Shown here: piece after piece, positions 1 through 64,000 of the stretch
How positions within the stretch are numbered: position 1 is the stretch's first letter
How the letters are laid out: each line of letters starts with the position of its first letter
Assembly (NCBI GenBank): GCA_947629645.1
Contig: CANREV010000009.1
Coordinates: 1 to 64,000, forward strand
Direction of reading: 5' to 3'
DNA length: 64,000 nt
Source of the DNA: an uncultured Acetatifactor sp.
GTDB lineage: Bacteria > Bacillota > Clostridia > Lachnospirales > Lachnospiraceae
Made by a program: the position numbers and the translations under genes
Notes under the pieces: model-generated
What the model saw: the letters and a program-made list of their open reading frames with translations, nothing else
Databases searched by the model: none
Told to the model about the DNA's origin: nothing

Positions 1-103
1 TTCCAGAGGTAAGTTTACCACACTTGAGACATTTTCTCTTGTGGTTTATTAAGACATTATCATAAATGACTTATAAACCTTGGAAAGAATTTGAAAAAAA
101 TAG

Positions 104-131
104 TTGACGATATTGAGATTTGTGTTATAAT
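104..131 (+). promoter_or_regulatory. sigma-A type promoter for rpsU (TTGACG - 16 bp - TATAAT)
   Basis: TTGACG at 104-109 and TATAAT at 126-131 upstream of the S21 ORF. Confidence 0.7.
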
Positions 132-223
132 ATTCAGTGTGTATGCGGTAGTGTGAATCGCAGTACATAATATTAACCCAATCAGTCATGTTGCTTGAGG
201 GACTGAAGGGAGGTCGGGTAGAG

Positions 224-400
224 ATGTCGAACGTAATCGTAAAAGAAAACGAAACTTTGGATAGCGCGCTTCGCCGTTTTAAGAGAAGCTGTGCAAAGGC
301 TGGTATTCAGCAGGAGATTCGTAAGAGAGAGCATTACGAGAAACCCAGCGTAAGACGCAAGAAAAAGTCTGAAGCTGCAAGAAAGCGTAAATATAACTAA
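224..400 (+). CDS. rpsU: 30S ribosomal protein S21
   Basis: [58 protein letters not shown]; start at internal ATG 224 rather than track start 188. Confidence 0.96.
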
Positions 401-408
401 TTCAGGCA

Positions 409-445
409 AAATCCCCGATCTGTTCGGATCGGGGATTTCCTTTTG
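409..445 (+). terminator. Rho-independent terminator after rpsU
   Basis: AATCCCCGATC-tgttc-GGATCGGGGATT followed by T-rich tract. Confidence 0.8.
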
Positions 446-618
446 ACGAAAAAGATCATGCCGGGCCTGGTTTGCTGCAAGCCGGAAATTCCGCGTGATC
501 CTATCATACAGCTTTTGCTGTTTCGCGTTAATGTATGTCAAACGGCCCGCTGGGATCCTGAAATAAGAATGCAAGTCATAAAACCTGCCGTGTCCCCATA
601 TCCTTATAGAAAAAGAAT

Positions 619-1803
619 ATGAGGTGCGGTATTTTTATGGGAAGGATAAAACGCGGGGCTGCTTTGTTCCTTTCGGCGTTTCTTTGGATATTGCCAGCGG
701 CAACAGCCGGGGCGGAAGTCAATATCAACATATCATCGCCTTCCGTCATTCTCATTGAGAGCTCCACCGGTCAGGTGATCTACGAGCAAAACGCCACAGA
801 GCACAGAAGTCCGGCAAGCATTACTAAAATTATGACGCTGCTGCTTGCCTTTGAAGCATTGGAAGAGGGAAAGATCAGTCTGGACGATCAGGTGCTGACC
901 AGTGAACATGCCAGTTCCATGGGCGGATCGCAGGTTTTTCTGGCGGAAGGGGAGATTCAGACACTGGACACCATGCTCAAATGTATTGCCGTTGCTTCGG
1001 GAAACGATGCCAGTGTAGCGGTGGCGGAACATATCGCAGGCAGCGAGGAAGCCTTTGTGGACATGATGAACGCAAAGGCGGCTGAATTGGGAATGCTGGA
1101 TACCCATTTTGAAGACTGCTGCGGTCTTTCTGATTCGGACGATCACTATTCCTGTGCCAGAGATGTAGCTATCATGTCAAGGGAACTGACCACCAAATAT
1201 CCGGAGGTGTTTCATTATACGCAGATCTGGATGGAGGATATCACTCACGAGACGAAGCAGGGCACATCAACGTTTACCCTGAGCAGCACCAATAAGCTGT
1301 TAAAGCAATATCAGTGGGCTACCGGATTAAAAACCGGTTCCACCAGTAAGGCAAAATACTGTCTGTCCGCTACAGCTACCAGAGACGGAATCGATCTGAT
1401 TGCGGTGATCATGGGCGCGCCCGATTATAAGGCGAGGTTTCAGGATGCGCAGACGCTTTTGACTTACGGGTTTAGTATCTGCGATCTCTACATAGATGAA
1501 AATACCGATGCGCCTGAGCCCGCGGCGATAGAGGGTGGCGTGGAAGATACAGTTTCCCTGAGATATCAGGGCGAGTTCCGGTATCTGGATACCGCGGGAA
1601 GTGATCTAAGCAAGGTGGAGAAAACGATCCAGCTGCCGGAGACGATAAAGGCGCCTGTTGCCGAGGGCGCTATAGCGGGGCAGGCAAAATATACGCTGGA
1701 CGGCAAAGAACTTGGCAGCGTACCCATTCTGTATGACGAGACGGTGGAAAGAGCGGGATACGGAGATTACTTTAAAAAAGTGGTGGGATATTTCCTGCTC
1801 TGA
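619..1803 (+). CDS. D-alanyl-D-alanine carboxypeptidase (DacF/PBP5 family)
   Basis: Signal peptide; SxxK motif in SPASITKIMT, SGN motif in VASGNDASVA, KTG in GLKTGSTSKA; start may be 637. Confidence 0.9.
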   Translation: MRCGIFMGRIKRGAALFLSAFLWILPAATAGAEVNINISSPSVILIESSTGQVIYEQNATEHRSPASITKIMTLLLAFEALEEGKISLDDQVLTSEHASSMGGSQVFLAEGEIQTLDTMLKCIAVASGNDASVAVAEHIAGSEEAFVDMMNAKAAELGMLDTHFEDCCGLSDSDDHYSCARDVAIMSRELTTKYPEVFHYTQIWMEDITHETKQGTSTFTLSSTNKLLKQYQWATGLKTGSTSKAKYCLSATATRDGIDLIAVIMGAPDYKARFQDAQTLLTYGFSICDLYIDENTDAPEPAAIEGGVEDTVSLRYQGEFRYLDTAGSDLSKVEKTIQLPETIKAPVAEGAIAGQAKYTLDGKELGSVPILYDETVERAGYGDYFKKVVGYFLL

Positions 1804-1878
1804 TGCTATAATGAAAAGGCGGAATGGTTCGCGCAAAGGGCGTGCTGTTCCCAAATTCAGATACCGGCGGGAGAAACG

Positions 1879-2760
1879 ATGATTGATGTGATGATTGCAA
1901 TAACATGTGTACTTTTTATCGCTTGCCTATGGTTTATGCTGTATGACAGCAATCGTTTTGTGGTCAGAACACATGAGATAACAGATGAAAGAGTCCGCAA
2001 GCCGCTGCGTGCAGTAGTGCTTGCGGATTTACATAACAAACGTTACGGAAGAAACAATGAAAAGCTTTTAGAGGCCATTGACAACTGCCATCCCGACTGT
2101 ATTTTCATAGCGGGCGATATGCTTACCGCCAAGCCGGGCGAGAGTATGGACGTTGCGCTTGGAGTGCTGAAAACACTGGCGGGGAAGTATCCGGTCTATT
2201 ACGGAAACGGCAATCATGAGCACCGATTGAAATTGTATCCGCAAAAATACGGCGATATGGCGGTGCGGTATGAGGAGGCTTTGCGGAAACTGGGGATAGA
2301 GCCTCTTATCAATTCTCATGTTTCTCTGCCGGAGCATGGTGTTGTCATATATGGCGCGCAGATAGACAAATTTTATTATAAGAGGCTGAAGGTGCAGCAT
2401 ATGGAGCCGGACTATCTGACAAGCCTTTTGGGAAATCCCGAACCGGATAAGTATACGGTGCTGCTTGCCCACAATCCTGACTATGCGCCCCAATATGCGG
2501 AGTGGGGGGCTGATCTGACGCTGTCGGGGCATGTCCACGGAGGCGTGGTCAGGGTGCCTTTCTGGGGCAGGGGCGTTGTATCCCCCAATATTCGTTTTTT
2601 CCCCCGGTATGATGGAGGGATTTTTCGGGAAAAAGAACGGCTGATACTGGTGAGCAGGGGACTGGGAATGCATACCATTCCTTTTCGGCTGTTTAATCCG
2701 GCGGAATTGTGGGTGGTGGATCTAAAGCCTCAGTCCGCAAAAAGTATCTCCAATGTCTGA
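1879..2760 (+). CDS. metallophosphoesterase (membrane-anchored)
   Basis: DLHN, GDM, GNHEH, GHVHGG motifs; N-terminal TM segment. Confidence 0.88.
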   Translation: MIDVMIAITCVLFIACLWFMLYDSNRFVVRTHEITDERVRKPLRAVVLADLHNKRYGRNNEKLLEAIDNCHPDCIFIAGDMLTAKPGESMDVALGVLKTLAGKYPVYYGNGNHEHRLKLYPQKYGDMAVRYEEALRKLGIEPLINSHVSLPEHGVVIYGAQIDKFYYKRLKVQHMEPDYLTSLLGNPEPDKYTVLLAHNPDYAPQYAEWGADLTLSGHVHGGVVRVPFWGRGVVSPNIRFFPRYDGGIFREKERLILVSRGLGMHTIPFRLFNPAELWVVDLKPQSAKSISNV

Positions 2761-2866
2761 CGCCTGCGGCAAAAAGCCGCAGATACAGAATGTATGTTCC
2801 TGCTTGCAATGAATGGAAAAAGCCGTTAAAATTATGGGCGGTAAGGAAAGAAGGGTGCTGTGAAAG

Positions 2867-3628
2867 ATGGCGATATCCGTAAAGCTTGAAGTTTTTGAGG
2901 GTCCCCTGGATCTGCTGCTTCATCTGATAGATAAAAACAAAGTAGATATATATGATATTCCCATTGTGGAGATCACGGAGCAATATCTGGACTATATCAG
3001 GCAGATGGAAGAGAGCGACATGAATGTGATGAGCGAGTTTCTGGTCATGGCTGCCACGCTGCTTGACATTAAATGCCGCATGCTCCTTCCCAAGGAAGTC
3101 AACGAGGAGGGGGAGGAGGAAGACCCCAGAGCCGAGTTGGTGCAAAAACTCTTGGAGTACAAGATGTATAAGTACATGTCCTTTGAACTGCGGGACCGAC
3201 AGGTGGATGCCGAAAGGAATCTGTATCGGGAGCAGCATCTGCCCGAGGAGGTTGCTTCCTACAGACAACCCGTCAACTACGAGGAACTGGTGGGGGACAT
3301 GACGTTGAACAAACTCCACGAAATTTTTAAGTCCGTTGTCCGTAAACAGGAGGACAAGATCGATCCTATCCGGAGTCAGTACGGCAATATCGAAAAGGAT
3401 GAGATCGATATGGACGTCAAGATGCTGTATGTGGAGGCTTACGCAAAAGAACACGGCAGATTCAGTTTCCGTCAGCTTCTGGAAAAACAGTCCAGCAGGA
3501 TGGAGATTATCGTCACTTTCCTGATCATACTGGAATTGATGAAAACCGGAAAAATCACTATCGTTCAGGAAAATATTTTTGATGATATTATCATCACCGC
3601 CAGACAGAGCGATAAGGCCAGCGCCTGA
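2867..3628 (+). CDS. scpA: segregation and condensation protein A
   Basis: VKLEVFEGPLDLLLHLIDKNKVDIYDIPIVEITEQYLDYI is typical ScpA N-terminus; followed by scpB. Confidence 0.95.
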   Translation: MAISVKLEVFEGPLDLLLHLIDKNKVDIYDIPIVEITEQYLDYIRQMEESDMNVMSEFLVMAATLLDIKCRMLLPKEVNEEGEEEDPRAELVQKLLEYKMYKYMSFELRDRQVDAERNLYREQHLPEEVASYRQPVNYEELVGDMTLNKLHEIFKSVVRKQEDKIDPIRSQYGNIEKDEIDMDVKMLYVEAYAKEHGRFSFRQLLEKQSSRMEIIVTFLIILELMKTGKITIVQENIFDDIIITARQSDKASA

Positions 3629-3646
3629 CGAGAAGGGTATGGGAAA

Positions 3647-4216
3647 ATGGACAGAAAAAAAGCGAAAGCAGTCTTGGAAGCGGTGCTGTTTGCCATGGGC
3701 GAATCCGTGGAAATCAGCAGACTTGCCGCTGTGATAGAAGAGGATGTAAAGACTACAAAAGAAATTTTGGGTGAAATGGAAAAAGAGTATGCAAAAGCGG
3801 AACGGGGAATCCTGCTTGCCAGATTTGACGATTCCGTACAGCTTTGTACTAAGACAGATTTGTATGAATATCTGATCAAAATTGCAAAAGCACCCAGAAA
3901 AATGACGCTGACAGATACGGTGCTGGAGACTCTTTCCATCATTGCGTACAAGCAGCCCGTCACCAGAGCGGAGATCGAGCGGGTAAGAGGGGTCAGCTGC
4001 GACCATGCCATCAATAAACTGCTGGAGTATGACCTTATCATGGAGCTGGGACGGCTGGACGCACCGGGAAAACCTCTTTTGTTTGGCACTACGGAACAGT
4101 TTTTGCGTTCTTTCGGCGTAGGCAGTCTGGAGGAACTGCCCGAGCTAAACCCCGTGCAGTTTGAAGAGTTCAAACAGCAGGCGGAGGCGGAAGTGCAGCT
4201 TCAGCTTGACGTGTGA
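3647..4216 (+). CDS. scpB: segregation and condensation protein B
   Basis: AVLEAVLFAMGESVEI..., LETLSIIAYKQPVTRAEIERVRGV; adjacent to scpA. Confidence 0.95.
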   Translation: MDRKKAKAVLEAVLFAMGESVEISRLAAVIEEDVKTTKEILGEMEKEYAKAERGILLARFDDSVQLCTKTDLYEYLIKIAKAPRKMTLTDTVLETLSIIAYKQPVTRAEIERVRGVSCDHAINKLLEYDLIMELGRLDAPGKPLLFGTTEQFLRSFGVGSLEELPELNPVQFEEFKQQAEAEVQLQLDV

Positions 4217-4289
4217 CGACATAAAAATGACACATAGGACATAGAAACAGCCTCATATATTATTAAAAATCCCAAAGAAGTGAGAGTGG

Positions 4290-5660
4290 ATGAAAAAAAG
4301 TGTAGGAGGCTTTTTTGCTGCCCTGATTCTGGGGCTGTCGTGCCCTGTGACGGCGCTTGGGGCAAATCAGGAAGACGTAAGTCCCGCGAAGGAGATTTCT
4401 TTGTATGCCACGGCGGCTGCGCTGATAGACGGGGATTCCGGAAGAGTACTGTATGGGAAAAATGCGGATACGCCTATGGCGATGGCCAGTACCACCAAAA
4501 TTATGACGTGCATACAGGTGCTGGAGAATGCCGATCCTGACGAGATGCTGACGGTGTCATCTTACGCCGCAGGCATGCCGAAAGTAAAATTATACATAAA
4601 GCAGGGAGAGCAGTACCGGGTCGGCGATCTGCTCTATTCCCTGATGCTGGAATCCCACAATGACGCGGCGGTGGCGCTGGCGGAACATGTGGGACGCAAA
4701 TATCTGCCGGAGGAACTGCAAAATAAGCCGGCATCGGAATATACTGCCAAGGAGAGCAAAATGGCCGTTGCGGCTTTCGCATCGTTGATGAATCAAAAGG
4801 CATCTGAACTGGGATGCGAGAATACCTGGTTCATCACGCCAAACGGGCTGGACGCGGAAGAGGCGGTTACGCTTCCGGACGGCAGCATCCAGACGAAGCA
4901 GCACTGCACCACGGCGGCGGAGCTGGCGAGGATTATGGCGTACTGTATCCGCAAGTCCCCGCAGAAAGAGAGATTCCTTGAGATCACGAGGACGGAAAAT
5001 TATAGTTTTTCCGCCAACGGACGCAGCTTTTCTTGTGCCAACCACAACGCGTTTCTGAATATGATGAGCGGAGCGTTAAGCGGTAAAACGGGATTTACCA
5101 ACAAGGCGGGCTATTGCTATGTAGGGGCCTTAGAGAGGGATGGAAAGACTTTTGTGGTAGCGCTTTTAGCCTGTGGATGGCCAGACAACAAGAACTACAA
5201 ATGGAGCGATACCAGAAAACTGATGGAATACGGGCTGGAACATTACTCCTACAGAAGTTTTCTGGAGGAAGGCGTGCGGTTTGACGAAAGGAAGCTGCTC
5301 CCTGTTCCCGTGCGAAACGGCAGGACGGATATACTGGGACGGATGGCATACACCGGTATACAGCTCAAGGCGCAGCCTGAGGAAGGGGAAGAAAAAGCGG
5401 ATGCCTTAAGCGGCGGGGCTTTTGGGGAAATGAGGATGGGACTTTTGCTTCGGGAGGATGAGGAGATCCGGGTAGAGTACAGCTGGGAGGACAGCCTGGA
5501 AGCGCCGGTGGAGCAAGGTACCAAGGTGGGCAGCGTCCGCTATATCGTAGACGATACGGTTTATCTGGAGGAGGACATCGTGACGGTTGACAGCGTGGAG
5601 CGCATCGATTTTACCTGGTGCATGGAACAGATCCTGGACCGTTTTTTGGTGCGTCGGTAG
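4290..5660 (+). CDS. D-alanyl-D-alanine carboxypeptidase (second paralogue)
   Basis: STTKIM (SxxK), SHNDAAVALAEH (SxN-type), SGKTGFTNKAGYC (KTG). Confidence 0.9.
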   Translation: MKKSVGGFFAALILGLSCPVTALGANQEDVSPAKEISLYATAAALIDGDSGRVLYGKNADTPMAMASTTKIMTCIQVLENADPDEMLTVSSYAAGMPKVKLYIKQGEQYRVGDLLYSLMLESHNDAAVALAEHVGRKYLPEELQNKPASEYTAKESKMAVAAFASLMNQKASELGCENTWFITPNGLDAEEAVTLPDGSIQTKQHCTTAAELARIMAYCIRKSPQKERFLEITRTENYSFSANGRSFSCANHNAFLNMMSGALSGKTGFTNKAGYCYVGALERDGKTFVVALLACGWPDNKNYKWSDTRKLMEYGLEHYSYRSFLEEGVRFDERKLLPVPVRNGRTDILGRMAYTGIQLKAQPEEGEEKADALSGGAFGEMRMGLLLREDEEIRVEYSWEDSLEAPVEQGTKVGSVRYIVDDTVYLEEDIVTVDSVERIDFTWCMEQILDRFLVRR

Positions 5661-5701
5661 AAACAGAATGGAAATCCTGTCAAAAAAATGCAATTCGTTC
5701 T

Positions 5702-5729
5702 TTGCGAGTTGCTTTTTTTGTGGTATACT
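5702..5729 (+). promoter_or_regulatory. promoter of the carboxyltransferase/decarboxylase operon (TTGCGA - 16 - TATACT)
   Basis: TTGCGA 5702-5707, TATACT 5724-5729; overlaps a GCAATTCG/CGAGTTGC hairpin with T-tract that may terminate the upstream gene. Confidence 0.5.
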
Positions 5730-5815
5730 GCTATAGACAAATTCATCATGGGGCTGTGTGCGCTCCTGATGCTGAGTTGTTTGTATTTATCTATTATAAA
5801 CGGAGGACTGAAAGC

Positions 5816-7246
5816 ATGAGTACTACTTCAAAAGCGAGTCAAAGAATTGCTGCTTTACTCGATGACAACAGTTTCGTTGAAATCGGCGGGCTTGTGACGG
5901 CAAGATCCACGGATTTCAATATGAAACCAAATGATACTCCCTCTGACGGCTGTATCACCGGCTATGGAGTGATCAACGGTAATCTTGTGTATGTCTACAG
6001 TCAGGACGCTTCCGTGATGAACGGCAGCGTGGGCGAGATGCACGCAAAAAAGATCGCTAATCTCTATGATCTGGCTATGAAGACAGGGGCGCCTGTCATC
6101 GGCCTGATTGATTCCGCCGGCCTGAGACTGCAGGAGGCTACGGATGCGCTGAATGCATTCGGGTCTATCTATATGAAGCAGACGCTGGCTTCCGGTGTGA
6201 TCCCACAGATTACTGCCATTCTTGGAACCTGCGGCGGTGGACTTGCTCTGTTCCCCACGCTGACGGATTTTACTTTTATGGAAGAGAAGAGCGCAAAACT
6301 GTTTGTCAATGCGCCTAACGCATTGGACGGCAACACCACTGCAAAGTGCGATTGTGCTTCCGCCTCATTTCAGGCAAAAGAGAGCGGCATTGTGGATGTT
6401 GCAGCTGATGAAGCGACTATCCTTGCAAAGATCAGGGAGCTGATCGGTTTCCTGCCTTCTAACAATGCGGAGGGCAGCGACATGGCGGAGTGCACTGATG
6501 ACCTGAACAGAGTCGCTCCCGAATTGGCAAACTGTGTGGGAGATACTTCCATCGCACTTTCTATTCTTGCGGATGACAACGACTTTTTTGAGGTGAAAGC
6601 CGGTTATGCCAGGGATATGGTGACAGGATTTATGAGACTGGACGGCGTGACGGTAGGCGCCCTGGCAAACCGCAGTGAGATCTGTGACGAGACGGGCAAA
6701 GTCGCAGAGAAGATGGATGCGGTCCTTTCACCTGAAGGATGCGAGAAAGCGGCCGGTTTCGTGGCATTCTGCGATGCTTTCGACATCCCCGTGCTGTCTT
6801 TGACCAATGTAAAGGGTTATCAGGCTACGGTGTGTGCCGAGAAGCAGATCGCAAAGGCTGCGGCTAAGCTTACTTACGCATTTGCGAGCGCCACTGTTCC
6901 CAAGGTGAACGTGATCCTGGGCAAGGCTCTCGGCACGGCGGGCATTGTGATGAATTCCAAAGCTATCGGCGCCGATATCACCATAGCCTGGCCCGATGCG
7001 GAAATCGGCACTATGGACGGCAAACTGGCGGCAAAGATCATGTATGAAGGACAGGGCGCCGATGTGATCAACGAGAAGGCAGCCGAGTATGACGCTCAGA
7101 AACTCAGCGTGGGCAGCGCTGCAAGGAGAGGATATGTGGATCAGATCGTAGAGGCGGCCGATACCAGAAAATATGTGATCGGCGCTTTTGAAATGCTCTT
7201 TAGCAAGAGCGAGGACCGTCCCGCAAAAAAGCATGGAACAGTATAG
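5816..7246 (+). CDS. acyl-CoA carboxylase/methylmalonyl-CoA decarboxylase-type carboxyltransferase (12S/MmdA-like)
   Basis: Crotonase-fold carboxyltransferase motifs: GSVGEMHAKKI, IGLIDSAGLRLQEA, ILGTCGGGLAL, VIMNSKAIGADITIAWPDAEIGTM; ATG at 5816 after GGAGGA. Confidence 0.85.
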   Translation: MSTTSKASQRIAALLDDNSFVEIGGLVTARSTDFNMKPNDTPSDGCITGYGVINGNLVYVYSQDASVMNGSVGEMHAKKIANLYDLAMKTGAPVIGLIDSAGLRLQEATDALNAFGSIYMKQTLASGVIPQITAILGTCGGGLALFPTLTDFTFMEEKSAKLFVNAPNALDGNTTAKCDCASASFQAKESGIVDVAADEATILAKIRELIGFLPSNNAEGSDMAECTDDLNRVAPELANCVGDTSIALSILADDNDFFEVKAGYARDMVTGFMRLDGVTVGALANRSEICDETGKVAEKMDAVLSPEGCEKAAGFVAFCDAFDIPVLSLTNVKGYQATVCAEKQIAKAAAKLTYAFASATVPKVNVILGKALGTAGIVMNSKAIGADITIAWPDAEIGTMDGKLAAKIMYEGQGADVINEKAAEYDAQKLSVGSAARRGYVDQIVEAADTRKYVIGAFEMLFSKSEDRPAKKHGTV

Positions 7247-7262
7247 AAAGGGTGATTATAGC

Positions 7263-8054
7263 ATGAAGAAATTTTTGACATTAATCTGTATGATTGCCTG
7301 TATCTTTGGGCTGACCGCCTGCCAGTCTGAGGAAAAACTGTCGGAGTATGAGCAGTGGAAACTTGATTATGCGAAACAGAGCGCGACTCAGAACATCATT
7401 CCCCTGTTCACGTCTTACATGGATGACGAGATGGCCGTTTCTCTTGATATCTATACTCTGGATGAGATCACTTATATCATGGGCAGTGAAAACCAGATAA
7501 ATATTACGGGCTATGTGACGAAAAACGGTATTGAGTCCTTTCATTCCGCCAAGGATTCCACAGGAAAAATTCTGGAGATCATCGATACTACGGCTGAAAT
7601 AGACGATGATACGATCATTGTGGAGGCGACCGTCAGGGGTGAGAAGAAAGATGCGATAGCAGAGGTAATCTTTTCTAACGATATGTTTATGGATATTGAG
7701 TCCGTTTCGCTCAATCCCGTATCCGGCATGGGCGAACTGATGACGAAGGCGGCTCTTAACACGGCGATCGGTATGGGGACTGTGTTCGTTGTCCTGATTT
7801 TGATCAGCCTGATCATTTCGCTGCTTGGCCTGATCCCTGCTCTTCAGGCTAAGATGGCAGGGAAAAAGGAGCCTGCACGGACCGGGGCGGACAATGCGGC
7901 AGCGCAGATCACCGCTCAGGAGGAACAGGCGGACGAGATGGACGAGACGGATGACTTAGAGCTGGCAGCCGTGATCGCGGCTGCGGTTGCCGCCAGCGAG
8001 GGGGCAGCTTCCACGGACGGTTTTGTAGTCCGCTCTATCCGCAGAAGAGCGTAG
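7263..8054 (+). CDS. OadG-type pump gamma subunit fused to an N-terminal lipoprotein domain
   Basis: Lipobox-like CIFGLTAC; late single TM helix (TAIGMGTVFVVLILISLIISLLGLIPALQA) and acidic C-tail typical of OadG; operon position. Confidence 0.7.
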   Translation: MKKFLTLICMIACIFGLTACQSEEKLSEYEQWKLDYAKQSATQNIIPLFTSYMDDEMAVSLDIYTLDEITYIMGSENQINITGYVTKNGIESFHSAKDSTGKILEIIDTTAEIDDDTIIVEATVRGEKKDAIAEVIFSNDMFMDIESVSLNPVSGMGELMTKAALNTAIGMGTVFVVLILISLIISLLGLIPALQAKMAGKKEPARTGADNAAAQITAQEEQADEMDETDDLELAAVIAAAVAASEGAASTDGFVVRSIRRRA

Positions 8055-8118
8055 CGCATAAAGATTCACAGACAAAAATCAATATATTGGGCCGCAAAAG
8101 CGGCAGATGGAGGAAAAA

Positions 8119-8490
8119 ATGAAAAATTATACCATTACCGTAAACGGAAATGTATATGACGTAACCGTAGAAGAGGGCGCGTCCACAAATGCTCCCGCAG
8201 CAGCAAAGGCGCCTGCAGCTCCCAAGGCAGCCCCTAAGGCGGCTCCCGCAGCAGCTCCCAAGGCAGCCGGCGCAGGCAGCATCAAGATTGAGGCCGGTGC
8301 GGCAGGAAAGGTATTTAAGATCGAGAAAAAGGTTGGCGATGCCGTAAAGAAGGGCGATGCGGTCGTTATCGTTGAGGCTATGAAGATGGAGATCCCCGTT
8401 GTGGCTCCCCAGGATGGCACTGTAGCAAGTATTGACGTGGCTGTTGGTGATGCGATCGAGGCAGGAGCGGTTCTGGCAACATTGAACTAA
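8119..8490 (+). CDS. biotin carboxyl carrier protein (biotinyl domain, Ala/Pro/Lys linker)
   Basis: VEAMKMEIPVVAP biotinylation motif; AAPKAAPKAAPAAAPKAA linker; ATG 8119 preceded by GGAGG. Confidence 0.92.
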   Translation: MKNYTITVNGNVYDVTVEEGASTNAPAAAKAPAAPKAAPKAAPAAAPKAAGAGSIKIEAGAAGKVFKIEKKVGDAVKKGDAVVIVEAMKMEIPVVAPQDGTVASIDVAVGDAIEAGAVLATLN

Positions 8491-8529
8491 TCGTTACTGC
8501 ACTGCAAGAAAACAACAGGAGGTCAACAA

Positions 8530-9681
8530 ATGGAATATATAGGTTCTACGCTTAGTAATCTGCTTCATCAGACGGCGTTTTTTAACCTGACATGGGGAAA
8601 TTACGTTATGATAGCAGTTGCGTGCTTTTTCCTTTATCTGGCTATCCGGCATGAGTTTGAGCCCTTGCTCTTAACTCCCATAGCCTTCGGTATGCTGTTG
8701 GTCAACATCTACCCCGACATCATGCTTCATGCAGAGGACGCCGCAAACGGTGCGGGCGGCCTGCTGTACTATTTTTACAAATTAGATGAGCTGGCGATCC
8801 TGCCGTCCCTGATCTTCATGGGTGTGGGCGCCATGACGGACTTCGGTCCCCTGATCGCAAATCCCAAGAGCTTCCTCTTGGGCGCGGCTGCGCAGTTCGG
8901 TATTTTCGCCGCTTATTTTGGCGCGATCTGGCTTGGCTTTAACGATAAGGCCGCGGCGGCCATTTCCATTATCGGCGGCGCGGACGGTCCTACTTCCATT
9001 TTCCTTGCCGGAAAACTGGGGCAGACGGCTATCTTAGGGCCGATAGCGGTGGCGGCTTACTCTTATATGTCGCTGGTGCCTATTATCCAGCCTCCTATCA
9101 TGAAGCTGCTTACCACGGAGAAAGAGAGAAAGATCAAGATGGGACAGCTTCGTCCCGTATCCAAGCTGGAAAAGATTCTGTTCCCTGTTATCGTTACGAT
9201 TGTGGTATGTCTGATCCTTCCCACAACGGCGCCTCTGGTAGGTATGCTGATGCTGGGTAATCTGTTCAGGGAGTCCGGGGTAGTGAGACAGCTGACTGAC
9301 ACCGCTTCCAATGCACTGATGTATATCGTTGTTATCCTGCTTGGAACTTCCGTAGGCGCAACTACCAGCGCAGAAGCATTTTTAAATGTGGATACCTTAA
9401 AGATCGTGCTGTTAGGTCTGATCGCCTTTATGTTCGGCACGGCGGCGGGCGTGCTGTTCGGCAAGCTGATGTGCATCCTGACCAAGGGCAAAGTCAATCC
9501 TCTGATCGGATCCGCGGGCGTATCCGCTGTTCCTATGGCGGCCCGTGTATCCCAGAAGGTAGGTGCGGAGGCGGATCCCACCAACTTCCTGCTGATGCAT
9601 GCCATGGGCCCGAACGTGGCGGGTGTTATCGGAACCGCAGTTGCCGCCGGCACATTCATGGCGATATTCGGGGTCTTTTAA
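8530..9681 (+). CDS. oadB: Na+-transporting decarboxylase beta subunit (OadB/MmdB/GcdB family)
   Basis: Polytopic membrane protein with [48 protein letters not shown] motifs. Confidence 0.93.
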
Positions 9682-9731
9682 GCTGTGCATCTTTTATCAT
9701 TTTCAAAATATAAACATGGAGGAAATTCGTA

Positions 9732-11159
9732 ATGTCAGAAATTGAAAAGAAACCGATTAAAATTACGGAAACCATACTGCGTGACGCTCACCAGTCTCTG
9801 ATCGCGACCAGAATGCCTACCGAGTTTATGCTTCCCATCGTGGATAAGATGGATAAGGTAGGGTATCATTCCGTAGAGTGCTGGGGCGGCGCAACTTTTG
9901 ACGCTTCTCTTCGTTTCCTGAAGGAGGATCCCTGGGACAGACTCCGCAAGCTGCGTGACGGCTTTAAGAATACAAAGCTGCAGATGTTGTTCCGCGGACA
10001 GAATATCCTTGGCTACAGACCTTATGCGGACGATGTTGTAGACGCTTTCGTCCAGAAGTCCATTGCAAACGGTATTGATATCATCCGTATTTTCGACTGT
10101 CTGAACTATCTGCCCAACCTTCAGGAGGCGGTCAATGCCACCAACAGGATAAAGAAGCAGGAGGGCAGAGGTCATGCGCAGGTAGCGCTGGCCTACACGC
10201 TGGGTGATGCGTACACTCTGGAATACTGGGCGGATATGGCTAAGAAGATCGAGGAGATGGGCGCGGATTCCATCTGTATCAAAGATATGGCCGGCCTGCT
10301 GGTCCCCTATAAGGCAAGCGAACTGATCAAAGCCATGAAGGAGAACACCAGACTGCCGATCCAGCTGCACACCCACTATACTTCCGGTGTGGCTGGCATG
10401 ACCTATCTGAAAGCGGTGGAGGCAGGTGTGGATGTGATCGATACTGCTATGAGTCCTTTCGCAATGGGTACATCGCAGCCCGCTACCGAAGTTATGGTGG
10501 AGACCTTTAAGGGCACCCCTTACGATACGGGATTCGATCAGAATCTGCTGGCGGAGATCGCAGACTACTTCCGTCCTTACAGAGATGAGTGCTTAAAGAA
10601 CGGTCTGCTGAATCCCAAGGTTATGGGCGTTGATATCAAGACTCTGCTGTATCAGGTACCCGGCGGTATGCTTTCCAACATGGTGAGCCAGCTGAAAGAG
10701 CAGAATGCGGAAGATAAGTATTATGACGTGTTAAAGGAGATCCCCAAGGTGCGCAAGGATCTGGGCGAGCCTCCGCTGGTTACTCCTTCCTCCCAGATCG
10801 TGGGTACGCAGGCTGTATTCAACGTGTTGATGGGTGAGAGATACAAGATGGCCACTAAGGAGACCAAGGCGGTTCTGCGCGGCGAGTATGGTCAGACCGT
10901 AAAGCCTATGAATCAGGAGGTTATCGACAAGGTCATCCCCGGAGAGACAAGGCTGACGGGACGTTTTGCGGATACCCTGCCCAGCGAGATGGATAAGCTG
11001 GAAAGCGAGATGAAGGAATGGAAGCAGCAGGACGAGGATGTGCTTTCCTATGCGTTGTTCCCTCAGGTTGCGACCGATTTCTTCAAGTATCGCCAGGCAC
11101 AGCAGGAGAAAGTAGACATGACGCAGGCAGACACTGTAAACGGCGCTTATCCCGTCTGA
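9732..11159 (+). CDS. oadA: oxaloacetate decarboxylase alpha / pyruvate carboxylase subunit B-type carboxyltransferase, lacking its own biotinyl domain
   Basis: ITETILRDAHQSLIATRM, VECWGGATFDASLRFL, IKDMAGLL, QLHTHYTSG motifs. Confidence 0.92.
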   Translation: MSEIEKKPIKITETILRDAHQSLIATRMPTEFMLPIVDKMDKVGYHSVECWGGATFDASLRFLKEDPWDRLRKLRDGFKNTKLQMLFRGQNILGYRPYADDVVDAFVQKSIANGIDIIRIFDCLNYLPNLQEAVNATNRIKKQEGRGHAQVALAYTLGDAYTLEYWADMAKKIEEMGADSICIKDMAGLLVPYKASELIKAMKENTRLPIQLHTHYTSGVAGMTYLKAVEAGVDVIDTAMSPFAMGTSQPATEVMVETFKGTPYDTGFDQNLLAEIADYFRPYRDECLKNGLLNPKVMGVDIKTLLYQVPGGMLSNMVSQLKEQNAEDKYYDVLKEIPKVRKDLGEPPLVTPSSQIVGTQAVFNVLMGERYKMATKETKAVLRGEYGQTVKPMNQEVIDKVIPGETRLTGRFADTLPSEMDKLESEMKEWKQQDEDVLSYALFPQVATDFFKYRQAQQEKVDMTQADTVNGAYPV

Positions 11160-11205
11160 GCGCAAGGCGGATAACGGGATAAAAATGTATATGTTTTGTG
11201 TGAAA

Positions 11206-11236
11206 CGGCATCGGGGTTTTCTCCGATGCTGTTTTG
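11206..11236 (+). terminator. Rho-independent terminator of the decarboxylase operon
   Basis: GCATCGG-ggttttct-CCGATGC followed by TGTTTTG. Confidence 0.7.
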
Positions 11237-11425
11237 CTTACAGGGGGAGCAGCGGGACATAATACCTATTGACAAAAGGGTGGAAGATTAAGTAAAATAA
11301 CGAGTGTAATATGCTTTTTACATATTTGTCCCGCCGGATGAAATCCGGCGCGCGACTAAGATCGGACATGCGATCTGAACTTGATATGCAGGTCTTTAAA
11401 AGCCGTTCAGGCATGGAGGAAGAAA

Positions 11426-11983
11426 ATGGCCCGTAAAGAAACGATAACAATCGATATGATTCTCGACACCGCGTTTGAAATGACGAGGGAGGAAGGCTTT
11501 GCCAATGTCACGGCGAGAAAGGTGGCGGCGAAAGCAGGCTGTTCCACACAGCCCATCTTCCGCGTCTACAAGAATATGGATGAACTCCTTAAAGCAGTGT
11601 ACGATAAAGCGGCGGCTTTCTTTCAGGATTTTTACAGCCTTTATCCCAGAATGGGGAAAACGCCTTTCGCCAATATGGGGATGGCCTACATAGCCTTTGC
11701 GAAAAAAGAGCGGCATCTTTTTGAGTTGCTGTTTGTGACATCGAGCCCTTATAAAAGGAGCATGTATGAACTGTTGAACGGGAAAGAGGGCAATGTGGTA
11801 TATGAGATCAATCTTGCCAGAGTGGCGGGCTGTGCGGATCCCGGCGACCTGTTTATGAAGATGTGGATCTTTATTCATGGCGCTGCCTGCATGACGATGA
11901 CGGGAGATTATGACCTGACGGACGTGCAGACACGGGAATTATTGAAAAGCTCCTATGAAGCCTTTGCGGGCATAAACGGTTGA
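11426..11983 (+). CDS. TetR/AcrR family transcriptional regulator
   Basis: DMILDTAFEMTREEGFANVTARKVAAKAGCSTQPIFRVYKNMDELLKAVY HTH. Confidence 0.88.
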   Translation: MARKETITIDMILDTAFEMTREEGFANVTARKVAAKAGCSTQPIFRVYKNMDELLKAVYDKAAAFFQDFYSLYPRMGKTPFANMGMAYIAFAKKERHLFELLFVTSSPYKRSMYELLNGKEGNVVYEINLARVAGCADPGDLFMKMWIFIHGAACMTMTGDYDLTDVQTRELLKSSYEAFAGING

Positions 11984-11993
11984 GGAGCAGGGT

Positions 11994-12914
11994 ATGGAGA
12001 AGCAATATGACATATTAAGTAAGATATCGGATCAGTACGGGCAGATGAGCAAAAGCCATAAGGCTATCGCCGGTTTCATTCTGGAGCACTACGATCAGGC
12101 GGTGTTCATGACGGCGGCAAAACTGGGGGAATCGCTGGGAATCAGCGAATCAACGGTGGTACGTTTCGCCAACCGGATCGGTTATGCGGGGTATCCTGAG
12201 TTTCAGCGCGCTCTGGAGGAATGCGTCAAGGGGAAATTGAGCAGTATTCAGAAGATGGACGCGAAATACGGCAGGAGCACACAGTCGGAGGTGCTGGCTT
12301 CCGTAATCACTGCGGACATTGAAAAGCTCCAGCACACCATAGAGAATCTGGATCCGGCTGCCTTTGAGTCTGCGGTAGAGACTATCCTTGCTGCGGACAC
12401 TATTTATATTATGGGACTGCGCAGCAACCAGCCGCTGGCGGAGTTTCTGCACTTTTATCTCAATATGATCCGGGGCAGGGTGGTGCTGCTTCAGACCACC
12501 AGCGTCAGCGAGACGTTCGAGCAGATGATACGTATCAATGAGAAAGACTGTTTTATCGGAATCAGCTTTCCCAGATATTCCATGCGTACTCTGAAGGCGA
12601 TGGAATTTGCCAGCGACAGGAATGCAAAGGTGATCGCTGTGACGGACTCTGCCCATTCTCCCATGAGTCTGTATTCTTCCTGTAATCTTCTTGCCAGAAG
12701 CGATATGGTCTCCATTGTGGATTCTCTGGTGGCGCCTCTTAGCGTGATCAATGCGCTGGTGGTGGCGCTTTGTCTGCGCTGTCCGCAGGATGTGAAGCGC
12801 AATCTGGAGATGCTGGAGGAAACCTGGAACAATTATCAGGTATACTTAAACGATGAGATTAACTTTATCAATGATGAGCCGATTCTGAAATATTCCCTGC
12901 GCAGGGAGGAATAG
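11994..12914 (+). CDS. MurR/RpiR family transcriptional regulator (HTH + SIS domain)
   Basis: KLGESLGISESTVVRFANRIGYAGYPEFQRAL HTH_6 and SIS-like C-terminus. Confidence 0.92.
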   Translation: MEKQYDILSKISDQYGQMSKSHKAIAGFILEHYDQAVFMTAAKLGESLGISESTVVRFANRIGYAGYPEFQRALEECVKGKLSSIQKMDAKYGRSTQSEVLASVITADIEKLQHTIENLDPAAFESAVETILAADTIYIMGLRSNQPLAEFLHFYLNMIRGRVVLLQTTSVSETFEQMIRINEKDCFIGISFPRYSMRTLKAMEFASDRNAKVIAVTDSAHSPMSLYSSCNLLARSDMVSIVDSLVAPLSVINALVVALCLRCPQDVKRNLEMLEETWNNYQVYLNDEINFINDEPILKYSLRREE

Positions 12915-13017
12915 ATTTGCTGAGGAACGGAATTGCTGAGGAATAGATTTGCTGTGGAGTGGAATTCCTGAGGAACGGAATTGCTGAGGAGTGGAATTCC
13001 TGAGGAATGAAATTCCT
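12906..13017. repeat. seven imperfect 16-bp tandem repeats (consensus approx. GAGGAAyGGAATTsCT)
   Basis: Exact 16-nt periodicity of GAGGAA/GTGGAG/GAGGAG at 12906, 12922, 12938, 12954, 12970, 12986, 13002. Confidence 0.92.
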
Positions 13018-14263
13018 TCGGATGGAAAGGCAGGACAGCGGTTTGGAGAGAGTGATAGTGGTCGGCGGAGGCGCCTCGGGAATGGCGGCGGCGTTATCGG
13101 CATCTGACAGCGGCAGAAAGGTTTTCCTGTTGGAAAAAAATGAAAAGTTGGGAAAGAAGCTGTATATCACAGGCAAAGGGCGCTGCAATGTGACCAACGC
13201 GGCGGATATGGAAACTATGTTCGACAGCGTGTGCACCAACGCCAAATTCCTTTACAGCGCGTTTTACGGGTATGATAATCGGGCGGTCATGGAATTCCTG
13301 GAAAATGCCGGCTGCCCCTTAAAGACTGAGCGGGGGGACAGGGTGTTCCCAAGATCGGACCATGCTTCGGATGTGACGGCGGCGTTTCAGCGGGAACTGA
13401 AAAAGCGCGGCGTTGATGTCCGCCTTGGCACGGAGGTTTCGGGGCTTTGTGTAAAGGAGGGACGGGTGACAGGCGTCAGACTAACAAAAGGTTCTGTGCT
13501 GGAAGGGGAGCGCGTCATTTTGTGTACCGGAGGACTTTCTTACCCCGCCACAGGTTCCACAGGAGACGGATACCGCTTTGCGGAGGAGACGGGGCACAGG
13601 CTGGTGGAGAGAAGGCCTGCGCTGGTGCCGTTTAACATAGCGGAAGAATGGTGCGGCAGACTGACGGGACTGTCCCTGAGAAACATATCTCTCGTCATGA
13701 CAAATGGAAAGAAGAACCTTTATGAAGGGTTTGGGGAAATGCTGTTCACCCATTTCGGGGTCAGCGGGCCGCTGGTACTGTCCGCCAGCAGCTATTACGA
13801 CAAGAGCGAAAATATCCGGCTTCTGATCGACTTAAAACCGGCTATGGACGCGGAACAGTTGGACAGGCGGCTGCTCAGGGATTTTGAGGAAAATCAGAAG
13901 AAACAGTTTAAAAATGCTCTTGGCGGGCTTTTCCCCGCTAAATTGATTCCTGTCATGACAGAATTATCCGGGATAGACCCCGAAAAAAAGGTAAATGAGA
14001 TCACAAGACAGGAGCGCAGGGATTTTGGAAAGCTGATCAAGAGTATCCCTCTGACTGTGACAGGCACCAGAGGATTTGAGGAGGCCGTTATCACAAAGGG
14101 CGGCGTGTCGGTAAAGGATGTGAACCCCTCCACGCTGGAATCTAAAAAGGTAAAAGGGCTGTATTTCGCGGGAGAGTTATTGGATCTGGATGCGCTGACA
14201 GGCGGCTTCAATTTGCAGATCGCATGGTCTACGGGTCATCTGGCGGGCATCGGAGCGATGTGA
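13007..14263 (+). CDS. NAD(P)/FAD-dependent oxidoreductase (HI0933/BaiN-like flavoprotein)
   Basis: VIVVGGGASGMAAALSASDSGRKVFLLEKNEKLGKKLYITGKGRCNVTN; ...GLYFAGELLDLDALTGGFNLQIAWSTGHLAG; true start may be 13022. Confidence 0.92.
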   Translation: MKFLRMERQDSGLERVIVVGGGASGMAAALSASDSGRKVFLLEKNEKLGKKLYITGKGRCNVTNAADMETMFDSVCTNAKFLYSAFYGYDNRAVMEFLENAGCPLKTERGDRVFPRSDHASDVTAAFQRELKKRGVDVRLGTEVSGLCVKEGRVTGVRLTKGSVLEGERVILCTGGLSYPATGSTGDGYRFAEETGHRLVERRPALVPFNIAEEWCGRLTGLSLRNISLVMTNGKKNLYEGFGEMLFTHFGVSGPLVLSASSYYDKSENIRLLIDLKPAMDAEQLDRRLLRDFEENQKKQFKNALGGLFPAKLIPVMTELSGIDPEKKVNEITRQERRDFGKLIKSIPLTVTGTRGFEEAVITKGGVSVKDVNPSTLESKKVKGLYFAGELLDLDALTGGFNLQIAWSTGHLAGIGAM

Positions 14264-14309
14264 GGAAAGATCTGCCGGAGGGAGATTTTGACAGAAAGGG
14301 TAAAAGAAC

Positions 14310-14969
14310 ATGAGTTTTAACATTGCGGTGGATGGACCCGCGGGTGCGGGCAAGAGCACCATTGCCAAGGCAGTGGCGCGGAAAATGGGATTGATCTATG
14401 TGGATACCGGGGCTATGTATCGCGCCATGGCGCTGTATATGGTCAGGGAGGGCGTTGATCTCTGCGATTCGGAGGCGATCATCGCCAAATGCCGGGAGGC
14501 GGATATCACCATCCGGTATGAGGACGGGATTCAGGTAGTGTATTTAAACGGAGAAAACGTAAATCCCTATCTGCGCACGGAGGAGACAGGCCATGCGGCT
14601 TCCTACGTCAGCGTGATACCGAAGGTGCGGGAAAAGATGGTGGATCTGCAGCGGAAGCTGGCGGCCGGGAGCGACTGTATCATGGATGGCAGGGATATCG
14701 GTACCTGTGTACTGCCAAATGCCGACCGCAAGATTTATCTCACCGCCAGCAGCGCGGTGCGGGCAAAAAGAAGGTATGACGAGCTGACTGCAAAAGGTGA
14801 GAAATGCGAGCTGGAAAAGATCCGGGCGGACATTGAAGAGAGAGACTACCGGGACATGCACAGAGAGGCATCCCCTCTGAAACAGGCGGACGATGCCATT
14901 CTGGTGGACACTTCCCATATGATGGTAGAAGAAGTGATCGATAAGATCATCTCCCTCTGCGCCCATTGA
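14310..14969 (+). CDS. cmk: cytidylate kinase
   Basis: NIAVDGPAGAGKSTIAKAVARKMGLIYVDTGAMYRA; DGRDIGTCVLPNA. Confidence 0.96.
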   Translation: MSFNIAVDGPAGAGKSTIAKAVARKMGLIYVDTGAMYRAMALYMVREGVDLCDSEAIIAKCREADITIRYEDGIQVVYLNGENVNPYLRTEETGHAASYVSVIPKVREKMVDLQRKLAAGSDCIMDGRDIGTCVLPNADRKIYLTASSAVRAKRRYDELTAKGEKCELEKIRADIEERDYRDMHREASPLKQADDAILVDTSHMMVEEVIDKIISLCAH

Positions 14970-15028
14970 GAGATACGGGCTTTTGAAGTTAAGAGATACA
15001 ATATTCCGGGCAGGGGAGTTTTGACAGG

Positions 15029-15877
15029 ATGGAAACAAAACTGGCAGAGTACGCCGGCTTTTGCTTCGGCGTAAAGCGGGCGGTGGACACAGTGTATGAA
15101 CAGCTGGAAAGAGGGAAAACTATCTACACCTATGGTCCGATCGTGCACAATGAGGAAGTGGTGAAAGATCTGGGCGATAAAGGTGTTGGTGTCCTGAAGG
15201 GGAAAGAGGCGCTGGAGGCGCTGGATCAGGGCAGCGTGGTGATACGCGCCCACGGCGTGCCAAAGGAGATCTGTCTCCTTTTAGAGAAAAAAGGGCTGGA
15301 GTACGTTGACGCGACTTGTCCTTTCGTAAAAAAAATCCACAGGATTGTGGAGCGGGCGGGCAGAGAGGGAGAGCATGTGGTCATCATAGGGAACCCCGCC
15401 CATCCGGAAGTGGAGGGAATTGTGGGCTGGTGCAGCGGCCCCGTGACAGTGCTTGAGACGCTTCAGGAGGCGGAAAGCTTCGTGCCTCCGGAGGGGAAAA
15501 AGCTGTGCGTGGTGTCCCAAACGACATTTAACTACAATAAATTTCATTCTATAGTTGAAATTTTCCAGAAAAAAGGTTACAATATTAATGTTGCTAAGAC
15601 TATATGCAACGCAACGGAGGAACGGCAGAACGCGGCCAGAGAGCTTGCAAAAGAGGCTGACGTTATGATCGTAATAGGCGGCAGGCACAGTTCCAATACG
15701 AGAAAGCTTTACGAGATATGTTGTGAGGAATGTGCGGACACCTATTTTATACAGACGCTGGATGACTTGCATTTAGAACTACCTAAATCTGTTCGACTGG
15801 TGGGTATTACAGCGGGGGCTTCCACCCCAAATAAATTAATCGAGGAGGTTCAAAATTATGTCAGAATTAACTTTTGA
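15029..15877 (+). CDS. ispH: 4-hydroxy-3-methylbut-2-enyl diphosphate reductase
   Basis: AEYAGFCFGVKRAVD, IRAHGVPKE, DATCPFVKK, VVSQTTFNYNKF, GRHSSNTRKLYEIC. Confidence 0.96.
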   Translation: METKLAEYAGFCFGVKRAVDTVYEQLERGKTIYTYGPIVHNEEVVKDLGDKGVGVLKGKEALEALDQGSVVIRAHGVPKEICLLLEKKGLEYVDATCPFVKKIHRIVERAGREGEHVVIIGNPAHPEVEGIVGWCSGPVTVLETLQEAESFVPPEGKKLCVVSQTTFNYNKFHSIVEIFQKKGYNINVAKTICNATEERQNAARELAKEADVMIVIGGRHSSNTRKLYEICCEECADTYFIQTLDDLHLELPKSVRLVGITAGASTPNKLIEEVQNYVRINF

Positions 15878-17003
15878 ACAAATGTTGGAAGATTCAATTA
15901 AGACAATACATTCAGGAGAGGTAGTCGAAGGTACAGTCATCGATGTAAAGGCAGACGAGATCATCTTAAACATCGGTTATAAATCTGATGGTATCCTTAC
16001 CAAGAGTGAATATACCAATGATTCCAGCCTGGATCTTACAACCGTGGTAAAGCCCGGCGATACCATGGAAGTCAAGGTTTTGAAGGTAAATGACGGGGAA
16101 GGACAGGTGGTTTTGACCTACAAGCGTCTTGCAGCCGACAGAGGTAATAAGAGGATAGAGGAAGCATATAATAATCATGAGGTGCTGAAGGCAACGGTTT
16201 CACAGGTTTTGGAAGGCGGCCTGAGCGTTGTGGTGGAGGGCGTCAGGATTTTCATTCCTGCCAGCCTTGTTTCCGATACCTATGAAAAGGATCTGGGAAA
16301 GTATGCGGATCAGGAAATTGAGTTCGTGATCAGTGAATACAATCCCAAGAGGAGAAGATATATTGGCGACCGCAGACAGCTGGTAGCGGCTAAGAAGGCG
16401 GAGCTTCAGAAAGCGCTGTTTGAACGGATCAAAGAGGGCGATGTGGTGGAAGGCACTGTCAAGAATGTGACGGATTTCGGCGCGTTTATCGATCTGGGAG
16501 GAGCGGACGGCCTGCTCCATATCTCCGAGATGTCCTGGGGAAGGATAGAGCATCCCAAGAAAGTGTTCAAGGTAGGCGATCAGTTGAAAGTGCTGATCAA
16601 GGAAATCAGCGGCAACAAGATTGCATTGTCCTTAAAGTTTGATGATGCAAATCCTTGGAAGGATGCGGCTGCCAAGTATGCGGTAGGAAATGTTGTTACC
16701 GGCAAGGTGGCAAGAATGACTGATTTTGGAGCATTTGTAGAGCTTGAGGCGGGTGTGGACGCATTGCTTCATGTGTCTCAGATTTCCAAAGAGCATGTTG
16801 AGAAGCCGGCTGATGTATTGAGCGTAGGGCAGGAGATTACCGCTAAGGTGGTTGATTTCAACGAAGCGGACAAGAAGATATCGCTGAGCATGAAGGCGCT
16901 GCTGGCACCGGAACCCGCTGCGGCTGAGGAGTCGGATGAGGATGTTGTCTCTGTGGATATCGATGCAGTGATTGCATCACAGGGCGAAGAGGATGCCGAA
17001 TAA
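15858..17003 (+). CDS. rpsA: 30S ribosomal protein S1-like protein, four S1 domains
   Basis: S1 repeats incl. GTVKNVTDFGAFIDLGGADGLLHISEMSW and GKVARMTDFGAFVELEAGVDALLHVSQIS; overlaps ispH by 20 nt. Confidence 0.92.
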   Translation: MSELTFEQMLEDSIKTIHSGEVVEGTVIDVKADEIILNIGYKSDGILTKSEYTNDSSLDLTTVVKPGDTMEVKVLKVNDGEGQVVLTYKRLAADRGNKRIEEAYNNHEVLKATVSQVLEGGLSVVVEGVRIFIPASLVSDTYEKDLGKYADQEIEFVISEYNPKRRRYIGDRRQLVAAKKAELQKALFERIKEGDVVEGTVKNVTDFGAFIDLGGADGLLHISEMSWGRIEHPKKVFKVGDQLKVLIKEISGNKIALSLKFDDANPWKDAAAKYAVGNVVTGKVARMTDFGAFVELEAGVDALLHVSQISKEHVEKPADVLSVGQEITAKVVDFNEADKKISLSMKALLAPEPAAAEESDEDVVSVDIDAVIASQGEEDAE

Positions 17004-17057
17004 TTGAAGCTGTAAGCTGGCGGACATAATAAAAGAATAACAGGACGGTGGATTGCC

Positions 17058-17834
17058 ATGGCATATGATTATGAATTCTTTAAAAAAGAGATCTTAGCGC
17101 TGACGGCCATTGATCTGGATTGTTATAAAGAAAAGCAGATGAAGCGCCGTATTGATACTTTGATATCCAAACATAAGATAGAAGGATATGACAAGTATGT
17201 TGCGGGGTTAAAGTCTGATAAAGATCTGTTTGATGAGTTTGTAAACTATATTACGATCAATGTCTCCGAGTTTTACCGCAACCCCGAGCAATGGAAGCTG
17301 ATGGACGAAGAGGTATTTCCGGAACTGATCAAAAAGTATGGTAAGAACCTGAAGATCTGGAGCGCGGCGTGTTCTACAGGGGATGAGCCGTATTCGCTGG
17401 TGATGGCGCTGTCGAAGCATCTTCCTTTGAACAATATAAAGATTTTCGCGACAGATCTTGATAAGCAGGTGATCGCAAAGGCAAAGATCGGCGTATATTC
17501 AGAGAAGAGTATCCTTTCCGTCCCCGCTGACATGAAAAAGAAATACTTCACGCAGGTGGGGCCTTCTTACAAGATTGCCGATGAGATCAAAGAGCGCGTG
17601 GAATTCAAAGAGCATAACCTGTTGAAGGATGCTTATCCCACGGATTGTCATCTGATCGTGTGTCGGAATGTCCTGATTTACTTTACGGAAGAGGCAAAGG
17701 AAGAAGTGTTCCGCAAGTTTAACAGGTCTCTGGTATCAGGCGGCGTGCTGTTTATCGGCAGTACGGAGCAGATTATTAATTATAAGGAAATCGGTTACGA
17801 GAGAAAGAATTCTTTCTTTTATCAGAAGCCCTGA
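17058..17834 (+). CDS. cheR: CheR-type protein-glutamate O-methyltransferase
   Basis: INVSEFYRNPEQWKLMDEEVFPEL, KIWSAACSTGDEPYSLVMAL, DLIVCRNVLIYF motifs. Confidence 0.93.
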   Translation: MAYDYEFFKKEILALTAIDLDCYKEKQMKRRIDTLISKHKIEGYDKYVAGLKSDKDLFDEFVNYITINVSEFYRNPEQWKLMDEEVFPELIKKYGKNLKIWSAACSTGDEPYSLVMALSKHLPLNNIKIFATDLDKQVIAKAKIGVYSEKSILSVPADMKKKYFTQVGPSYKIADEIKERVEFKEHNLLKDAYPTDCHLIVCRNVLIYFTEEAKEEVFRKFNRSLVSGGVLFIGSTEQIINYKEIGYERKNSFFYQKP

Positions 17835-17912
17835 GGGGTAAAGCCATGACCGGATCGATATCGGAAATGGCGGGTGATACATAAAGATATATCATCGCAT
17901 GAATACAGCAAT

Positions 17913-17939
17913 AAAAAAAGTGCCTGCGGCACTTTTTTT
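17913..17939. terminator. bidirectional terminator between cheR and the minus-strand exonuclease-like gene
   Basis: AAAAAAAGTGCC-tgc-GGCACTTTTTTT. Confidence 0.9.
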
Positions 17940-17985
17940 ATTGCTTATTCTTTAAAGTAAACCGGACTGTATGTAGATGGCGGAA

Positions 17986-19089
17986 TTAATAGACGGAAGC
18001 CATCATGTTCAAAACATGGTTGGCATATTTGGAAAATGCCTGCCGGTTCCTTTTTAAATCGTCCGTCAATTCAAAAAACAGTTCACTGCTTTTGTAGTCC
18101 CGTTTAAAGAAGGGTTCAAAGAGGATGTTCCACTGAGGCAGATAACTGGAAGTTTTTCTGGTGTAACAGTTGGCGGCGGAAGCGGGAATACGATGGTTTT
18201 TGCTCACAAATCCGGCAACGGATTTGTGGAGAGCCATATCCTCTGCGGGGAGATAATAATAATCCTGATAATTGGAGTAGAAGTATTTTAATTCTCCCTC
18301 ATATATGGGCACTCTGATACAGGCTTCATCGCCTTCTCCGCGGAAATGACAGTCTCTGGTGTTGGCGGAGATCAGTTTCGGCAGACGGTTATCCGGTGTC
18401 AGAAACATGAGCAGTTCTTTGCGTTTGTTGCCGTTTAAGTCCTTGTAAGAGTTTGCCTGAACCTTTCTGGCTTTGACGGGCGTGTTGAACAAGTCATAGT
18501 AAGCCAGCATGGGAAGCGTTTCCAGCATACCTTTGATATCGTCCGCATTGTGAAGCAGAAGAGCGTTTTCCGCAAACTCGCTGGGATTTTTTACATAGTC
18601 CTGATAGATGCCGATGAGTTCGGCGCCGCTGAAAACATCCTTGCGGTCGATCCCCAGAAATTGTTCCAGCGTTTTCTGCTTACAATTGGGCAGTTTCAAA
18701 AAGTATTTGTAGGGAGCGATCCTTTTGTATAAGTCTATCCCGCGAAAACCCGCGAAACTGTAAGGGAGAGAGAGCGATTCGCACTTCTGGGTGATAAACG
18801 GCAGATCAAAGTTGTTGCCGTTAAAGTGAACCAGATAGTGAAAAGTTTTTGCAAAATCAAAAAAGGAAGTTAAAATAGCGGTTTCCTGATCGAAATTCTC
18901 CGCCATCCACTGGATGGTACGCCATTTGCCGTCCTGGTAATATGCGCATCCGATCAGATACAGGTAGGAGGAACGCGCTGCGAAACCGGTAGTTTCGATA
19001 TCTAAAAAGAGAATGCGCTCCAGGGGCGCAAGCTTTTCCAAGGGATAAGATATTTTGAAATTTTCTAATGTTTCTTCAGAAATCCTCAT
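17986..19089 (-). CDS. RNase H-like / YprB family 3'-5' exonuclease-like protein
   Basis: ILFLDIETTGFAARSSYLYLIGCAYYQDGKWRTIQWMAENFDQE, LVHFNGNNFDLPFI; start at MRISEETL. Confidence 0.85.
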   Translation of the reverse strand: MRISEETLENFKISYPLEKLAPLERILFLDIETTGFAARSSYLYLIGCAYYQDGKWRTIQWMAENFDQETAILTSFFDFAKTFHYLVHFNGNNFDLPFITQKCESLSLPYSFAGFRGIDLYKRIAPYKYFLKLPNCKQKTLEQFLGIDRKDVFSGAELIGIYQDYVKNPSEFAENALLLHNADDIKGMLETLPMLAYYDLFNTPVKARKVQANSYKDLNGNKRKELLMFLTPDNRLPKLISANTRDCHFRGEGDEACIRVPIYEGELKYFYSNYQDYYYLPAEDMALHKSVAGFVSKNHRIPASAANCYTRKTSSYLPQWNILFEPFFKRDYKSSELFFELTDDLKRNRQAFSKYANHVLNMMASVY

Positions 19090-19213
19090 GACCGCCTCCA
19101 TCGAAAATCGTGCTACAGTTATCATAACACAATTTTTAATTTTGCAGTAGTATTTTATGCAAAAAAATAGTATATTTAAAGTACAATCCGACAAGAGAGA
19201 AAGGACGATCACT

Positions 19214-20530
19214 ATGGCGAAGTTTACGTTTGCAGGCGGCATCCACCCCTATGACGGAAAAGACCTGTCCAAAGACAAACCGATACAGGATTTTCTCCCG
19301 AAGGGAGAAGCTGTGTACCCTTTAAGCCAGCATATCGGCGCTTTGGCGCAGGCCATTGTAAAGACAGGCGAAAGAGTGCTGAAAGGTCAGAAGATAGCGG
19401 AAAGCGGCGGTTTTGTGTCCGCACCGATTTACGCTTCCGTTTCCGGTATCGTCAAAGCTATCGAGCCGAGGCGTGTGGTGACCGGAGATATGGTCATGAG
19501 TATTATTCTTGAAAATGATTCCCAGTTTGAAAGCGTTAAATTTGAGCCTGAGGCGCCGTTGGAAGATATGAGTAGAGAGGACATTGTCAACTGTATCCGG
19601 GAGGCAGGCATTGTCGGTATGGGCGGAGCGGGATTCCCCACGCATGTGAAGCTGTCGCCTAAAGAGCCGGATAAAATTGACTATGTCATTGTCAACTGTG
19701 CGGAGTGCGAGCCTTATCTGACTTCCGATTACCGAAGGATGCTGGAAGAGCCTGATAAACTGATCGGCGGTTTAAAGATCATTTTGAGGCTGTTTCAAAA
19801 TGCCCGGGGGATTCTGGCAGTGGAGGATAACAAACCGGATTGTATCGCGCTGCTTAAAAAGCTTACGGCAAATGAGACCGGAATCAGCGTCAGGGCATTG
19901 AAGACCAAGTATCCGCAGGGTGCGGAGCGTCAGCTCATCTATGCCAATACGGGGCGAAAAATCAATTCCGCTATGCTTCCCGCGGATGTGGGATGCGTGG
20001 TCAACAATGTGGACACTGTGGTGGCGGTATACAGGGCAGTGGCAGAGGGACGGCCGCTGATAGAGAGGATTGTAACGGTCACGGGGGATGCGGTGGCCCA
20101 TCCTCAGAATTTCAGGGTGCCTATTGGCGCCAGCTATGCGGAACTGGCGGAGGCTGCGGGCGGATTCATAAAGCAGCCCGCAAAGATCATCTGCGGCGGA
20201 CCTATGATGGGCTTTAGCATATTTGATCTAAATGTCCCTGTCACAAAGACATCCACTGCGCTGCTTGCGCTGACCCAGGACGATGTGTCGATGATGGAGC
20301 CTGGACCATGCATCAATTGCGGAAGATGCGTGGAAGTGTGCCCAGGACGGGTGATACCCAGCCGTCTCGCGGATCATGTGGAACATTTTGACGAGGAAGC
20401 TTTTCTGGCCGATCATGGCATGGAGTGCTGCGAGTGCGGATGCTGCAGCTTTGTCTGCCCCGCCCGCAGGCACCTGACGCAGGAGATAAAATCTATGCGC
20501 AAGATCCAGCTTGCGAAAAGAAAAAAGTAG
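19214..20530 (+). CDS. rnfC: Rnf electron transport complex subunit C
   Basis: FAGGIHPYDGKDLSKDKPI, two 4Fe-4S motifs (CINCGRCVEVCP, CCECGCCSFVCP). Confidence 0.96.
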   Translation: MAKFTFAGGIHPYDGKDLSKDKPIQDFLPKGEAVYPLSQHIGALAQAIVKTGERVLKGQKIAESGGFVSAPIYASVSGIVKAIEPRRVVTGDMVMSIILENDSQFESVKFEPEAPLEDMSREDIVNCIREAGIVGMGGAGFPTHVKLSPKEPDKIDYVIVNCAECEPYLTSDYRRMLEEPDKLIGGLKIILRLFQNARGILAVEDNKPDCIALLKKLTANETGISVRALKTKYPQGAERQLIYANTGRKINSAMLPADVGCVVNNVDTVVAVYRAVAEGRPLIERIVTVTGDAVAHPQNFRVPIGASYAELAEAAGGFIKQPAKIICGGPMMGFSIFDLNVPVTKTSTALLALTQDDVSMMEPGPCINCGRCVEVCPGRVIPSRLADHVEHFDEEAFLADHGMECCECGCCSFVCPARRHLTQEIKSMRKIQLAKRKK

Positions 20531-20542
20531 GAGGAAGAGACA

Positions 20543-21481
20543 GTGAGTGAACGATTGAAAGTATCATCCAACCCGCATATCCGTTCCAAAGTGACTACAA
20601 ACGGAATCATGCTGGCTGTAGTCATTGCGCTGATGCCTTCTGCCGGATTTGGAATTTATAACTTTGGCGCCAGAGCGGCGCTTGTGATTCTGGTGACGGT
20701 CGCATCCGCCGTATTGACGGAAGTTCTCTTTGGACTGTACCGGAAGAAACAGACCGTTTCCGATCTTTCGGCGGTGGTGACAGGGCTGCTGCTGGCGTTG
20801 AATCTTCCCGTGTCCATCCCTCTGTGGATGGCGGCGCTGGGCAGCGTTTTCGCGATTCTTGTGGTAAAAATGCTGTTTGGCGGCCTGGGGCAGAACTTTA
20901 TGAATCCTGCGCTGGCGGCCAGATGTTTTCTGCTGATTTCTTTTCCAACGGCAATGACGAATTTTGAGTGCGATGCCTATACGGGAGCTACCCCGCTGGC
21001 TGCGCTGAAAGCGGGAGAACAGGTAAATGTGATGGATATGGTTGTAGGACGCACGGCGGGAACCATCGGGGAGACTTCCGTGATCGCGCTGGTGGCGGGC
21101 GCCTGCATTCTGCTTCTTTTGGGCGTCATCGATCTGAGAATTCCCGCCACCTACATAGCTGCCTTTGTGTTGTTTGCGGGCATTTTTGGTGGTCATGGTT
21201 TTGATCCTGCCTATCTGTCCGCGCAGCTTGCCGGAGGCGGTCTCATGCTGGGAGCCTTCTTTATGGCAACAGATTATGTAACGCGCCCGATTACGGTAAA
21301 GGGACAGTATGTGTACGGTGTCTTTCTGGGGATCATGACAGGGATCTTCCGGATTTTCGGCCCCGGCGCGGAGGGCGTGTCCTACGCGATCCTTCTGGGG
21401 AATCTTCTGGTACCCCTGATCGAGAAAGTGACGAAGCCTGTGGCTTTCGGATACGGGAGAGGGGGGAAACGTCATGATTAA
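20543..21481 (+). CDS. rnfD: Rnf complex subunit D
   Basis: SSNPHIRSKVTTNGIMLAVVIALMPS, GATPLAALK flavinylation-type context; operon position. Confidence 0.95.
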   Translation: MSERLKVSSNPHIRSKVTTNGIMLAVVIALMPSAGFGIYNFGARAALVILVTVASAVLTEVLFGLYRKKQTVSDLSAVVTGLLLALNLPVSIPLWMAALGSVFAILVVKMLFGGLGQNFMNPALAARCFLLISFPTAMTNFECDAYTGATPLAALKAGEQVNVMDMVVGRTAGTIGETSVIALVAGACILLLLGVIDLRIPATYIAAFVLFAGIFGGHGFDPAYLSAQLAGGGLMLGAFFMATDYVTRPITVKGQYVYGVFLGIMTGIFRIFGPGAEGVSYAILLGNLLVPLIEKVTKPVAFGYGRGGKRHD

Positions 21482-22175
21482 AAAGAGCGAAACGGCGGCT
21501 GTGGACGGCAGAGGCCCGGCCGGAGGAGAGAAAGCCCGAAGCGATGTGCAGATCATGCTTAAGGAGGCGGGAATCCTTTTTGTCATCACGCTGCTTTCGG
21601 GACTTCTTTTAGGGTTTGTGTACGAACTGACGAAAAAACCCCGTCAGCTCCAGCAGGAAAAAGCGGTCAGGGAAGCCTGTATCGCGGTGTTCCCGCAGGC
21701 AAAGGAACAGGGAACAGAGCTGGAGTTTGTCAAAATGGCGGATGCTGCTCCTTCCGGGGAGCTTCAGGCGCAGCTTGCGCTGGACGGTGTAAAGATCGGA
21801 GATATCTACAGCGCTATGGGAGGAGAGGAATTTTACGGTTATGTGGTGGAGGCTGTTTCCACTGAGGGTTACGGCGGCGATATCGTACTTTATGTGGGCG
21901 TGGGAGCGGATGGAACGGTGAATGGCGTTTCCATTCTGGAGATCAGCGAGACTGCGGGACTTGGCATGGAAGCGCCCAATGTATTGACGCCGCAGTTTGC
22001 GGGGAGGAAAGTAGACAGCTTCGTCTATACCAAGACGGGGGCGAAGCCGGATTCCAATGAGGTGGACGCCATCACTTCGGCGACTATCACCACAAAGGCT
22101 GTCACCAATGCGGTGAACGGCGGATTGAAAATGGCGCAGGAACTGTTGGCTGAGGGAGGTGACAGGCATGAATAA
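21474..22175 (+). CDS. rnfG: Rnf complex subunit G (FMN-binding)
   Basis: Single TM; AITSATITTKAVTNAV FMN-threonyl attachment motif. Confidence 0.95.
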   Translation: MIKKSETAAVDGRGPAGGEKARSDVQIMLKEAGILFVITLLSGLLLGFVYELTKKPRQLQQEKAVREACIAVFPQAKEQGTELEFVKMADAAPSGELQAQLALDGVKIGDIYSAMGGEEFYGYVVEAVSTEGYGGDIVLYVGVGADGTVNGVSILEISETAGLGMEAPNVLTPQFAGRKVDSFVYTKTGAKPDSNEVDAITSATITTKAVTNAVNGGLKMAQELLAEGGDRHE

Positions 22176-22941
22176 AGCGGGAGAGCGGCTCTTAAACGGA
22201 CTGGTGAAAGAAAATCCTACGTTTGTTCTGACGCTGGGAATGTGCCCTACCCTGGCTGTCACCACTTCCGCCATAAATGGTCTGGGCATGGGCCTGACTA
22301 CCATGGTGGTCCTGGCGTTCAGCAATCTCTTTATTTCATTGCTGCGCAAGGTGATCCCGGGGAGGGTGAGGATCCCCGCGTTTATCGTGGTGATCGCTTC
22401 TTTTGTGACGATGGTGCAGCTTTTGCTGGAAGCGTATCTTCCCGCGTTAAATAAATCTCTTGGCGTTTACATCCCTCTGATCGTTGTAAATTGTATTATT
22501 CTGGGACGGGCGGAGAGTTACGCATACGCGAATCCGCCGATTCCTTCGCTGTTTGACGGCATCGGCATGGGTCTGGGATTTTCTTTCGCGCTGACCTGTA
22601 TCGGCGCCGTCAGGGAGATCCTCGGAGCGGGAAAGATCTTCGGATACGCGCTGATGCCTGAGGGGTTTGAGCCTGTCCGCATCTTTGGGCAGGCTCCCGG
22701 CGCTTTCTTTGTGCTGGCTGCGCTGGTAGCGGTGCAAAACTTCGTGAAGGAGAGGCGCAAAAAGGCGGGAAAATCTTACGAAAAGATCGGTTCGGGATGC
22801 AGCGAGGACTGTATGAACTGTTCCGAGCAGGGATGCGCCAGACGATTTTATGATGACCGTGACAGCCGGCAGACAGCGCAGGCGCCGTCCAAGGAGCTGG
22901 AAATTGTAGATTTGGATAAGGAGGAGAAGGGTAATGAATAA
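22168..22941 (+). CDS. rnfE: Rnf complex subunit E with Cys-rich C-terminal extension
   Basis: GLVKENPTFVLTLGMCPTLAVTTSAINGLGMG; tail CSEDCMNCSEQGCARR. Confidence 0.95.
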   Translation: MNKAGERLLNGLVKENPTFVLTLGMCPTLAVTTSAINGLGMGLTTMVVLAFSNLFISLLRKVIPGRVRIPAFIVVIASFVTMVQLLLEAYLPALNKSLGVYIPLIVVNCIILGRAESYAYANPPIPSLFDGIGMGLGFSFALTCIGAVREILGAGKIFGYALMPEGFEPVRIFGQAPGAFFVLAALVAVQNFVKERRKKAGKSYEKIGSGCSEDCMNCSEQGCARRFYDDRDSRQTAQAPSKELEIVDLDKEEKGNE

Positions 22942-23518
22942 CGTGAAAGAATTGTTAGTCGTCCTGGTAAGCTCCTCGCTTGTCAGTAATGTGGTATTGA
23001 GCCAGTTTCTGGGATTGTGCCCTTTCCTCGGAGTCTCAAAGAAGGTGAAGACTGCGGGCGGCATGGGCGCGGCGGTGATCTTTGTGATCACGCTGGCGAG
23101 CCTGGTGGCGGGGATCATCAATCGATATGTGCTGATCCGGTTTCAGGTGCAGTATCTGGACACGATTGTGTTTATTCTGGTGATCGCGGCGTTAGTACAG
23201 TTTGTGGAAATGTTTCTGCGAAAGGCCATGCCCGCGCTGTATGAGGCGCTGGGCGTCTATCTGCCTTTGATCACCACCAACTGTGCCGTGCTGGGCGTGG
23301 CGATCAACAATGAACAGGCGGAGTACGGGATCCTTACCGGAATGGTGAACGGGTTTGCCACGGCGGTGGGATTCACCATCGCTATCGTGATACTGGCCGG
23401 TATTCGCGAAAAGATTGCGTATAACGATATTCCGAAATCTTTTCGCGGCATGCCCATCGTTTTGCTGACTGCAGGCTTGATGGCCATTGCTTTTGCAGGA
23501 TTTTCAGGACTGTTGTAA
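22934..23518 (+). CDS. rnfA: Rnf complex subunit A
   Basis: LVSNVVLSQFLGLCPFLGVSKKVKTAGGMGAAV, LITTNCAVLGVAI. Confidence 0.96.
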   Translation: MNNVKELLVVLVSSSLVSNVVLSQFLGLCPFLGVSKKVKTAGGMGAAVIFVITLASLVAGIINRYVLIRFQVQYLDTIVFILVIAALVQFVEMFLRKAMPALYEALGVYLPLITTNCAVLGVAINNEQAEYGILTGMVNGFATAVGFTIAIVILAGIREKIAYNDIPKSFRGMPIVLLTAGLMAIAFAGFSGLL

Positions 23519-23532
23519 AAGGAGGCTGACAC

Positions 23533-24330
23533 ATGAACGTTGCGGGAATATTGACTGCCGCGGGGGTCGTTGCGGTTGTAGGTATCTTTGTGGGGCTGTT
23601 TTTGGGAGTGGCCGGTATCCGGTTTAAAGTTGAGACAGACGAGAGGCAAGAGGCTGTGTTGGCCGCGCTTCCCGGCAATAACTGCGGCGGATGCGGTTAT
23701 GCCGGCTGTTCAGGCCTGGCGGCGGCTATCGCCAAAGGCGAGGCGCCTGTAAACAGCTGCCCTGTGGGCGGAGATCCGGTGGGAAAAGAAATCGCCCGGA
23801 TCATGGGAGTGGAAGCCAGAGAGCAGGAGAGAATGACGGCCTTTGTAGCCTGCAAAGGAGACTGCGAGAAAGCCGCGGGCAGTTATGAGTATTGCGGGGC
23901 AAAGGACTGTCGCCTGATGAAGTATGTACCGGCGGAAGGCCCCAAAAAGTGCACAAGCGGCTGCCTTGGATACGGCACCTGCGTCAAAGCCTGTCCGTTT
24001 GACGCCATCCGGATAGAGAAGGGCGTGGCAGTGGTGGACAGGGAGCGCTGCAAAGCGTGTGGAAAGTGTGTGGCAGCCTGTCCCAGACATCTGATTTCGC
24101 TTCTGCCTTACCGGGCGAAGCATGCGGTTGCGTGCAGTTCTGTGGATAAGGGGCCGGTCACCATGAAAGCCTGTCAGGCGGGCTGTATCGGCTGCGGCAT
24201 TTGCGTTAGAAATTGTCCCAATCAGGCGGTGACAGTTAAGGATTTTCATGCTACAATAGATCAGGCGAAATGTAGCGGCTGCGGCGTTTGCGCACAGAAG
24301 TGTCCTAAGAAAGCCATCATTTCCCTGTGA
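23533..24330 (+). CDS. rnfB: Rnf complex subunit B, long clostridial form with multiple 4Fe-4S motifs
   Basis: ALPGNNCGGCGYAGCSGLA; four downstream CxxCxxC-type ferredoxin motifs. Confidence 0.96.
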   Translation: MNVAGILTAAGVVAVVGIFVGLFLGVAGIRFKVETDERQEAVLAALPGNNCGGCGYAGCSGLAAAIAKGEAPVNSCPVGGDPVGKEIARIMGVEAREQERMTAFVACKGDCEKAAGSYEYCGAKDCRLMKYVPAEGPKKCTSGCLGYGTCVKACPFDAIRIEKGVAVVDRERCKACGKCVAACPRHLISLLPYRAKHAVACSSVDKGPVTMKACQAGCIGCGICVRNCPNQAVTVKDFHATIDQAKCSGCGVCAQKCPKKAIISL

Positions 24331-24379
24331 GACGAAAAGGCCGTAACGCCGCGCAGCCTTGTAAGAGAGGAGAAAATGT

Positions 24380-25492
24380 ATGAGATTACCCGATGATGAT
24401 GAACGCCCGGGGCTGACTCCCACTGTGATGTCTGCGATTGTGGCGGTGACGCTGTTTGTGGCAGCCATTCTGGCAGTAGTTCTGATGATAAACAGCGATC
24501 ACAAAAGCGGCGGAAATCATACTGCGTCAGTCTCCCAGAATGGCCGGCCGACACCCCGGCCCGCATCCTCAGGCTCCTCCTATCCGGACATTGATGAACT
24601 GCTTTCCGGCAGCAAGCTTACGCCGGATGACTTAAGCTTTTGGAATTTGTATCCTCCCACAACGGCAACGCCCCCTGCTGCGACACCGGAACCGGTGAAA
24701 ACACCCACCGTATCGCAGAACGATCCTTCCACGGACGGAAAGCATACACTGATCCGGTATTCGGACGGTAAAGAGGAATGGGTGCTGATCAGCCCCTATC
24801 TGCCTAAAAACAATTATGATTTTACAAAACTGGTGTGCCAGTCCCAGCTGATGAAATATTATGAGAATGGCAAACAGACCTCTTTTGTAGGCGTGGACGT
24901 CTCTAAGGCGCAGGATTATATCGATTTTGTCAAGGTGAAGAAGGCGGGGATCGATTTCGTGATGATCCGTGTGGGCGCCAGAGGATATGGAACGGGCCAG
25001 CTCATCGTGGATGAGTATTTTAACGATAATATGAAACGCGCAAAAGATGCCGGGCTGAATGTGGGCGTTTATTTCTATTCGCAGGCAATCTCAACCGATG
25101 AAGCAATCGAGGAAGCCAATCTGGTCCTGGAAAATCTCAGCGAGTACCAGATCGAATATCCGGTGGCGTTCGACATGGAACTGGTGGAAAATGACACTGC
25201 CAGAACGGACACTCTCTCCAAGACGGAAAGGACGGCTATCGCAAAAGCCTTTTTGGATACGATCGAAGACGCGGGATATAAAACTGTAATCTATGGGAAT
25301 AAGCAATGGCTGATCAAAGCGGTGGATATGTCCAAACTGACGGCTTATGACGTATGGCTGGCACAGGAAGCTGATATCCCCGACTATCCGTACAAGTTTA
25401 CTATGTGGCAGTACAGCAAAAAGGGCAGTATAGACGGAATAGCGGGGTATGTGGATCTGAATATCAGTTTTATCGATTATGCGGAGAAATAG
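24380..25492 (+). CDS. membrane-anchored glycoside hydrolase family 25 (lysozyme-like)
   Basis: FVGVDVSKAQDYIDFVKVKKAGIDFVMIRVGARGY..., VGVYFYSQAIS, PVAFDMEL, WLAQEADIPDYPYKFTMWQYSKKGSIDGIAGYVDLNISF. Confidence 0.92.
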   Translation: MRLPDDDERPGLTPTVMSAIVAVTLFVAAILAVVLMINSDHKSGGNHTASVSQNGRPTPRPASSGSSYPDIDELLSGSKLTPDDLSFWNLYPPTTATPPAATPEPVKTPTVSQNDPSTDGKHTLIRYSDGKEEWVLISPYLPKNNYDFTKLVCQSQLMKYYENGKQTSFVGVDVSKAQDYIDFVKVKKAGIDFVMIRVGARGYGTGQLIVDEYFNDNMKRAKDAGLNVGVYFYSQAISTDEAIEEANLVLENLSEYQIEYPVAFDMELVENDTARTDTLSKTERTAIAKAFLDTIEDAGYKTVIYGNKQWLIKAVDMSKLTAYDVWLAQEADIPDYPYKFTMWQYSKKGSIDGIAGYVDLNISFIDYAEK

Positions 25493-26321
25493 GCGGCCGG
25501 TAGTCAATGATCTTTTGGGATATGGCTATGTCCGTATAGATCTGGGCGTACCGGCTGGGAGAAATCCCGTCAATGTAATTGGCGGTGTATTTTTTGGCCA
25601 CACCGTTTTTCTTTAAGATATCGATGGCCTTGTTGTAGGCGATGGCGGCTTCCTGTTCGGACTGGTAGCGGCCTATGATGTAGTTCCCTCTGATGTGGAT
25701 GCGGGCAGTATAAATATACTGTCCGCTTTTTTTACGCTCGCAGGCGACACCGTGATAGATGTTGAGGATCTGCAGGTTTTCGCGGCGAAAGTCGGTAGGA
25801 TCATTGTTGATGAAGCGAAAGTCCTTTCCGAGTTTCGCATAGGGTTTGATGCCGTAGCGTGAAGATATGCTGACCTGCAGACCATAGTCCGCCACAAAGT
25901 AATGGTTCCCGCGGCACATGATCTTGTGGGAGGCGTAATAAAAAAGGTCGTCAAGATCGAATTTCAATACGTGGGAGGGAGACAGATAGTAGTAAAACAG
26001 ACGTTGTCCCACATAGATCGGATTTCCGAAATAAATATTGTTATCCCGGAAATTGAGAATGGATACCCATTTTTCAAAAGCAAGCAAAGAATCCGATGTG
26101 TAGGAATTCAGCGATTGTCCGGGAGAGTTTATCAGGCCAAGTCCTTCCAGATAGGCTTCATGCGCTGTCTCGGCACAGGCAAAGCTTCCCAGGCTTATAT
26201 GTTTGCGCCGGAAGGTCATAGAAGCGCGGTAATAGACGGAACCGTCTTTGCGGACGGCGCGGGCCACTCCTTCATAATGAGGTCTTTCAGAATGTTTCTC
26301 AGGCTGTTCATATGGTTTCAT
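25470..26321 (-). CDS. protein with two AP2-like DNA-binding domains around a degenerate HNH-like segment
   Basis: AP2-like: YEGVARAVRKDGSVYYRASMTFRRKHISLGSFACAETAHEAYLEGLGLI and YHGVACERKKSGQYIYTARIHIRGNYIIGRYQSEQEAAIAYNKAIDIL; HNH-like core FRFINNDPTDFRRENLQILN; start MKPYEQ with upstream AAGGAAACC. Confidence 0.75.
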   Translation of the reverse strand: MKPYEQPEKHSERPHYEGVARAVRKDGSVYYRASMTFRRKHISLGSFACAETAHEAYLEGLGLINSPGQSLNSYTSDSLLAFEKWVSILNFRDNNIYFGNPIYVGQRLFYYYLSPSHVLKFDLDDLFYYASHKIMCRGNHYFVADYGLQVSISSRYGIKPYAKLGKDFRFINNDPTDFRRENLQILNIYHGVACERKKSGQYIYTARIHIRGNYIIGRYQSEQEAAIAYNKAIDILKKNGVAKKYTANYIDGISPSRYAQIYTDIAISQKIIDYRPPISPHNR

Positions 26322-26573
26322 AAGGTTTCCTTTTCTTTTCCCCAAGGTCAGATATCAGGTATAGTATAACATTTTTGCAAGAATCTGTATATTTTAGAAA
26401 TATTTTTTGTCCTTATCTCATATATTGATATATCGGACAGGCATATGTATGTCCGCAAGGGCCTGCCTGTGTGCGGCAGATTGCGGATATCCTGTATGTT
26501 TGCCCTTTGGCGCAGAGAATGGCGCCTCTTTCAACAAAAAACGCTTGTGATGGGAGATAGGAATAGAGGATTC

Positions 26574-27239
26574 ATGAGAAAGGACCGGAAAGATATGTAT
26601 AAAAAAGCCGTTAGTGTGCTGATTCTGTGCAACATGATTTTTTTGTCGGGATTTCTGTGTGTATTTGGAGTCGGACAGACAAAATCCGGCGCAGTTTCAG
26701 GGGACAAGATCTGCCTGACCATGCAGGCCTTGGAGGAGAGAGCAGCCTGTGAAAAGGAGGAGGGCGTAGAGAGCAGGACGCTGGGCATCGCCCAGCAGGC
26801 AGTCTCAGGACAGCGAGTGGTAGATTTCTGCGTGTTGGAGCGCAGTTCGCAGAGCCTTGAGGAAGAGGATCTGGAAGCGCTTTTGAGGATTGTGGAATCC
26901 GAGGCGGGAAATGAGGACGAAGAGGGAAAACTGCTGGTGGCTAACGTAGTCTTAAACAGGGTGCGAAACGAACGGTTCCCTTCCACCGTGACGGAGGTGG
27001 TATTTCAGCAGGAGCACGGTGTATCACAGTTTTCTCCGGTTTCCAACGGCAGGTATTATCAGGTGGAGATCAGCGAGGAGACTTTTGAAGCGGTGGGACG
27101 GGCCCTGCAGGGAGAGGATATCTCTGAGGGAGCGCTGTTTTTTGCATCGCGGAAATACGCTGACAGCGCCAAAATGAAATGGTTTGACGAGAATCTTACC
27201 TTTGTGCTGGAACACGGAGGACATGAATTTTTTAAGTAA
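26574..27239 (+). CDS. cell wall hydrolase, SleB/CwlJ family
   Basis: LLRIVESEAGNEDEEGKLLVANVVLNRVRNERFPSTVTEVVFQQ... typical Hydrolase_2. Confidence 0.9.
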   Translation: MRKDRKDMYKKAVSVLILCNMIFLSGFLCVFGVGQTKSGAVSGDKICLTMQALEERAACEKEEGVESRTLGIAQQAVSGQRVVDFCVLERSSQSLEEEDLEALLRIVESEAGNEDEEGKLLVANVVLNRVRNERFPSTVTEVVFQQEHGVSQFSPVSNGRYYQVEISEETFEAVGRALQGEDISEGALFFASRKYADSAKMKWFDENLTFVLEHGGHEFFK

Positions 27240-27345
27240 CTCATCTTGCGCGGAGGGTGATTTGATGATATACTATACGGACGATAAAAATACATGGAGC
27301 GTACCGTTTTAAGCGATCAGGGCGGACCTCCAGATGGGAGATAAG

Positions 27346-28833
27346 ATGGAAGTATTATACAGCAGTACAAGGAGCAAGGGAAATCCGGTGAAAGCTTCCG
27401 AGGCGATCCTGCAGGGGCTGCCGGAAGACGGGGGACTGTTCGTGCCGGATCATATCCCTGCGCTGGACAAGAGCCTGAAAGAGCTGGCGGGCATGACGTA
27501 TCAGGAAACCGCCTATGAGGTGATGAAGCTTTTTCTCACCGATTTTACGGAAGAGGAGCTTAAAACCTGTATTGAGAGAGCTTATGATTCCAAGTTTGAC
27601 ACAGAGGCCATTGCCCCTTTGACAGAAGCGGGGGGAGCCTGGTATCTGGAGCTGTTCCATGGTTCCACCATCGCTTTTAAGGATATGGCGCTGTCCATTC
27701 TCCCGCATCTGATGATTACGGCGGCACGCAAAAACCATATCCGGGATGAGATCGTGATTCTGACCGCCACTTCGGGCGATACCGGAAAGGCCGCTCTGGC
27801 AGGGTTTGCCAACGTGGAGGGAACACGCATCATTGTCTTTTATCCCAAGAACGGCGTCAGTCCCATTCAGGAAAAGCAGATGGTGACACAGAAAGGGGAT
27901 AATACCCTGGTGGTGGGGATCCATGGGAATTTTGACGATGCCCAGACCGGCGTCAAAAAGATGTTTGCCGACCGAAAACTGGCAGAGCAGATGCGTGCAG
28001 AAGGGTTTAGGTTCTCCTCTGCAAATTCCATCAACATCGGACGTCTCGTGCCCCAGATCTGCTATTATGTCTATGCGTACGCAACGCTTTTGAAAGAGGG
28101 AAAGATTAAAGAGGGAGAGCGGATCAATGTGGTGGTTCCCACCGGCAATTTTGGCAATATCCTTGCGGCGTTTTACGCAAAAAACATGGGACTTCCCATT
28201 GGTAAGCTGATCTGCGCCTCCAACGAGAATAAAGTGTTGTATGATTTCTTTGCAACGGGCACTTACGACAAAAACAGGGAGTTTGTGCTGACCAGTTCTC
28301 CCTCTATGGATATTTTGATCTCCAGCAATCTGGAGAGGCTGATCTACCGCATCGTTGGAAATGACGCAGACAAAAATAAGGAACTGATGGCGGCCCTTTC
28401 CGGACAGGGAAAGTATGAGATCACGGAAGAGATGAAAAAGGGACTCGCCGATTTTTACGGCGGTTATGCAAGCGAGGAAGAGACTGCGGCCGAGATCGCG
28501 CGTCTCTATCACTCCTGCGGTTATGTGATCGATACCCATACGGCGGTGGCGTCCGCGGTATACGGCAAATATGCGGCGGAGACAGGCGATGGGACAAAGA
28601 CGGTCATCGCTTCCACCGCAAGTCCTTTTAAGTTTACCAGAAGCGTCATGAACGCTATCGATAAAAAATATAACGCTATGGGTGATTTTGAACTGGTGGA
28701 TGAACTGTCCAAGATCGCCAATACAGCCGTGCCTTGGGCCATTGAGGAAATCAGGAGCGCTCCTGTGGTACATGACAGGCAGTGTGATGTGGACAAGATG
28801 GAAGACACGGTAAAGGCGTTTTTGCATCTATAG
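27346..28833 (+). CDS. thrC: threonine synthase
   Basis: YSSTRSKGNPVKASEAILQGLPEDGGLFVPDHIP, GSTIAFKDMALSILPHL, LTATSGDTGKAALAGF. Confidence 0.96.
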   Translation: MEVLYSSTRSKGNPVKASEAILQGLPEDGGLFVPDHIPALDKSLKELAGMTYQETAYEVMKLFLTDFTEEELKTCIERAYDSKFDTEAIAPLTEAGGAWYLELFHGSTIAFKDMALSILPHLMITAARKNHIRDEIVILTATSGDTGKAALAGFANVEGTRIIVFYPKNGVSPIQEKQMVTQKGDNTLVVGIHGNFDDAQTGVKKMFADRKLAEQMRAEGFRFSSANSINIGRLVPQICYYVYAYATLLKEGKIKEGERINVVVPTGNFGNILAAFYAKNMGLPIGKLICASNENKVLYDFFATGTYDKNREFVLTSSPSMDILISSNLERLIYRIVGNDADKNKELMAALSGQGKYEITEEMKKGLADFYGGYASEEETAAEIARLYHSCGYVIDTHTAVASAVYGKYAAETGDGTKTVIASTASPFKFTRSVMNAIDKKYNAMGDFELVDELSKIANTAVPWAIEEIRSAPVVHDRQCDVDKMEDTVKAFLHL

Positions 28834-28843
28834 GGATCAAAGC

Positions 28844-28890
28844 AGGGCTGCCGCAAAACTTCTTGTATTTTGCGGCGGCCCTTTATCTGT
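28844..28890 (+). terminator. Rho-independent terminator after thrC
   Basis: AGGGCTGCCGCAAAA-cttcttgta-TTTTGCGGCGGCCCTTT. Confidence 0.8.
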
Positions 28891-28966
28891 TCACGAGAGG
28901 TGATGCCTTAGGAGTTAAAAAACTTCGGCCGGGTGAAAATGTGATCATCGAAAAAGGGAGGAGACC

Positions 28967-30772
28967 ATGGCTATAGAAGAGGAAAATAAGGTGATCTGCG
29001 GGCGTTTGAGCGCTTTGCGGGAGTGTATGAAAGAGGAAGGCATTGATTATTACATGATGCCTACGGCGGATTTTCATAATTCCGAATATGTGAATGATTA
29101 TTTTAAGGTGAGAGAATATTTTTGCGGATTTTCCGGTTCCAACGGAACGCTGCTTGTCTGGCAGGAGGGCGCGGGGCTATGGACGGACGGAAGATACTTT
29201 ATTCAGGCGCAGAGCGAGCTGGAAGGCACCGGCGTGAAACTGTTCCGTATGCTGGACGAGGGTGTGCCAACGCTGGAGGAATTTTTGGCGGAAAATATGG
29301 AGAAAGGGCAGACTTTGGGCTTTGACGGCAGGGTGGTATCCTGCAGGGACGGAAAGCGTCTGGAGGAGAGGCTTCAGGAAAAGAAGATCCGTTTCGTGTA
29401 TGAGAAAGATCTGGCCGAAAAGATCTGGAAAGACAGACCGCCTTTCCCCGCGGGGAAGGTGGTATCTTTGTCGGAGGAACTGGCGGGGAAAAACACATGG
29501 GACAAACGAAAGGAAGTCATGGAGAAGGTTCTGGCTGAGGGAGCGGACAGCCTGCTTTTGACTAAACTGGATGACCTGATGTGGCTCTTTAACATCAGAG
29601 GGTGCGATGTGGAGTGCAATCCTGTGGCGATGTCCTATGGTTTTTTGACTTCCAAGGAAGCTGTCCTGTTTATTCAAACGAGCGCGCTGGAACCGGAGAC
29701 AGCGGCTTATCTTGCCGGTCAGAAGATCACGGTGAAAGAGTATTCCCGGATTCTGCCTTATCTGGAATCTTTGCCGGAGGGCCAAAGAGTGATGGTGGAC
29801 GATCGGTATTGCAGCTATGCTTTGTACCGGACGTTATCTTCCAGGCAGACGCTGGTGGAGAGGAAAAATCCGACGGAACTGCTCAAAGCGGTAAAAAATC
29901 CTGTGGAGCTGGCCCATATGGAGGAGATTTATCTAAAGGACAGCGTGGCGCTGACAAAATTTATCTATTGGCTGAAGACCAACATCGGGAAACAAGAGAT
30001 CACGGAGATTACCGCTGCAGATTATCTGGAGAGATTGCGGAGAGAGATACCGGAGTGTCAGGATCTTTCTTTCCCGTCTATATCGGCTTACGGCGCCAAC
30101 GCTGCCATGATGCACTATGAGCCGACCCTTAAAAACCATGCGGTGTTAAAGCCGGAGGGCTTTTATCTGATCGATTCCGGCGGACAGTATCTGGGAGGGA
30201 CAACGGATGTGACGAGAACAGTTTCGCTGGGAACGCTTTCCGCTGAATTGAAGAAACATTATACATTGGTCGCTGCGGGAATGCTGCAGTTATCCAACGC
30301 TCACTGGATCTACGGATGCACCGGAAGGAATCTGGATATTCTTGCCAGACAGCCGCTCTGGGAGATCGATATGGATTACAAGTGCGGCACAGGGCACGGC
30401 GTAGGGTATATGCTGAATGTTCATGAAGGCCCCCAGAATATGCGCTGGAGATTTACGGAGGGCATGGCTGAGGCCGTTATCGAGGCTGGAATGGACATCT
30501 CTGACGAACCCGGCATCTACGTGGAAGGCAGATACGGCATCCGCATTGAGAATATCATGGTGGCGGAAAATGACGTGAAAAACGAGTACGGCCAGTTCAT
30601 GCACTTTAAGACGCTCACATGGGTTCCCTTAGACAAAGACGCCATCGATGTAAACTACCTTGACGAAAGGCAGAGGACGATGCTGAAGGAGTATCAGAGA
30701 AAAGTATACGAGAAAGTGTCCCCTTACCTGACGAAGGAAGAGGCGGCCTGGCTGAAACGGGAGACGGAGTGA
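28967..30772 (+). CDS. Xaa-Pro aminopeptidase (M24, aminopeptidase P family)
   Basis: YLIDSGGQYLGGTTDVTRTVSLG, GTGHGVGYMLNVHEGPQ, MDISDEPGIYVEGRYGIRIENI. Confidence 0.93.
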   Translation: MAIEEENKVICGRLSALRECMKEEGIDYYMMPTADFHNSEYVNDYFKVREYFCGFSGSNGTLLVWQEGAGLWTDGRYFIQAQSELEGTGVKLFRMLDEGVPTLEEFLAENMEKGQTLGFDGRVVSCRDGKRLEERLQEKKIRFVYEKDLAEKIWKDRPPFPAGKVVSLSEELAGKNTWDKRKEVMEKVLAEGADSLLLTKLDDLMWLFNIRGCDVECNPVAMSYGFLTSKEAVLFIQTSALEPETAAYLAGQKITVKEYSRILPYLESLPEGQRVMVDDRYCSYALYRTLSSRQTLVERKNPTELLKAVKNPVELAHMEEIYLKDSVALTKFIYWLKTNIGKQEITEITAADYLERLRREIPECQDLSFPSISAYGANAAMMHYEPTLKNHAVLKPEGFYLIDSGGQYLGGTTDVTRTVSLGTLSAELKKHYTLVAAGMLQLSNAHWIYGCTGRNLDILARQPLWEIDMDYKCGTGHGVGYMLNVHEGPQNMRWRFTEGMAEAVIEAGMDISDEPGIYVEGRYGIRIENIMVAENDVKNEYGQFMHFKTLTWVPLDKDAIDVNYLDERQRTMLKEYQRKVYEKVSPYLTKEEAAWLKRETE

Positions 30773-30814
30773 ATAACAGGCTGATCACTGTTGCCGAAAA
30801 ATCTCTCCCATTTA

Positions 30815-30843
30815 TTGACTTTTATGTAGGAGGATGTTAAAAT
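30815..30843 (+). promoter_or_regulatory. sigma-A type promoter for pckA (TTGACT - 17 - TAAAAT)
   Basis: TTGACT 30815-30820, TAAAAT 30838-30843. Confidence 0.65.
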
Positions 30844-30906
30844 CATAACAATTAGAGTCTGATGGAATCTAAGGAAAATTATGAAAGAAAAGAGGTAAAT
30901 TGCAAG

Positions 30907-32511
30907 ATGGCAGAAATCAATTTAAGCAAGTATGGCATCACGGGCACTACGGAAGTAGTATATAATCCTTCTTATGAGATGCTGTTTCAGGAAGAGACCA
31001 AACCCGGCTTGGAAGGCTATGAGAAAGGCCAGGTAACGGAGCTTGGCGCGGTGAACGTAATGACAGGAATCTATACAGGACGTTCCCCCAAAGATAAGTA
31101 TATTGTAATGGACCAGAATTCCAAGGATACCGTATGGTGGACTTCCGATGAATACAAGAATGACAATCATCCCATGACGGAGGAGACCTGGGCTGTTGTG
31201 AAGGATATCGCTAAGAAAGAGCTCTCCAACAAGAGACTGTTCGTGGTAGATTCCTTCTGCGGCGCTAACAAGGATACCCGTATGGCTGTCCGTTTTATCG
31301 TTGAGGTCGCATGGCAGGCTCACTTCATCAAGAATATGTTTATCCAGCCTGCGGAGGAAGACCTGAAAAACTTTGAGCCTGATTTTGTGGTATACAACGC
31401 TTCCAAGGCAAAGGTTGAGAACTTCAAAGAGCTGGGGCTGAATTCCGAAACCTGTGTGGCTTTCAACATCAGCAGCCGCGAGCAGGTTATCATCAATACA
31501 TGGTACGGCGGAGAGATGAAGAAGGGTATGTTCTCCATGATGAACTACTATCTGCCTCTGAAGGGCATCGCTTCCATGCACTGTTCCGCAAATACAGATA
31601 TGAATGGCCAGAATACCGCCATTTTCTTCGGCCTTTCCGGTACAGGCAAGACCACTTTGTCTACAGACCCTAAGCGTCTGCTGATCGGCGATGATGAGCA
31701 CGGCTGGGATGACAACGGCGTATTTAACTTCGAGGGCGGCTGCTATGCGAAGGTCATCAATCTGGACAAGGATTCCGAGCCTGACATTTACAATGCCATC
31801 AAGCGCGATGCGCTGTTGGAGAATGTTACGGTAGATGCAGACGGTAAGATCGACTTTGACGATAAGAGCGTGACCGAGAATACCCGTGTATCTTATCCGA
31901 TCAATCATATCAGCAACATTGTACGTCCCGTTTCTTCCGCGCCCGCAGCAAAGAACGTGATCTTTTTGTCCGCAGACGCATTCGGCGTACTGCCTCCTGT
32001 ATCTATTCTGACACCCGAGCAGACGCAGTATTACTTCCTGTCCGGATTTACCGCTAAGCTGGCAGGTACGGAGCGCGGCATTACCGAGCCTACCCCTACT
32101 TTCTCCGCCTGCTTCGGTCAGGCATTCCTGGAGCTGCATCCTACAAAGTACGCGGAGGAACTGGTTAAGAGAATGCAGCAGAGCGGCGCGAAAGCTTATC
32201 TGGTAAACACCGGATGGAACGGCACCGGCAAGCGTATCTCCATCAAGGATACCCGTGGTATCATCGATGCTATCTTAAGCGGCGATATCAACAATGCGCC
32301 CACCAAGAAGCTGCCGATCTTTAACTTTGATATTCCTACGGAACTTGCCGGCGTGGATACCAACATTCTGGATCCCCGTGATACCTATGCAAACGTTGCG
32401 GACTGGGAAGCAAAGGCGGATGATCTGGCAGGCAGATTCATCAAGAATTTTGCAAAATATGAAGGCAACGATGCAGGTAAAGCGCTGGTATCTGCAGGCC
32501 CTCAGAAATAA
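30907..32511 (+). CDS. pckA: phosphoenolpyruvate carboxykinase (ATP)
   Basis: [38 protein letters not shown]. Confidence 0.97.
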
Positions 32512-32543
32512 GAGGAAAGAGAGCATTCATTAATTTATTTATT

Positions 32544-32592
32544 AATCCATAAAAAACAGGCTTCCTAAGTGGAAGCCTGTTTTTTATGGATT
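32544..32592. terminator. strong bidirectional terminator, perfect 22-bp stem
   Basis: AATCCATAAAAAACAGGCTTCC-taagt-GGAAGCCTGTTTTTTATGGATT. Confidence 0.92.
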
Positions 32593-32608
32593 GAATGATC
32601 CGCGCAAA

Positions 32609-33103
32609 TTATTCGTTTGCGACATCGCCGCTGTAGATCTCGGAACCGTCTGAAGTGAGGAACTTAAAACGAACGCCGTCCAGCTTGATGCTGTACTCGC
32701 TCTCAAAAGAAGAGAACAGATCCTTCATCTGAGATTCATTCTCCTCGATCACGGGACCGAAAGCTGCATCCAGAGCATCTGCCGTCAGGCTGCTGTAATC
32801 GGTGCCATCGGGAAGATAATACTCATATACGAACCAATTGCCGTCTGCGTTGAGCTTAACGGACATTCCGGTGGAAGCCAGCGCGGAGTTGGTGCTGTCC
32901 TCAGCCGCTTTTGCATCGTCTGTTGTGAGCCAGTCAGCCAGGCTCATGGAATCTGAATCCTGAGCTGCAGAACTGGAGGATTCGGTGACAGCGCTGCCGG
33001 AACCGGATGCGGAAGAGCTGCCTGTGTTATCTTTGGATCCGCATGCTGCAAAGGTCAAAACAGCGGTAGTTGCGAGTGCCAGTGCAAATAATTTTTTCTT
33101 CAT
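32609..33103 (-). CDS. small secreted lipoprotein of unknown function
   Basis: MKKKLFALALATTAVLTFAACGSK lipobox, Ser-rich linker. Confidence 0.8.
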   Translation of the reverse strand: MKKKLFALALATTAVLTFAACGSKDNTGSSSASGSGSAVTESSSSAAQDSDSMSLADWLTTDDAKAAEDSTNSALASTGMSVKLNADGNWFVYEYYLPDGTDYSSLTADALDAAFGPVIEENESQMKDLFSSFESEYSIKLDGVRFKFLTSDGSEIYSGDVANE

Positions 33104-33256
33104 AATTTCCCTCTCCTAACAATGAAATATGTTTTAAACAACAATGAGAATGATACTACGCTTTTTTTGAAATATCAATATGCAAAATCACCAAATTAGC
33201 GTGAACAAACCAAAAATTGCTGTTGTATTTTACTATATATTTGGTATAATAAAAAT

Positions 33257-33455
33257 AACCTGAGATGCGCGATTACTCCTGTTTATTTTTGAACCTACAT
33301 TTACTTTAAACGGGATTCCTATATTGTCAGGCGGCTGTCAAGCCCTCACTTGCATGCAAGGATTGGAAGGGAAGGCAAAAGTCTGATTGCGGTAACCCAC
33401 CTAGCGCTGCTAGGAGTCAAAAGACAGGGGGCGGCATTTCGGGGGAACATTAACA
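33257..33455 (+). ncRNA. ssrS: probable 6S RNA (ends approximate)
   Basis: Promoter TTGTAT-16-TATAAT (33223-33250); non-coding transcript with TTTTTGAACCTACATTTACTTTAAACGGGATTCC and GTCAAAAGACAGGGGGCGGCATTTCGGGG, which I recognise from Firmicute 6S RNAs; CCT..GCGC / GCGC..AGG closing pairing; terminator-like hairpin at ~33462. Confidence 0.65.
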
Positions 33456-33461
33456 GAAGAG

Positions 33462-33491
33462 GAGAGCAGTCCGCAGGGGCTGCTCTTTTAA
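33462..33491 (+). terminator. Rho-independent terminator
   Basis: GAGCAG-tccgcagggg-CTGCTCTTTT. Confidence 0.65.
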
Positions 33492-33584
33492 AGTAACGTT
33501 CAAATTCCGCGAGGACAAAGATAAATATCGGAGCGCGGTGCGGAATATACATAGATACATAAGAAAAAGGCTGCCGGTGGCGGC

Positions 33585-35558
33585 ATGGCAGGGAGAAGAG
33601 TATTGAACAGAGAACGTAACAATTTAAACAGGTCCCAGAGGATGCAGCTGAAAGCATTTATCTGTTTACTTGGTTTGATACTGCTGATGCTTCTGCTCTT
33701 TGGGAAACTGGTTTCTCTGATTGCGGACAGAACGGGAGAACCTGAGAGGGAACTTAAGTCGCAGCCGCAGCCGACCCATGTTCCGACAGTGGAGGTGCTC
33801 ACCAATGTGTGGATACTGGATGCGGGAGAAGAAGAATTGGCGATTTTTCGCGATGGAGAGCGGGAGACATATCCCTACGGCCTGTTTTCGCCGGAACTTT
33901 CCATGCGTGAGCAGATCGCGGATGTAGTTTTGACGGATGGAGCGGTGACGAATGTTTTTGTCAAGACGGATAAGATCAATGGAAAGATCTTAAGCGCCAA
34001 CGATACGGCGATCGAAGTGGAAGGCTATGGCAGGATCCCTTTGGAGGCGGACTATAAAGGATACCGTCTCTATGACGAGATGGCGATGTGCACAGTAAAG
34101 GATATCTGCTTTGGATATGATTTTACCGATATCGTACTGGATGAGGGAAGTGTGTGCGGTATCCTGTTGGCCAGAGAGGAGGCTATGAAATATATCCGCG
34201 TGCTGCTCAAGGGAACAGATTACGAGGGCAGCTTCCATGAGCGGCTCGTTGTCACTTCGGATACGGGATTTACCGTCACATACGGCGCTTACGAGGCGCC
34301 TGTGACGGAAAATTACAAGGCCGGGGAAGAGGTCGTTATAGAGCGTGACAGCGATTATTTCACAGAAAGCAGAATCAGGATACAGCCGGATGTGCTTACT
34401 GGGAAACTGACGCTGTGCAACGTAGGCAGAAGCCAAGGGATCCAAGGAATCCAGGGGATCCAGGGGATCCAAAGGATCCCCTCTTATCGGGGATCTTTGG
34501 AACTGCTCAACACAAAAGACGGCATCGTAGTCATTAATGAAGTGCTGTTAGAAGAATATCTATACAGCGTGGTACCCAGTGAGATGCCGGCTAAATATCC
34601 GGACGAAGCGCTGCAGGCACAGGCAATCTGCGCAAGGACGTACGCTTACGGCCATATGGAGCATGCCGGTTATCCCCAGTATGGCGCCCATGTGGACGAC
34701 AGCACATCCTATCAGGTTTATAACAATATACTGGAGCAGGAGAGTACCAGCAGGGCGGTGAAGGAGACTTATGGACAGCTTCTTAAGACGGCCAAGGGGG
34801 AAACGGCGGGCACCTACTATTACTCTACTTCCTGCGGTATCGGCACGGAGGCTGCCGTCTGGAAAACGCAGGAGGCGGCTTCCATAGATTATCTGAGTGT
34901 CAGGCGGCTCAATCCTGAGGGGGCGGACCTGGGCGGTTATCTGCAGGACGAAGATCATTTCGCGGAGTTTATTCAGGGAAAGGATCCCACCGATTTTGAG
35001 GCTGATGAGGGCTGGTATCGCTGGACTTATGAAGTGGAAACACTGGACCGGGACCACATGCTGGAGGCATTGCAGAAGCGGTATGAGGCCAACAGCCAGC
35101 TGGTCCTGACGTTATCGGACGGAGAGTATGTAAGCAGGCCGATCAAAGAGCTTAAGGCTGTCACAGATATTTATATCGACAAACGGGGCGTTGGCGGCGT
35201 GGCGGATGAATTGATCATCGAGACGAAAGGAGACACTTACAAAGTGATCTCCGAACACAATATACGGTATGTGCTGTGCGATGGAAAAAGCAAAGTGCAG
35301 AGACAGGATGGGAGCAGGGTGGATACCCCCAGCCTTCTGCCCAGTGGATTTTTTGTGATAACAACTGGAAAAGACAAGGGAAATGTGGTAGGATATAGCT
35401 TGGTCGGCGGCGGGTTCGGCCACGGAGTGGGAATGAGCCAGAACGGCGCCAAAGAAATGGCCAAAAGAGGTTATAGCGCACAGGACATTTTGTTTTACTT
35501 TTATGACGGATGTTATCTGGAAAATATTTATGACTCGGAGGAAGACAGTGATTCATAA
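33585..35558 (+). CDS. SpoIID/LytB domain protein
   Basis: INEVLLEEYLYSVVPSEMPAKYPDEALQAQAICARTYAYGHM..., GGGFGHGVGMSQNGAKEMAKRGYSAQDILFYFYDGC. Confidence 0.9.
   Translation: MAGRRVLNRERNNLNRSQRMQLKAFICLLGLILLMLLLFGKLVSLIADRTGEPERELKSQPQPTHVPTVEVLTNVWILDAGEEELAIFRDGERETYPYGLFSPELSMREQIADVVLTDGAVTNVFVKTDKINGKILSANDTAIEVEGYGRIPLEADYKGYRLYDEMAMCTVKDICFGYDFTDIVLDEGSVCGILLAREEAMKYIRVLLKGTDYEGSFHERLVVTSDTGFTVTYGAYEAPVTENYKAGEEVVIERDSDYFTESRIRIQPDVLTGKLTLCNVGRSQGIQGIQGIQGIQRIPSYRGSLELLNTKDGIVVINEVLLEEYLYSVVPSEMPAKYPDEALQAQAICARTYAYGHMEHAGYPQYGAHVDDSTSYQVYNNILEQESTSRAVKETYGQLLKTAKGETAGTYYYSTSCGIGTEAAVWKTQEAASIDYLSVRRLNPEGADLGGYLQDEDHFAEFIQGKDPTDFEADEGWYRWTYEVETLDRDHMLEALQKRYEANSQLVLTLSDGEYVSRPIKELKAVTDIYIDKRGVGGVADELIIETKGDTYKVISEHNIRYVLCDGKSKVQRQDGSRVDTPSLLPSGFFVITTGKDKGNVVGYSLVGGGFGHGVGMSQNGAKEMAKRGYSAQDILFYFYDGCYLENIYDSEEDSDS
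34433..34477. repeat. five 9-bp in-frame tandem repeats (CCArrGGAT) encoding (GIQ)n
   Basis: Units at 34433, 34442, 34451, 34460, 34469; protein SQGIQGIQGIQGIQRIP. Confidence 0.93.
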
Positions 35559-36411
35559 AGCGTATGTGATTGCAAAGGATTTTGCCGCTCAGATGAAAAA
35601 ACAGGATATCAGCGCGTACGCCGCGAGCATTGCGTTTTTTTTCTTTTTGTCGCTGGTGCCCATGCTGATTCTGATCTGTACGATCATACCTTATACACCG
35701 CTTACGGAAGAAAATCTGGTAACGGCGGTGACGGATATCACGCCGGACAGGGTGGATCCTCTGGCGGAGAGTCTGATTGCGGATGTGTATGACAAGTCCG
35801 CAGGCATTCTCTCCATCGCGGCGTTTGCTACGATCTGGTCTGCGGCGAAAGGCGTGATGGCGCTGATGCAGGGGTTAAACGCCATAAACGGAGTGGAGGA
35901 GGAGCGCAATTATTTCGTGGTCCGCATCATCGCTTCTTTTTATACGCTGATCATGCTGCTCATCGTTTTGTTATCCCTGTTTTTGATGGTGTTTGGCAAC
36001 CAGCTGGTGAATCTCGCGCTGCACAGAATCCCGCAGCTGGAGCGGATCGTATCTTTTGCAATGAATTTCCGTTTTATTCTTGTGTGGCTTATTTTGACTT
36101 TACTGTTTACGGTGATCTACACTTATGTTCCCGATGTGAAGCTGTCTTTCCGGGAACAGATCCCCGGAGCGTTGTTTGCGTCTGTGGTCTGGAGCGTATT
36201 TTCCTGGGGGTTCTCCATGTATGTCAATTTTGGAAACGCTTACGGCATCTACGGAAGCCTTGCCATTATTATTATTGTGCTCTTATGGATGTATTTCTGT
36301 ATGTATATCATTGTGCTGGGCGCGTATTTGAACCGCTATTTCAGGCCGGTGAACATCGTCCTGACGAAACGCCGCAGAAAAAATCCTACAGCGCCGCAGA
36401 AAAAATCCTGA
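35548..36411 (+). CDS. YihY/BrkB-like membrane protein
   Basis: DISAYAASIAFFFFLSLVPMLILICTIIPYT; multiple TM helices; GTG start at 35548 (or ATG 35530) overlaps the spoIID-like gene. Confidence 0.88.
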   Translation: MIHKAYVIAKDFAAQMKKQDISAYAASIAFFFFLSLVPMLILICTIIPYTPLTEENLVTAVTDITPDRVDPLAESLIADVYDKSAGILSIAAFATIWSAAKGVMALMQGLNAINGVEEERNYFVVRIIASFYTLIMLLIVLLSLFLMVFGNQLVNLALHRIPQLERIVSFAMNFRFILVWLILTLLFTVIYTYVPDVKLSFREQIPGALFASVVWSVFSWGFSMYVNFGNAYGIYGSLAIIIIVLLWMYFCMYIIVLGAYLNRYFRPVNIVLTKRRRKNPTAPQKKS

Positions 36412-36418
36412 CATGTGC

Positions 36419-36447
36419 TTGACATTTAAAAAAGAACTCTTTATCAT
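36419..36447 (+). promoter_or_regulatory. promoter for pheST T-box leader (TTGACA - 17 - TATCAT)
   Basis: TTGACA 36419-36424, TATCAT 36442-36447. Confidence 0.7.
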
Positions 36448-36449
36448 TA

Positions 36450-36786
36450 GAAATTAGTTAAGAAAAAAGCGTAGAAGGTGAACAGTAGGAGTTTATTCCC
36501 TTACAGAGAGAGGAAGCCGCTGGCTGCAAGCTGCCTCAGGTTCAGATAAACTTTGAATTTCCCACCTGAGCTGCTTTGATGAAAACATCCGATATGGCTG
36601 ATCGGTATGATCCGCCTATGCTGTGAGCGGGCGTTGACGCGCGGCAGAAAGTAAAAAGGTATCGGAGCGTCAGTAGTTTGAGCCGTGAGCGCACGTTATG
36701 CGCGATAAGAGCCTTGTAAAGGAATTTGGGTGGTACCGCGGAAATGATTTCGTCCCATGCACGGTGAGCGTGCATGGGATTTTTAT
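36450..36786 (+). promoter_or_regulatory. T-box leader of pheST, likely Phe (UUC) specifier
   Basis: T-box TGGGTGGTACCGCGGAA (36727-36743); terminator CCCATGCACG-gtgag-CGTGCATGGGATTTTTA (36754-36785); candidate TTC specifier near 36559. Confidence 0.95.
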
Positions 36787-36845
36787 ATATGCGGTATCTA
36801 AGGCGCGGTGATTTTCGCATTTACTAAATGAATGGAGGATATTTT

Positions 36846-37877
36846 ATGAACGACAGGTTAACGACCATCAGACAGGAGATCCTGGACGGGATCGAGCAGC
36901 ATGCCGGCACAAGGGCGTCCGCTTTTGAGCTGCGCAAGCAGTTTCTGGATTCCAAAACAGGCAAGATCGGCCAGCTGATGAAGGAAATGAAGAGTATCGC
37001 GCCGGAGGAACGGGCCGGGTTCGGCAAAAGTGTAAACGAGTTGAAAGAGTGGGCCCAGCAGAAGTTTGTGGAACTGGACGAAAAGCTGAAGGCGAGAGAA
37101 CTGGAACGCAGATATGAGTCGGAGAAGATCGATGTCACTATGCCGGAAAAGGGAACAGAGACAGGAAATCTGCATCCTATCACCCAGATGAGAAACCAGC
37201 TGATCGATGTGTTTTCCGGTATGGGATTCGAGGTGTATGAAGGCACTGAGATCGAGACCGATTATTATAACTTTACGGCGCTGAACACGCCAAAGGACCA
37301 TCCCGCCCGCGATATGCAGGATACGTTTTATCTCTCGCCTGAGTTCCTTCTGCGTACCCAGACTTCCGCGGGGCAGATCCATGTGATGGAGAGCAAAAAA
37401 CCTCCCATCAAGATCCTGTCGCCCGGAAAGGTGTTCCGCTCTGACGATGATGCGACCCATTCTCCCATGTTTACGCAGATGGAAGGACTGGTGGTGGATA
37501 AAAAGATCACTCTCTGCGATCTGAAGGGCATGCTGGACATGTTCGTGCGGAAAATATACGGGGAGGGTACCACAACACGGCTTCGTCCCTCCTATTTCCC
37601 TTTTACGGAGCCTTCCGTGGAGGTGGATGTAAGCTGCTTTGAGTGCGGCGGCAGGGGCTGCAAACTGTGCAAGGGCACAGGGTGGATTGAGATCCTTGGA
37701 GCGGGTATCGTCAACAGGAAGGTTTTGGCAAACTGCGGCATCGATCCGGATGAATACAGCGGGCTGGCTTTCGGCATCGGTATCGAGCGCACCGCCATGC
37801 TCAAGTACGGCATCAACAATATCAAGCTGCTGTTTGAGTCGGATCTTCGTGTGCTGAGGCAGATTAATGACAATTAA
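36846..37877 (+). CDS. pheS: phenylalanyl-tRNA synthetase alpha subunit
   Basis: [52 protein letters not shown]. Confidence 0.97.
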
Positions 37878-37902
37878 AATGTGAGGTAAATGGAGGAAGA
37901 AT

Positions 37903-40323
37903 ATGTTAGTACCGTTAAGTTGGTTAAAAGAGTATGTAGAGATAGACATTACGCCACAGGAGCTGGAAAAAAAGCTGTTTTCCTGCGGCTTGGAAGTGGA
38001 AGAACTGACAGAAGTGGGAAAGAATATCAGCAACGTGGCTGTCGGGCTGGTGGAATCCTGCGATCCCATCCCCGATACCCACCTGAGCGTGTGCAGGGTG
38101 AACGTTGGAGATAAGGGCTCTTTCCAGATCTGCTGCGGCGCGGACAATGTAAAGGCGGGATGTAAATTCCCCGTGGCGCTGGTGGGCGCTACCGTTTACA
38201 TGACGGCTAAAGACCACAAGACTGTGGAAGGGGTCATGACGATCAAAAAAGGAAAACTCAGGGGCTATGAATCCGAGGGCATGCTCTGTTCCGGCGTGGA
38301 GCTGGGCGTTAGCGAAAGCATGTTCCCCGGAGCGGGCTACAACGGACTTTTATTGCTTCCGGATGACGCTCCCATAGGTGCGGATGTGAAGCCTCTTTTA
38401 GGTTTGGATGATTGGATTTTTGATATTTCCATTACCGCCAACAGGCCGGACTGCCAGAGTATTCTGGGGATTGCAAGAGAGGTGGCGGCGGTCTGTGACA
38501 GGGAATTGAAGATGCCCTCCTTTAAATATACTGAGACACAGACGCCCAAAGAAGGGTTTAGCGTCACGGTGGAGGCGCCTGAGCTCTGCCCCAGATATAT
38601 AGGCCATTATGTCCATGACGTAAAGATCGGAGAATCCCCCTTGTGGATGAAGCGCCGTCTGGCGCTTGTGGGGCAGGAGCCGATCTCCAACATCGTGGAT
38701 ATTACGAATTATGTGCTGCTGGAGATGGGGCAGCCTATGCACGCATTCGACTGCGATTATCTGGAAGGCAACGCGATCAGAGTAAGGCGGGCCGCCGAAG
38801 GAGAAAAGCTGGTGACTCTGGATGGTCAGGAGTATGTTTTGCATCCTGACAATCTGGTGATCTGCGATGGCGTGAAGCCTGTGGCGCTGGCGGGCGTTAT
38901 GGGCGGTTTGAATTCTGAGATCAGGGACACTACGGCGGAGGTCATGTTTGAGGCCGCAAAGTTTATGCGCGATAACATCAGAAAGACTTCCCGGGCGCTG
39001 GGCAAGCGGACGGATGCCAGCGCACGGTATGAAAAGGGCGTGGATGAATATACTACGGTACAGGCTATGAAACGTGCGCTGCATCTTGTGGAAGAGTTAG
39101 GATGCGGAAAAATCTCCTGCACCCATGTGGATGTAAACACCGGCAATTCCGTGGAGCCGAGGACAATGCAGGTGAGCGTGGCAAAGGTAAACGATGTGCT
39201 GGGTATCAGGGTGCCGGATGAGGAAATCTTAAAAATTATGAAGAATCTGCAGTTTTCTCCCGTCCTTTCAGGGGATGAGCTGACGCTTCAGGTGCCTGCT
39301 TACCGGGAGGATATGGAGTCTTATCCGGATGTGGCGGAGGAAGTCATAAGGATGTATGGTTACGATCATCTGATTCCCGCATTTTTGCCGGAGGCAAAGG
39401 TGACTATGGGCGGCCTGAACCGGAGTCAGAAAAGGGAACTGAAGTTAAAGAGGGCTCTCTGCGCATCGGGCGCCTATGAGTGTATCCATTATTCCTTCTT
39501 TTCCCCTTCGGACCTGGAGCTGATCAGGCTGCCGCAAGAGGACGCTCTCAGAAATGCGATACGTATTTTAAATCCCATCAATGAGGAGTTGTCTTTGATG
39601 CGCACCACACTGGTTCCTTCCATGCTGGGCGCCATTGCGAGGAATCAGAAAAAGGGCAATCTGGAAGGGAGGCTTTTTGAGGTCGGAAGGATCTTTTTGC
39701 CCAGGGAACTGCCTTTGAAAGATTATCCGGATGAGAGAGAGACGCTCTGTATCGGCATTTTTGGAGAGCAGGAAAATTTCTTTACTTTGAAGGGACTGGC
39801 CCAAAAGGCGGCTCAGGCGCTGTTTGTGACCTTTGATTACGCGCCGGTGAAAAAAACGTTTCTGCATCCTTATCAGGCTGCTTCCATCTCCTGCGAGGGA
39901 AAAGAGATCGGCTGTCTGGGGAAAGTGGCATACGAGGTGGCGGAAGAACTGGACCTGAGGACAGATGCTTATATTCTGGAGCTGGATCTGGAGATGCTTC
40001 TTACCTCCTGGGACAGAGAGGCCGCGTTTACTCCGCTGCCGAAGTTCCCCGTAGAGAGCAGGGATCTGGCTCTTGTGATGGATAAAAAGATCAGCTGCGG
40101 GGAAGTGGAGGACGTCATTCGCAGGTCCTGTTCCCACATACAGGATATCAGACTGTTTGACGTCTACGAGGGAGGACAGATCCCGGAGGATAAGCGCAGC
40201 ATGGCTTTCACTGTCAGCTTTGTGGCGGGGGAGGAAGCTTTTGAACAGGATTCTGTGGACCGGTTTGTGAAGAAGATCTTAAAGAACCTGAAAAATCAGT
40301 TGGATATTGAGCTGAGGAGTTAA
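37903..40323 (+). CDS. pheT: phenylalanyl-tRNA synthetase beta subunit
   Basis: MLVPLSWLKEYVEIDITPQELEKKL; B3/B4, B5, FDX-ACB domains. Confidence 0.97.
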   Translation: MLVPLSWLKEYVEIDITPQELEKKLFSCGLEVEELTEVGKNISNVAVGLVESCDPIPDTHLSVCRVNVGDKGSFQICCGADNVKAGCKFPVALVGATVYMTAKDHKTVEGVMTIKKGKLRGYESEGMLCSGVELGVSESMFPGAGYNGLLLLPDDAPIGADVKPLLGLDDWIFDISITANRPDCQSILGIAREVAAVCDRELKMPSFKYTETQTPKEGFSVTVEAPELCPRYIGHYVHDVKIGESPLWMKRRLALVGQEPISNIVDITNYVLLEMGQPMHAFDCDYLEGNAIRVRRAAEGEKLVTLDGQEYVLHPDNLVICDGVKPVALAGVMGGLNSEIRDTTAEVMFEAAKFMRDNIRKTSRALGKRTDASARYEKGVDEYTTVQAMKRALHLVEELGCGKISCTHVDVNTGNSVEPRTMQVSVAKVNDVLGIRVPDEEILKIMKNLQFSPVLSGDELTLQVPAYREDMESYPDVAEEVIRMYGYDHLIPAFLPEAKVTMGGLNRSQKRELKLKRALCASGAYECIHYSFFSPSDLELIRLPQEDALRNAIRILNPINEELSLMRTTLVPSMLGAIARNQKKGNLEGRLFEVGRIFLPRELPLKDYPDERETLCIGIFGEQENFFTLKGLAQKAAQALFVTFDYAPVKKTFLHPYQAASISCEGKEIGCLGKVAYEVAEELDLRTDAYILELDLEMLLTSWDREAAFTPLPKFPVESRDLALVMDKKISCGEVEDVIRRSCSHIQDIRLFDVYEGGQIPEDKRSMAFTVSFVAGEEAFEQDSVDRFVKKILKNLKNQLDIELRS

Positions 40324-40333
40324 TGGAGGTTAA

Positions 40334-40456
40334 TGTGAAAAATCACACTGATGTGCTGATTTTTCACACGGGAGTTTGTGCCGGAGCGTCACAAACTCCC
40401 CTGATGGCAGACGCGAATTTGAGATTCGCGCCGCCCCGTCGCGAGAACGCTCCGGA
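40334..40456 (+). promoter_or_regulatory. highly structured leader/intergenic element with three hairpins and a loop-to-RBS-region complementarity (possible pseudoknot)
   Basis: Arms TGTGAAAAATCA/TGATTTTTCACA (40334-40345/40357-40368); GGGAGTTTGTG/CACAAACTCCC (40370-40380/40390-40400); CGCGAAT/ATTCGCG (40412-40418/40424-40430); loop CCGGAGCGT (40381-40389) = reverse complement of ACGCTCCGG (40447-40455). Confidence 0.8.
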
Positions 40457-40468
40457 ATGGAGGTTAGT

Positions 40469-41893
40469 ATGGAGAGAAAGAACGCGTGGGAAACTTACGA
40501 TGCAAAGCATGAAAAAAAATTGGAAAAGCTGTGTCAGGAATACAGGGAATTTCTGGACAGAGGAAAGACGGAGAGGGAATGTATCGATGTCATTGTAAAT
40601 ACCATTGAAAAAGAAGGATACAGAGAGCTGGAAACTTTGATCAGAAAGGGAGAGAAGCTTTCCAGGGGCGATAAGGTCTACAGCGTGTGCATGAATAAGT
40701 CTGTGGTCATGTTCCAAATCGGCAAAAAGCCGATGGCGGAGGGTATCAATATCCTGGGAGCGCACATCGACAGTCCCAGACTGGATGTGAAACAGAATCC
40801 CCTGTATGAGGACGGCGGGTTTGCCTATCTGGACACCCATTATTACGGCGGCGTCAAGAAATATCAGTGGGTCACCATTCCCCTTGCCATTCACGGCGTG
40901 GTGGTAAAGAAGGACGGCACTACGGTGGAAGTGAACGTGGGGGAGAACGAGGATGATCCCGTATTCTTTGTCTCCGATCTGCTGGTCCATCTGGCGCAGG
41001 AACAGTTGGAAAAGAAAGCCTCCAAAGTCATCGAAGGGGAAGCGCTTGATCTGATCATCGGCAACAGGCCTCTCGCCATTGGAGAAAAAGAGGACGAAAG
41101 CGGGAAAGAGGAGACGGGGAAAGCGAAAGAAGCCGTGAAGAAAGGCATTCTGGAGATCCTGAAAAATAGTTATGACATACAGGAGGAAGATTTTCTGTCT
41201 GCAGAGCTTGAGATCGTCCCCGCGGGTAAAGCCAGGGAATCCGGCTTTGACCGCAGCATGATCCTGGCCTACGGGCAGGATGACAGAGTCTGCGCTTTCA
41301 CCTCCATGCGCGCCATGCTGGATGTGAAAGATACGGACAGGACAGCCTGCTGTATCCTGGTGGACAAAGAGGAGATCGGCTCTGTGGGAGCAACCGGGAT
41401 GAAGTCCAGATTTTTTGAAAACGCTGTGGCGGAGGTGATGGATTTGTGCGGAGAGTACAGCGAGCTGAACGTGAGGAGATGTCTGGCAAAGAGCTGTATG
41501 CTTTCCTCAGATGTAAGCAGCGCCTTCGACCCTTCTTATGCCTCCAGCTTTGACAAGAAAAATGTGGCTTATCTGGGCGGCGGTATGGTGTTCAATAAGT
41601 TTACCGGGGCCAGAGGAAAATCCGGCTCCAATGACGCCAATGCAGAGTATCTGGCTCATTTGAGGAATGTTCTGGACAAAAAGCAGGTCTGCTTCCAGAC
41701 GGCGGAGCTGGGAAAGGTGGATCTGGGCGGCGGTGGAACGATTGCATACATTCTCGCCCGCTACGGCATGAATGTGGTGGACAGCGGGGTAGCGGTGCTG
41801 AATATGCACGCGCCCTGGGAGGCTACCAGTAAAGCGGATGTCTATGAGGCCTACAGAGGATATAAAGCATTTGTGGAAGAGGTCACGATGTGA
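40469..41893 (+). CDS. M18 family aminopeptidase (aminopeptidase 1)
   Basis: [63 protein letters not shown] 40469 preceded by GGAGG. Confidence 0.93.
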
Positions 41894-42927
41894 GTGAAGA
41901 ATTAAAAAAGTCACAGTTTTATTTTGAACTGCCTAAGGAGCTGATCGCCCAGGATCCCTTAAAAGACCGTTCCGCCTCCCGGCTTTTGGTGCTGGACAAA
42001 AAGACCGGACAGACTTCCCATCATGTGTTCCATGAGGTGGCGGATCTGCTGGAGGCGGGCGACTGTCTGGTGTTAAATGATACAAAGGTGATCCCCGCAA
42101 GGCTTTTGGGGGAGAGGGAAGACACAAAAGGCAAAGTGGAAGTGCTGCTTTTGAAGCGCCTGGAGGGAGACGTCTGGGAGACGCTGGTAAAGCCCGGAAA
42201 AAGGTGCCGCGTGGGAGCCGGACTGGTCTTTGGCAATGGATTGCTCAGGGCAAAAGTGCTGGATATGGCGGATGAGGGCAATCGCCTGATACAATTTACC
42301 TACGAAGGCATTTTTGAAGAGGTGCTGGACCGGCTGGGGGAGATGCCGCTGCCTCCCTATATTACCCATAAGCTTCAGGATAAAGACCGCTATCAGACGG
42401 TCTATGCCAGATGTCAGGGATCTGCCGCGGCTCCCACAGCGGGGCTGCATTTTACGAAGGAATTATTGCGGCAGATTGAAAAAAAGGGTGTTGAGATCGC
42501 TTATGTGACGTTACATGTGGGGCTTGGGACTTTCCGGCCGGTGAAGGAAGAAAACGTGCTGGAACATCATATGCATTCCGAATATTACGAGGTGTCCGAA
42601 AAAGCCGCCGATCAGATCAACAGGACCAAGGAGAGAGGCGGCAGGGTGATCTGCGTGGGAACCACCAGCTGCCGTACCATTGAAAGCGCCGCGGACGAGA
42701 CCGGGCGGGTGAGGGCAGGAAGCGGAGATACAAGGATTTTTATCTATCCGGGATACCGTTTTAAGGTGTTGGATGCGCTGATCACCAATTTTCATTTGCC
42801 GGAATCCACCCTGGTCATGCTGGTGTCGGCGCTGGCGGGCAGGGAGCATGTCCTGAACGCATATCAGGAGGCTATAAGCAAAAAGTATCGTTTTTTTAGT
42901 TTCGGGGACGCGATGTTTATCAGGTAA
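41890..42927 (+). CDS. queA: S-adenosylmethionine:tRNA ribosyltransferase-isomerase
   Basis: [43 protein letters not shown] start overlaps upstream stop (GTGA). Confidence 0.95.
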
Positions 42928-42950
42928 ACTGCAAAATGGAGGGTCAGTTT

Positions 42951-43289
42951 ATGGAGGAACGAAGAAAGAACAAAAGAACCCGTCTGCCTTCTAAGCTTGT
43001 GATGAAACAGCTGAGCGGGGAGGGAGACAGGCAGATTTCCATTCGTATTGCGGATGTGTCAAAAAGCGGGATCGGGTTTCAATGTAAGGAACAACTCAAA
43101 ATCGGAGAGGTGTACGAGGCTTTCCTGACCATCTGGACGAAAGAAGTCATCCATGCCTTCCTTCAGATTGTGCGCGTTGAGGTCAGGGGAAGAACCTATT
43201 CTTACGGTGCGATATTTATGGGAATGTCGGATGCGGACTTAGCCAGAATCGAGGTTTATCAGACGATTGAGGACACCAGAAAACATTAG
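42951..43289 (+). CDS. PilZ domain protein (putative c-di-GMP receptor)
   Basis: RRKNKRTRLPSKLVMKQ...IRIADVSKSGIGFQC (RxxxR and [D/N]xSxxG). Confidence 0.85.
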   Translation: MEERRKNKRTRLPSKLVMKQLSGEGDRQISIRIADVSKSGIGFQCKEQLKIGEVYEAFLTIWTKEVIHAFLQIVRVEVRGRTYSYGAIFMGMSDADLARIEVYQTIEDTRKH

Positions 43290-43797
43290 AAGGATTATAG
43301 TCACGGCAGTCGCCGGGGCGCTTTTGTTATTGCTTTATTTTGTGATTTTTAGTTTTTCGGCCCAGAATGGGGAGGAATCTTCTTCGCTGAGCCTGAAAAT
43401 TTCCGCCAAATGTGTGGATGTGCTTCAGTCTCTCTCGGGGGGAGGATGGAGTAAAGCTAAGCTGATACAGTTGACGGAAGCCTTGGAGCATCCTATCAGG
43501 AAGCTGGCGCATTTTTCCGAGTACGCCTGTATGGGTGTCCTGGTATTTGTACTCTGGGACCAGTGGATGAAGCGCGGAAGGCGGTTATATCTTCTTTCGA
43601 TCGCATGGGTGGCGGTATCCGCGGCGGCAGATGAGATTCATCAGTTGTTTGTGCCGGACCGGTACGGCTCTTTTGCAGATGTCTGTTTAGATGTCTGCGG
43701 AGGAGCTTTTGGCATGCTGTTTTGTATTGTTCTTGGGAAGATGGCAGGCCGGGCGGGAAAAAAGCGGCGAAAGCGCAAAGATAAGGTCCAGGGATAA
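43267..43797 (+). CDS. VanZ family membrane protein
   Basis: FSAQNGEESSSLS, RKLAHFSEYACMGVLVF, ADEIHQLFVPDRYGSFADVCLDVCG; TTG start overlaps the PilZ gene. Confidence 0.88.
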   Translation: MRTPENIRRIIVTAVAGALLLLLYFVIFSFSAQNGEESSSLSLKISAKCVDVLQSLSGGGWSKAKLIQLTEALEHPIRKLAHFSEYACMGVLVFVLWDQWMKRGRRLYLLSIAWVAVSAAADEIHQLFVPDRYGSFADVCLDVCGGAFGMLFCIVLGKMAGRAGKKRRKRKDKVQG

Positions 43798-43804
43798 GGC
43801 GCCT

Positions 43805-43831
43805 AAAGGCAGCGGCCAAACCGCTGCCTTT
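43805..43831. terminator. bidirectional terminator between convergent VanZ and tyrA genes
   Basis: AAAGGCAGCGG-ccaaa-CCGCTGCCTTT. Confidence 0.9.
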
Positions 43832-44930
43832 ATTTGCGTATACTCAGAGTATATCCTTCCTTTTCCAGTAACGAAGCGGCTGTCTGAAGGGCTGTTTCCC
43901 CGTAAAATTCCAGCTGCAGCACTCCGTCTTCGGCCTCTCGGTTGTGCGTGATGCCGATGTTTTTGATATTGATATCACGGTCTGCTAAGAGCGTCACGAT
44001 GCGGGCCAGCGCACCGGCTTTATCCGCAATGTCCGCGCAGAGGATAAAAGACTTTTTGATAGGGCCGCTGGAAGCGCCGCTAAAGGAATCACGGTAGATG
44101 CGGGCGCTGTCAAAAAAATCATATAATTCTTTTTTGTCTCTTTCGTCAAGCGCTCTTTTGAACGCAGAGAGAGCATCGATATAATTCCCCAGTAAATCAG
44201 ATATGTTGGATGTATTGGTGAGGCAGATCTGCTGCCACATCAGGGGGGAGGAGGATGCGATTCTTGTGATGTCTTTAAAGCCTCCCGCGGCCACCAGTTT
44301 CATAATGCCGTCCTCAGAATCGCTCTCCCGCACCAGATTCACCAGGGAAGAGGCCACGACATGGGGCAGATGGCTGATGGCAGCCGTGATGTAGTCGTGT
44401 TTCCGAAAATCCAGCACCAGCGGGATGGCTCCCATGGCGGATACAAGGTTTCGGTAGGCTTCCAGCCTTTTGGTAGGCACTTTTTCGGTGGGCGTCAGAA
44501 TATAGTAGGCATTTTCCAGGAGGGATGACTTAGAGTTGGCAAACCCTGTGCGCTCGCTGCCGGCCATAGGGTGTCCGCCGATGAAACAGTGCTCCAGTCC
44601 GGCTTCCCGGACAGCCTCGTGGATGGCTGTTTTTACGCTGCCCACATCCGTCAGAAGACACTGGGGCTTGAGAATCCGTCTGACAGCTTCCAGATTGGCA
44701 TCGTTCTTCTGTACGGGAGCGCACAGAAAAATATAGTCGCAGCAGGAGAAACGCTCATCGATGGCGTCCGCCGCCACATCCACGATGCGCTGCATAGCGG
44801 CCAGTTTCAGGGAATCATCGTTTATATCGTAGGCAATGATTTGTATTCCGGCATCAGATTGCTTCAAAGCTTTGGCGATAGAACCTCCGATCAGTCCTAA
44901 ACCGATAAAACCGCAAGTTAACTGAGACAT
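43830..44930 (-). CDS. tyrA: prephenate dehydrogenase with C-terminal ACT domain
   Basis: CGFIGLGLIGGSIAKALKQ, DVGSVKTAIHEAV, GGHPMAGSERTGFANS; ACT-like C-terminus. Confidence 0.93.
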   Translation of the reverse strand: MSQLTCGFIGLGLIGGSIAKALKQSDAGIQIIAYDINDDSLKLAAMQRIVDVAADAIDERFSCCDYIFLCAPVQKNDANLEAVRRILKPQCLLTDVGSVKTAIHEAVREAGLEHCFIGGHPMAGSERTGFANSKSSLLENAYYILTPTEKVPTKRLEAYRNLVSAMGAIPLVLDFRKHDYITAAISHLPHVVASSLVNLVRESDSEDGIMKLVAAGGFKDITRIASSSPLMWQQICLTNTSNISDLLGNYIDALSAFKRALDERDKKELYDFFDSARIYRDSFSGASSGPIKKSFILCADIADKAGALARIVTLLADRDINIKNIGITHNREAEDGVLQLEFYGETALQTAASLLEKEGYTLSIRK

Positions 44931-45134
44931 AGCGTTGTACCTCCACTCGTTTCACTATAGCACTTTAACGTGCGAAAAACAAGAAAAACTTGAGAAACAG
45001 ACAATAAGAATCCAATATTCTATTGTAAAAAGAGAGAATATTTAGTAAAATGTACTTATAGCGGGCTTGGTTTCAGAATTTTTTTGGACAAAAGGCCCAA
45101 ATAATAAGCAAAAGGCTATGGAATGGAGGATCCT

Positions 45135-47228
45135 ATGAAAGTTTACACAACCGACAAGATTAGAAATGTTGTGCTGTTAGGTCACGGCGGCAGCGGAAAG
45201 ACCAGTCTGGCGGAAAGCTTTGCCTATCTGGCCGGCATCACTTCCCGGATGGGAAAGGTAGCCGATGGCAACACCATAAGCGATTACGGCAAGGAAGAAC
45301 AGAAGCGTAAGTTTTCCATCAATACTTCCGTGATCCCCATCGAGTGGGAAGGGTGCAAGATCAATGTTCTCGATGCTCCCGGCTATTTTGATTTTGTGGG
45401 TGAGATGGAGGAGGCGGTCAGCGCGGCAGGCGCCGCCATCATCGTGGTGAACGGCAAGGCCGGTGTGGAAGTCGGCACACAGAAAGCATGGGAACTCTGT
45501 GAAAAATATAAGCTGCCCAGAATCGTATATGTCTCCAATATGGATGTGGATAATGCTTCGTTCCGTCAGGTAGTGGAGGATATGACGCGTCTTTATGGCA
45601 AGAAGATGGCGCCTTTTAATCTGCCTATCCGCGAAAACGAAAAGTTTGTGGGATATGTGAATGTGATCACCGAGTCCGGCAACCGCTGGCAGGGAAAGGA
45701 AGTAGTGCCCTGCGAGGTGCCGGAATACAGCAAGGCCAATCTGCAGATCTGCCGGGATACGCTGATGGAAGCTGTCGCGGAGACCAGCGAGGAGATGATG
45801 GAGCGTTATTTCGGCGGAGAGAGTTTCTCCGAGGCGGAGATCAGGGCGGCGCTGCGCACCAATGTCTGCGAGTGCAGCATCTTCCCCATGACCATGGGAT
45901 CCAACGTTTTATGTCAGGGCGTTTACACGCTGCTGGACGATATCGTGAAATATTTCCCCAGCCCTGAAAACAGACAGGTGGCCGGCATCAATATGAAGAC
46001 CAATGAAATCTACCATGCGGACTATGACTTCTCCAAAGCGAAATCCGCTTATATCTGGAAGACCATCGTGGATCCTTTCATTGGTAAATACTCTCTGATC
46101 AAGGTAAATTCCGGTGTGTTTAAGACCGATGACCTGATCTATAACGTGGACCGCGATATTGAAGAGAAGATCGGAAAAATCTATGTCCTTCAGGGTAATA
46201 AGCCTGTTGAGGTGCCGGAGCTCCACGCCGGAGATATCGGCGCGCTGGCAAAGCTGACTGCGGCGAGGACCGGAAACAGCCTTTCCACCAAGGCTACCAC
46301 GATCAAATACGGCAAGTTTGAAATCTCCGTTCCCTATACTTATATGCGGTATAAGCCTAAGAACAAGGCTGATATTGATAAGATCTCCCAGGCGCTGCAG
46401 AAACTGACTCATGAGGACCAGACGCTGAAAGTAGTGAACGATGCGGAAAACAGGCAGACGCTGCTTTACGGCATGGGCGAACAGCACCTGGAAATTGTCG
46501 TCAGCAGACTTTTAAATGAGTATAAAGTGGATGTGGAGCTGGTAAAACCTAAAATCGCATACAGGGAAACGATCAAGGGCAAGTCGGATGTGGAGGCTAA
46601 GTACAAGAAACAGTCCGGCGGACACGGACAGTACGGTCATGTAAAAATGCGATTCTCCTCTTCCGATGATCTGGATAAGCCTTTCGTGTTCGAGCAGGAA
46701 GTGGTAGGCGGCGCCGTGCCGAAGAATTATTTCCCCGCAGTGGAAAAAGGCCTTCAGGAGTCTGTTCTCAAAGGTCCTCTGGCCGCTTATCCGGTAGTGG
46801 GCGTGAAGGCTGTTTTGTACGATGGTTCTTATCACCCTGTGGATTCTTCCGAGCAGGCTTTTAAGATGGCTACCATACAGGCTTTCAAGAAAGGGTTTAT
46901 GGAGGCTAAGCCGGTGCTGCTTGAGCCGATTGCCGCCTTGAAAGTGACGGTGCCCGATGCCTACACGGGAGACGTCATGGGAGATTTGAACAAGAGAAGA
47001 GGACGGGTGCTGGGGATGAACCCCGCGGCAGGCGGCAGACAGATCATTGAGGCCGATATCCCTATGAGCAGCCTCTTTGGTTACTGTACCGACCTTCGTT
47101 CCATGACGGGCGGCAGAGGGGAATATTCCTACGAGTTTGCGCGCTACGAGCAGGCGCCTTCCGATGTGCAGGAGAAGGAAGTGGCGGCAAGGGCGGCCAA
47201 GGTTGCGGAGAACAGCGCGGAGGATTAA
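45135..47228 (+). CDS. elongation factor G-like GTPase (EF-G paralogue subfamily)
   Basis: NVVLLGHGGSGKTSLAESF, LDAPGYFDFVGEM, YKKQSGGHGQYGHVKMR; full EF-G domain order. Confidence 0.9.
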   Translation: MKVYTTDKIRNVVLLGHGGSGKTSLAESFAYLAGITSRMGKVADGNTISDYGKEEQKRKFSINTSVIPIEWEGCKINVLDAPGYFDFVGEMEEAVSAAGAAIIVVNGKAGVEVGTQKAWELCEKYKLPRIVYVSNMDVDNASFRQVVEDMTRLYGKKMAPFNLPIRENEKFVGYVNVITESGNRWQGKEVVPCEVPEYSKANLQICRDTLMEAVAETSEEMMERYFGGESFSEAEIRAALRTNVCECSIFPMTMGSNVLCQGVYTLLDDIVKYFPSPENRQVAGINMKTNEIYHADYDFSKAKSAYIWKTIVDPFIGKYSLIKVNSGVFKTDDLIYNVDRDIEEKIGKIYVLQGNKPVEVPELHAGDIGALAKLTAARTGNSLSTKATTIKYGKFEISVPYTYMRYKPKNKADIDKISQALQKLTHEDQTLKVVNDAENRQTLLYGMGEQHLEIVVSRLLNEYKVDVELVKPKIAYRETIKGKSDVEAKYKKQSGGHGQYGHVKMRFSSSDDLDKPFVFEQEVVGGAVPKNYFPAVEKGLQESVLKGPLAAYPVVGVKAVLYDGSYHPVDSSEQAFKMATIQAFKKGFMEAKPVLLEPIAALKVTVPDAYTGDVMGDLNKRRGRVLGMNPAAGGRQIIEADIPMSSLFGYCTDLRSMTGGRGEYSYEFARYEQAPSDVQEKEVAARAAKVAENSAED

Positions 47229-47235
47229 AAAAGAA

Positions 47236-47264
47236 TTGACAGATCCGGTAAAACGGGATAAAAT
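47236..47264 (+). promoter_or_regulatory. promoter for leuS T-box leader (TTGACA - 17 - TAAAAT)
   Basis: TTGACA 47236-47241, TAAAAT 47259-47264. Confidence 0.8.
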
Positions 47265-47269
47265 AGGCG

Positions 47270-47578
47270 TTAGTTTATGAATACAGACTGACGTTGATGA
47301 GGAGTATTAAGAATATCGGACTTTCAGAGAGCTATCGGGCGGTGGAAGATGGCAGCGAGATATTCCCAACTGGCCTCGGAGTTCTCTCCTGAAGCGTATG
47401 GCGTGGGTAGGGAGGTGCGGCCGATCCCGTTACAGATCAAAAGTGCGCAGTGCGGACCGATGGGCGCAAACGTCCGGTGAAGACGGTTTTTCGCCCTGCG
47501 AATTAGAGTGGTACCACGGAACATGAGCCCTTTCGTCTCTAAATGGCGAAAGGGCTTTTTAGCGCTCCGCGGGAGCGC
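47270..47578 (+). promoter_or_regulatory. T-box leader of leuS, likely Leu (CUC) specifier
   Basis: T-box AGAGTGGTACCACGGAA (~47506-47522); terminator AGCCCTTTCG...CGAAAGGGCTTTTT; candidate CTC specifier near 47384. Confidence 0.93.
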
Positions 47579-47660
47579 GATTCTATGGCGGAATCCGCAA
47601 AAGCAGCGCCGCGGCGGATGAAAAAAGGAAATGGGCGCGCAAAGAGAGGAGAAAACAAAA

Positions 47661-50075
47661 ATGGCAGTACCTTATAATCACCATGAGGTGGAATCCAAAT
47701 GGCAGGCTGTGTGGGATGAGGAAAAAGCTTTCAGGACTTCTGACGATCATTCCAAGCCCAAATATTACGCATTGGTAGAGTTTCCTTATCCTTCCGGACA
47801 GGGGCTCCACGTGGGACATCCCAGACCGTACACCGCGCTGGATATTGTGGCGAGAAAGAGGAGGATGCAGGGCTATAACGTGCTCTATCCCATGGGCTGG
47901 GACGCATTCGGGCTCCCCACGGAAAATTACGCCATCAAAAACCACATCCATCCGAGGATCGTCACCGAAAACAATGTGAAGCGTTTCAAGGCGCAGCTTC
48001 ACGCGCTGGGGTATTCCTTCGACTGGGACAGGGAGATCAACACCACCGATCCCGATTATTACAAGTGGACCCAGTGGATCTTCTTGAAGCTGTTTAAAGC
48101 GGGACTGGCTTACAAGGCTGAGATGCCTATCAACTGGTGCACTTCCTGCAAGGTGGGGCTGGCTAACGAGGAAGTGGTCAACGGCGTCTGCGAGCGGTGC
48201 GGGTCGGAAGTGGTCAGAAAAGTGAAAAGCCAGTGGATGCTTAAGATCACGGAGTACGCGGATAAGCTGATACAGGGGCTGGACACGGTGGATTACATTG
48301 ACCGGGTCAAAGTCTCCCAGCGCAACTGGATCGGAAAATCCCAGGGCGCGGAAGTGGACTTTGCCCTTACCGGCAAGGACGAGAAGCTGCGCGTTTATAC
48401 CACCCGTCCCGATACTTTGTTCGGCGCCACATATATGGTGGTCTCCCCGGAGCATCCTCTGATCGATAAGTATAAAGAGGAAATCGAAAATTATGACGAG
48501 CTGATGCGGTATCGGGAGCAGGCGGCGAAAAAGTCTGATTTTGAACGCACCGAGCTTGCGAAAGACAAGACAGGCGTACAGATCCGCGGACTGACCGCCA
48601 CCAATCCCGTCAACCAAAAAGAGATCCCGATCTGGATCTCGGATTATGTGCTGATGACTTACGGTACCGGCGCTATCATGGCGGTGCCCGCCCATGACGA
48701 AAGAGACTGGGATTTCGCGAAGAAATTTGATCTGCCCATTGTGGAAGTGGTGGCGGGAAGCCCTGTCAGCGTGCAGGAGCAGGTATACACCGATGTGGCC
48801 ACAGGGACCTTGGTAAATTCCGACTTCTTAAACGGTCTTTCCGTTGCCGAGGCAAAGGAAAAGATCATCAGCTTTTTGGAGGAGAAGGGGATCGGGCAAA
48901 GAAAAACCAACTTTAAACTGCGCGACTGGGTCTTCTCCAGACAGCGTTACTGGGGAGAGCCTATTCCGATCGTAAAATGCGAAAAATGCGGTTATGTTCC
49001 TCTGGACGAGAGCGAACTGCCGCTCATGCTTCCCGAGGTAGAGTCCTATGAACCCACCGACAACGGAGAGTCCCCGCTGGCGGCCATGGACGAATGGGTG
49101 AACACCACCTGTCCCTGCTGTAAAGGCCCGGCAAAGAGGGAAACGGACACCATGCCGCAGTGGGCGGGCTCGTCCTGGTATTTTTTAAGGTATACGGATC
49201 CTGACAACAAGGAGGCTCTGGCCAGCAAAGAGGCGCTGGATTACTGGATGCCGGTAGACTGGTATAACGGGGGAATGGAACACACAACGCTGCACCTTCT
49301 TTACTCCAGATTCTGGCACAGGTTTTTGTACGATCAGGGTGTGGTGCCCTGTCCCGAGCCTTATCAGAAGCGGACCAGCCACGGCATGATCCTTGGCTCT
49401 AACGGGGAGAAAATGTCCAAGTCCAGAGGAAATGTGGTCAATCCGGACGATATCGTGAGAGAGTACGGCGCGGATACGCTTCGCACCTATGAAATGTTTA
49501 TCGGCGCGTTCGACTTAAGCGCGGCATGGAGCGAGGACGGCGTGAAAGGTTGCCGCAGATTTCTGGAGAGAGTGTGGAAGCTTCAGGATATTTTAGTGGA
49601 TGGGGACGGCTACAGCACGGATCTGGAGACCAGGATGCACCAGACCATCAGGAAAGTGTCCTCAGACTTTGAAAATCTCAAATACAATACCGCGATTGCA
49701 GCCATGATGGCCCTGATCAATGAATTCTACAGGAAAAACCAGGTTACAAGGGGAGAGTACAAAACATTTCTGACACTCTTAAATCCCGTGGCGCCCCACA
49801 TTACAGAGGAATTGTGGCAGACGGCCGGTTATGAGGGAAGGGTATATCAGACCGCATGGCCGGAGTATGACGAGGCGAAAACGGTGGAGAGCACCGTGGA
49901 AGTGGGCGTACAGGTGAACGGAAAAATGCGTGTGGCTATCACTGTCTCCAAGGATGAAGATAAGGATAAAGTGATCGCCATGGCAAAAGAAGCGCTGGGC
50001 GATAAGCTGTCCGGCACCGTAGTCAAGGAGATCTATGTGCCGGGAAGGCTTGTGAATCTGGTGGTGAAACCCTAA
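47661..50075 (+). CDS. leuS: leucyl-tRNA synthetase
   Basis: [68 protein letters not shown]. Confidence 0.97.
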
Positions 50076-50141
50076 AGAGCCGCGCGGCGCTGCGCGCAGC
50101 ATTATGCCGGGGAGGCACATGGTTTTAACCAAAAGGGGCGG

Positions 50142-50429
50142 TCATTGACCGCCCTTGATGTTTTTCTCCAATATACGGTTGATCTGCTCTAATTCTTCTT
50201 CTGTGCTGTATTTTTGTACGGCTTTGATGGCCGCCTGTATTTCGCCGGGCGTGAAAGTAAGATTTTCTTTCTTGGCCTGCTGCAGCATGGGCATCAAAAG
50301 CAGCAGCATCTCCTTCTGGCTCTTGCCCTGTGTCCGGGTAAAAATCCTTGTCAGAAAATCCAGCTTTTTGGGAGAGATATTTTTGACCAGTTCATCAGAC
50401 ATCCATTTGGGCCTATCCTGTTCTTCCAT
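50142..50429 (-). CDS. hypothetical protein
   Basis: MEEQDRPKWMSDELVKNISPKKLDFLTRIFTRTQGKSQKEMLLLLMP...; short, overlaps the next minus gene. Confidence 0.65.
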   Translation of the reverse strand: MEEQDRPKWMSDELVKNISPKKLDFLTRIFTRTQGKSQKEMLLLLMPMLQQAKKENLTFTPGEIQAAIKAVQKYSTEEELEQINRILEKNIKGGQ

Positions 50430-50868
50430 CGGAATCCTCCTTTCCCGAAATATTGTTTCCCAGCAGTTCCATGATGGAAGTAAGGTCCATGTTTTCCGGA
50501 TCCATTCCATCGGGGAACATTTCCTGTACGGTCTGCATCATTTCCATCATCTCCTGCATCCTGCTTAAATTCTGCATCATGTTTTTCATGCTTTCCACCG
50601 TTTCGCGCTCCCCGGGACTGCAGAAAGGAAGCAATTCATCCCAGAGTTTGGAGGCGCCGTCAGGCTGTAAGGGAAAAAAGGGCATGGCATGGGGATGATT
50701 TTTTAAAAAGGAGAGCGTGTAGTTAAGCTCCATCACCTTGATGCAGACAGCGAGGGCTCCCTGCTGCTGCGGTTTTAAATAGGGAAGGAGCACTTTCATC
50801 ATCTGAATGTGGTTCGTAGTAAAGAGGGAATCAAATGCTTCGATGCTTCCCGCGTCTCTCTCTTCCAT
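50413..50868 (-). CDS. hypothetical protein, Met-rich helical C-terminal half
   Basis: MEERDAGSIEAFDSLFTTNHIQMMKVLLPYLKPQQQGALAVCIKVMELNYTL... Confidence 0.65.
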   Translation of the reverse strand: MEERDAGSIEAFDSLFTTNHIQMMKVLLPYLKPQQQGALAVCIKVMELNYTLSFLKNHPHAMPFFPLQPDGASKLWDELLPFCSPGERETVESMKNMMQNLSRMQEMMEMMQTVQEMFPDGMDPENMDLTSIMELLGNNISGKEDSDGRTG

Positions 50869-50962
50869 GCGCAGTCCGATCCTTTCCGGCCCTGGGGAAA
50901 GCCGTATATTGTTATCCTATGTAAAAGCGGGCGCAGTTATGATTGACCTGTCTGCACGGGAA

Positions 50963-50986
50963 AAAGGGCTCCAAACGGAGCCCTTT
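50963..50986 (-). terminator. terminator downstream of the minus-strand Cys/Gly/Asn-rich gene
   Basis: AAAGGGCTCC-aaac-GGAGCCCTTT. Confidence 0.8.
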
Positions 50987-51043
50987 CGTTTCCTGTATGG
51001 ATCAGTTGCGCGGCAGACGCCGCTTTCCATATCCGCAAAAAGA

Positions 51044-51310
51044 TCAGTTACATCCGCATCCGTTTCCGCAGAAACAGGAAACCAGAAGAATAACGATCAG
51101 CCAGGTGCAGGAACTGTTATTGTTGCCAAACAGGCTGATGCCGTTCGCCCCGTTGTTACATCCGCACCCGCTGCCATTGTTAAAGAGGGATAACAGCAGG
51201 ATGATCCAGAGCAGGCTGCATCCGTTGCCGCCCAAAAAATTGGCATTCTGTGTGTTTCCGCAACCGCAGGAATCATTGCATCCGCAGTTTGTAGCAGTTA
51301 AATCGCTCAT
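51044..51310 (-). CDS. small Cys/Gly/Asn-rich protein with two hydrophobic segments
   Basis: MSDLTATNCGCNDSCGCGNTQNANFLGGNGCSLLWIILLLSLFNNGSGCGCNNGANGISLFGNNNSSCTWLIVILLVSCFCGNGCGCN; GGAGGTTA RBS on minus strand; own terminator. Confidence 0.75.
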   Translation of the reverse strand: MSDLTATNCGCNDSCGCGNTQNANFLGGNGCSLLWIILLLSLFNNGSGCGCNNGANGISLFGNNNSSCTWLIVILLVSCFCGNGCGCN

Positions 51311-51524
51311 GTGATTAACCTCCAAGGATTTATTTATGGTTTATACTATGAACGATGCATGTCAATGTTTCCGAAAGCGCCGGATACTTTTCTGTTGTTC
51401 AGGATGAACTGTTTTGTTACATTTCAAAAAGTAAATAAAAAGACTTGCATAAATTTCGACATATAGTAAAATAGAATTGTATATTGCGGTAAGTATGATA
51501 TGCATGTATAGTGGAATAGAGAAA

Positions 51525-52778
51525 ATGGCACAGACACAAAAAGTTTTTGTAGTGGAAGGCAGACAATTCCGCACCCAGAGAGATTATGCCCGCGCAGAAC
51601 GGGACAAAGAACTCATAGAAAAAATCCGCAGGGAGACGGATATGCAGGACAAGGCTGAGCTGGAGAAGCTGAAGGCCGACCTGAAAAAAGGGAAATATGA
51701 GTTTCTTACGCTTCTGGGGCAGGACTTTCAGGATGAAGTGGATGAGCTGATTCATAATGCCGTTGCATCAAACGGAAAGAGGAGCTCGAAAAGCGGAAAG
51801 ACAGCTAAAACTTCTGCGAAAAAAACGAAAAATCACGAAAACAGAAACTCCGGGGACGCAGGGACCGTTCGGGGGAAAGCGGATGCAGGGCACGGCGGCC
51901 CGGACGGGACGAAGGAAAAGCCCGGGAAGGATGATCCGGCGCAGGACGCGGCGGTGATGGAGGAGCTTAAGAGGCGTGAAAAGCGCAGGCGGCTTACCAT
52001 AGCGCTGTGCAGTTTGATCGCGGTATGCAGCCTGGGATATTTTGTCATTTACTCTTATTTTGATTACAGGACGAACAGCGCTTACGATGAGTTAAGCAAT
52101 TTAAAAGATCAGGGAGCAAAAAGTCAGACGGCTGTTCAGAATTCCGCGGCGCAGCCTCAGTTTACGCTGGATGAGGAGACGGCGGAGACGAAGGAAGTGC
52201 TGGAGGAATACAAATCTTTATTAAATAAGAATCAAAAGCTAATCGGATGGATTAAAATTGCCGATACAAATATAGATTACCCCGTAATGCAGACATCTGA
52301 CAACGAATATTATCTTGACCATAATATCAGTCAGGAATATGATAAAAACGGGTCTGTTTTTATGGATAAGGACTGCGATGTGTTAAAACCCAGCACCAAT
52401 TTTATCCTGTACGGGCACCACATGAAAAGCGGACAGATGTTCGGAGACCTGGACGAATACAGTCGTGAATCCTATTACGAGAAGCATCCTTATATTCAGT
52501 TCGACACGATATACGAGAAGGGGACTTATCAGGTCATGTATGTGTTCCGCTCCCATGTATACAGCGAGGGAGAGATCGCATTCAAATATTACCAGTTCAT
52601 TGATGTCAACTCTGAACAGGAATTTGATTCTTATATGCAGGAAATGGCGCAAATGTCCTATTATGATACGGGCGTGACCGCCGAATACGGAGACCAGTTG
52701 TTGACGCTGTCCACCTGTGATTATCAGGAGAAGGATGGCAGATTTGTAGTAGTGGCAAAGAAAATTGCAGAGGAGTAA
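51525..52778 (+). CDS. class B sortase with long cytoplasmic N-terminal region
   Basis: IGWIKIADTNIDYPVMQTSDNEYYLDHNISQEYDKNGSVFMD, NFILYGHHMKSGQMFGDL, LLTLSTCDYQEKDGRFVVVAKKI (catalytic TLSTC). Confidence 0.93.
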   Translation: MAQTQKVFVVEGRQFRTQRDYARAERDKELIEKIRRETDMQDKAELEKLKADLKKGKYEFLTLLGQDFQDEVDELIHNAVASNGKRSSKSGKTAKTSAKKTKNHENRNSGDAGTVRGKADAGHGGPDGTKEKPGKDDPAQDAAVMEELKRREKRRRLTIALCSLIAVCSLGYFVIYSYFDYRTNSAYDELSNLKDQGAKSQTAVQNSAAQPQFTLDEETAETKEVLEEYKSLLNKNQKLIGWIKIADTNIDYPVMQTSDNEYYLDHNISQEYDKNGSVFMDKDCDVLKPSTNFILYGHHMKSGQMFGDLDEYSRESYYEKHPYIQFDTIYEKGTYQVMYVFRSHVYSEGEIAFKYYQFIDVNSEQEFDSYMQEMAQMSYYDTGVTAEYGDQLLTLSTCDYQEKDGRFVVVAKKIAEE

Positions 52779-52783
52779 AAAAG

Positions 52784-55700
52784 ATGGCAAAGTCTGTTAA
52801 AAAGAAAAACAGAAGGTTGAAAAGATCGATCAGGAAGACGTTTGGCGCGTTGTTCCTCGCATCGGCGCTGGTGGTGGCGGCGATCCCCACGGAGGGGCTG
52901 CAGGCGGAGGATCTGGGTTCGGTGCAAAGTTACACGCAAGATCCGAGGATTACGATACCGGATGATAAGATCTTTATAGAAGACGGCGGGTACATCCCGA
53001 AAGTGGAGCAGAACGCAAAGATTTATACCACCAGCGATGGCATGTTCCAGTTCGCCTATGTGGATTCCAAGACGGGCCTGTCCACCGGCAGCCAGATGGT
53101 GGCGGTCATTTTAGGATACAGCAATACCGGCGCCCTGGAGGGAGGCAGCCTGGTAATTCCCGACACTGTGGAAGCTTATCTGAAGTATTCCTATGAGGGG
53201 ACGGATACCGGTTACGCAGCCGTCAATCAGGCGGGAGAGCACCTCTATTACATGAGATATGTGGACAAAGTGGTGGACGGCGAGATCCAGTATGAGAAAG
53301 CATTGCCCGGAGAAAGTCAGGACGAGGCAGGATATAAACTGGATGAGAACAAAAACAGGATTCCGGTGAAAGAAGAAGCATATTATCCCTGCCTTGCCGC
53401 GGAACACGCCACCTGGTCCGGCGATTCCGATTTTTACACCAGAACAGGTACGGGACCTGAAGATTACGCGTATGTCCGGACCACAACGGACAGGATAGCC
53501 GCGGCGAAAGTCTGCTATATAGGAAACCAGTATCTGGTTGCCGGAGATGATGCGGGCACCTGGAAGATCGCGGATGGCGGCGGAGTGATCACGAGCGATG
53601 AGAGCGGCAGGAGTCACGGCGTGTTTCACGGAGCGGGCAATATCGGCAGCCTGACGGTCGGGCCAAACATGATGGGAATCGGGAACTGGGCTTTTTCCAA
53701 CTGTACCGCCATGAGCAGTATCACGCTGGCTAACGGTCTGCAGTGCCTGGGCAATCACGCGTTTGAGGACTGCGTCAACCTGAATACCGCAAATATCGAT
53801 CCTCTTGCGATTTTGACAGAGATAGGTTCTTATTGTTTTTATAACTGCCAGTCCCTGATGTCTTTCGATATGCCTATCAGCGTTTCCAAAATCGGCGATC
53901 AGGCTTTTTCCGGCTGTACCGCTCTGACAGACATGAATCTGATCAACCCCAGGGCGCTGGATGAAAGTGGAAATCAGAAGATAGGTGTATTGTCGGAACT
54001 GGGAAACGGGGTGTTTAAGAATTGCTCCAGTTTAAGGAATATTACGTTCCCCTCAACGTTTAACAACAACGGAAGGAATGTGGATGTCAGCGAGTTTGAG
54101 GGCTGCACTTCCCTGCAATATATCAAGACGGACGGAAATAATAATTTTACGCTGATAGATACTGAGAATAGGGGTTTTTCGTTTGAGAATTTTAAGGCAA
54201 CGGTTCCATCCACCTTTTATCTGGAAGGCCCTCAGGACAGGGCGCTGCATCACACAGCTACAGAACAGCATATCGCGTTTCGGTTTTTCGATGACCTGTC
54301 GGAGAAGTATGTATATGAACTGGTAGTGGAAGAGACGGACGGAGGAACGGTCAAGTACTGGGTGGATGATGACAACCAGCTGGTAAAATGTGAGATGAAC
54401 CCCGAGACTATGACTACCGTTACTTTGCCGGAGACGATCGGCCCCAAGCATATCAGTACCATCGGGACCGCTTTCCAGCACAAGTGCTTTTTAAAGACGA
54501 TCACCATTCCCGCATCGGTTTCCGCTATTGCCAACGATGCCTTTAAAGGGTGCCATAATCTTTCGGATGTGATCTTTACGCAGGCGGAAAATATCACTTC
54601 CATTGGGGCGGGAGCATTCAGCACACAGGAGACGGATAAGATACACAATAGCGCGTGTGACAAAAAACAGGATCTGGAATCGGAGCTTCGTTTTACCGGA
54701 ACGATTTCCACGGGAAGCGGCGTCACAAGACCTTTTGATTACGCCATGAATCCGTCCGAATATATCAATGCGGGGTCCCAGTACCGCACATATATTACTT
54801 ATTACAGCGGCTGGCCCACCAACCTTGCCGTGCGGTACAATGATTATACCGGTTTGAACGAATTGATCGATTACCCTACTTTAGAGGAACTGAAAGAGGG
54901 CACCAAGTATGTAAAGAGAGATTACGGCTCAAATAAAGGCTACGCCTACATGACGGACGAATACATCAGCGCTGCCGCGGGGGCGGTGAGCAAGTATACT
55001 TCGGGCGGCAGCCTGACGGATTACGAGAAACAGATCATCAACGCCGCGCTGGCGATCCATTTGCCGGAGGGAATCGAGTCCATTGCCTATGTGGATCCGG
55101 TGACAGGAACCCTTGCGAAGGAAGTGGATGCCGTCAGTGATGGCAATGCCGGTACCAGTGTTGTGGGATTGTTTAGTTACAAAGAGAGTCAGGGAGACAA
55201 CGATGAGGTTATAAACAGCGGCCACCTGAGCAAGACTTTGACGGCGGACAGTCTCCAGATGGTAGGAAAATCAGCGTTCAAGGACTGCAGTACTTTTAAT
55301 ACAGTGGAGTTAAACGGACCTTTGAGAGCCATCGGCAGTTATGCTTTTGAGGGCTGTGAGAATCTTTCCGGCGTGAGCCTTTCAGAGTCAATCGGCCAGA
55401 TGGGACTTCGGCCTTTTACGGGCTGTACCGGTCTTTCCAATGTGAACTTTAACGGCAGCGAGCGTTTTACCTGTGAAGATTCCCTGATCTTTGAGTATGC
55501 CGATGGGGGAAAGAAACTGGTGGAATATCTCGGCGGCAAGAAAATTCCCGGCATTGAGGCGGATGATCTGGTCGGCGTGACCGAGATTTATCCCGAAGCC
55601 TTTATGGGTACGGGCGTTACGGCAGCGGATTTAAGCCAGTCTTCCATCAAGAGCGTGCCGGAGAGCGCCTTCAGGGAGACGGCGAAGCTGTATTCCGTGA

Positions 55701-57637
55701 CGCTGCCCAATACCTGCGGCAGTATCAGCGCCGATGCCTTTACAGACAGTAATATCACCCAGTTACAGATTCCCGGAAGCGTTACGTTTATCCATAATGA
55801 TGCGTTTAGAAATCTAAAAGACGGCGAATACACCGGTATGACAAATTTAGGACAGCTTTATTTCGTCTGTCCCGAAGGCAGCGCGGCGGAAATTTACGCA
55901 AATCAAAACGGTATTGAGCACAAAACGCTCGTGGAGCCCGTGTATCATAAAGTGATGTTTTACGACTGGGACGGCACGCTTCTGGAGACGCAGGATCAGG
56001 TGGAGGACGGCAAGGCCGCGGTGATCTCCGAGGAACCTTCCAGAGAGGGATACATTTTTACCGGCTGGCTCCCCCCTGTGGACTGTGTGACGGAAGATAT
56101 GTCGCCTATAGCCCAGTATGCGTTGATCGATACGACCATCACTATCACTTTCTGGGATTGGTCGGATCCGGAGACAAAGGAATTTGACACCATGCTCAGA
56201 ACGGACGAGATTCCTGCAGGCGGCAGCGTGGCGGCGCCCCAGGATCCTTACCATGAGGGGTATGTCTTTACAGGCTGGCTGAATGGGAATGCGGACGAGG
56301 CAAAGCCTGGTTATCTGGGACCTTTTGATAAGGATACGGATCTGTACGCGAGATATGAGACCATCGATTCTTCGGACAGACAGCATCTGGTGCGGTTTAT
56401 CGACTGGGATGAAACGGTACTTTCTGTCCAGCGTGTAGTCAATGGCGAGGACGCCATCATACCCAGAGATCCCGGTGAGCGCGAGGGATGGACTTTTACA
56501 GGCTGGAGGCCTATGCCTACCAATGTAACGAAAGATTTGGATGTCTATGCCCAGTATACGCCGAAGGATTCCGGCGGCGGCACGGGAGATGGTTCCGGCA
56601 GCGGCACGGGCGATGGTTCCGGCAGCGGTACGGGAGATGGATCCGGCAGCGGTACGGGAGATGGTTCCGGCGGCGGCACGGGCGATGGTTCAGGCGGTTC
56701 GGGAGATGGTTCAGGCGGTTCGGGAGATGGTTCCGGAGGGGGAACAACTTCCCAGATGTATACCCTGACGGTGCAGAACGGCAGCGGTTCCGGAAGTTAT
56801 GTGGCAGGATCCCAGCCTATCATTATCGCCAATGATCCCAGTTCCACGCAGCAGTTCAGTCACTGGACGATCGATCCGGAAAACACAACGATCGCCAGCA
56901 AGGTCCTTTCCGCAACGGTGATCACCATGCCGGAGAACAATGTCACCGTGACGGCGCACTACACCGCAAGAACGGGAAGCTGGACGGGAAGCGGTAATTC
57001 CTCCAGTGTCAATTCTGTCAGGCCGAATAATGGGGCCCGCAGGGTAGGAGGCACTACGGTTGTCATCGACAAAAACGGTCTGTCCAATACGGGCGTTGTT
57101 TCCGCTACCGTAAACGGATCTTCGGATAATTTTGTGATCAAGATCACGGAGTCTTCGGAGGCAACGGAAGCGGCTGTGAATGCGCTGATGGCAGAGTATG
57201 GCAGCCTGGATAATATAAAGTATTTCCCTATGGATATTTCCCTGTATGATTCTACAGGCACCAATAAAATCACGGATACCACAGGTTTGTCGGTGAGCAT
57301 TACGCTGCCGCTGCCTGATTCCATGATCACTTATGCAGGCAATAACAAGGTGGCGGGCGTGGTGAACGGTAAGCTGGATAAGCTGACGCCGAAGTTTACC
57401 ACGATTTCGGGAGTATCCTGTATGACTTTCACGGCGGAGCATTTTTCGCCTTATGTGATTTATGTGGATACGGCGCACCTTTCCGCCGGAACGAGTTCGG
57501 ACGCCACCCCTAAAACGGGAGATGGCATCCATCCCAAGTGGTTTTTGTCCATCGGTCTGGCGTGTCTGTCCTTTGTGATGTTTATGCAGAAGGACAGGAA
57601 GAAACCTCAGAAAGTCAAAGTGAAGGCGAAACCTTAA
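52784..57637 (+). CDS. large BspA-like LRR_5 surface protein with InlB/Flg_new-type repeats and C-terminal PKTGD sorting signal
   Basis: Repeated LRR_5 units (e.g. IGNWAFSNCTAMSSITLANGLQCLGNHAFEDCVNLN); GYIFTGW/GYVFTGW/GWTFTGW repeats; GTGDGSGS linker; C-term TPKTGDGIHPKWFLSIGLACLSFVMFMQKDRKK. Confidence 0.92.
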   Translation: MAKSVKKKNRRLKRSIRKTFGALFLASALVVAAIPTEGLQAEDLGSVQSYTQDPRITIPDDKIFIEDGGYIPKVEQNAKIYTTSDGMFQFAYVDSKTGLSTGSQMVAVILGYSNTGALEGGSLVIPDTVEAYLKYSYEGTDTGYAAVNQAGEHLYYMRYVDKVVDGEIQYEKALPGESQDEAGYKLDENKNRIPVKEEAYYPCLAAEHATWSGDSDFYTRTGTGPEDYAYVRTTTDRIAAAKVCYIGNQYLVAGDDAGTWKIADGGGVITSDESGRSHGVFHGAGNIGSLTVGPNMMGIGNWAFSNCTAMSSITLANGLQCLGNHAFEDCVNLNTANIDPLAILTEIGSYCFYNCQSLMSFDMPISVSKIGDQAFSGCTALTDMNLINPRALDESGNQKIGVLSELGNGVFKNCSSLRNITFPSTFNNNGRNVDVSEFEGCTSLQYIKTDGNNNFTLIDTENRGFSFENFKATVPSTFYLEGPQDRALHHTATEQHIAFRFFDDLSEKYVYELVVEETDGGTVKYWVDDDNQLVKCEMNPETMTTVTLPETIGPKHISTIGTAFQHKCFLKTITIPASVSAIANDAFKGCHNLSDVIFTQAENITSIGAGAFSTQETDKIHNSACDKKQDLESELRFTGTISTGSGVTRPFDYAMNPSEYINAGSQYRTYITYYSGWPTNLAVRYNDYTGLNELIDYPTLEELKEGTKYVKRDYGSNKGYAYMTDEYISAAAGAVSKYTSGGSLTDYEKQIINAALAIHLPEGIESIAYVDPVTGTLAKEVDAVSDGNAGTSVVGLFSYKESQGDNDEVINSGHLSKTLTADSLQMVGKSAFKDCSTFNTVELNGPLRAIGSYAFEGCENLSGVSLSESIGQMGLRPFTGCTGLSNVNFNGSERFTCEDSLIFEYADGGKKLVEYLGGKKIPGIEADDLVGVTEIYPEAFMGTGVTAADLSQSSIKSVPESAFRETAKLYSVTLPNTCGSISADAFTDSNITQLQIPGSVTFIHNDAFRNLKDGEYTGMTNLGQLYFVCPEGSAAEIYANQNGIEHKTLVEPVYHKVMFYDWDGTLLETQDQVEDGKAAVISEEPSREGYIFTGWLPPVDCVTEDMSPIAQYALIDTTITITFWDWSDPETKEFDTMLRTDEIPAGGSVAAPQDPYHEGYVFTGWLNGNADEAKPGYLGPFDKDTDLYARYETIDSSDRQHLVRFIDWDETVLSVQRVVNGEDAIIPRDPGEREGWTFTGWRPMPTNVTKDLDVYAQYTPKDSGGGTGDGSGSGTGDGSGSGTGDGSGSGTGDGSGGGTGDGSGGSGDGSGGSGDGSGGGTTSQMYTLTVQNGSGSGSYVAGSQPIIIANDPSSTQQFSHWTIDPENTTIASKVLSATVITMPENNVTVTAHYTARTGSWTGSGNSSSVNSVRPNNGARRVGGTTVVIDKNGLSNTGVVSATVNGSSDNFVIKITESSEATEAAVNALMAEYGSLDNIKYFPMDISLYDSTGTNKITDTTGLSVSITLPLPDSMITYAGNNKVAGVVNGKLDKLTPKFTTISGVSCMTFTAEHFSPYVIYVDTAHLSAGTSSDATPKTGDGIHPKWFLSIGLACLSFVMFMQKDRKKPQKVKVKAKP
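56571..56741. repeat. coding minisatellite: 24-bp (GTGDGSGS) then 18-bp (GSGDGS) units
   Basis: GGCACGGGAGATGGTTCCGGCAGC-type units followed by TCGGGAGATGGTTCAGGCGGT-type units. Confidence 0.93.
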
Positions 57638-57657
57638 AAGCAGAAAAGGGAAAATGT

Positions 57658-59850
57658 ATGAAAAAAAGGAAGCGTTTCAGCGGTGTCCTGCTGGTCATAG
57701 CGGCGCTGATTATTATGCAGCTCCCTGTATCGGAGGCAGATGCGGCAACGTCATCTGCTTCCGATTTTAAAATAGAGGGAGGCGTGTTAGTTAAATATCG
57801 TGGTACCCAGACCAATGTATCCATACCGGATACGGTAGAAGCCATTGGCGAAGGCGCTTTTGAGGACAATACCAGGGTAGAACTGGTGGTGATTCCTAAG
57901 TCTGTCAAAAGGATCGAGCCCTATGCGTTCTGGGGCTGTGATCATCTGGATACGGTAGTGTTAGGCAAAGGGCTGACAGCGGTGGGAGATTATGCTTTCG
58001 CCGGATGCGGCGGGCTGGAACAGATGACGATTCCTTCCAACATTAAATCTATCGGCATTTCCGCCTTCGCGGACTGCGTAAACTTAAAAGACGTCAGTAT
58101 TCCGGCGGAGACTGTTGATATTCATGAGACGGCATTTGACGGCTGTTATCAGCTGACCATTCACAGCGTTGCGGGAACCGCGGCGGACGAGTTCGCACAG
58201 GCGTTTTATGAACGGCAGAAAGAGATGCCGGAGTATCAGGACGTGCCGGATTACAGCGAGGATGACAATACTGGAGATAGCAATGTAATCACCCCCGTGC
58301 CGGTTCCTGTGCCGGAGATAACGCAGACCCCGTCCGCCACGCCGGTGCCGGGAAATGTGCTCAGCAGCACACAGATCGTAGGCAATCAGGCTGTATTTTT
58401 TATGGACAATACACTGCCGGAGGTTATGAGCAGCCAGGAAGGGTTTTCAGGCACGGCGGAGAAAGAAACGGCGGCCCCTGTGGGAGATCTGATGCAAGAG
58501 GTAACGGATGTTGGCGTGGACAAATACACTGTGGTAGATAACAGGATCATTGCCGACCAGGCTTATTACCGAGACATCAGTCTGGGCGAAGTGGCAATCC
58601 CGGAAGGGATCGTTGAGATCGGACAGTTTGCTTTTGCCAGAAGCAGCGTTACGGGCGTGACAGTGCCTGCAGGGACAACGGATATTTGTTACGGCGCTTT
58701 TTATCACTGTGACAATCTGGCGAGAGTATCGCTGCCGGACAGTATCATGCTTGTGGAACCAAAAGCCTTTTCCTACACGCCCTGGGTTAAGAATTTCCTT
58801 GAGGGCATGACTGTGGAAGGCAATGAGAGCAGTGATGAAAATTACCTGATCAGCGGAGGGGTTTTGGTGGCTTACCGTGGAACGGGCGGCGAGGTGACTG
58901 TGCCCGATGGCGTTCGGGTCATTGGGGCGGAGGTTTTTTGGAATCATTCGGAGATAGAGAGCGTGGCGCTTCCTGAGAGTGTTACGGTCATCGGGGAGGG
59001 CGCTTTTGAAAATTGTGCCGCGCTGACGTCTCTTACCATGGGAGATCAGGTGCGCCAGATTAAAGACCGCGCGTTTGACGGCTGTAATCTGGAGAAGGTT
59101 GTCCTGCCTGAATCTGTGGAAGAAGTAGGGTTAAAGGCGCTGGGACAGGCACAGGCAGAGTTTGCCGGAGAGCCTTTTGATATTCCGAATAGTTATGAGA
59201 CATCGGCGGCAAGGCTTTCCAATGAAGATTACAGGGAATCGGTTTCTTCTGAACAGGAAGAGGACGAAAGGGAAGTCGGCGTAACGGTGGAGGGTATGGA
59301 CCAGGCTTACGCATCGCTGGAGGCGGCTGCAAGAAGCTATACTTTAAAGATTGCGGCGCTTGAGGATATTTCTGCGGTGGAACATGCCATAGACAGGTCT
59401 TTTCAGACTTCAGCGCCGGAGGGAATGGCAGTCTTCCAGATGGAATTGACGGATTCTTCCGGTATTCCGATCACAAGGCTCGGCCGCCAGGAGCTGACGA
59501 TCATCATGCCTGTGCCGGAGAGCCTGACAGGGCAGAAGCTTCAGATACTCCTTCTGGACAGAAACGGACAGCCTCAGCTCTTGAAGACGGAGCGTGTAGA
59601 GATGGACGGAAGAGAGTCTTTGCGGTTTCAGACAAATTATGTATCCGTTTTTGCCGTTTACGGGCTGGGCGCTGCTGATGCCCGGGAAGAAGTGCAGGAA
59701 TTGAGCGTGGATATGATGAGTTTAAGCAAAGCTCCCGATGCGGAAGTTGGGGGCGTTTCCCTGCCGCAGGCAGCTAAAATGATCGCCAGCGGTCTGCTGT
59801 TTACCGCGGGCGTAGTGTTGATCGCAGTGAGCAGAGCGCAGAAAAGATAA
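57658..59850 (+). CDS. second BspA-like LRR_5 secreted protein, C-terminal TM and basic tail, no canonical sorting motif
   Basis: MKKRKRFSGVLLVIAALIIMQLPVSEADA signal; LRR_5 repeats; C-term GGVSLPQAAKMIASGLLFTAGVVLIAVSRAQKR. Confidence 0.9.
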   Translation: MKKRKRFSGVLLVIAALIIMQLPVSEADAATSSASDFKIEGGVLVKYRGTQTNVSIPDTVEAIGEGAFEDNTRVELVVIPKSVKRIEPYAFWGCDHLDTVVLGKGLTAVGDYAFAGCGGLEQMTIPSNIKSIGISAFADCVNLKDVSIPAETVDIHETAFDGCYQLTIHSVAGTAADEFAQAFYERQKEMPEYQDVPDYSEDDNTGDSNVITPVPVPVPEITQTPSATPVPGNVLSSTQIVGNQAVFFMDNTLPEVMSSQEGFSGTAEKETAAPVGDLMQEVTDVGVDKYTVVDNRIIADQAYYRDISLGEVAIPEGIVEIGQFAFARSSVTGVTVPAGTTDICYGAFYHCDNLARVSLPDSIMLVEPKAFSYTPWVKNFLEGMTVEGNESSDENYLISGGVLVAYRGTGGEVTVPDGVRVIGAEVFWNHSEIESVALPESVTVIGEGAFENCAALTSLTMGDQVRQIKDRAFDGCNLEKVVLPESVEEVGLKALGQAQAEFAGEPFDIPNSYETSAARLSNEDYRESVSSEQEEDEREVGVTVEGMDQAYASLEAAARSYTLKIAALEDISAVEHAIDRSFQTSAPEGMAVFQMELTDSSGIPITRLGRQELTIIMPVPESLTGQKLQILLLDRNGQPQLLKTERVEMDGRESLRFQTNYVSVFAVYGLGAADAREEVQELSVDMMSLSKAPDAEVGGVSLPQAAKMIASGLLFTAGVVLIAVSRAQKR

Positions 59851-59873
59851 TAAAACAATTTCGCGAACCATTA

Positions 59874-59917
59874 AAACGCCCCGGCATACAATGAAATAAG
59901 TATATGCCGAGGCGTTT
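59874..59917 (+). promoter_or_regulatory. 15-bp imperfect stem-loop immediately upstream of the subtilase ATG
   Basis: AAACGCCCCGGCATA ... TATGCCGAGGCGTTT, 14/15 complementary; ends 6 nt before ATG 59924. Confidence 0.7.
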
Positions 59918-59923
59918 ACTATT

Positions 59924-60832
59924 ATGCATCGAGTGAGAGAACAATTAGGGGTACCTTCTCCGGAGGAGCTGGATGGACGCGGGATCACTGTGGGAGTGCT
60001 GGATACCGGGATTGGCCCGCACCCCGATTTAAGCGGCAGCTTGTTGAGGTTTCAGGATTTTGTGGGACACAGAACCATGATGTATGATGACAATGGTCAC
60101 GGAACGCATGTCTGTGGAATCCTTTGCGGGGACGGTTCGGCGTCATGGGGAAAATATGTGGGAATGGCACCGGCCGTCAGGCTCGTGGTAGGAAAGGTGC
60201 TGGATGAAAAAGGAGACGGCTCTACAGAGAGTATGATGCGGGGGCTGGACTGGATCCTGGAAATAAAGGATCAGTACAGGATCAGAATCTTAAATATTTC
60301 CGTAGGAATCGGAGCTCTTGACGATATGGAAAAAATGCACCGGCTGAAGGCAAAGATCGAGGAGACGTGGGACTGTGGCATTCTGGTAGTTTGCGCAGCG
60401 GGCAATCAGGGTCCTGAAGCGGGAACGGCATCGGAGGTGGGAAATAGCAGTAAAGCCGTTATGGTAGGTTGTCATGACGGCAATTATGGGATAGATCAGT
60501 CAGGCAGATGTGAGACTTATTCGGGACGGGGAGCGGCAGAAGCGGCGCTCCGCAAGCCGGACCTGGTGGCGCCCGGAACGGATATCATATCGTGTAACGT
60601 GCATTATTACAGAGTCCATGGAAGGCTGAGGAACGCTTATGTTTCAAAATGCGGCACTTCCATGGCCACGCCGATCGTGTCAGGAGCGGCGGCGCTTGCC
60701 ATGCAGAAGTATATGTGGATGACCAATGAAGAGTGTAAGAGAAAGCTGCAATATACTGCCACAGACCTGAACCTGCCCTGGAACCAGCAGGGGTGGGGTA
60801 TGTTGAATGTAAGAAAGCTGCTCAGAGACTGA
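59924..60832 (+). CDS. S8 family subtilisin-like protease without signal peptide
   Basis: VGVLDTGIGPHPDL (Asp), DDNGHGTHVCGIL (His), GTSMATPIVSGAAAL (Ser). Confidence 0.93.
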   Translation: MHRVREQLGVPSPEELDGRGITVGVLDTGIGPHPDLSGSLLRFQDFVGHRTMMYDDNGHGTHVCGILCGDGSASWGKYVGMAPAVRLVVGKVLDEKGDGSTESMMRGLDWILEIKDQYRIRILNISVGIGALDDMEKMHRLKAKIEETWDCGILVVCAAGNQGPEAGTASEVGNSSKAVMVGCHDGNYGIDQSGRCETYSGRGAAEAALRKPDLVAPGTDIISCNVHYYRVHGRLRNAYVSKCGTSMATPIVSGAAALAMQKYMWMTNEECKRKLQYTATDLNLPWNQQGWGMLNVRKLLRD

Positions 60833-60868
60833 GCCGATGATTTTTTTTAAATACTTTGAGGAAAAACG

Positions 60869-60909
60869 TTGACACGCCTCGTATGATTGTATACAATTAT
60901 ACGAGGCGT
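60869..60909 (+). promoter_or_regulatory. sigma-A promoter (TTGACA-17-TACAAT) overlapped by a 36-bp near-perfect palindrome containing TTGTATACAA (GntR/FadR-like operator)
   Basis: TTGACA 60869-60874; TACAAT 60892-60897; palindrome ACGCCTCGTATgATTGTATACAATtATACGAGGCGT 60874-60909. Confidence 0.85.
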
Positions 60910-61007
60910 ACAAAGAGTTATACACCTTTGCGCCGCATCTCATTTTTCAGAGCCGCCATATTGTATGCGTTATTATTTCAGGCAGAGTCAGCTGCGGCAG
61001 GAAAGGA

Positions 61008-62429
61008 ATGGTTATCAAAATGACAAACAGTGAAACATTTCAGAATCGTCCGGTTTCAATGAACCCCAAGAACAACCTGCTGAAAATAGAGGAGCATATG
61101 TATATATTGGATGATGTGAAAAAGCCCAATGTTTTCCGCAATATGTTCCCCTATTCCGAGATCCCCAAGATTCCTTTTAATGACAGGATAGTGCCTCACA
61201 ATATGCCGAAGGATATCTGGATTACCGATACCACTTTCCGCGATGGACAGCAGTCAAGGGCGCCTTATACCACGGAGCAGATTGTGACGATCTATGACTA
61301 TCTGCACAAGCTGGGAGGCCCTAACGGTATGATCCGTGCCAGCGAGTTTTTCCTTTACAGCAAAAAGGACAGAGACGCGGTTTACAAGTGTATGGAGCGA
61401 GGGTATGAATTTCCCGAAGTGACCAGTTGGATCCGCGCCAGCAAGGAAGATTTTAAACTGGTAAAAGAGATTGGCATGAAAGAGACCGGTATTCTGGTAA
61501 GCTGTTCGGATTATCATATCTTTTTGAAATTGAAGATGACCAGACGTCAGGCCATGGATCATTATATGAGTGTGATCCGGGAGTGTCTGGAAGAGGGGAT
61601 CAGTCCCAGATGTCATCTGGAAGATATCACAAGGGCGGATATTTACGGTTATGTGGTGCCTTTTTGTCTGGAACTGATGAAACTGATGGATGAGTACAAG
61701 ATCCCTATTAAAATCCGCGCCTGCGATACCATGGGATACGGTGTGAATTTTCCCGGCGCCGTTATTCCGCGAAGCGTACAGGGTATCATCTATGCGATCC
61801 ATACGCATGCGGGAGTCCCTCATGAGCTGATCGAGTGGCATGGACATAACGATTTTTATAAGGCGGTGGCCAATTCCACCACGGCATGGCTTTACGGCTG
61901 TTCCGGCATCAATACTTCACTCTTTGGGATTGGCGAGAGAACCGGAAACACGCCGCTGGAGGCGATGGTATTTGAATATGCCCAGCTCAGGGGAGATTTA
62001 AACGGCATGGATACCACAGTCATCACGGAGCTGGCGGAGTATTACGAGAAGGAGATCGGCTATCAGATCCCGCCCCGCACGCCTTTCGTTGGCAAGAATT
62101 TCAACGTCACCAGGGCAGGAATTCATGCGGACGGCCTGTTAAAAAATGAGGAGATCTACAATATATTTGACACGGAGAAGTTCTTAAACCGCCCCGTTTT
62201 GTGCGCAATTTCAAACACTTCCGGCCTTGCCGGAATCGCCCACTGGATCAATACTTATTACAAGCTTAAAGGCGATAAGCAGGTGGATAAGACCTCAGAA
62301 CTGGTGAAAGAGATCAAAAGCTGGGTAGACGGCGAATATGCCGGCGGACGCGTTACCGTCATGACGGACGAAGAGATCGTAGCCTGTCTGGAGCGCGTAT
62401 GCCGGGAGAAGAATATTGTCATCGGCTGA
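61008..62429 (+). CDS. DRE-TIM family condensing enzyme (isopropylmalate/homocitrate synthase-like), probable Re-citrate synthase
   Basis: DIWITDTTFRDGQQSRAPYTTEQIV, ACDTMGYG, EWHGHNDFYKAVANSTTAWLYG, GIGERTGNTPLEAMV; neighbour of GntR and icd; start 61008 or 61020. Confidence 0.8.
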   Translation: MVIKMTNSETFQNRPVSMNPKNNLLKIEEHMYILDDVKKPNVFRNMFPYSEIPKIPFNDRIVPHNMPKDIWITDTTFRDGQQSRAPYTTEQIVTIYDYLHKLGGPNGMIRASEFFLYSKKDRDAVYKCMERGYEFPEVTSWIRASKEDFKLVKEIGMKETGILVSCSDYHIFLKLKMTRRQAMDHYMSVIRECLEEGISPRCHLEDITRADIYGYVVPFCLELMKLMDEYKIPIKIRACDTMGYGVNFPGAVIPRSVQGIIYAIHTHAGVPHELIEWHGHNDFYKAVANSTTAWLYGCSGINTSLFGIGERTGNTPLEAMVFEYAQLRGDLNGMDTTVITELAEYYEKEIGYQIPPRTPFVGKNFNVTRAGIHADGLLKNEEIYNIFDTEKFLNRPVLCAISNTSGLAGIAHWINTYYKLKGDKQVDKTSELVKEIKSWVDGEYAGGRVTVMTDEEIVACLERVCREKNIVIG

Positions 62430-62532
62430 GCGATGCGGCGCCTTTAGGCATGGGTTTTGTTTTTGCGTGGATGAGGCGAAGTGATTCAGACCGCGTAAGA
62501 TGCCGAAGGGAACGCGAAATGAGAGGAGATCA

Positions 62533-63222
62533 ATGGGAAAGTATGATGTGAAGCAGGAAGTCACGGATAAGTACTCCCTGCGGGGGCGGGTATTCAACAA
62601 GCTGAGAGAGGATATTTTAAGCGGCAAGTATGAGGAACATGAAGAGCTAAAAGAGGTTGCCATCGGCGAAGAGCTGGGAGTCAGCCGCACTCCGGTGCGG
62701 GAGGCGTTCAGGCAGCTGGAGCTGGAAGGGCTGATTCAGATCATCCCCAACAAGGGAGCCTATGTGACAGGGATCACCCCGAAAGACGTGAAGGATATTT
62801 ATATGATCCGTTCCCTGTTGGAAGGGCTGTGCGCCAGATGGGCAACGGAGCATATCACACCCGAACAGATGGATGAGATGGAAGAGAATGTGTACCTGGC
62901 GGAGTTTCACGCAAGGAAAGGTCATCTGGAGCAGCTTGCGGAGCTGGATAACCGCTTCCATGATATTATGTATGAGGCGTGTGACAGCAAGATGCTGGAA
63001 CATCAGCTGAAAGACTTCCATCAGTATGTGCTGCGTGTCAGGAAAAAGACGCTGTCGAACGCAGACAGGGGTCCTAAATCTAACGAAGAACATAAACAGA
63101 TCATGGAGGCCATCAAGGCAAAGGATGCGGATCTGGCGGAAAAGCTTGCCCACCGGCATATGGTCAACGCTTACGACAATATGGTGAAGAACGGTCTTTA
63201 TGAGGCTTATCAGAGCCAATGA
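62533..63222 (+). CDS. GntR family transcriptional regulator (FadR/FCD subfamily)
   Basis: LRGRVFNKLREDILSGKYEEHEELKEVAIGEELGVSRTPVREAFRQLELEGLIQIIPNKGAYV; FCD-type helical C-terminus. Confidence 0.93.
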   Translation: MGKYDVKQEVTDKYSLRGRVFNKLREDILSGKYEEHEELKEVAIGEELGVSRTPVREAFRQLELEGLIQIIPNKGAYVTGITPKDVKDIYMIRSLLEGLCARWATEHITPEQMDEMEENVYLAEFHARKGHLEQLAELDNRFHDIMYEACDSKMLEHQLKDFHQYVLRVRKKTLSNADRGPKSNEEHKQIMEAIKAKDADLAEKLAHRHMVNAYDNMVKNGLYEAYQSQ

Positions 63223-63317
63223 GAAGATTTTGAAAGGTCATTACGGCAAATGCGGTAAATCCGTGTGAAAAAAGATGCAGGAAAGCTTGCAGACTACAGA
63301 AAGGCAGGAATATCAAT

Positions 63318-64000
63318 ATGGAAAAGATTAAAATGACAACGCCGTTAGTGGAGATGGACGGAGACGAGATGACGAGAATCCTCTGGCAGATGATAAAGGA
63401 GGAACTTCTGCTTCCCTACATAGACTTGAAAACAGAGTATTACGATCTGGGGCTGGAGCACAGAAATGCCACCAACGATCAGGTTACCGTGGATTCCGCG
63501 AATGCAACGCTGAAATACGGCGTAGCGGTCAAATGCGCGACTATTACCCCTAACGGCGCAAGAATGAAAGAGTACAATCTGAAAGAGATGTGGAAGAGCC
63601 CTAACGGCACCATCCGCGCCATCCTTGACGGCACGGTATTTCGCGCCCCCATTCTGGTCAAAGGCATTGTGCCCTATGTGAAAAACTGGACGAAGCCCAT
63701 CACCATCGCCCGTCACGCTTATGGAGATGTCTATAAAAATACGGAGATCAAAGTGCCCGGCGCGGGAAAAGCGGAACTGGTCTTTACGGCGGCTGACGGC
63801 ACACAGATCAAAGAACTGATCCACAATTTTGACGGCGCTGGTATCCTGCAGGGTATCCACAATACGGAGAAGTCGATTGCCAGCTTCGCCAGATCATGTT
63901 TCAGCTATGCTGTCGATACGAAGCAGGATCTGTGGTTCTCTACCAAGGATACCATCTCCAAAAAATATGACCATACGTTTAAAGATATTTTCCAGGAGAT
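63318..64000 (+). CDS. icd: isocitrate dehydrogenase (NADP-type), truncated by window end; absent from the ORF track
   Basis: My translation from ATG 63318: [78 protein letters not shown]..., open to position 64000. Confidence 0.95.

Follow-up and report, generated by a model that had tools for sequence, protein, structure and literature searches.

A probably mobile, structured repeat of gut Lachnospiraceae that inserts at translation start sites and appears to replace the ribosome-binding site

The structured element preceding the M18 aminopeptidase gene in the window (the whole 64,000-nucleotide stretch of the uncultured Acetatifactor sp. genome that was analysed) belongs to a family of mobile elements of approximately 135–160 bases in gut Lachnospiraceae. 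We consider it highly probable that the family consists of mobile structured elements that are targeted to translation start sites and replace the ribosome-binding site (RBS) that they displace. The parts of the window copy are listed in Table 1; its boundaries are ambiguous by at most 4 nt. Direct reading of the DNA confirmed all three hairpins proposed in an earlier sequence-only reading, as well as the complementarity between the 9-nt P2 loop and a segment beside the RBS. That segment does adjoin the RBS, but it is not directly before the GGAGG, as had been claimed, because three nucleotides (AAT, 40456–40458) intervene. The structured region folded far better than shuffled sequences (z = −4.43, 0/200). 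No protein gene was found inside the element. No Rfam 15 family reached its gathering score over the window element or in 15 copy-bearing loci, where there was likewise no Rfam model match for HEARO/OMEGA RNAs, and the below-threshold matches to the element were meaningless. When 40333–40466 was deleted in silico, the remaining sequence, pheT-TAA-TGGAGGTTA-GT-ATG, was an ordinary start site, and the RBS of the M18 gene would be the one displaced by the insertion. The GGAGG to the left of the element has counterparts in other copies, which share this arrangement, and in three empty sites, where the native Shine–Dalgarno (SD) sequence is upstream of the junction. Elsewhere in the window, T-box leaders (Rfam RF00230; 99.5 and 103.5 bits) were found on the + strand at 36463–36760 and 47285–47543, and a 6S RNA (RF00013, 70.1 bits) at 33254–33449; because the first T-box precedes pheS-pheT, the M18 gene may belong to a T-box-controlled transcript.

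Table 1. Parts of the element copy in the window and its immediate surroundings.
Feature	Position	Strand	Remarks
Inserted element, 134 nt	40333–40466	+	Starts just after ..GGAGGTTA and ends ..GGAATGGAGGTTA; from comparison of copies with one another and from other copies' empty sites
GGAGG left of the element	40325–40329	+	Putative original SD of the M18 gene, right behind the pheT stop; from the sequence, other copies and empty sites
Hairpin P1, 12 bp, TGTGAAAAATCA/TGATTTTTCACA	40334–40368	+	Base varies between subfamilies; read directly
Hairpin P2, 11 bp, GGGAGTTTGTG/CACAAACTCCC	40370–40400	+	Read directly
P2 loop CCGGAGCGT, pseudoknot 5′ strand	40381–40389	+	Read directly
Hairpin P3, CGCGAAT/ATTCGCG	40412–40430 (40406–40435 with extension)	+	Extension is a GGC/GCC base (40406–40408/40433–40435); read directly
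ACGCTCCGG, pseudoknot 3′ strand	40447–40455	+	From pairing and covariation; its CUCC can alternatively pair with the SD GGAG (energies)
GGAGG, element-borne SD	40459–40463	+	Presumably used by the M18 gene; subfamilies share the consensus GGAATGGAGRTTA-NN-start codon
M18 aminopeptidase gene, downstream	40469–41893	+	ORF with ATG at 40469; PF02127, E = 1.5e-89

In terms of its origin, the sequence-only reading had offered two explanations, a cis-regulatory RNA of undescribed class or a dispersed, RNA-folded repeat that had landed at this site. The second was borne out by the three empty sites and by the many near-identical copies whose flanks are unrelated. The window does hold only one copy of the element, as had been noted, and the host genome has at least 22 more. 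A BLAST comparison of 40325–40470 with the host genome, suggested at the time, returned one copy at 96% identity, four at 81–83% and many weaker ones, and a covariance model (R1) gave 23 matches there, the window copy included; host-genome elements were approximately 134–158 nt long. R1 matches, which give lower bounds on copy number, occurred in 41 of 146 relatives, with two genomes of one neighbouring family also rich in the element, and in 65 of 348 family genomes (62 of the 333 genera sampled). In a phylum-wide sample of 349 genomes, the R1 search found no carrier except the host genome. A pattern search detected up to 71 sites per genome (G086), with none for the reversed-pattern control, and copy numbers ranged from 0 to about 70 among species of a single genus. 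An exact scan of species genomes for CGCTYCGGAATGGAGRTTA retrieved at least 118 stretches, nearly all titled as Lachnospiraceae or other Clostridia.

In several genomes, copies were often 90–100% identical to one another (medians of 0.94 in G086, 0.92 in G139 and 0.90 in G038; others were more mixed), and the identity between genomes was 0.66. Furthermore, in 279 pairs of copies with >93% identity, the downstream flanks were similar at about chance level (median 0.28), and many genomes held a near-homogeneous subfamily of their own with unrelated flanks. Near-identical copies within a genome with unmatched flanks are the signature of separate amplification bursts. We also considered whether a former mobile element has been domesticated as a shared translational module through which many genes answer one trans-acting factor, such as an RNA-binding protein or small RNA. 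The conservation of the GGAGCG loop and its pseudoknot strand across genera and the very large number of copies that some genomes contain are compatible with this; however, decayed copies are common in the host genome, as expected without selection at each site, the subfamilies are largely genome-specific, as recent bursts would give, and no such factor was identified. We therefore regard domestication as rather unlikely. The decayed or internally deleted copies include L018 (G000:C41:24968), L021 (G000:C20), L023 and L027, which retain one end only or just the CTCCGGAATGGAG-RBS module ahead of the start codon. In G038, the loci L273, L274, L279, L282 and L284 are tandem pairs of two element types, in either order and offset by approximately 134 nt, and such composites seem to be propagated as a whole. 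Five contigs of G139 (C1, C5, C6, C32 and C134) start just before or inside a copy, suggesting that the repeat breaks short-read assembly and that copy numbers are underestimated.

Most copies shared a fixed placement relative to the downstream gene. When the host-genome copies were set side by side, nearly all ended in CGCTCCGGAATGGAGATTA-NN-ATG or similar, where an unrelated gene begins, and most of the CGCTYCGGAATGGAGRTTA stretches had, among the matches listed, the next start codon exactly 2 nt after the TTA. In 158 of 172 copies (92%), the start codon fell at the identical model position, and the copies were oriented in the sense of the downstream gene. The genes themselves were diverse: 153 distinct downstream proteins formed 141 unrelated clusters, the largest of which comprised five ABC-transporter-type ATPases, and Pfam assignments in the host genome included an M18 aminopeptidase, a PLD-type phospholipase, DUF624, a PLP enzyme (PALP), an ACT protein and PyrI. 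This diversity is a strong argument against a metabolite riboswitch. Orthologues of the same gene, meanwhile, mostly lacked the element. M18 was matched in 60 of 61 genus members, and among the upstream regions of the 30 M18 loci listed, only those of the host genome and G038 carried the element, the latter as a divergent copy; for trpB, the host genome was the sole carrier among the orthologues examined.

A search with the flanks joined across the element as the query identified three empty sites, all in other species, with flank identities of 82%, 88% and 99%. The closest was in G035, the empty version of a G086 copy: the empty sequence ..GGATTGAATGGGGAGATTA/GTGTGAAGAAGC.. (the slash marks the junction) corresponds to ..GGGGAGATTA[GATTGAAAAATCAC...GCGCTCCGGAATGGGGGTTA]GTGTGAAGAAGC.. 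in the filled site, in which the element is bracketed. This junction is ambiguous by 4 nt (TTAG) and can also be written ..GGGGAGATTA/GTGTGAAG... The other two, in G220 and G412, are empty versions of host-genome copies; at the L012/G412 site, 3 nt (GTG) before CCATG are unaccounted for, which may mean either that a few bases were lost or that the junction lies elsewhere. At all three sites, the native sequence with the SD position is retained to the left, and the gene's own start codon lies to the right, 2 nt past the element, showing that insertion was precise and occurred between the native SD and the start codon. Most copies had TA at the left junction (T 0.76, A 0.91), and TA was likewise found at the right end. 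The element has no terminal inverted repeats, since neither of its ends, GTGTGAAAAATC.. and ..CCGGAATGGAGATTA, is an inverted copy of the other. The similarity of the left and right flanks slightly exceeded that in shuffles, and the target may have been duplicated over a short length or its SD copied in part; a duplication is not proven by this excess, because tandem copies and the SD consensus raise flank similarity by themselves.

Sequence variation among the copies followed the predicted pairing. In an initial alignment of 67 copies scored with P2, P3 and the pseudoknot, 92.2% of cells were paired, compensatory changes on both sides occurred at 18 of 31 pairs (7 of 11 in P2 and 9 of 11 in P3), and the covariation score was 0.268, compared with 0.128 after shuffling and no more than 0.082 after the structure was slid. 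The R1 model was built without the pseudoknot and applied to 100 loci of further genomes. On this alignment, which was not fitted to the pairing, the pseudoknot was paired in 96.0% of cells versus 16–44% when slid, with 62 double-change cells versus 18 in shuffles. Compensatory changes affected 4 of its 9 pairs (C-G to U-A at one, G-C to A-U at two, and U-A to C-G at one, the last in 26 sequences), and entire subfamilies differed in concert: the loop and strand are GGAGCGU/ACGCUCC in the host genome, GGAGCGC/GCGCUCC in G086 and GAAGCGC/GCGCUUC in G139, and the second element type of G038 has a different yet complementary pair, UCAGAGC/GCUCUGA (TCAGAGC/GCTCTGA in the DNA). The base of P1 also covaried, more weakly than P2, P3 and the pseudoknot, and the complement of its terminal 5-mer was retained in 55 of 89 copies (shuffles averaged 31.7, with a maximum of 42). 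G.T cells outnumbered A.C cells by roughly 2:1 (208 versus 97), indicating that it is the mRNA-sense strand that folds. Conservation in the family extends to P2, P3 and the pseudoknot, and the earlier judgement that the loop complementarity was unlikely to arise by chance is upheld by its conservation and covariation in about 180 relatives; the covariation test that had been proposed for the loop and 40447–40455 gave a strong signal, with pairing in 96% of cells. This structural conservation could serve mobility, as folded RNA or single-stranded DNA, instead of translation.

These observations can be assembled into the following scenario for the mobile element. It inserts in the sense orientation at unrelated genes, downstream of the SD and 2 nt short of the start codon, and would thereby part the gene from its own SD. 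The insertion may be tolerated because the 3′ end of the element brings a new SD, GGAATGGAGRTTA, at the right spacing, so that the host gene is probably still translatable, presumably driven by the SD of the element. The pseudoknot pairing leaves out the SD itself. Its P2 loop would capture the CUCC strand, which is otherwise free to pair with the SD GGAG, and the knot would keep the new RBS open and fold the insert into a compact RNA domain. The calculated energies are −16.9 kcal/mol for the knot helix (CUCC with the GGAG of the P2 loop) and about −5.0 kcal/mol for the SD hairpin. Because the knot competes with this weak SD-hiding hairpin, it more probably exposes than occludes the RBS, and we infer a role in translation for it.

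The two mutually exclusive pairings of CUCC also lend themselves to the other original explanation, an undescribed riboswitch-like or protein-responsive cis-regulatory RNA that switches between the pseudoknot (SD free) and the CUCC/GGAG hairpin (SD hidden). In its favour are the location of the element in a 5′ leader, in the sense orientation, and the covarying pseudoknot adjoining the RBS. The part of this explanation that survives is a structured RNA with a genuine pseudoknot between the loop and the RBS side, supported by covariation; the notion of a regulator dedicated to a gene conflicts with the unrelated functions of the 153 downstream proteins in 141 clusters, with the near-identical copies preceding unrelated genes, with the absence of the element from most M18 and trpB orthologues, and with the range from 0 to about 70 copies within one genus. 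We consider this explanation improbable.

The 5′ end of the element often supplies an RTG-AAA-AAT sequence behind the displaced native SD, raising the question of whether the native SD translates an ORF from there, either as an in-frame coding insertion comparable to the Rickettsia palindromic elements or as a leader peptide. An RTG or TTG start was present upstream of P2 in 126 of 172 copies, 93 of which had an SD-like sequence within the preceding 16 nt, and some ORFs continue in frame into the gene, such as the 505-aa ORF from 40376. Nevertheless, frame, length and stop were not conserved, with stops inside the element in 80 copies, near the start codon in 22 and inside the gene in 14, and variation tracked the pairing of the stems instead. 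A coding function is therefore highly unlikely, and the leader peptide was rejected because neither reading frame nor stop position was conserved across the 172 copies. In the window, the M18 frame is open upstream through P2 and P3 (40376–41893, from a TTG), so automatic annotation may place the aminopeptidase start too early.

As for the means of movement, the sequence formed when the two ends of the element are joined, ..GGAGRTTA/GTGTGAAA.., resembles the target, SD-spacer-NN-RTG-AAA, and the junction of an excised circular form would read GGAGATTA/GTGTGAAA. From this likeness to a start site, we hypothesise that an excised form moves by site-specific recombination with translation start sites. 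Neither a mobilising enzyme nor a circular form was found, which we counted against mobility. A REP/IS200-IS605-type or reverse-transcribed repeat, moved by a Y1 transposase or a reverse transcriptase, would be in keeping with the many hairpins, the absence of terminal inverted repeats and the resemblance of the left target to the right end, but Y1_Tnp was unmatched in the high-copy genomes G038, G039 and G042, and RVT_1 was unmatched in G000, G038, G042, G086, G023 and G039. Both enzymes were rejected as mobilisers, as they were missing from several high-copy genomes, and this origin is very improbable. Viral spread was also rejected, the sole IMG/VR match of the 3′ motif (L270) lying within a phage-like coding sequence without the element, and a plasmid search with joined flanks gave just weak matches, which fell in genes for response regulators and in one stretch lacking annotation.

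Taken together, and with confidence a little short of even, we propose that the element homes to initiation regions, probably through joined ends that imitate an SD-start site, and offsets the effect of its insertion by exchanging the RBS for one that the knot keeps open; it would then be a kind of mobile element not previously described, the translational counterpart of a self-splicing intron. A literature search, which reached only a minority of subscription papers and no preprints, brought up no account of such a family, and a prior report is possible. If the proposal is true, a selfish element replaces bacterial RBSs wholesale, up to about 70 times per genome, in gut bacteria. It would offer a test case for how small gene-less elements choose targets and remain harmless, as well as a compact, naturally portable RBS module, and start-site annotation in Lachnospiraceae would benefit.

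Several known systems share single traits with the element. PreQ1-II, SAM-II and SAM/SAH are translational riboswitches with an H-type pseudoknot adjoining the RBS. The element resembles them in having such a pseudoknot by the RBS, whereas its SD lies outside the knot, its downstream genes are unrelated and its copies are mobile. Like self-splicing introns, inteins and IStrons, it is a mobile unit that limits damage to the host gene, but it does so by replacing the RBS, with no splicing and no enzyme gene inside. It shares palindromic structure, intergenic location and species-specific families with REP/RAYT systems, from which it differs in being longer and anchored to start codons and in that Y1_Tnp was not found in several high-copy genomes. 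The Rickettsia palindromic elements (RPEs), which are fused in frame within protein genes (PMC2229807), are likewise palindromic repeats tolerated at genes, whereas the element precedes the start codon and shows no conservation of frame. Its closest counterparts are small bacterial repeats without genes, such as ERIC, RUP, NEMIS and RPE, for several of which, as non-autonomous repeats, terminal inverted repeats, target site duplications and TA termini are listed (PMC2229807). Like ERIC, RUP, Correia/NEMIS, BOX, RPE and bcr1, the element is about 100–160 nt in length, gene-less, dispersed and folded at the RNA level, and, like ERIC/RUP-type repeats, it has TA at the junctions in most copies. 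Unlike the latter, it lacks terminal inverted repeats, contains three hairpins and a covarying pseudoknot, and is sense-oriented at a fixed distance from start codons with an SD of its own. There is a fair chance that this target logic makes the family a kind of its own.
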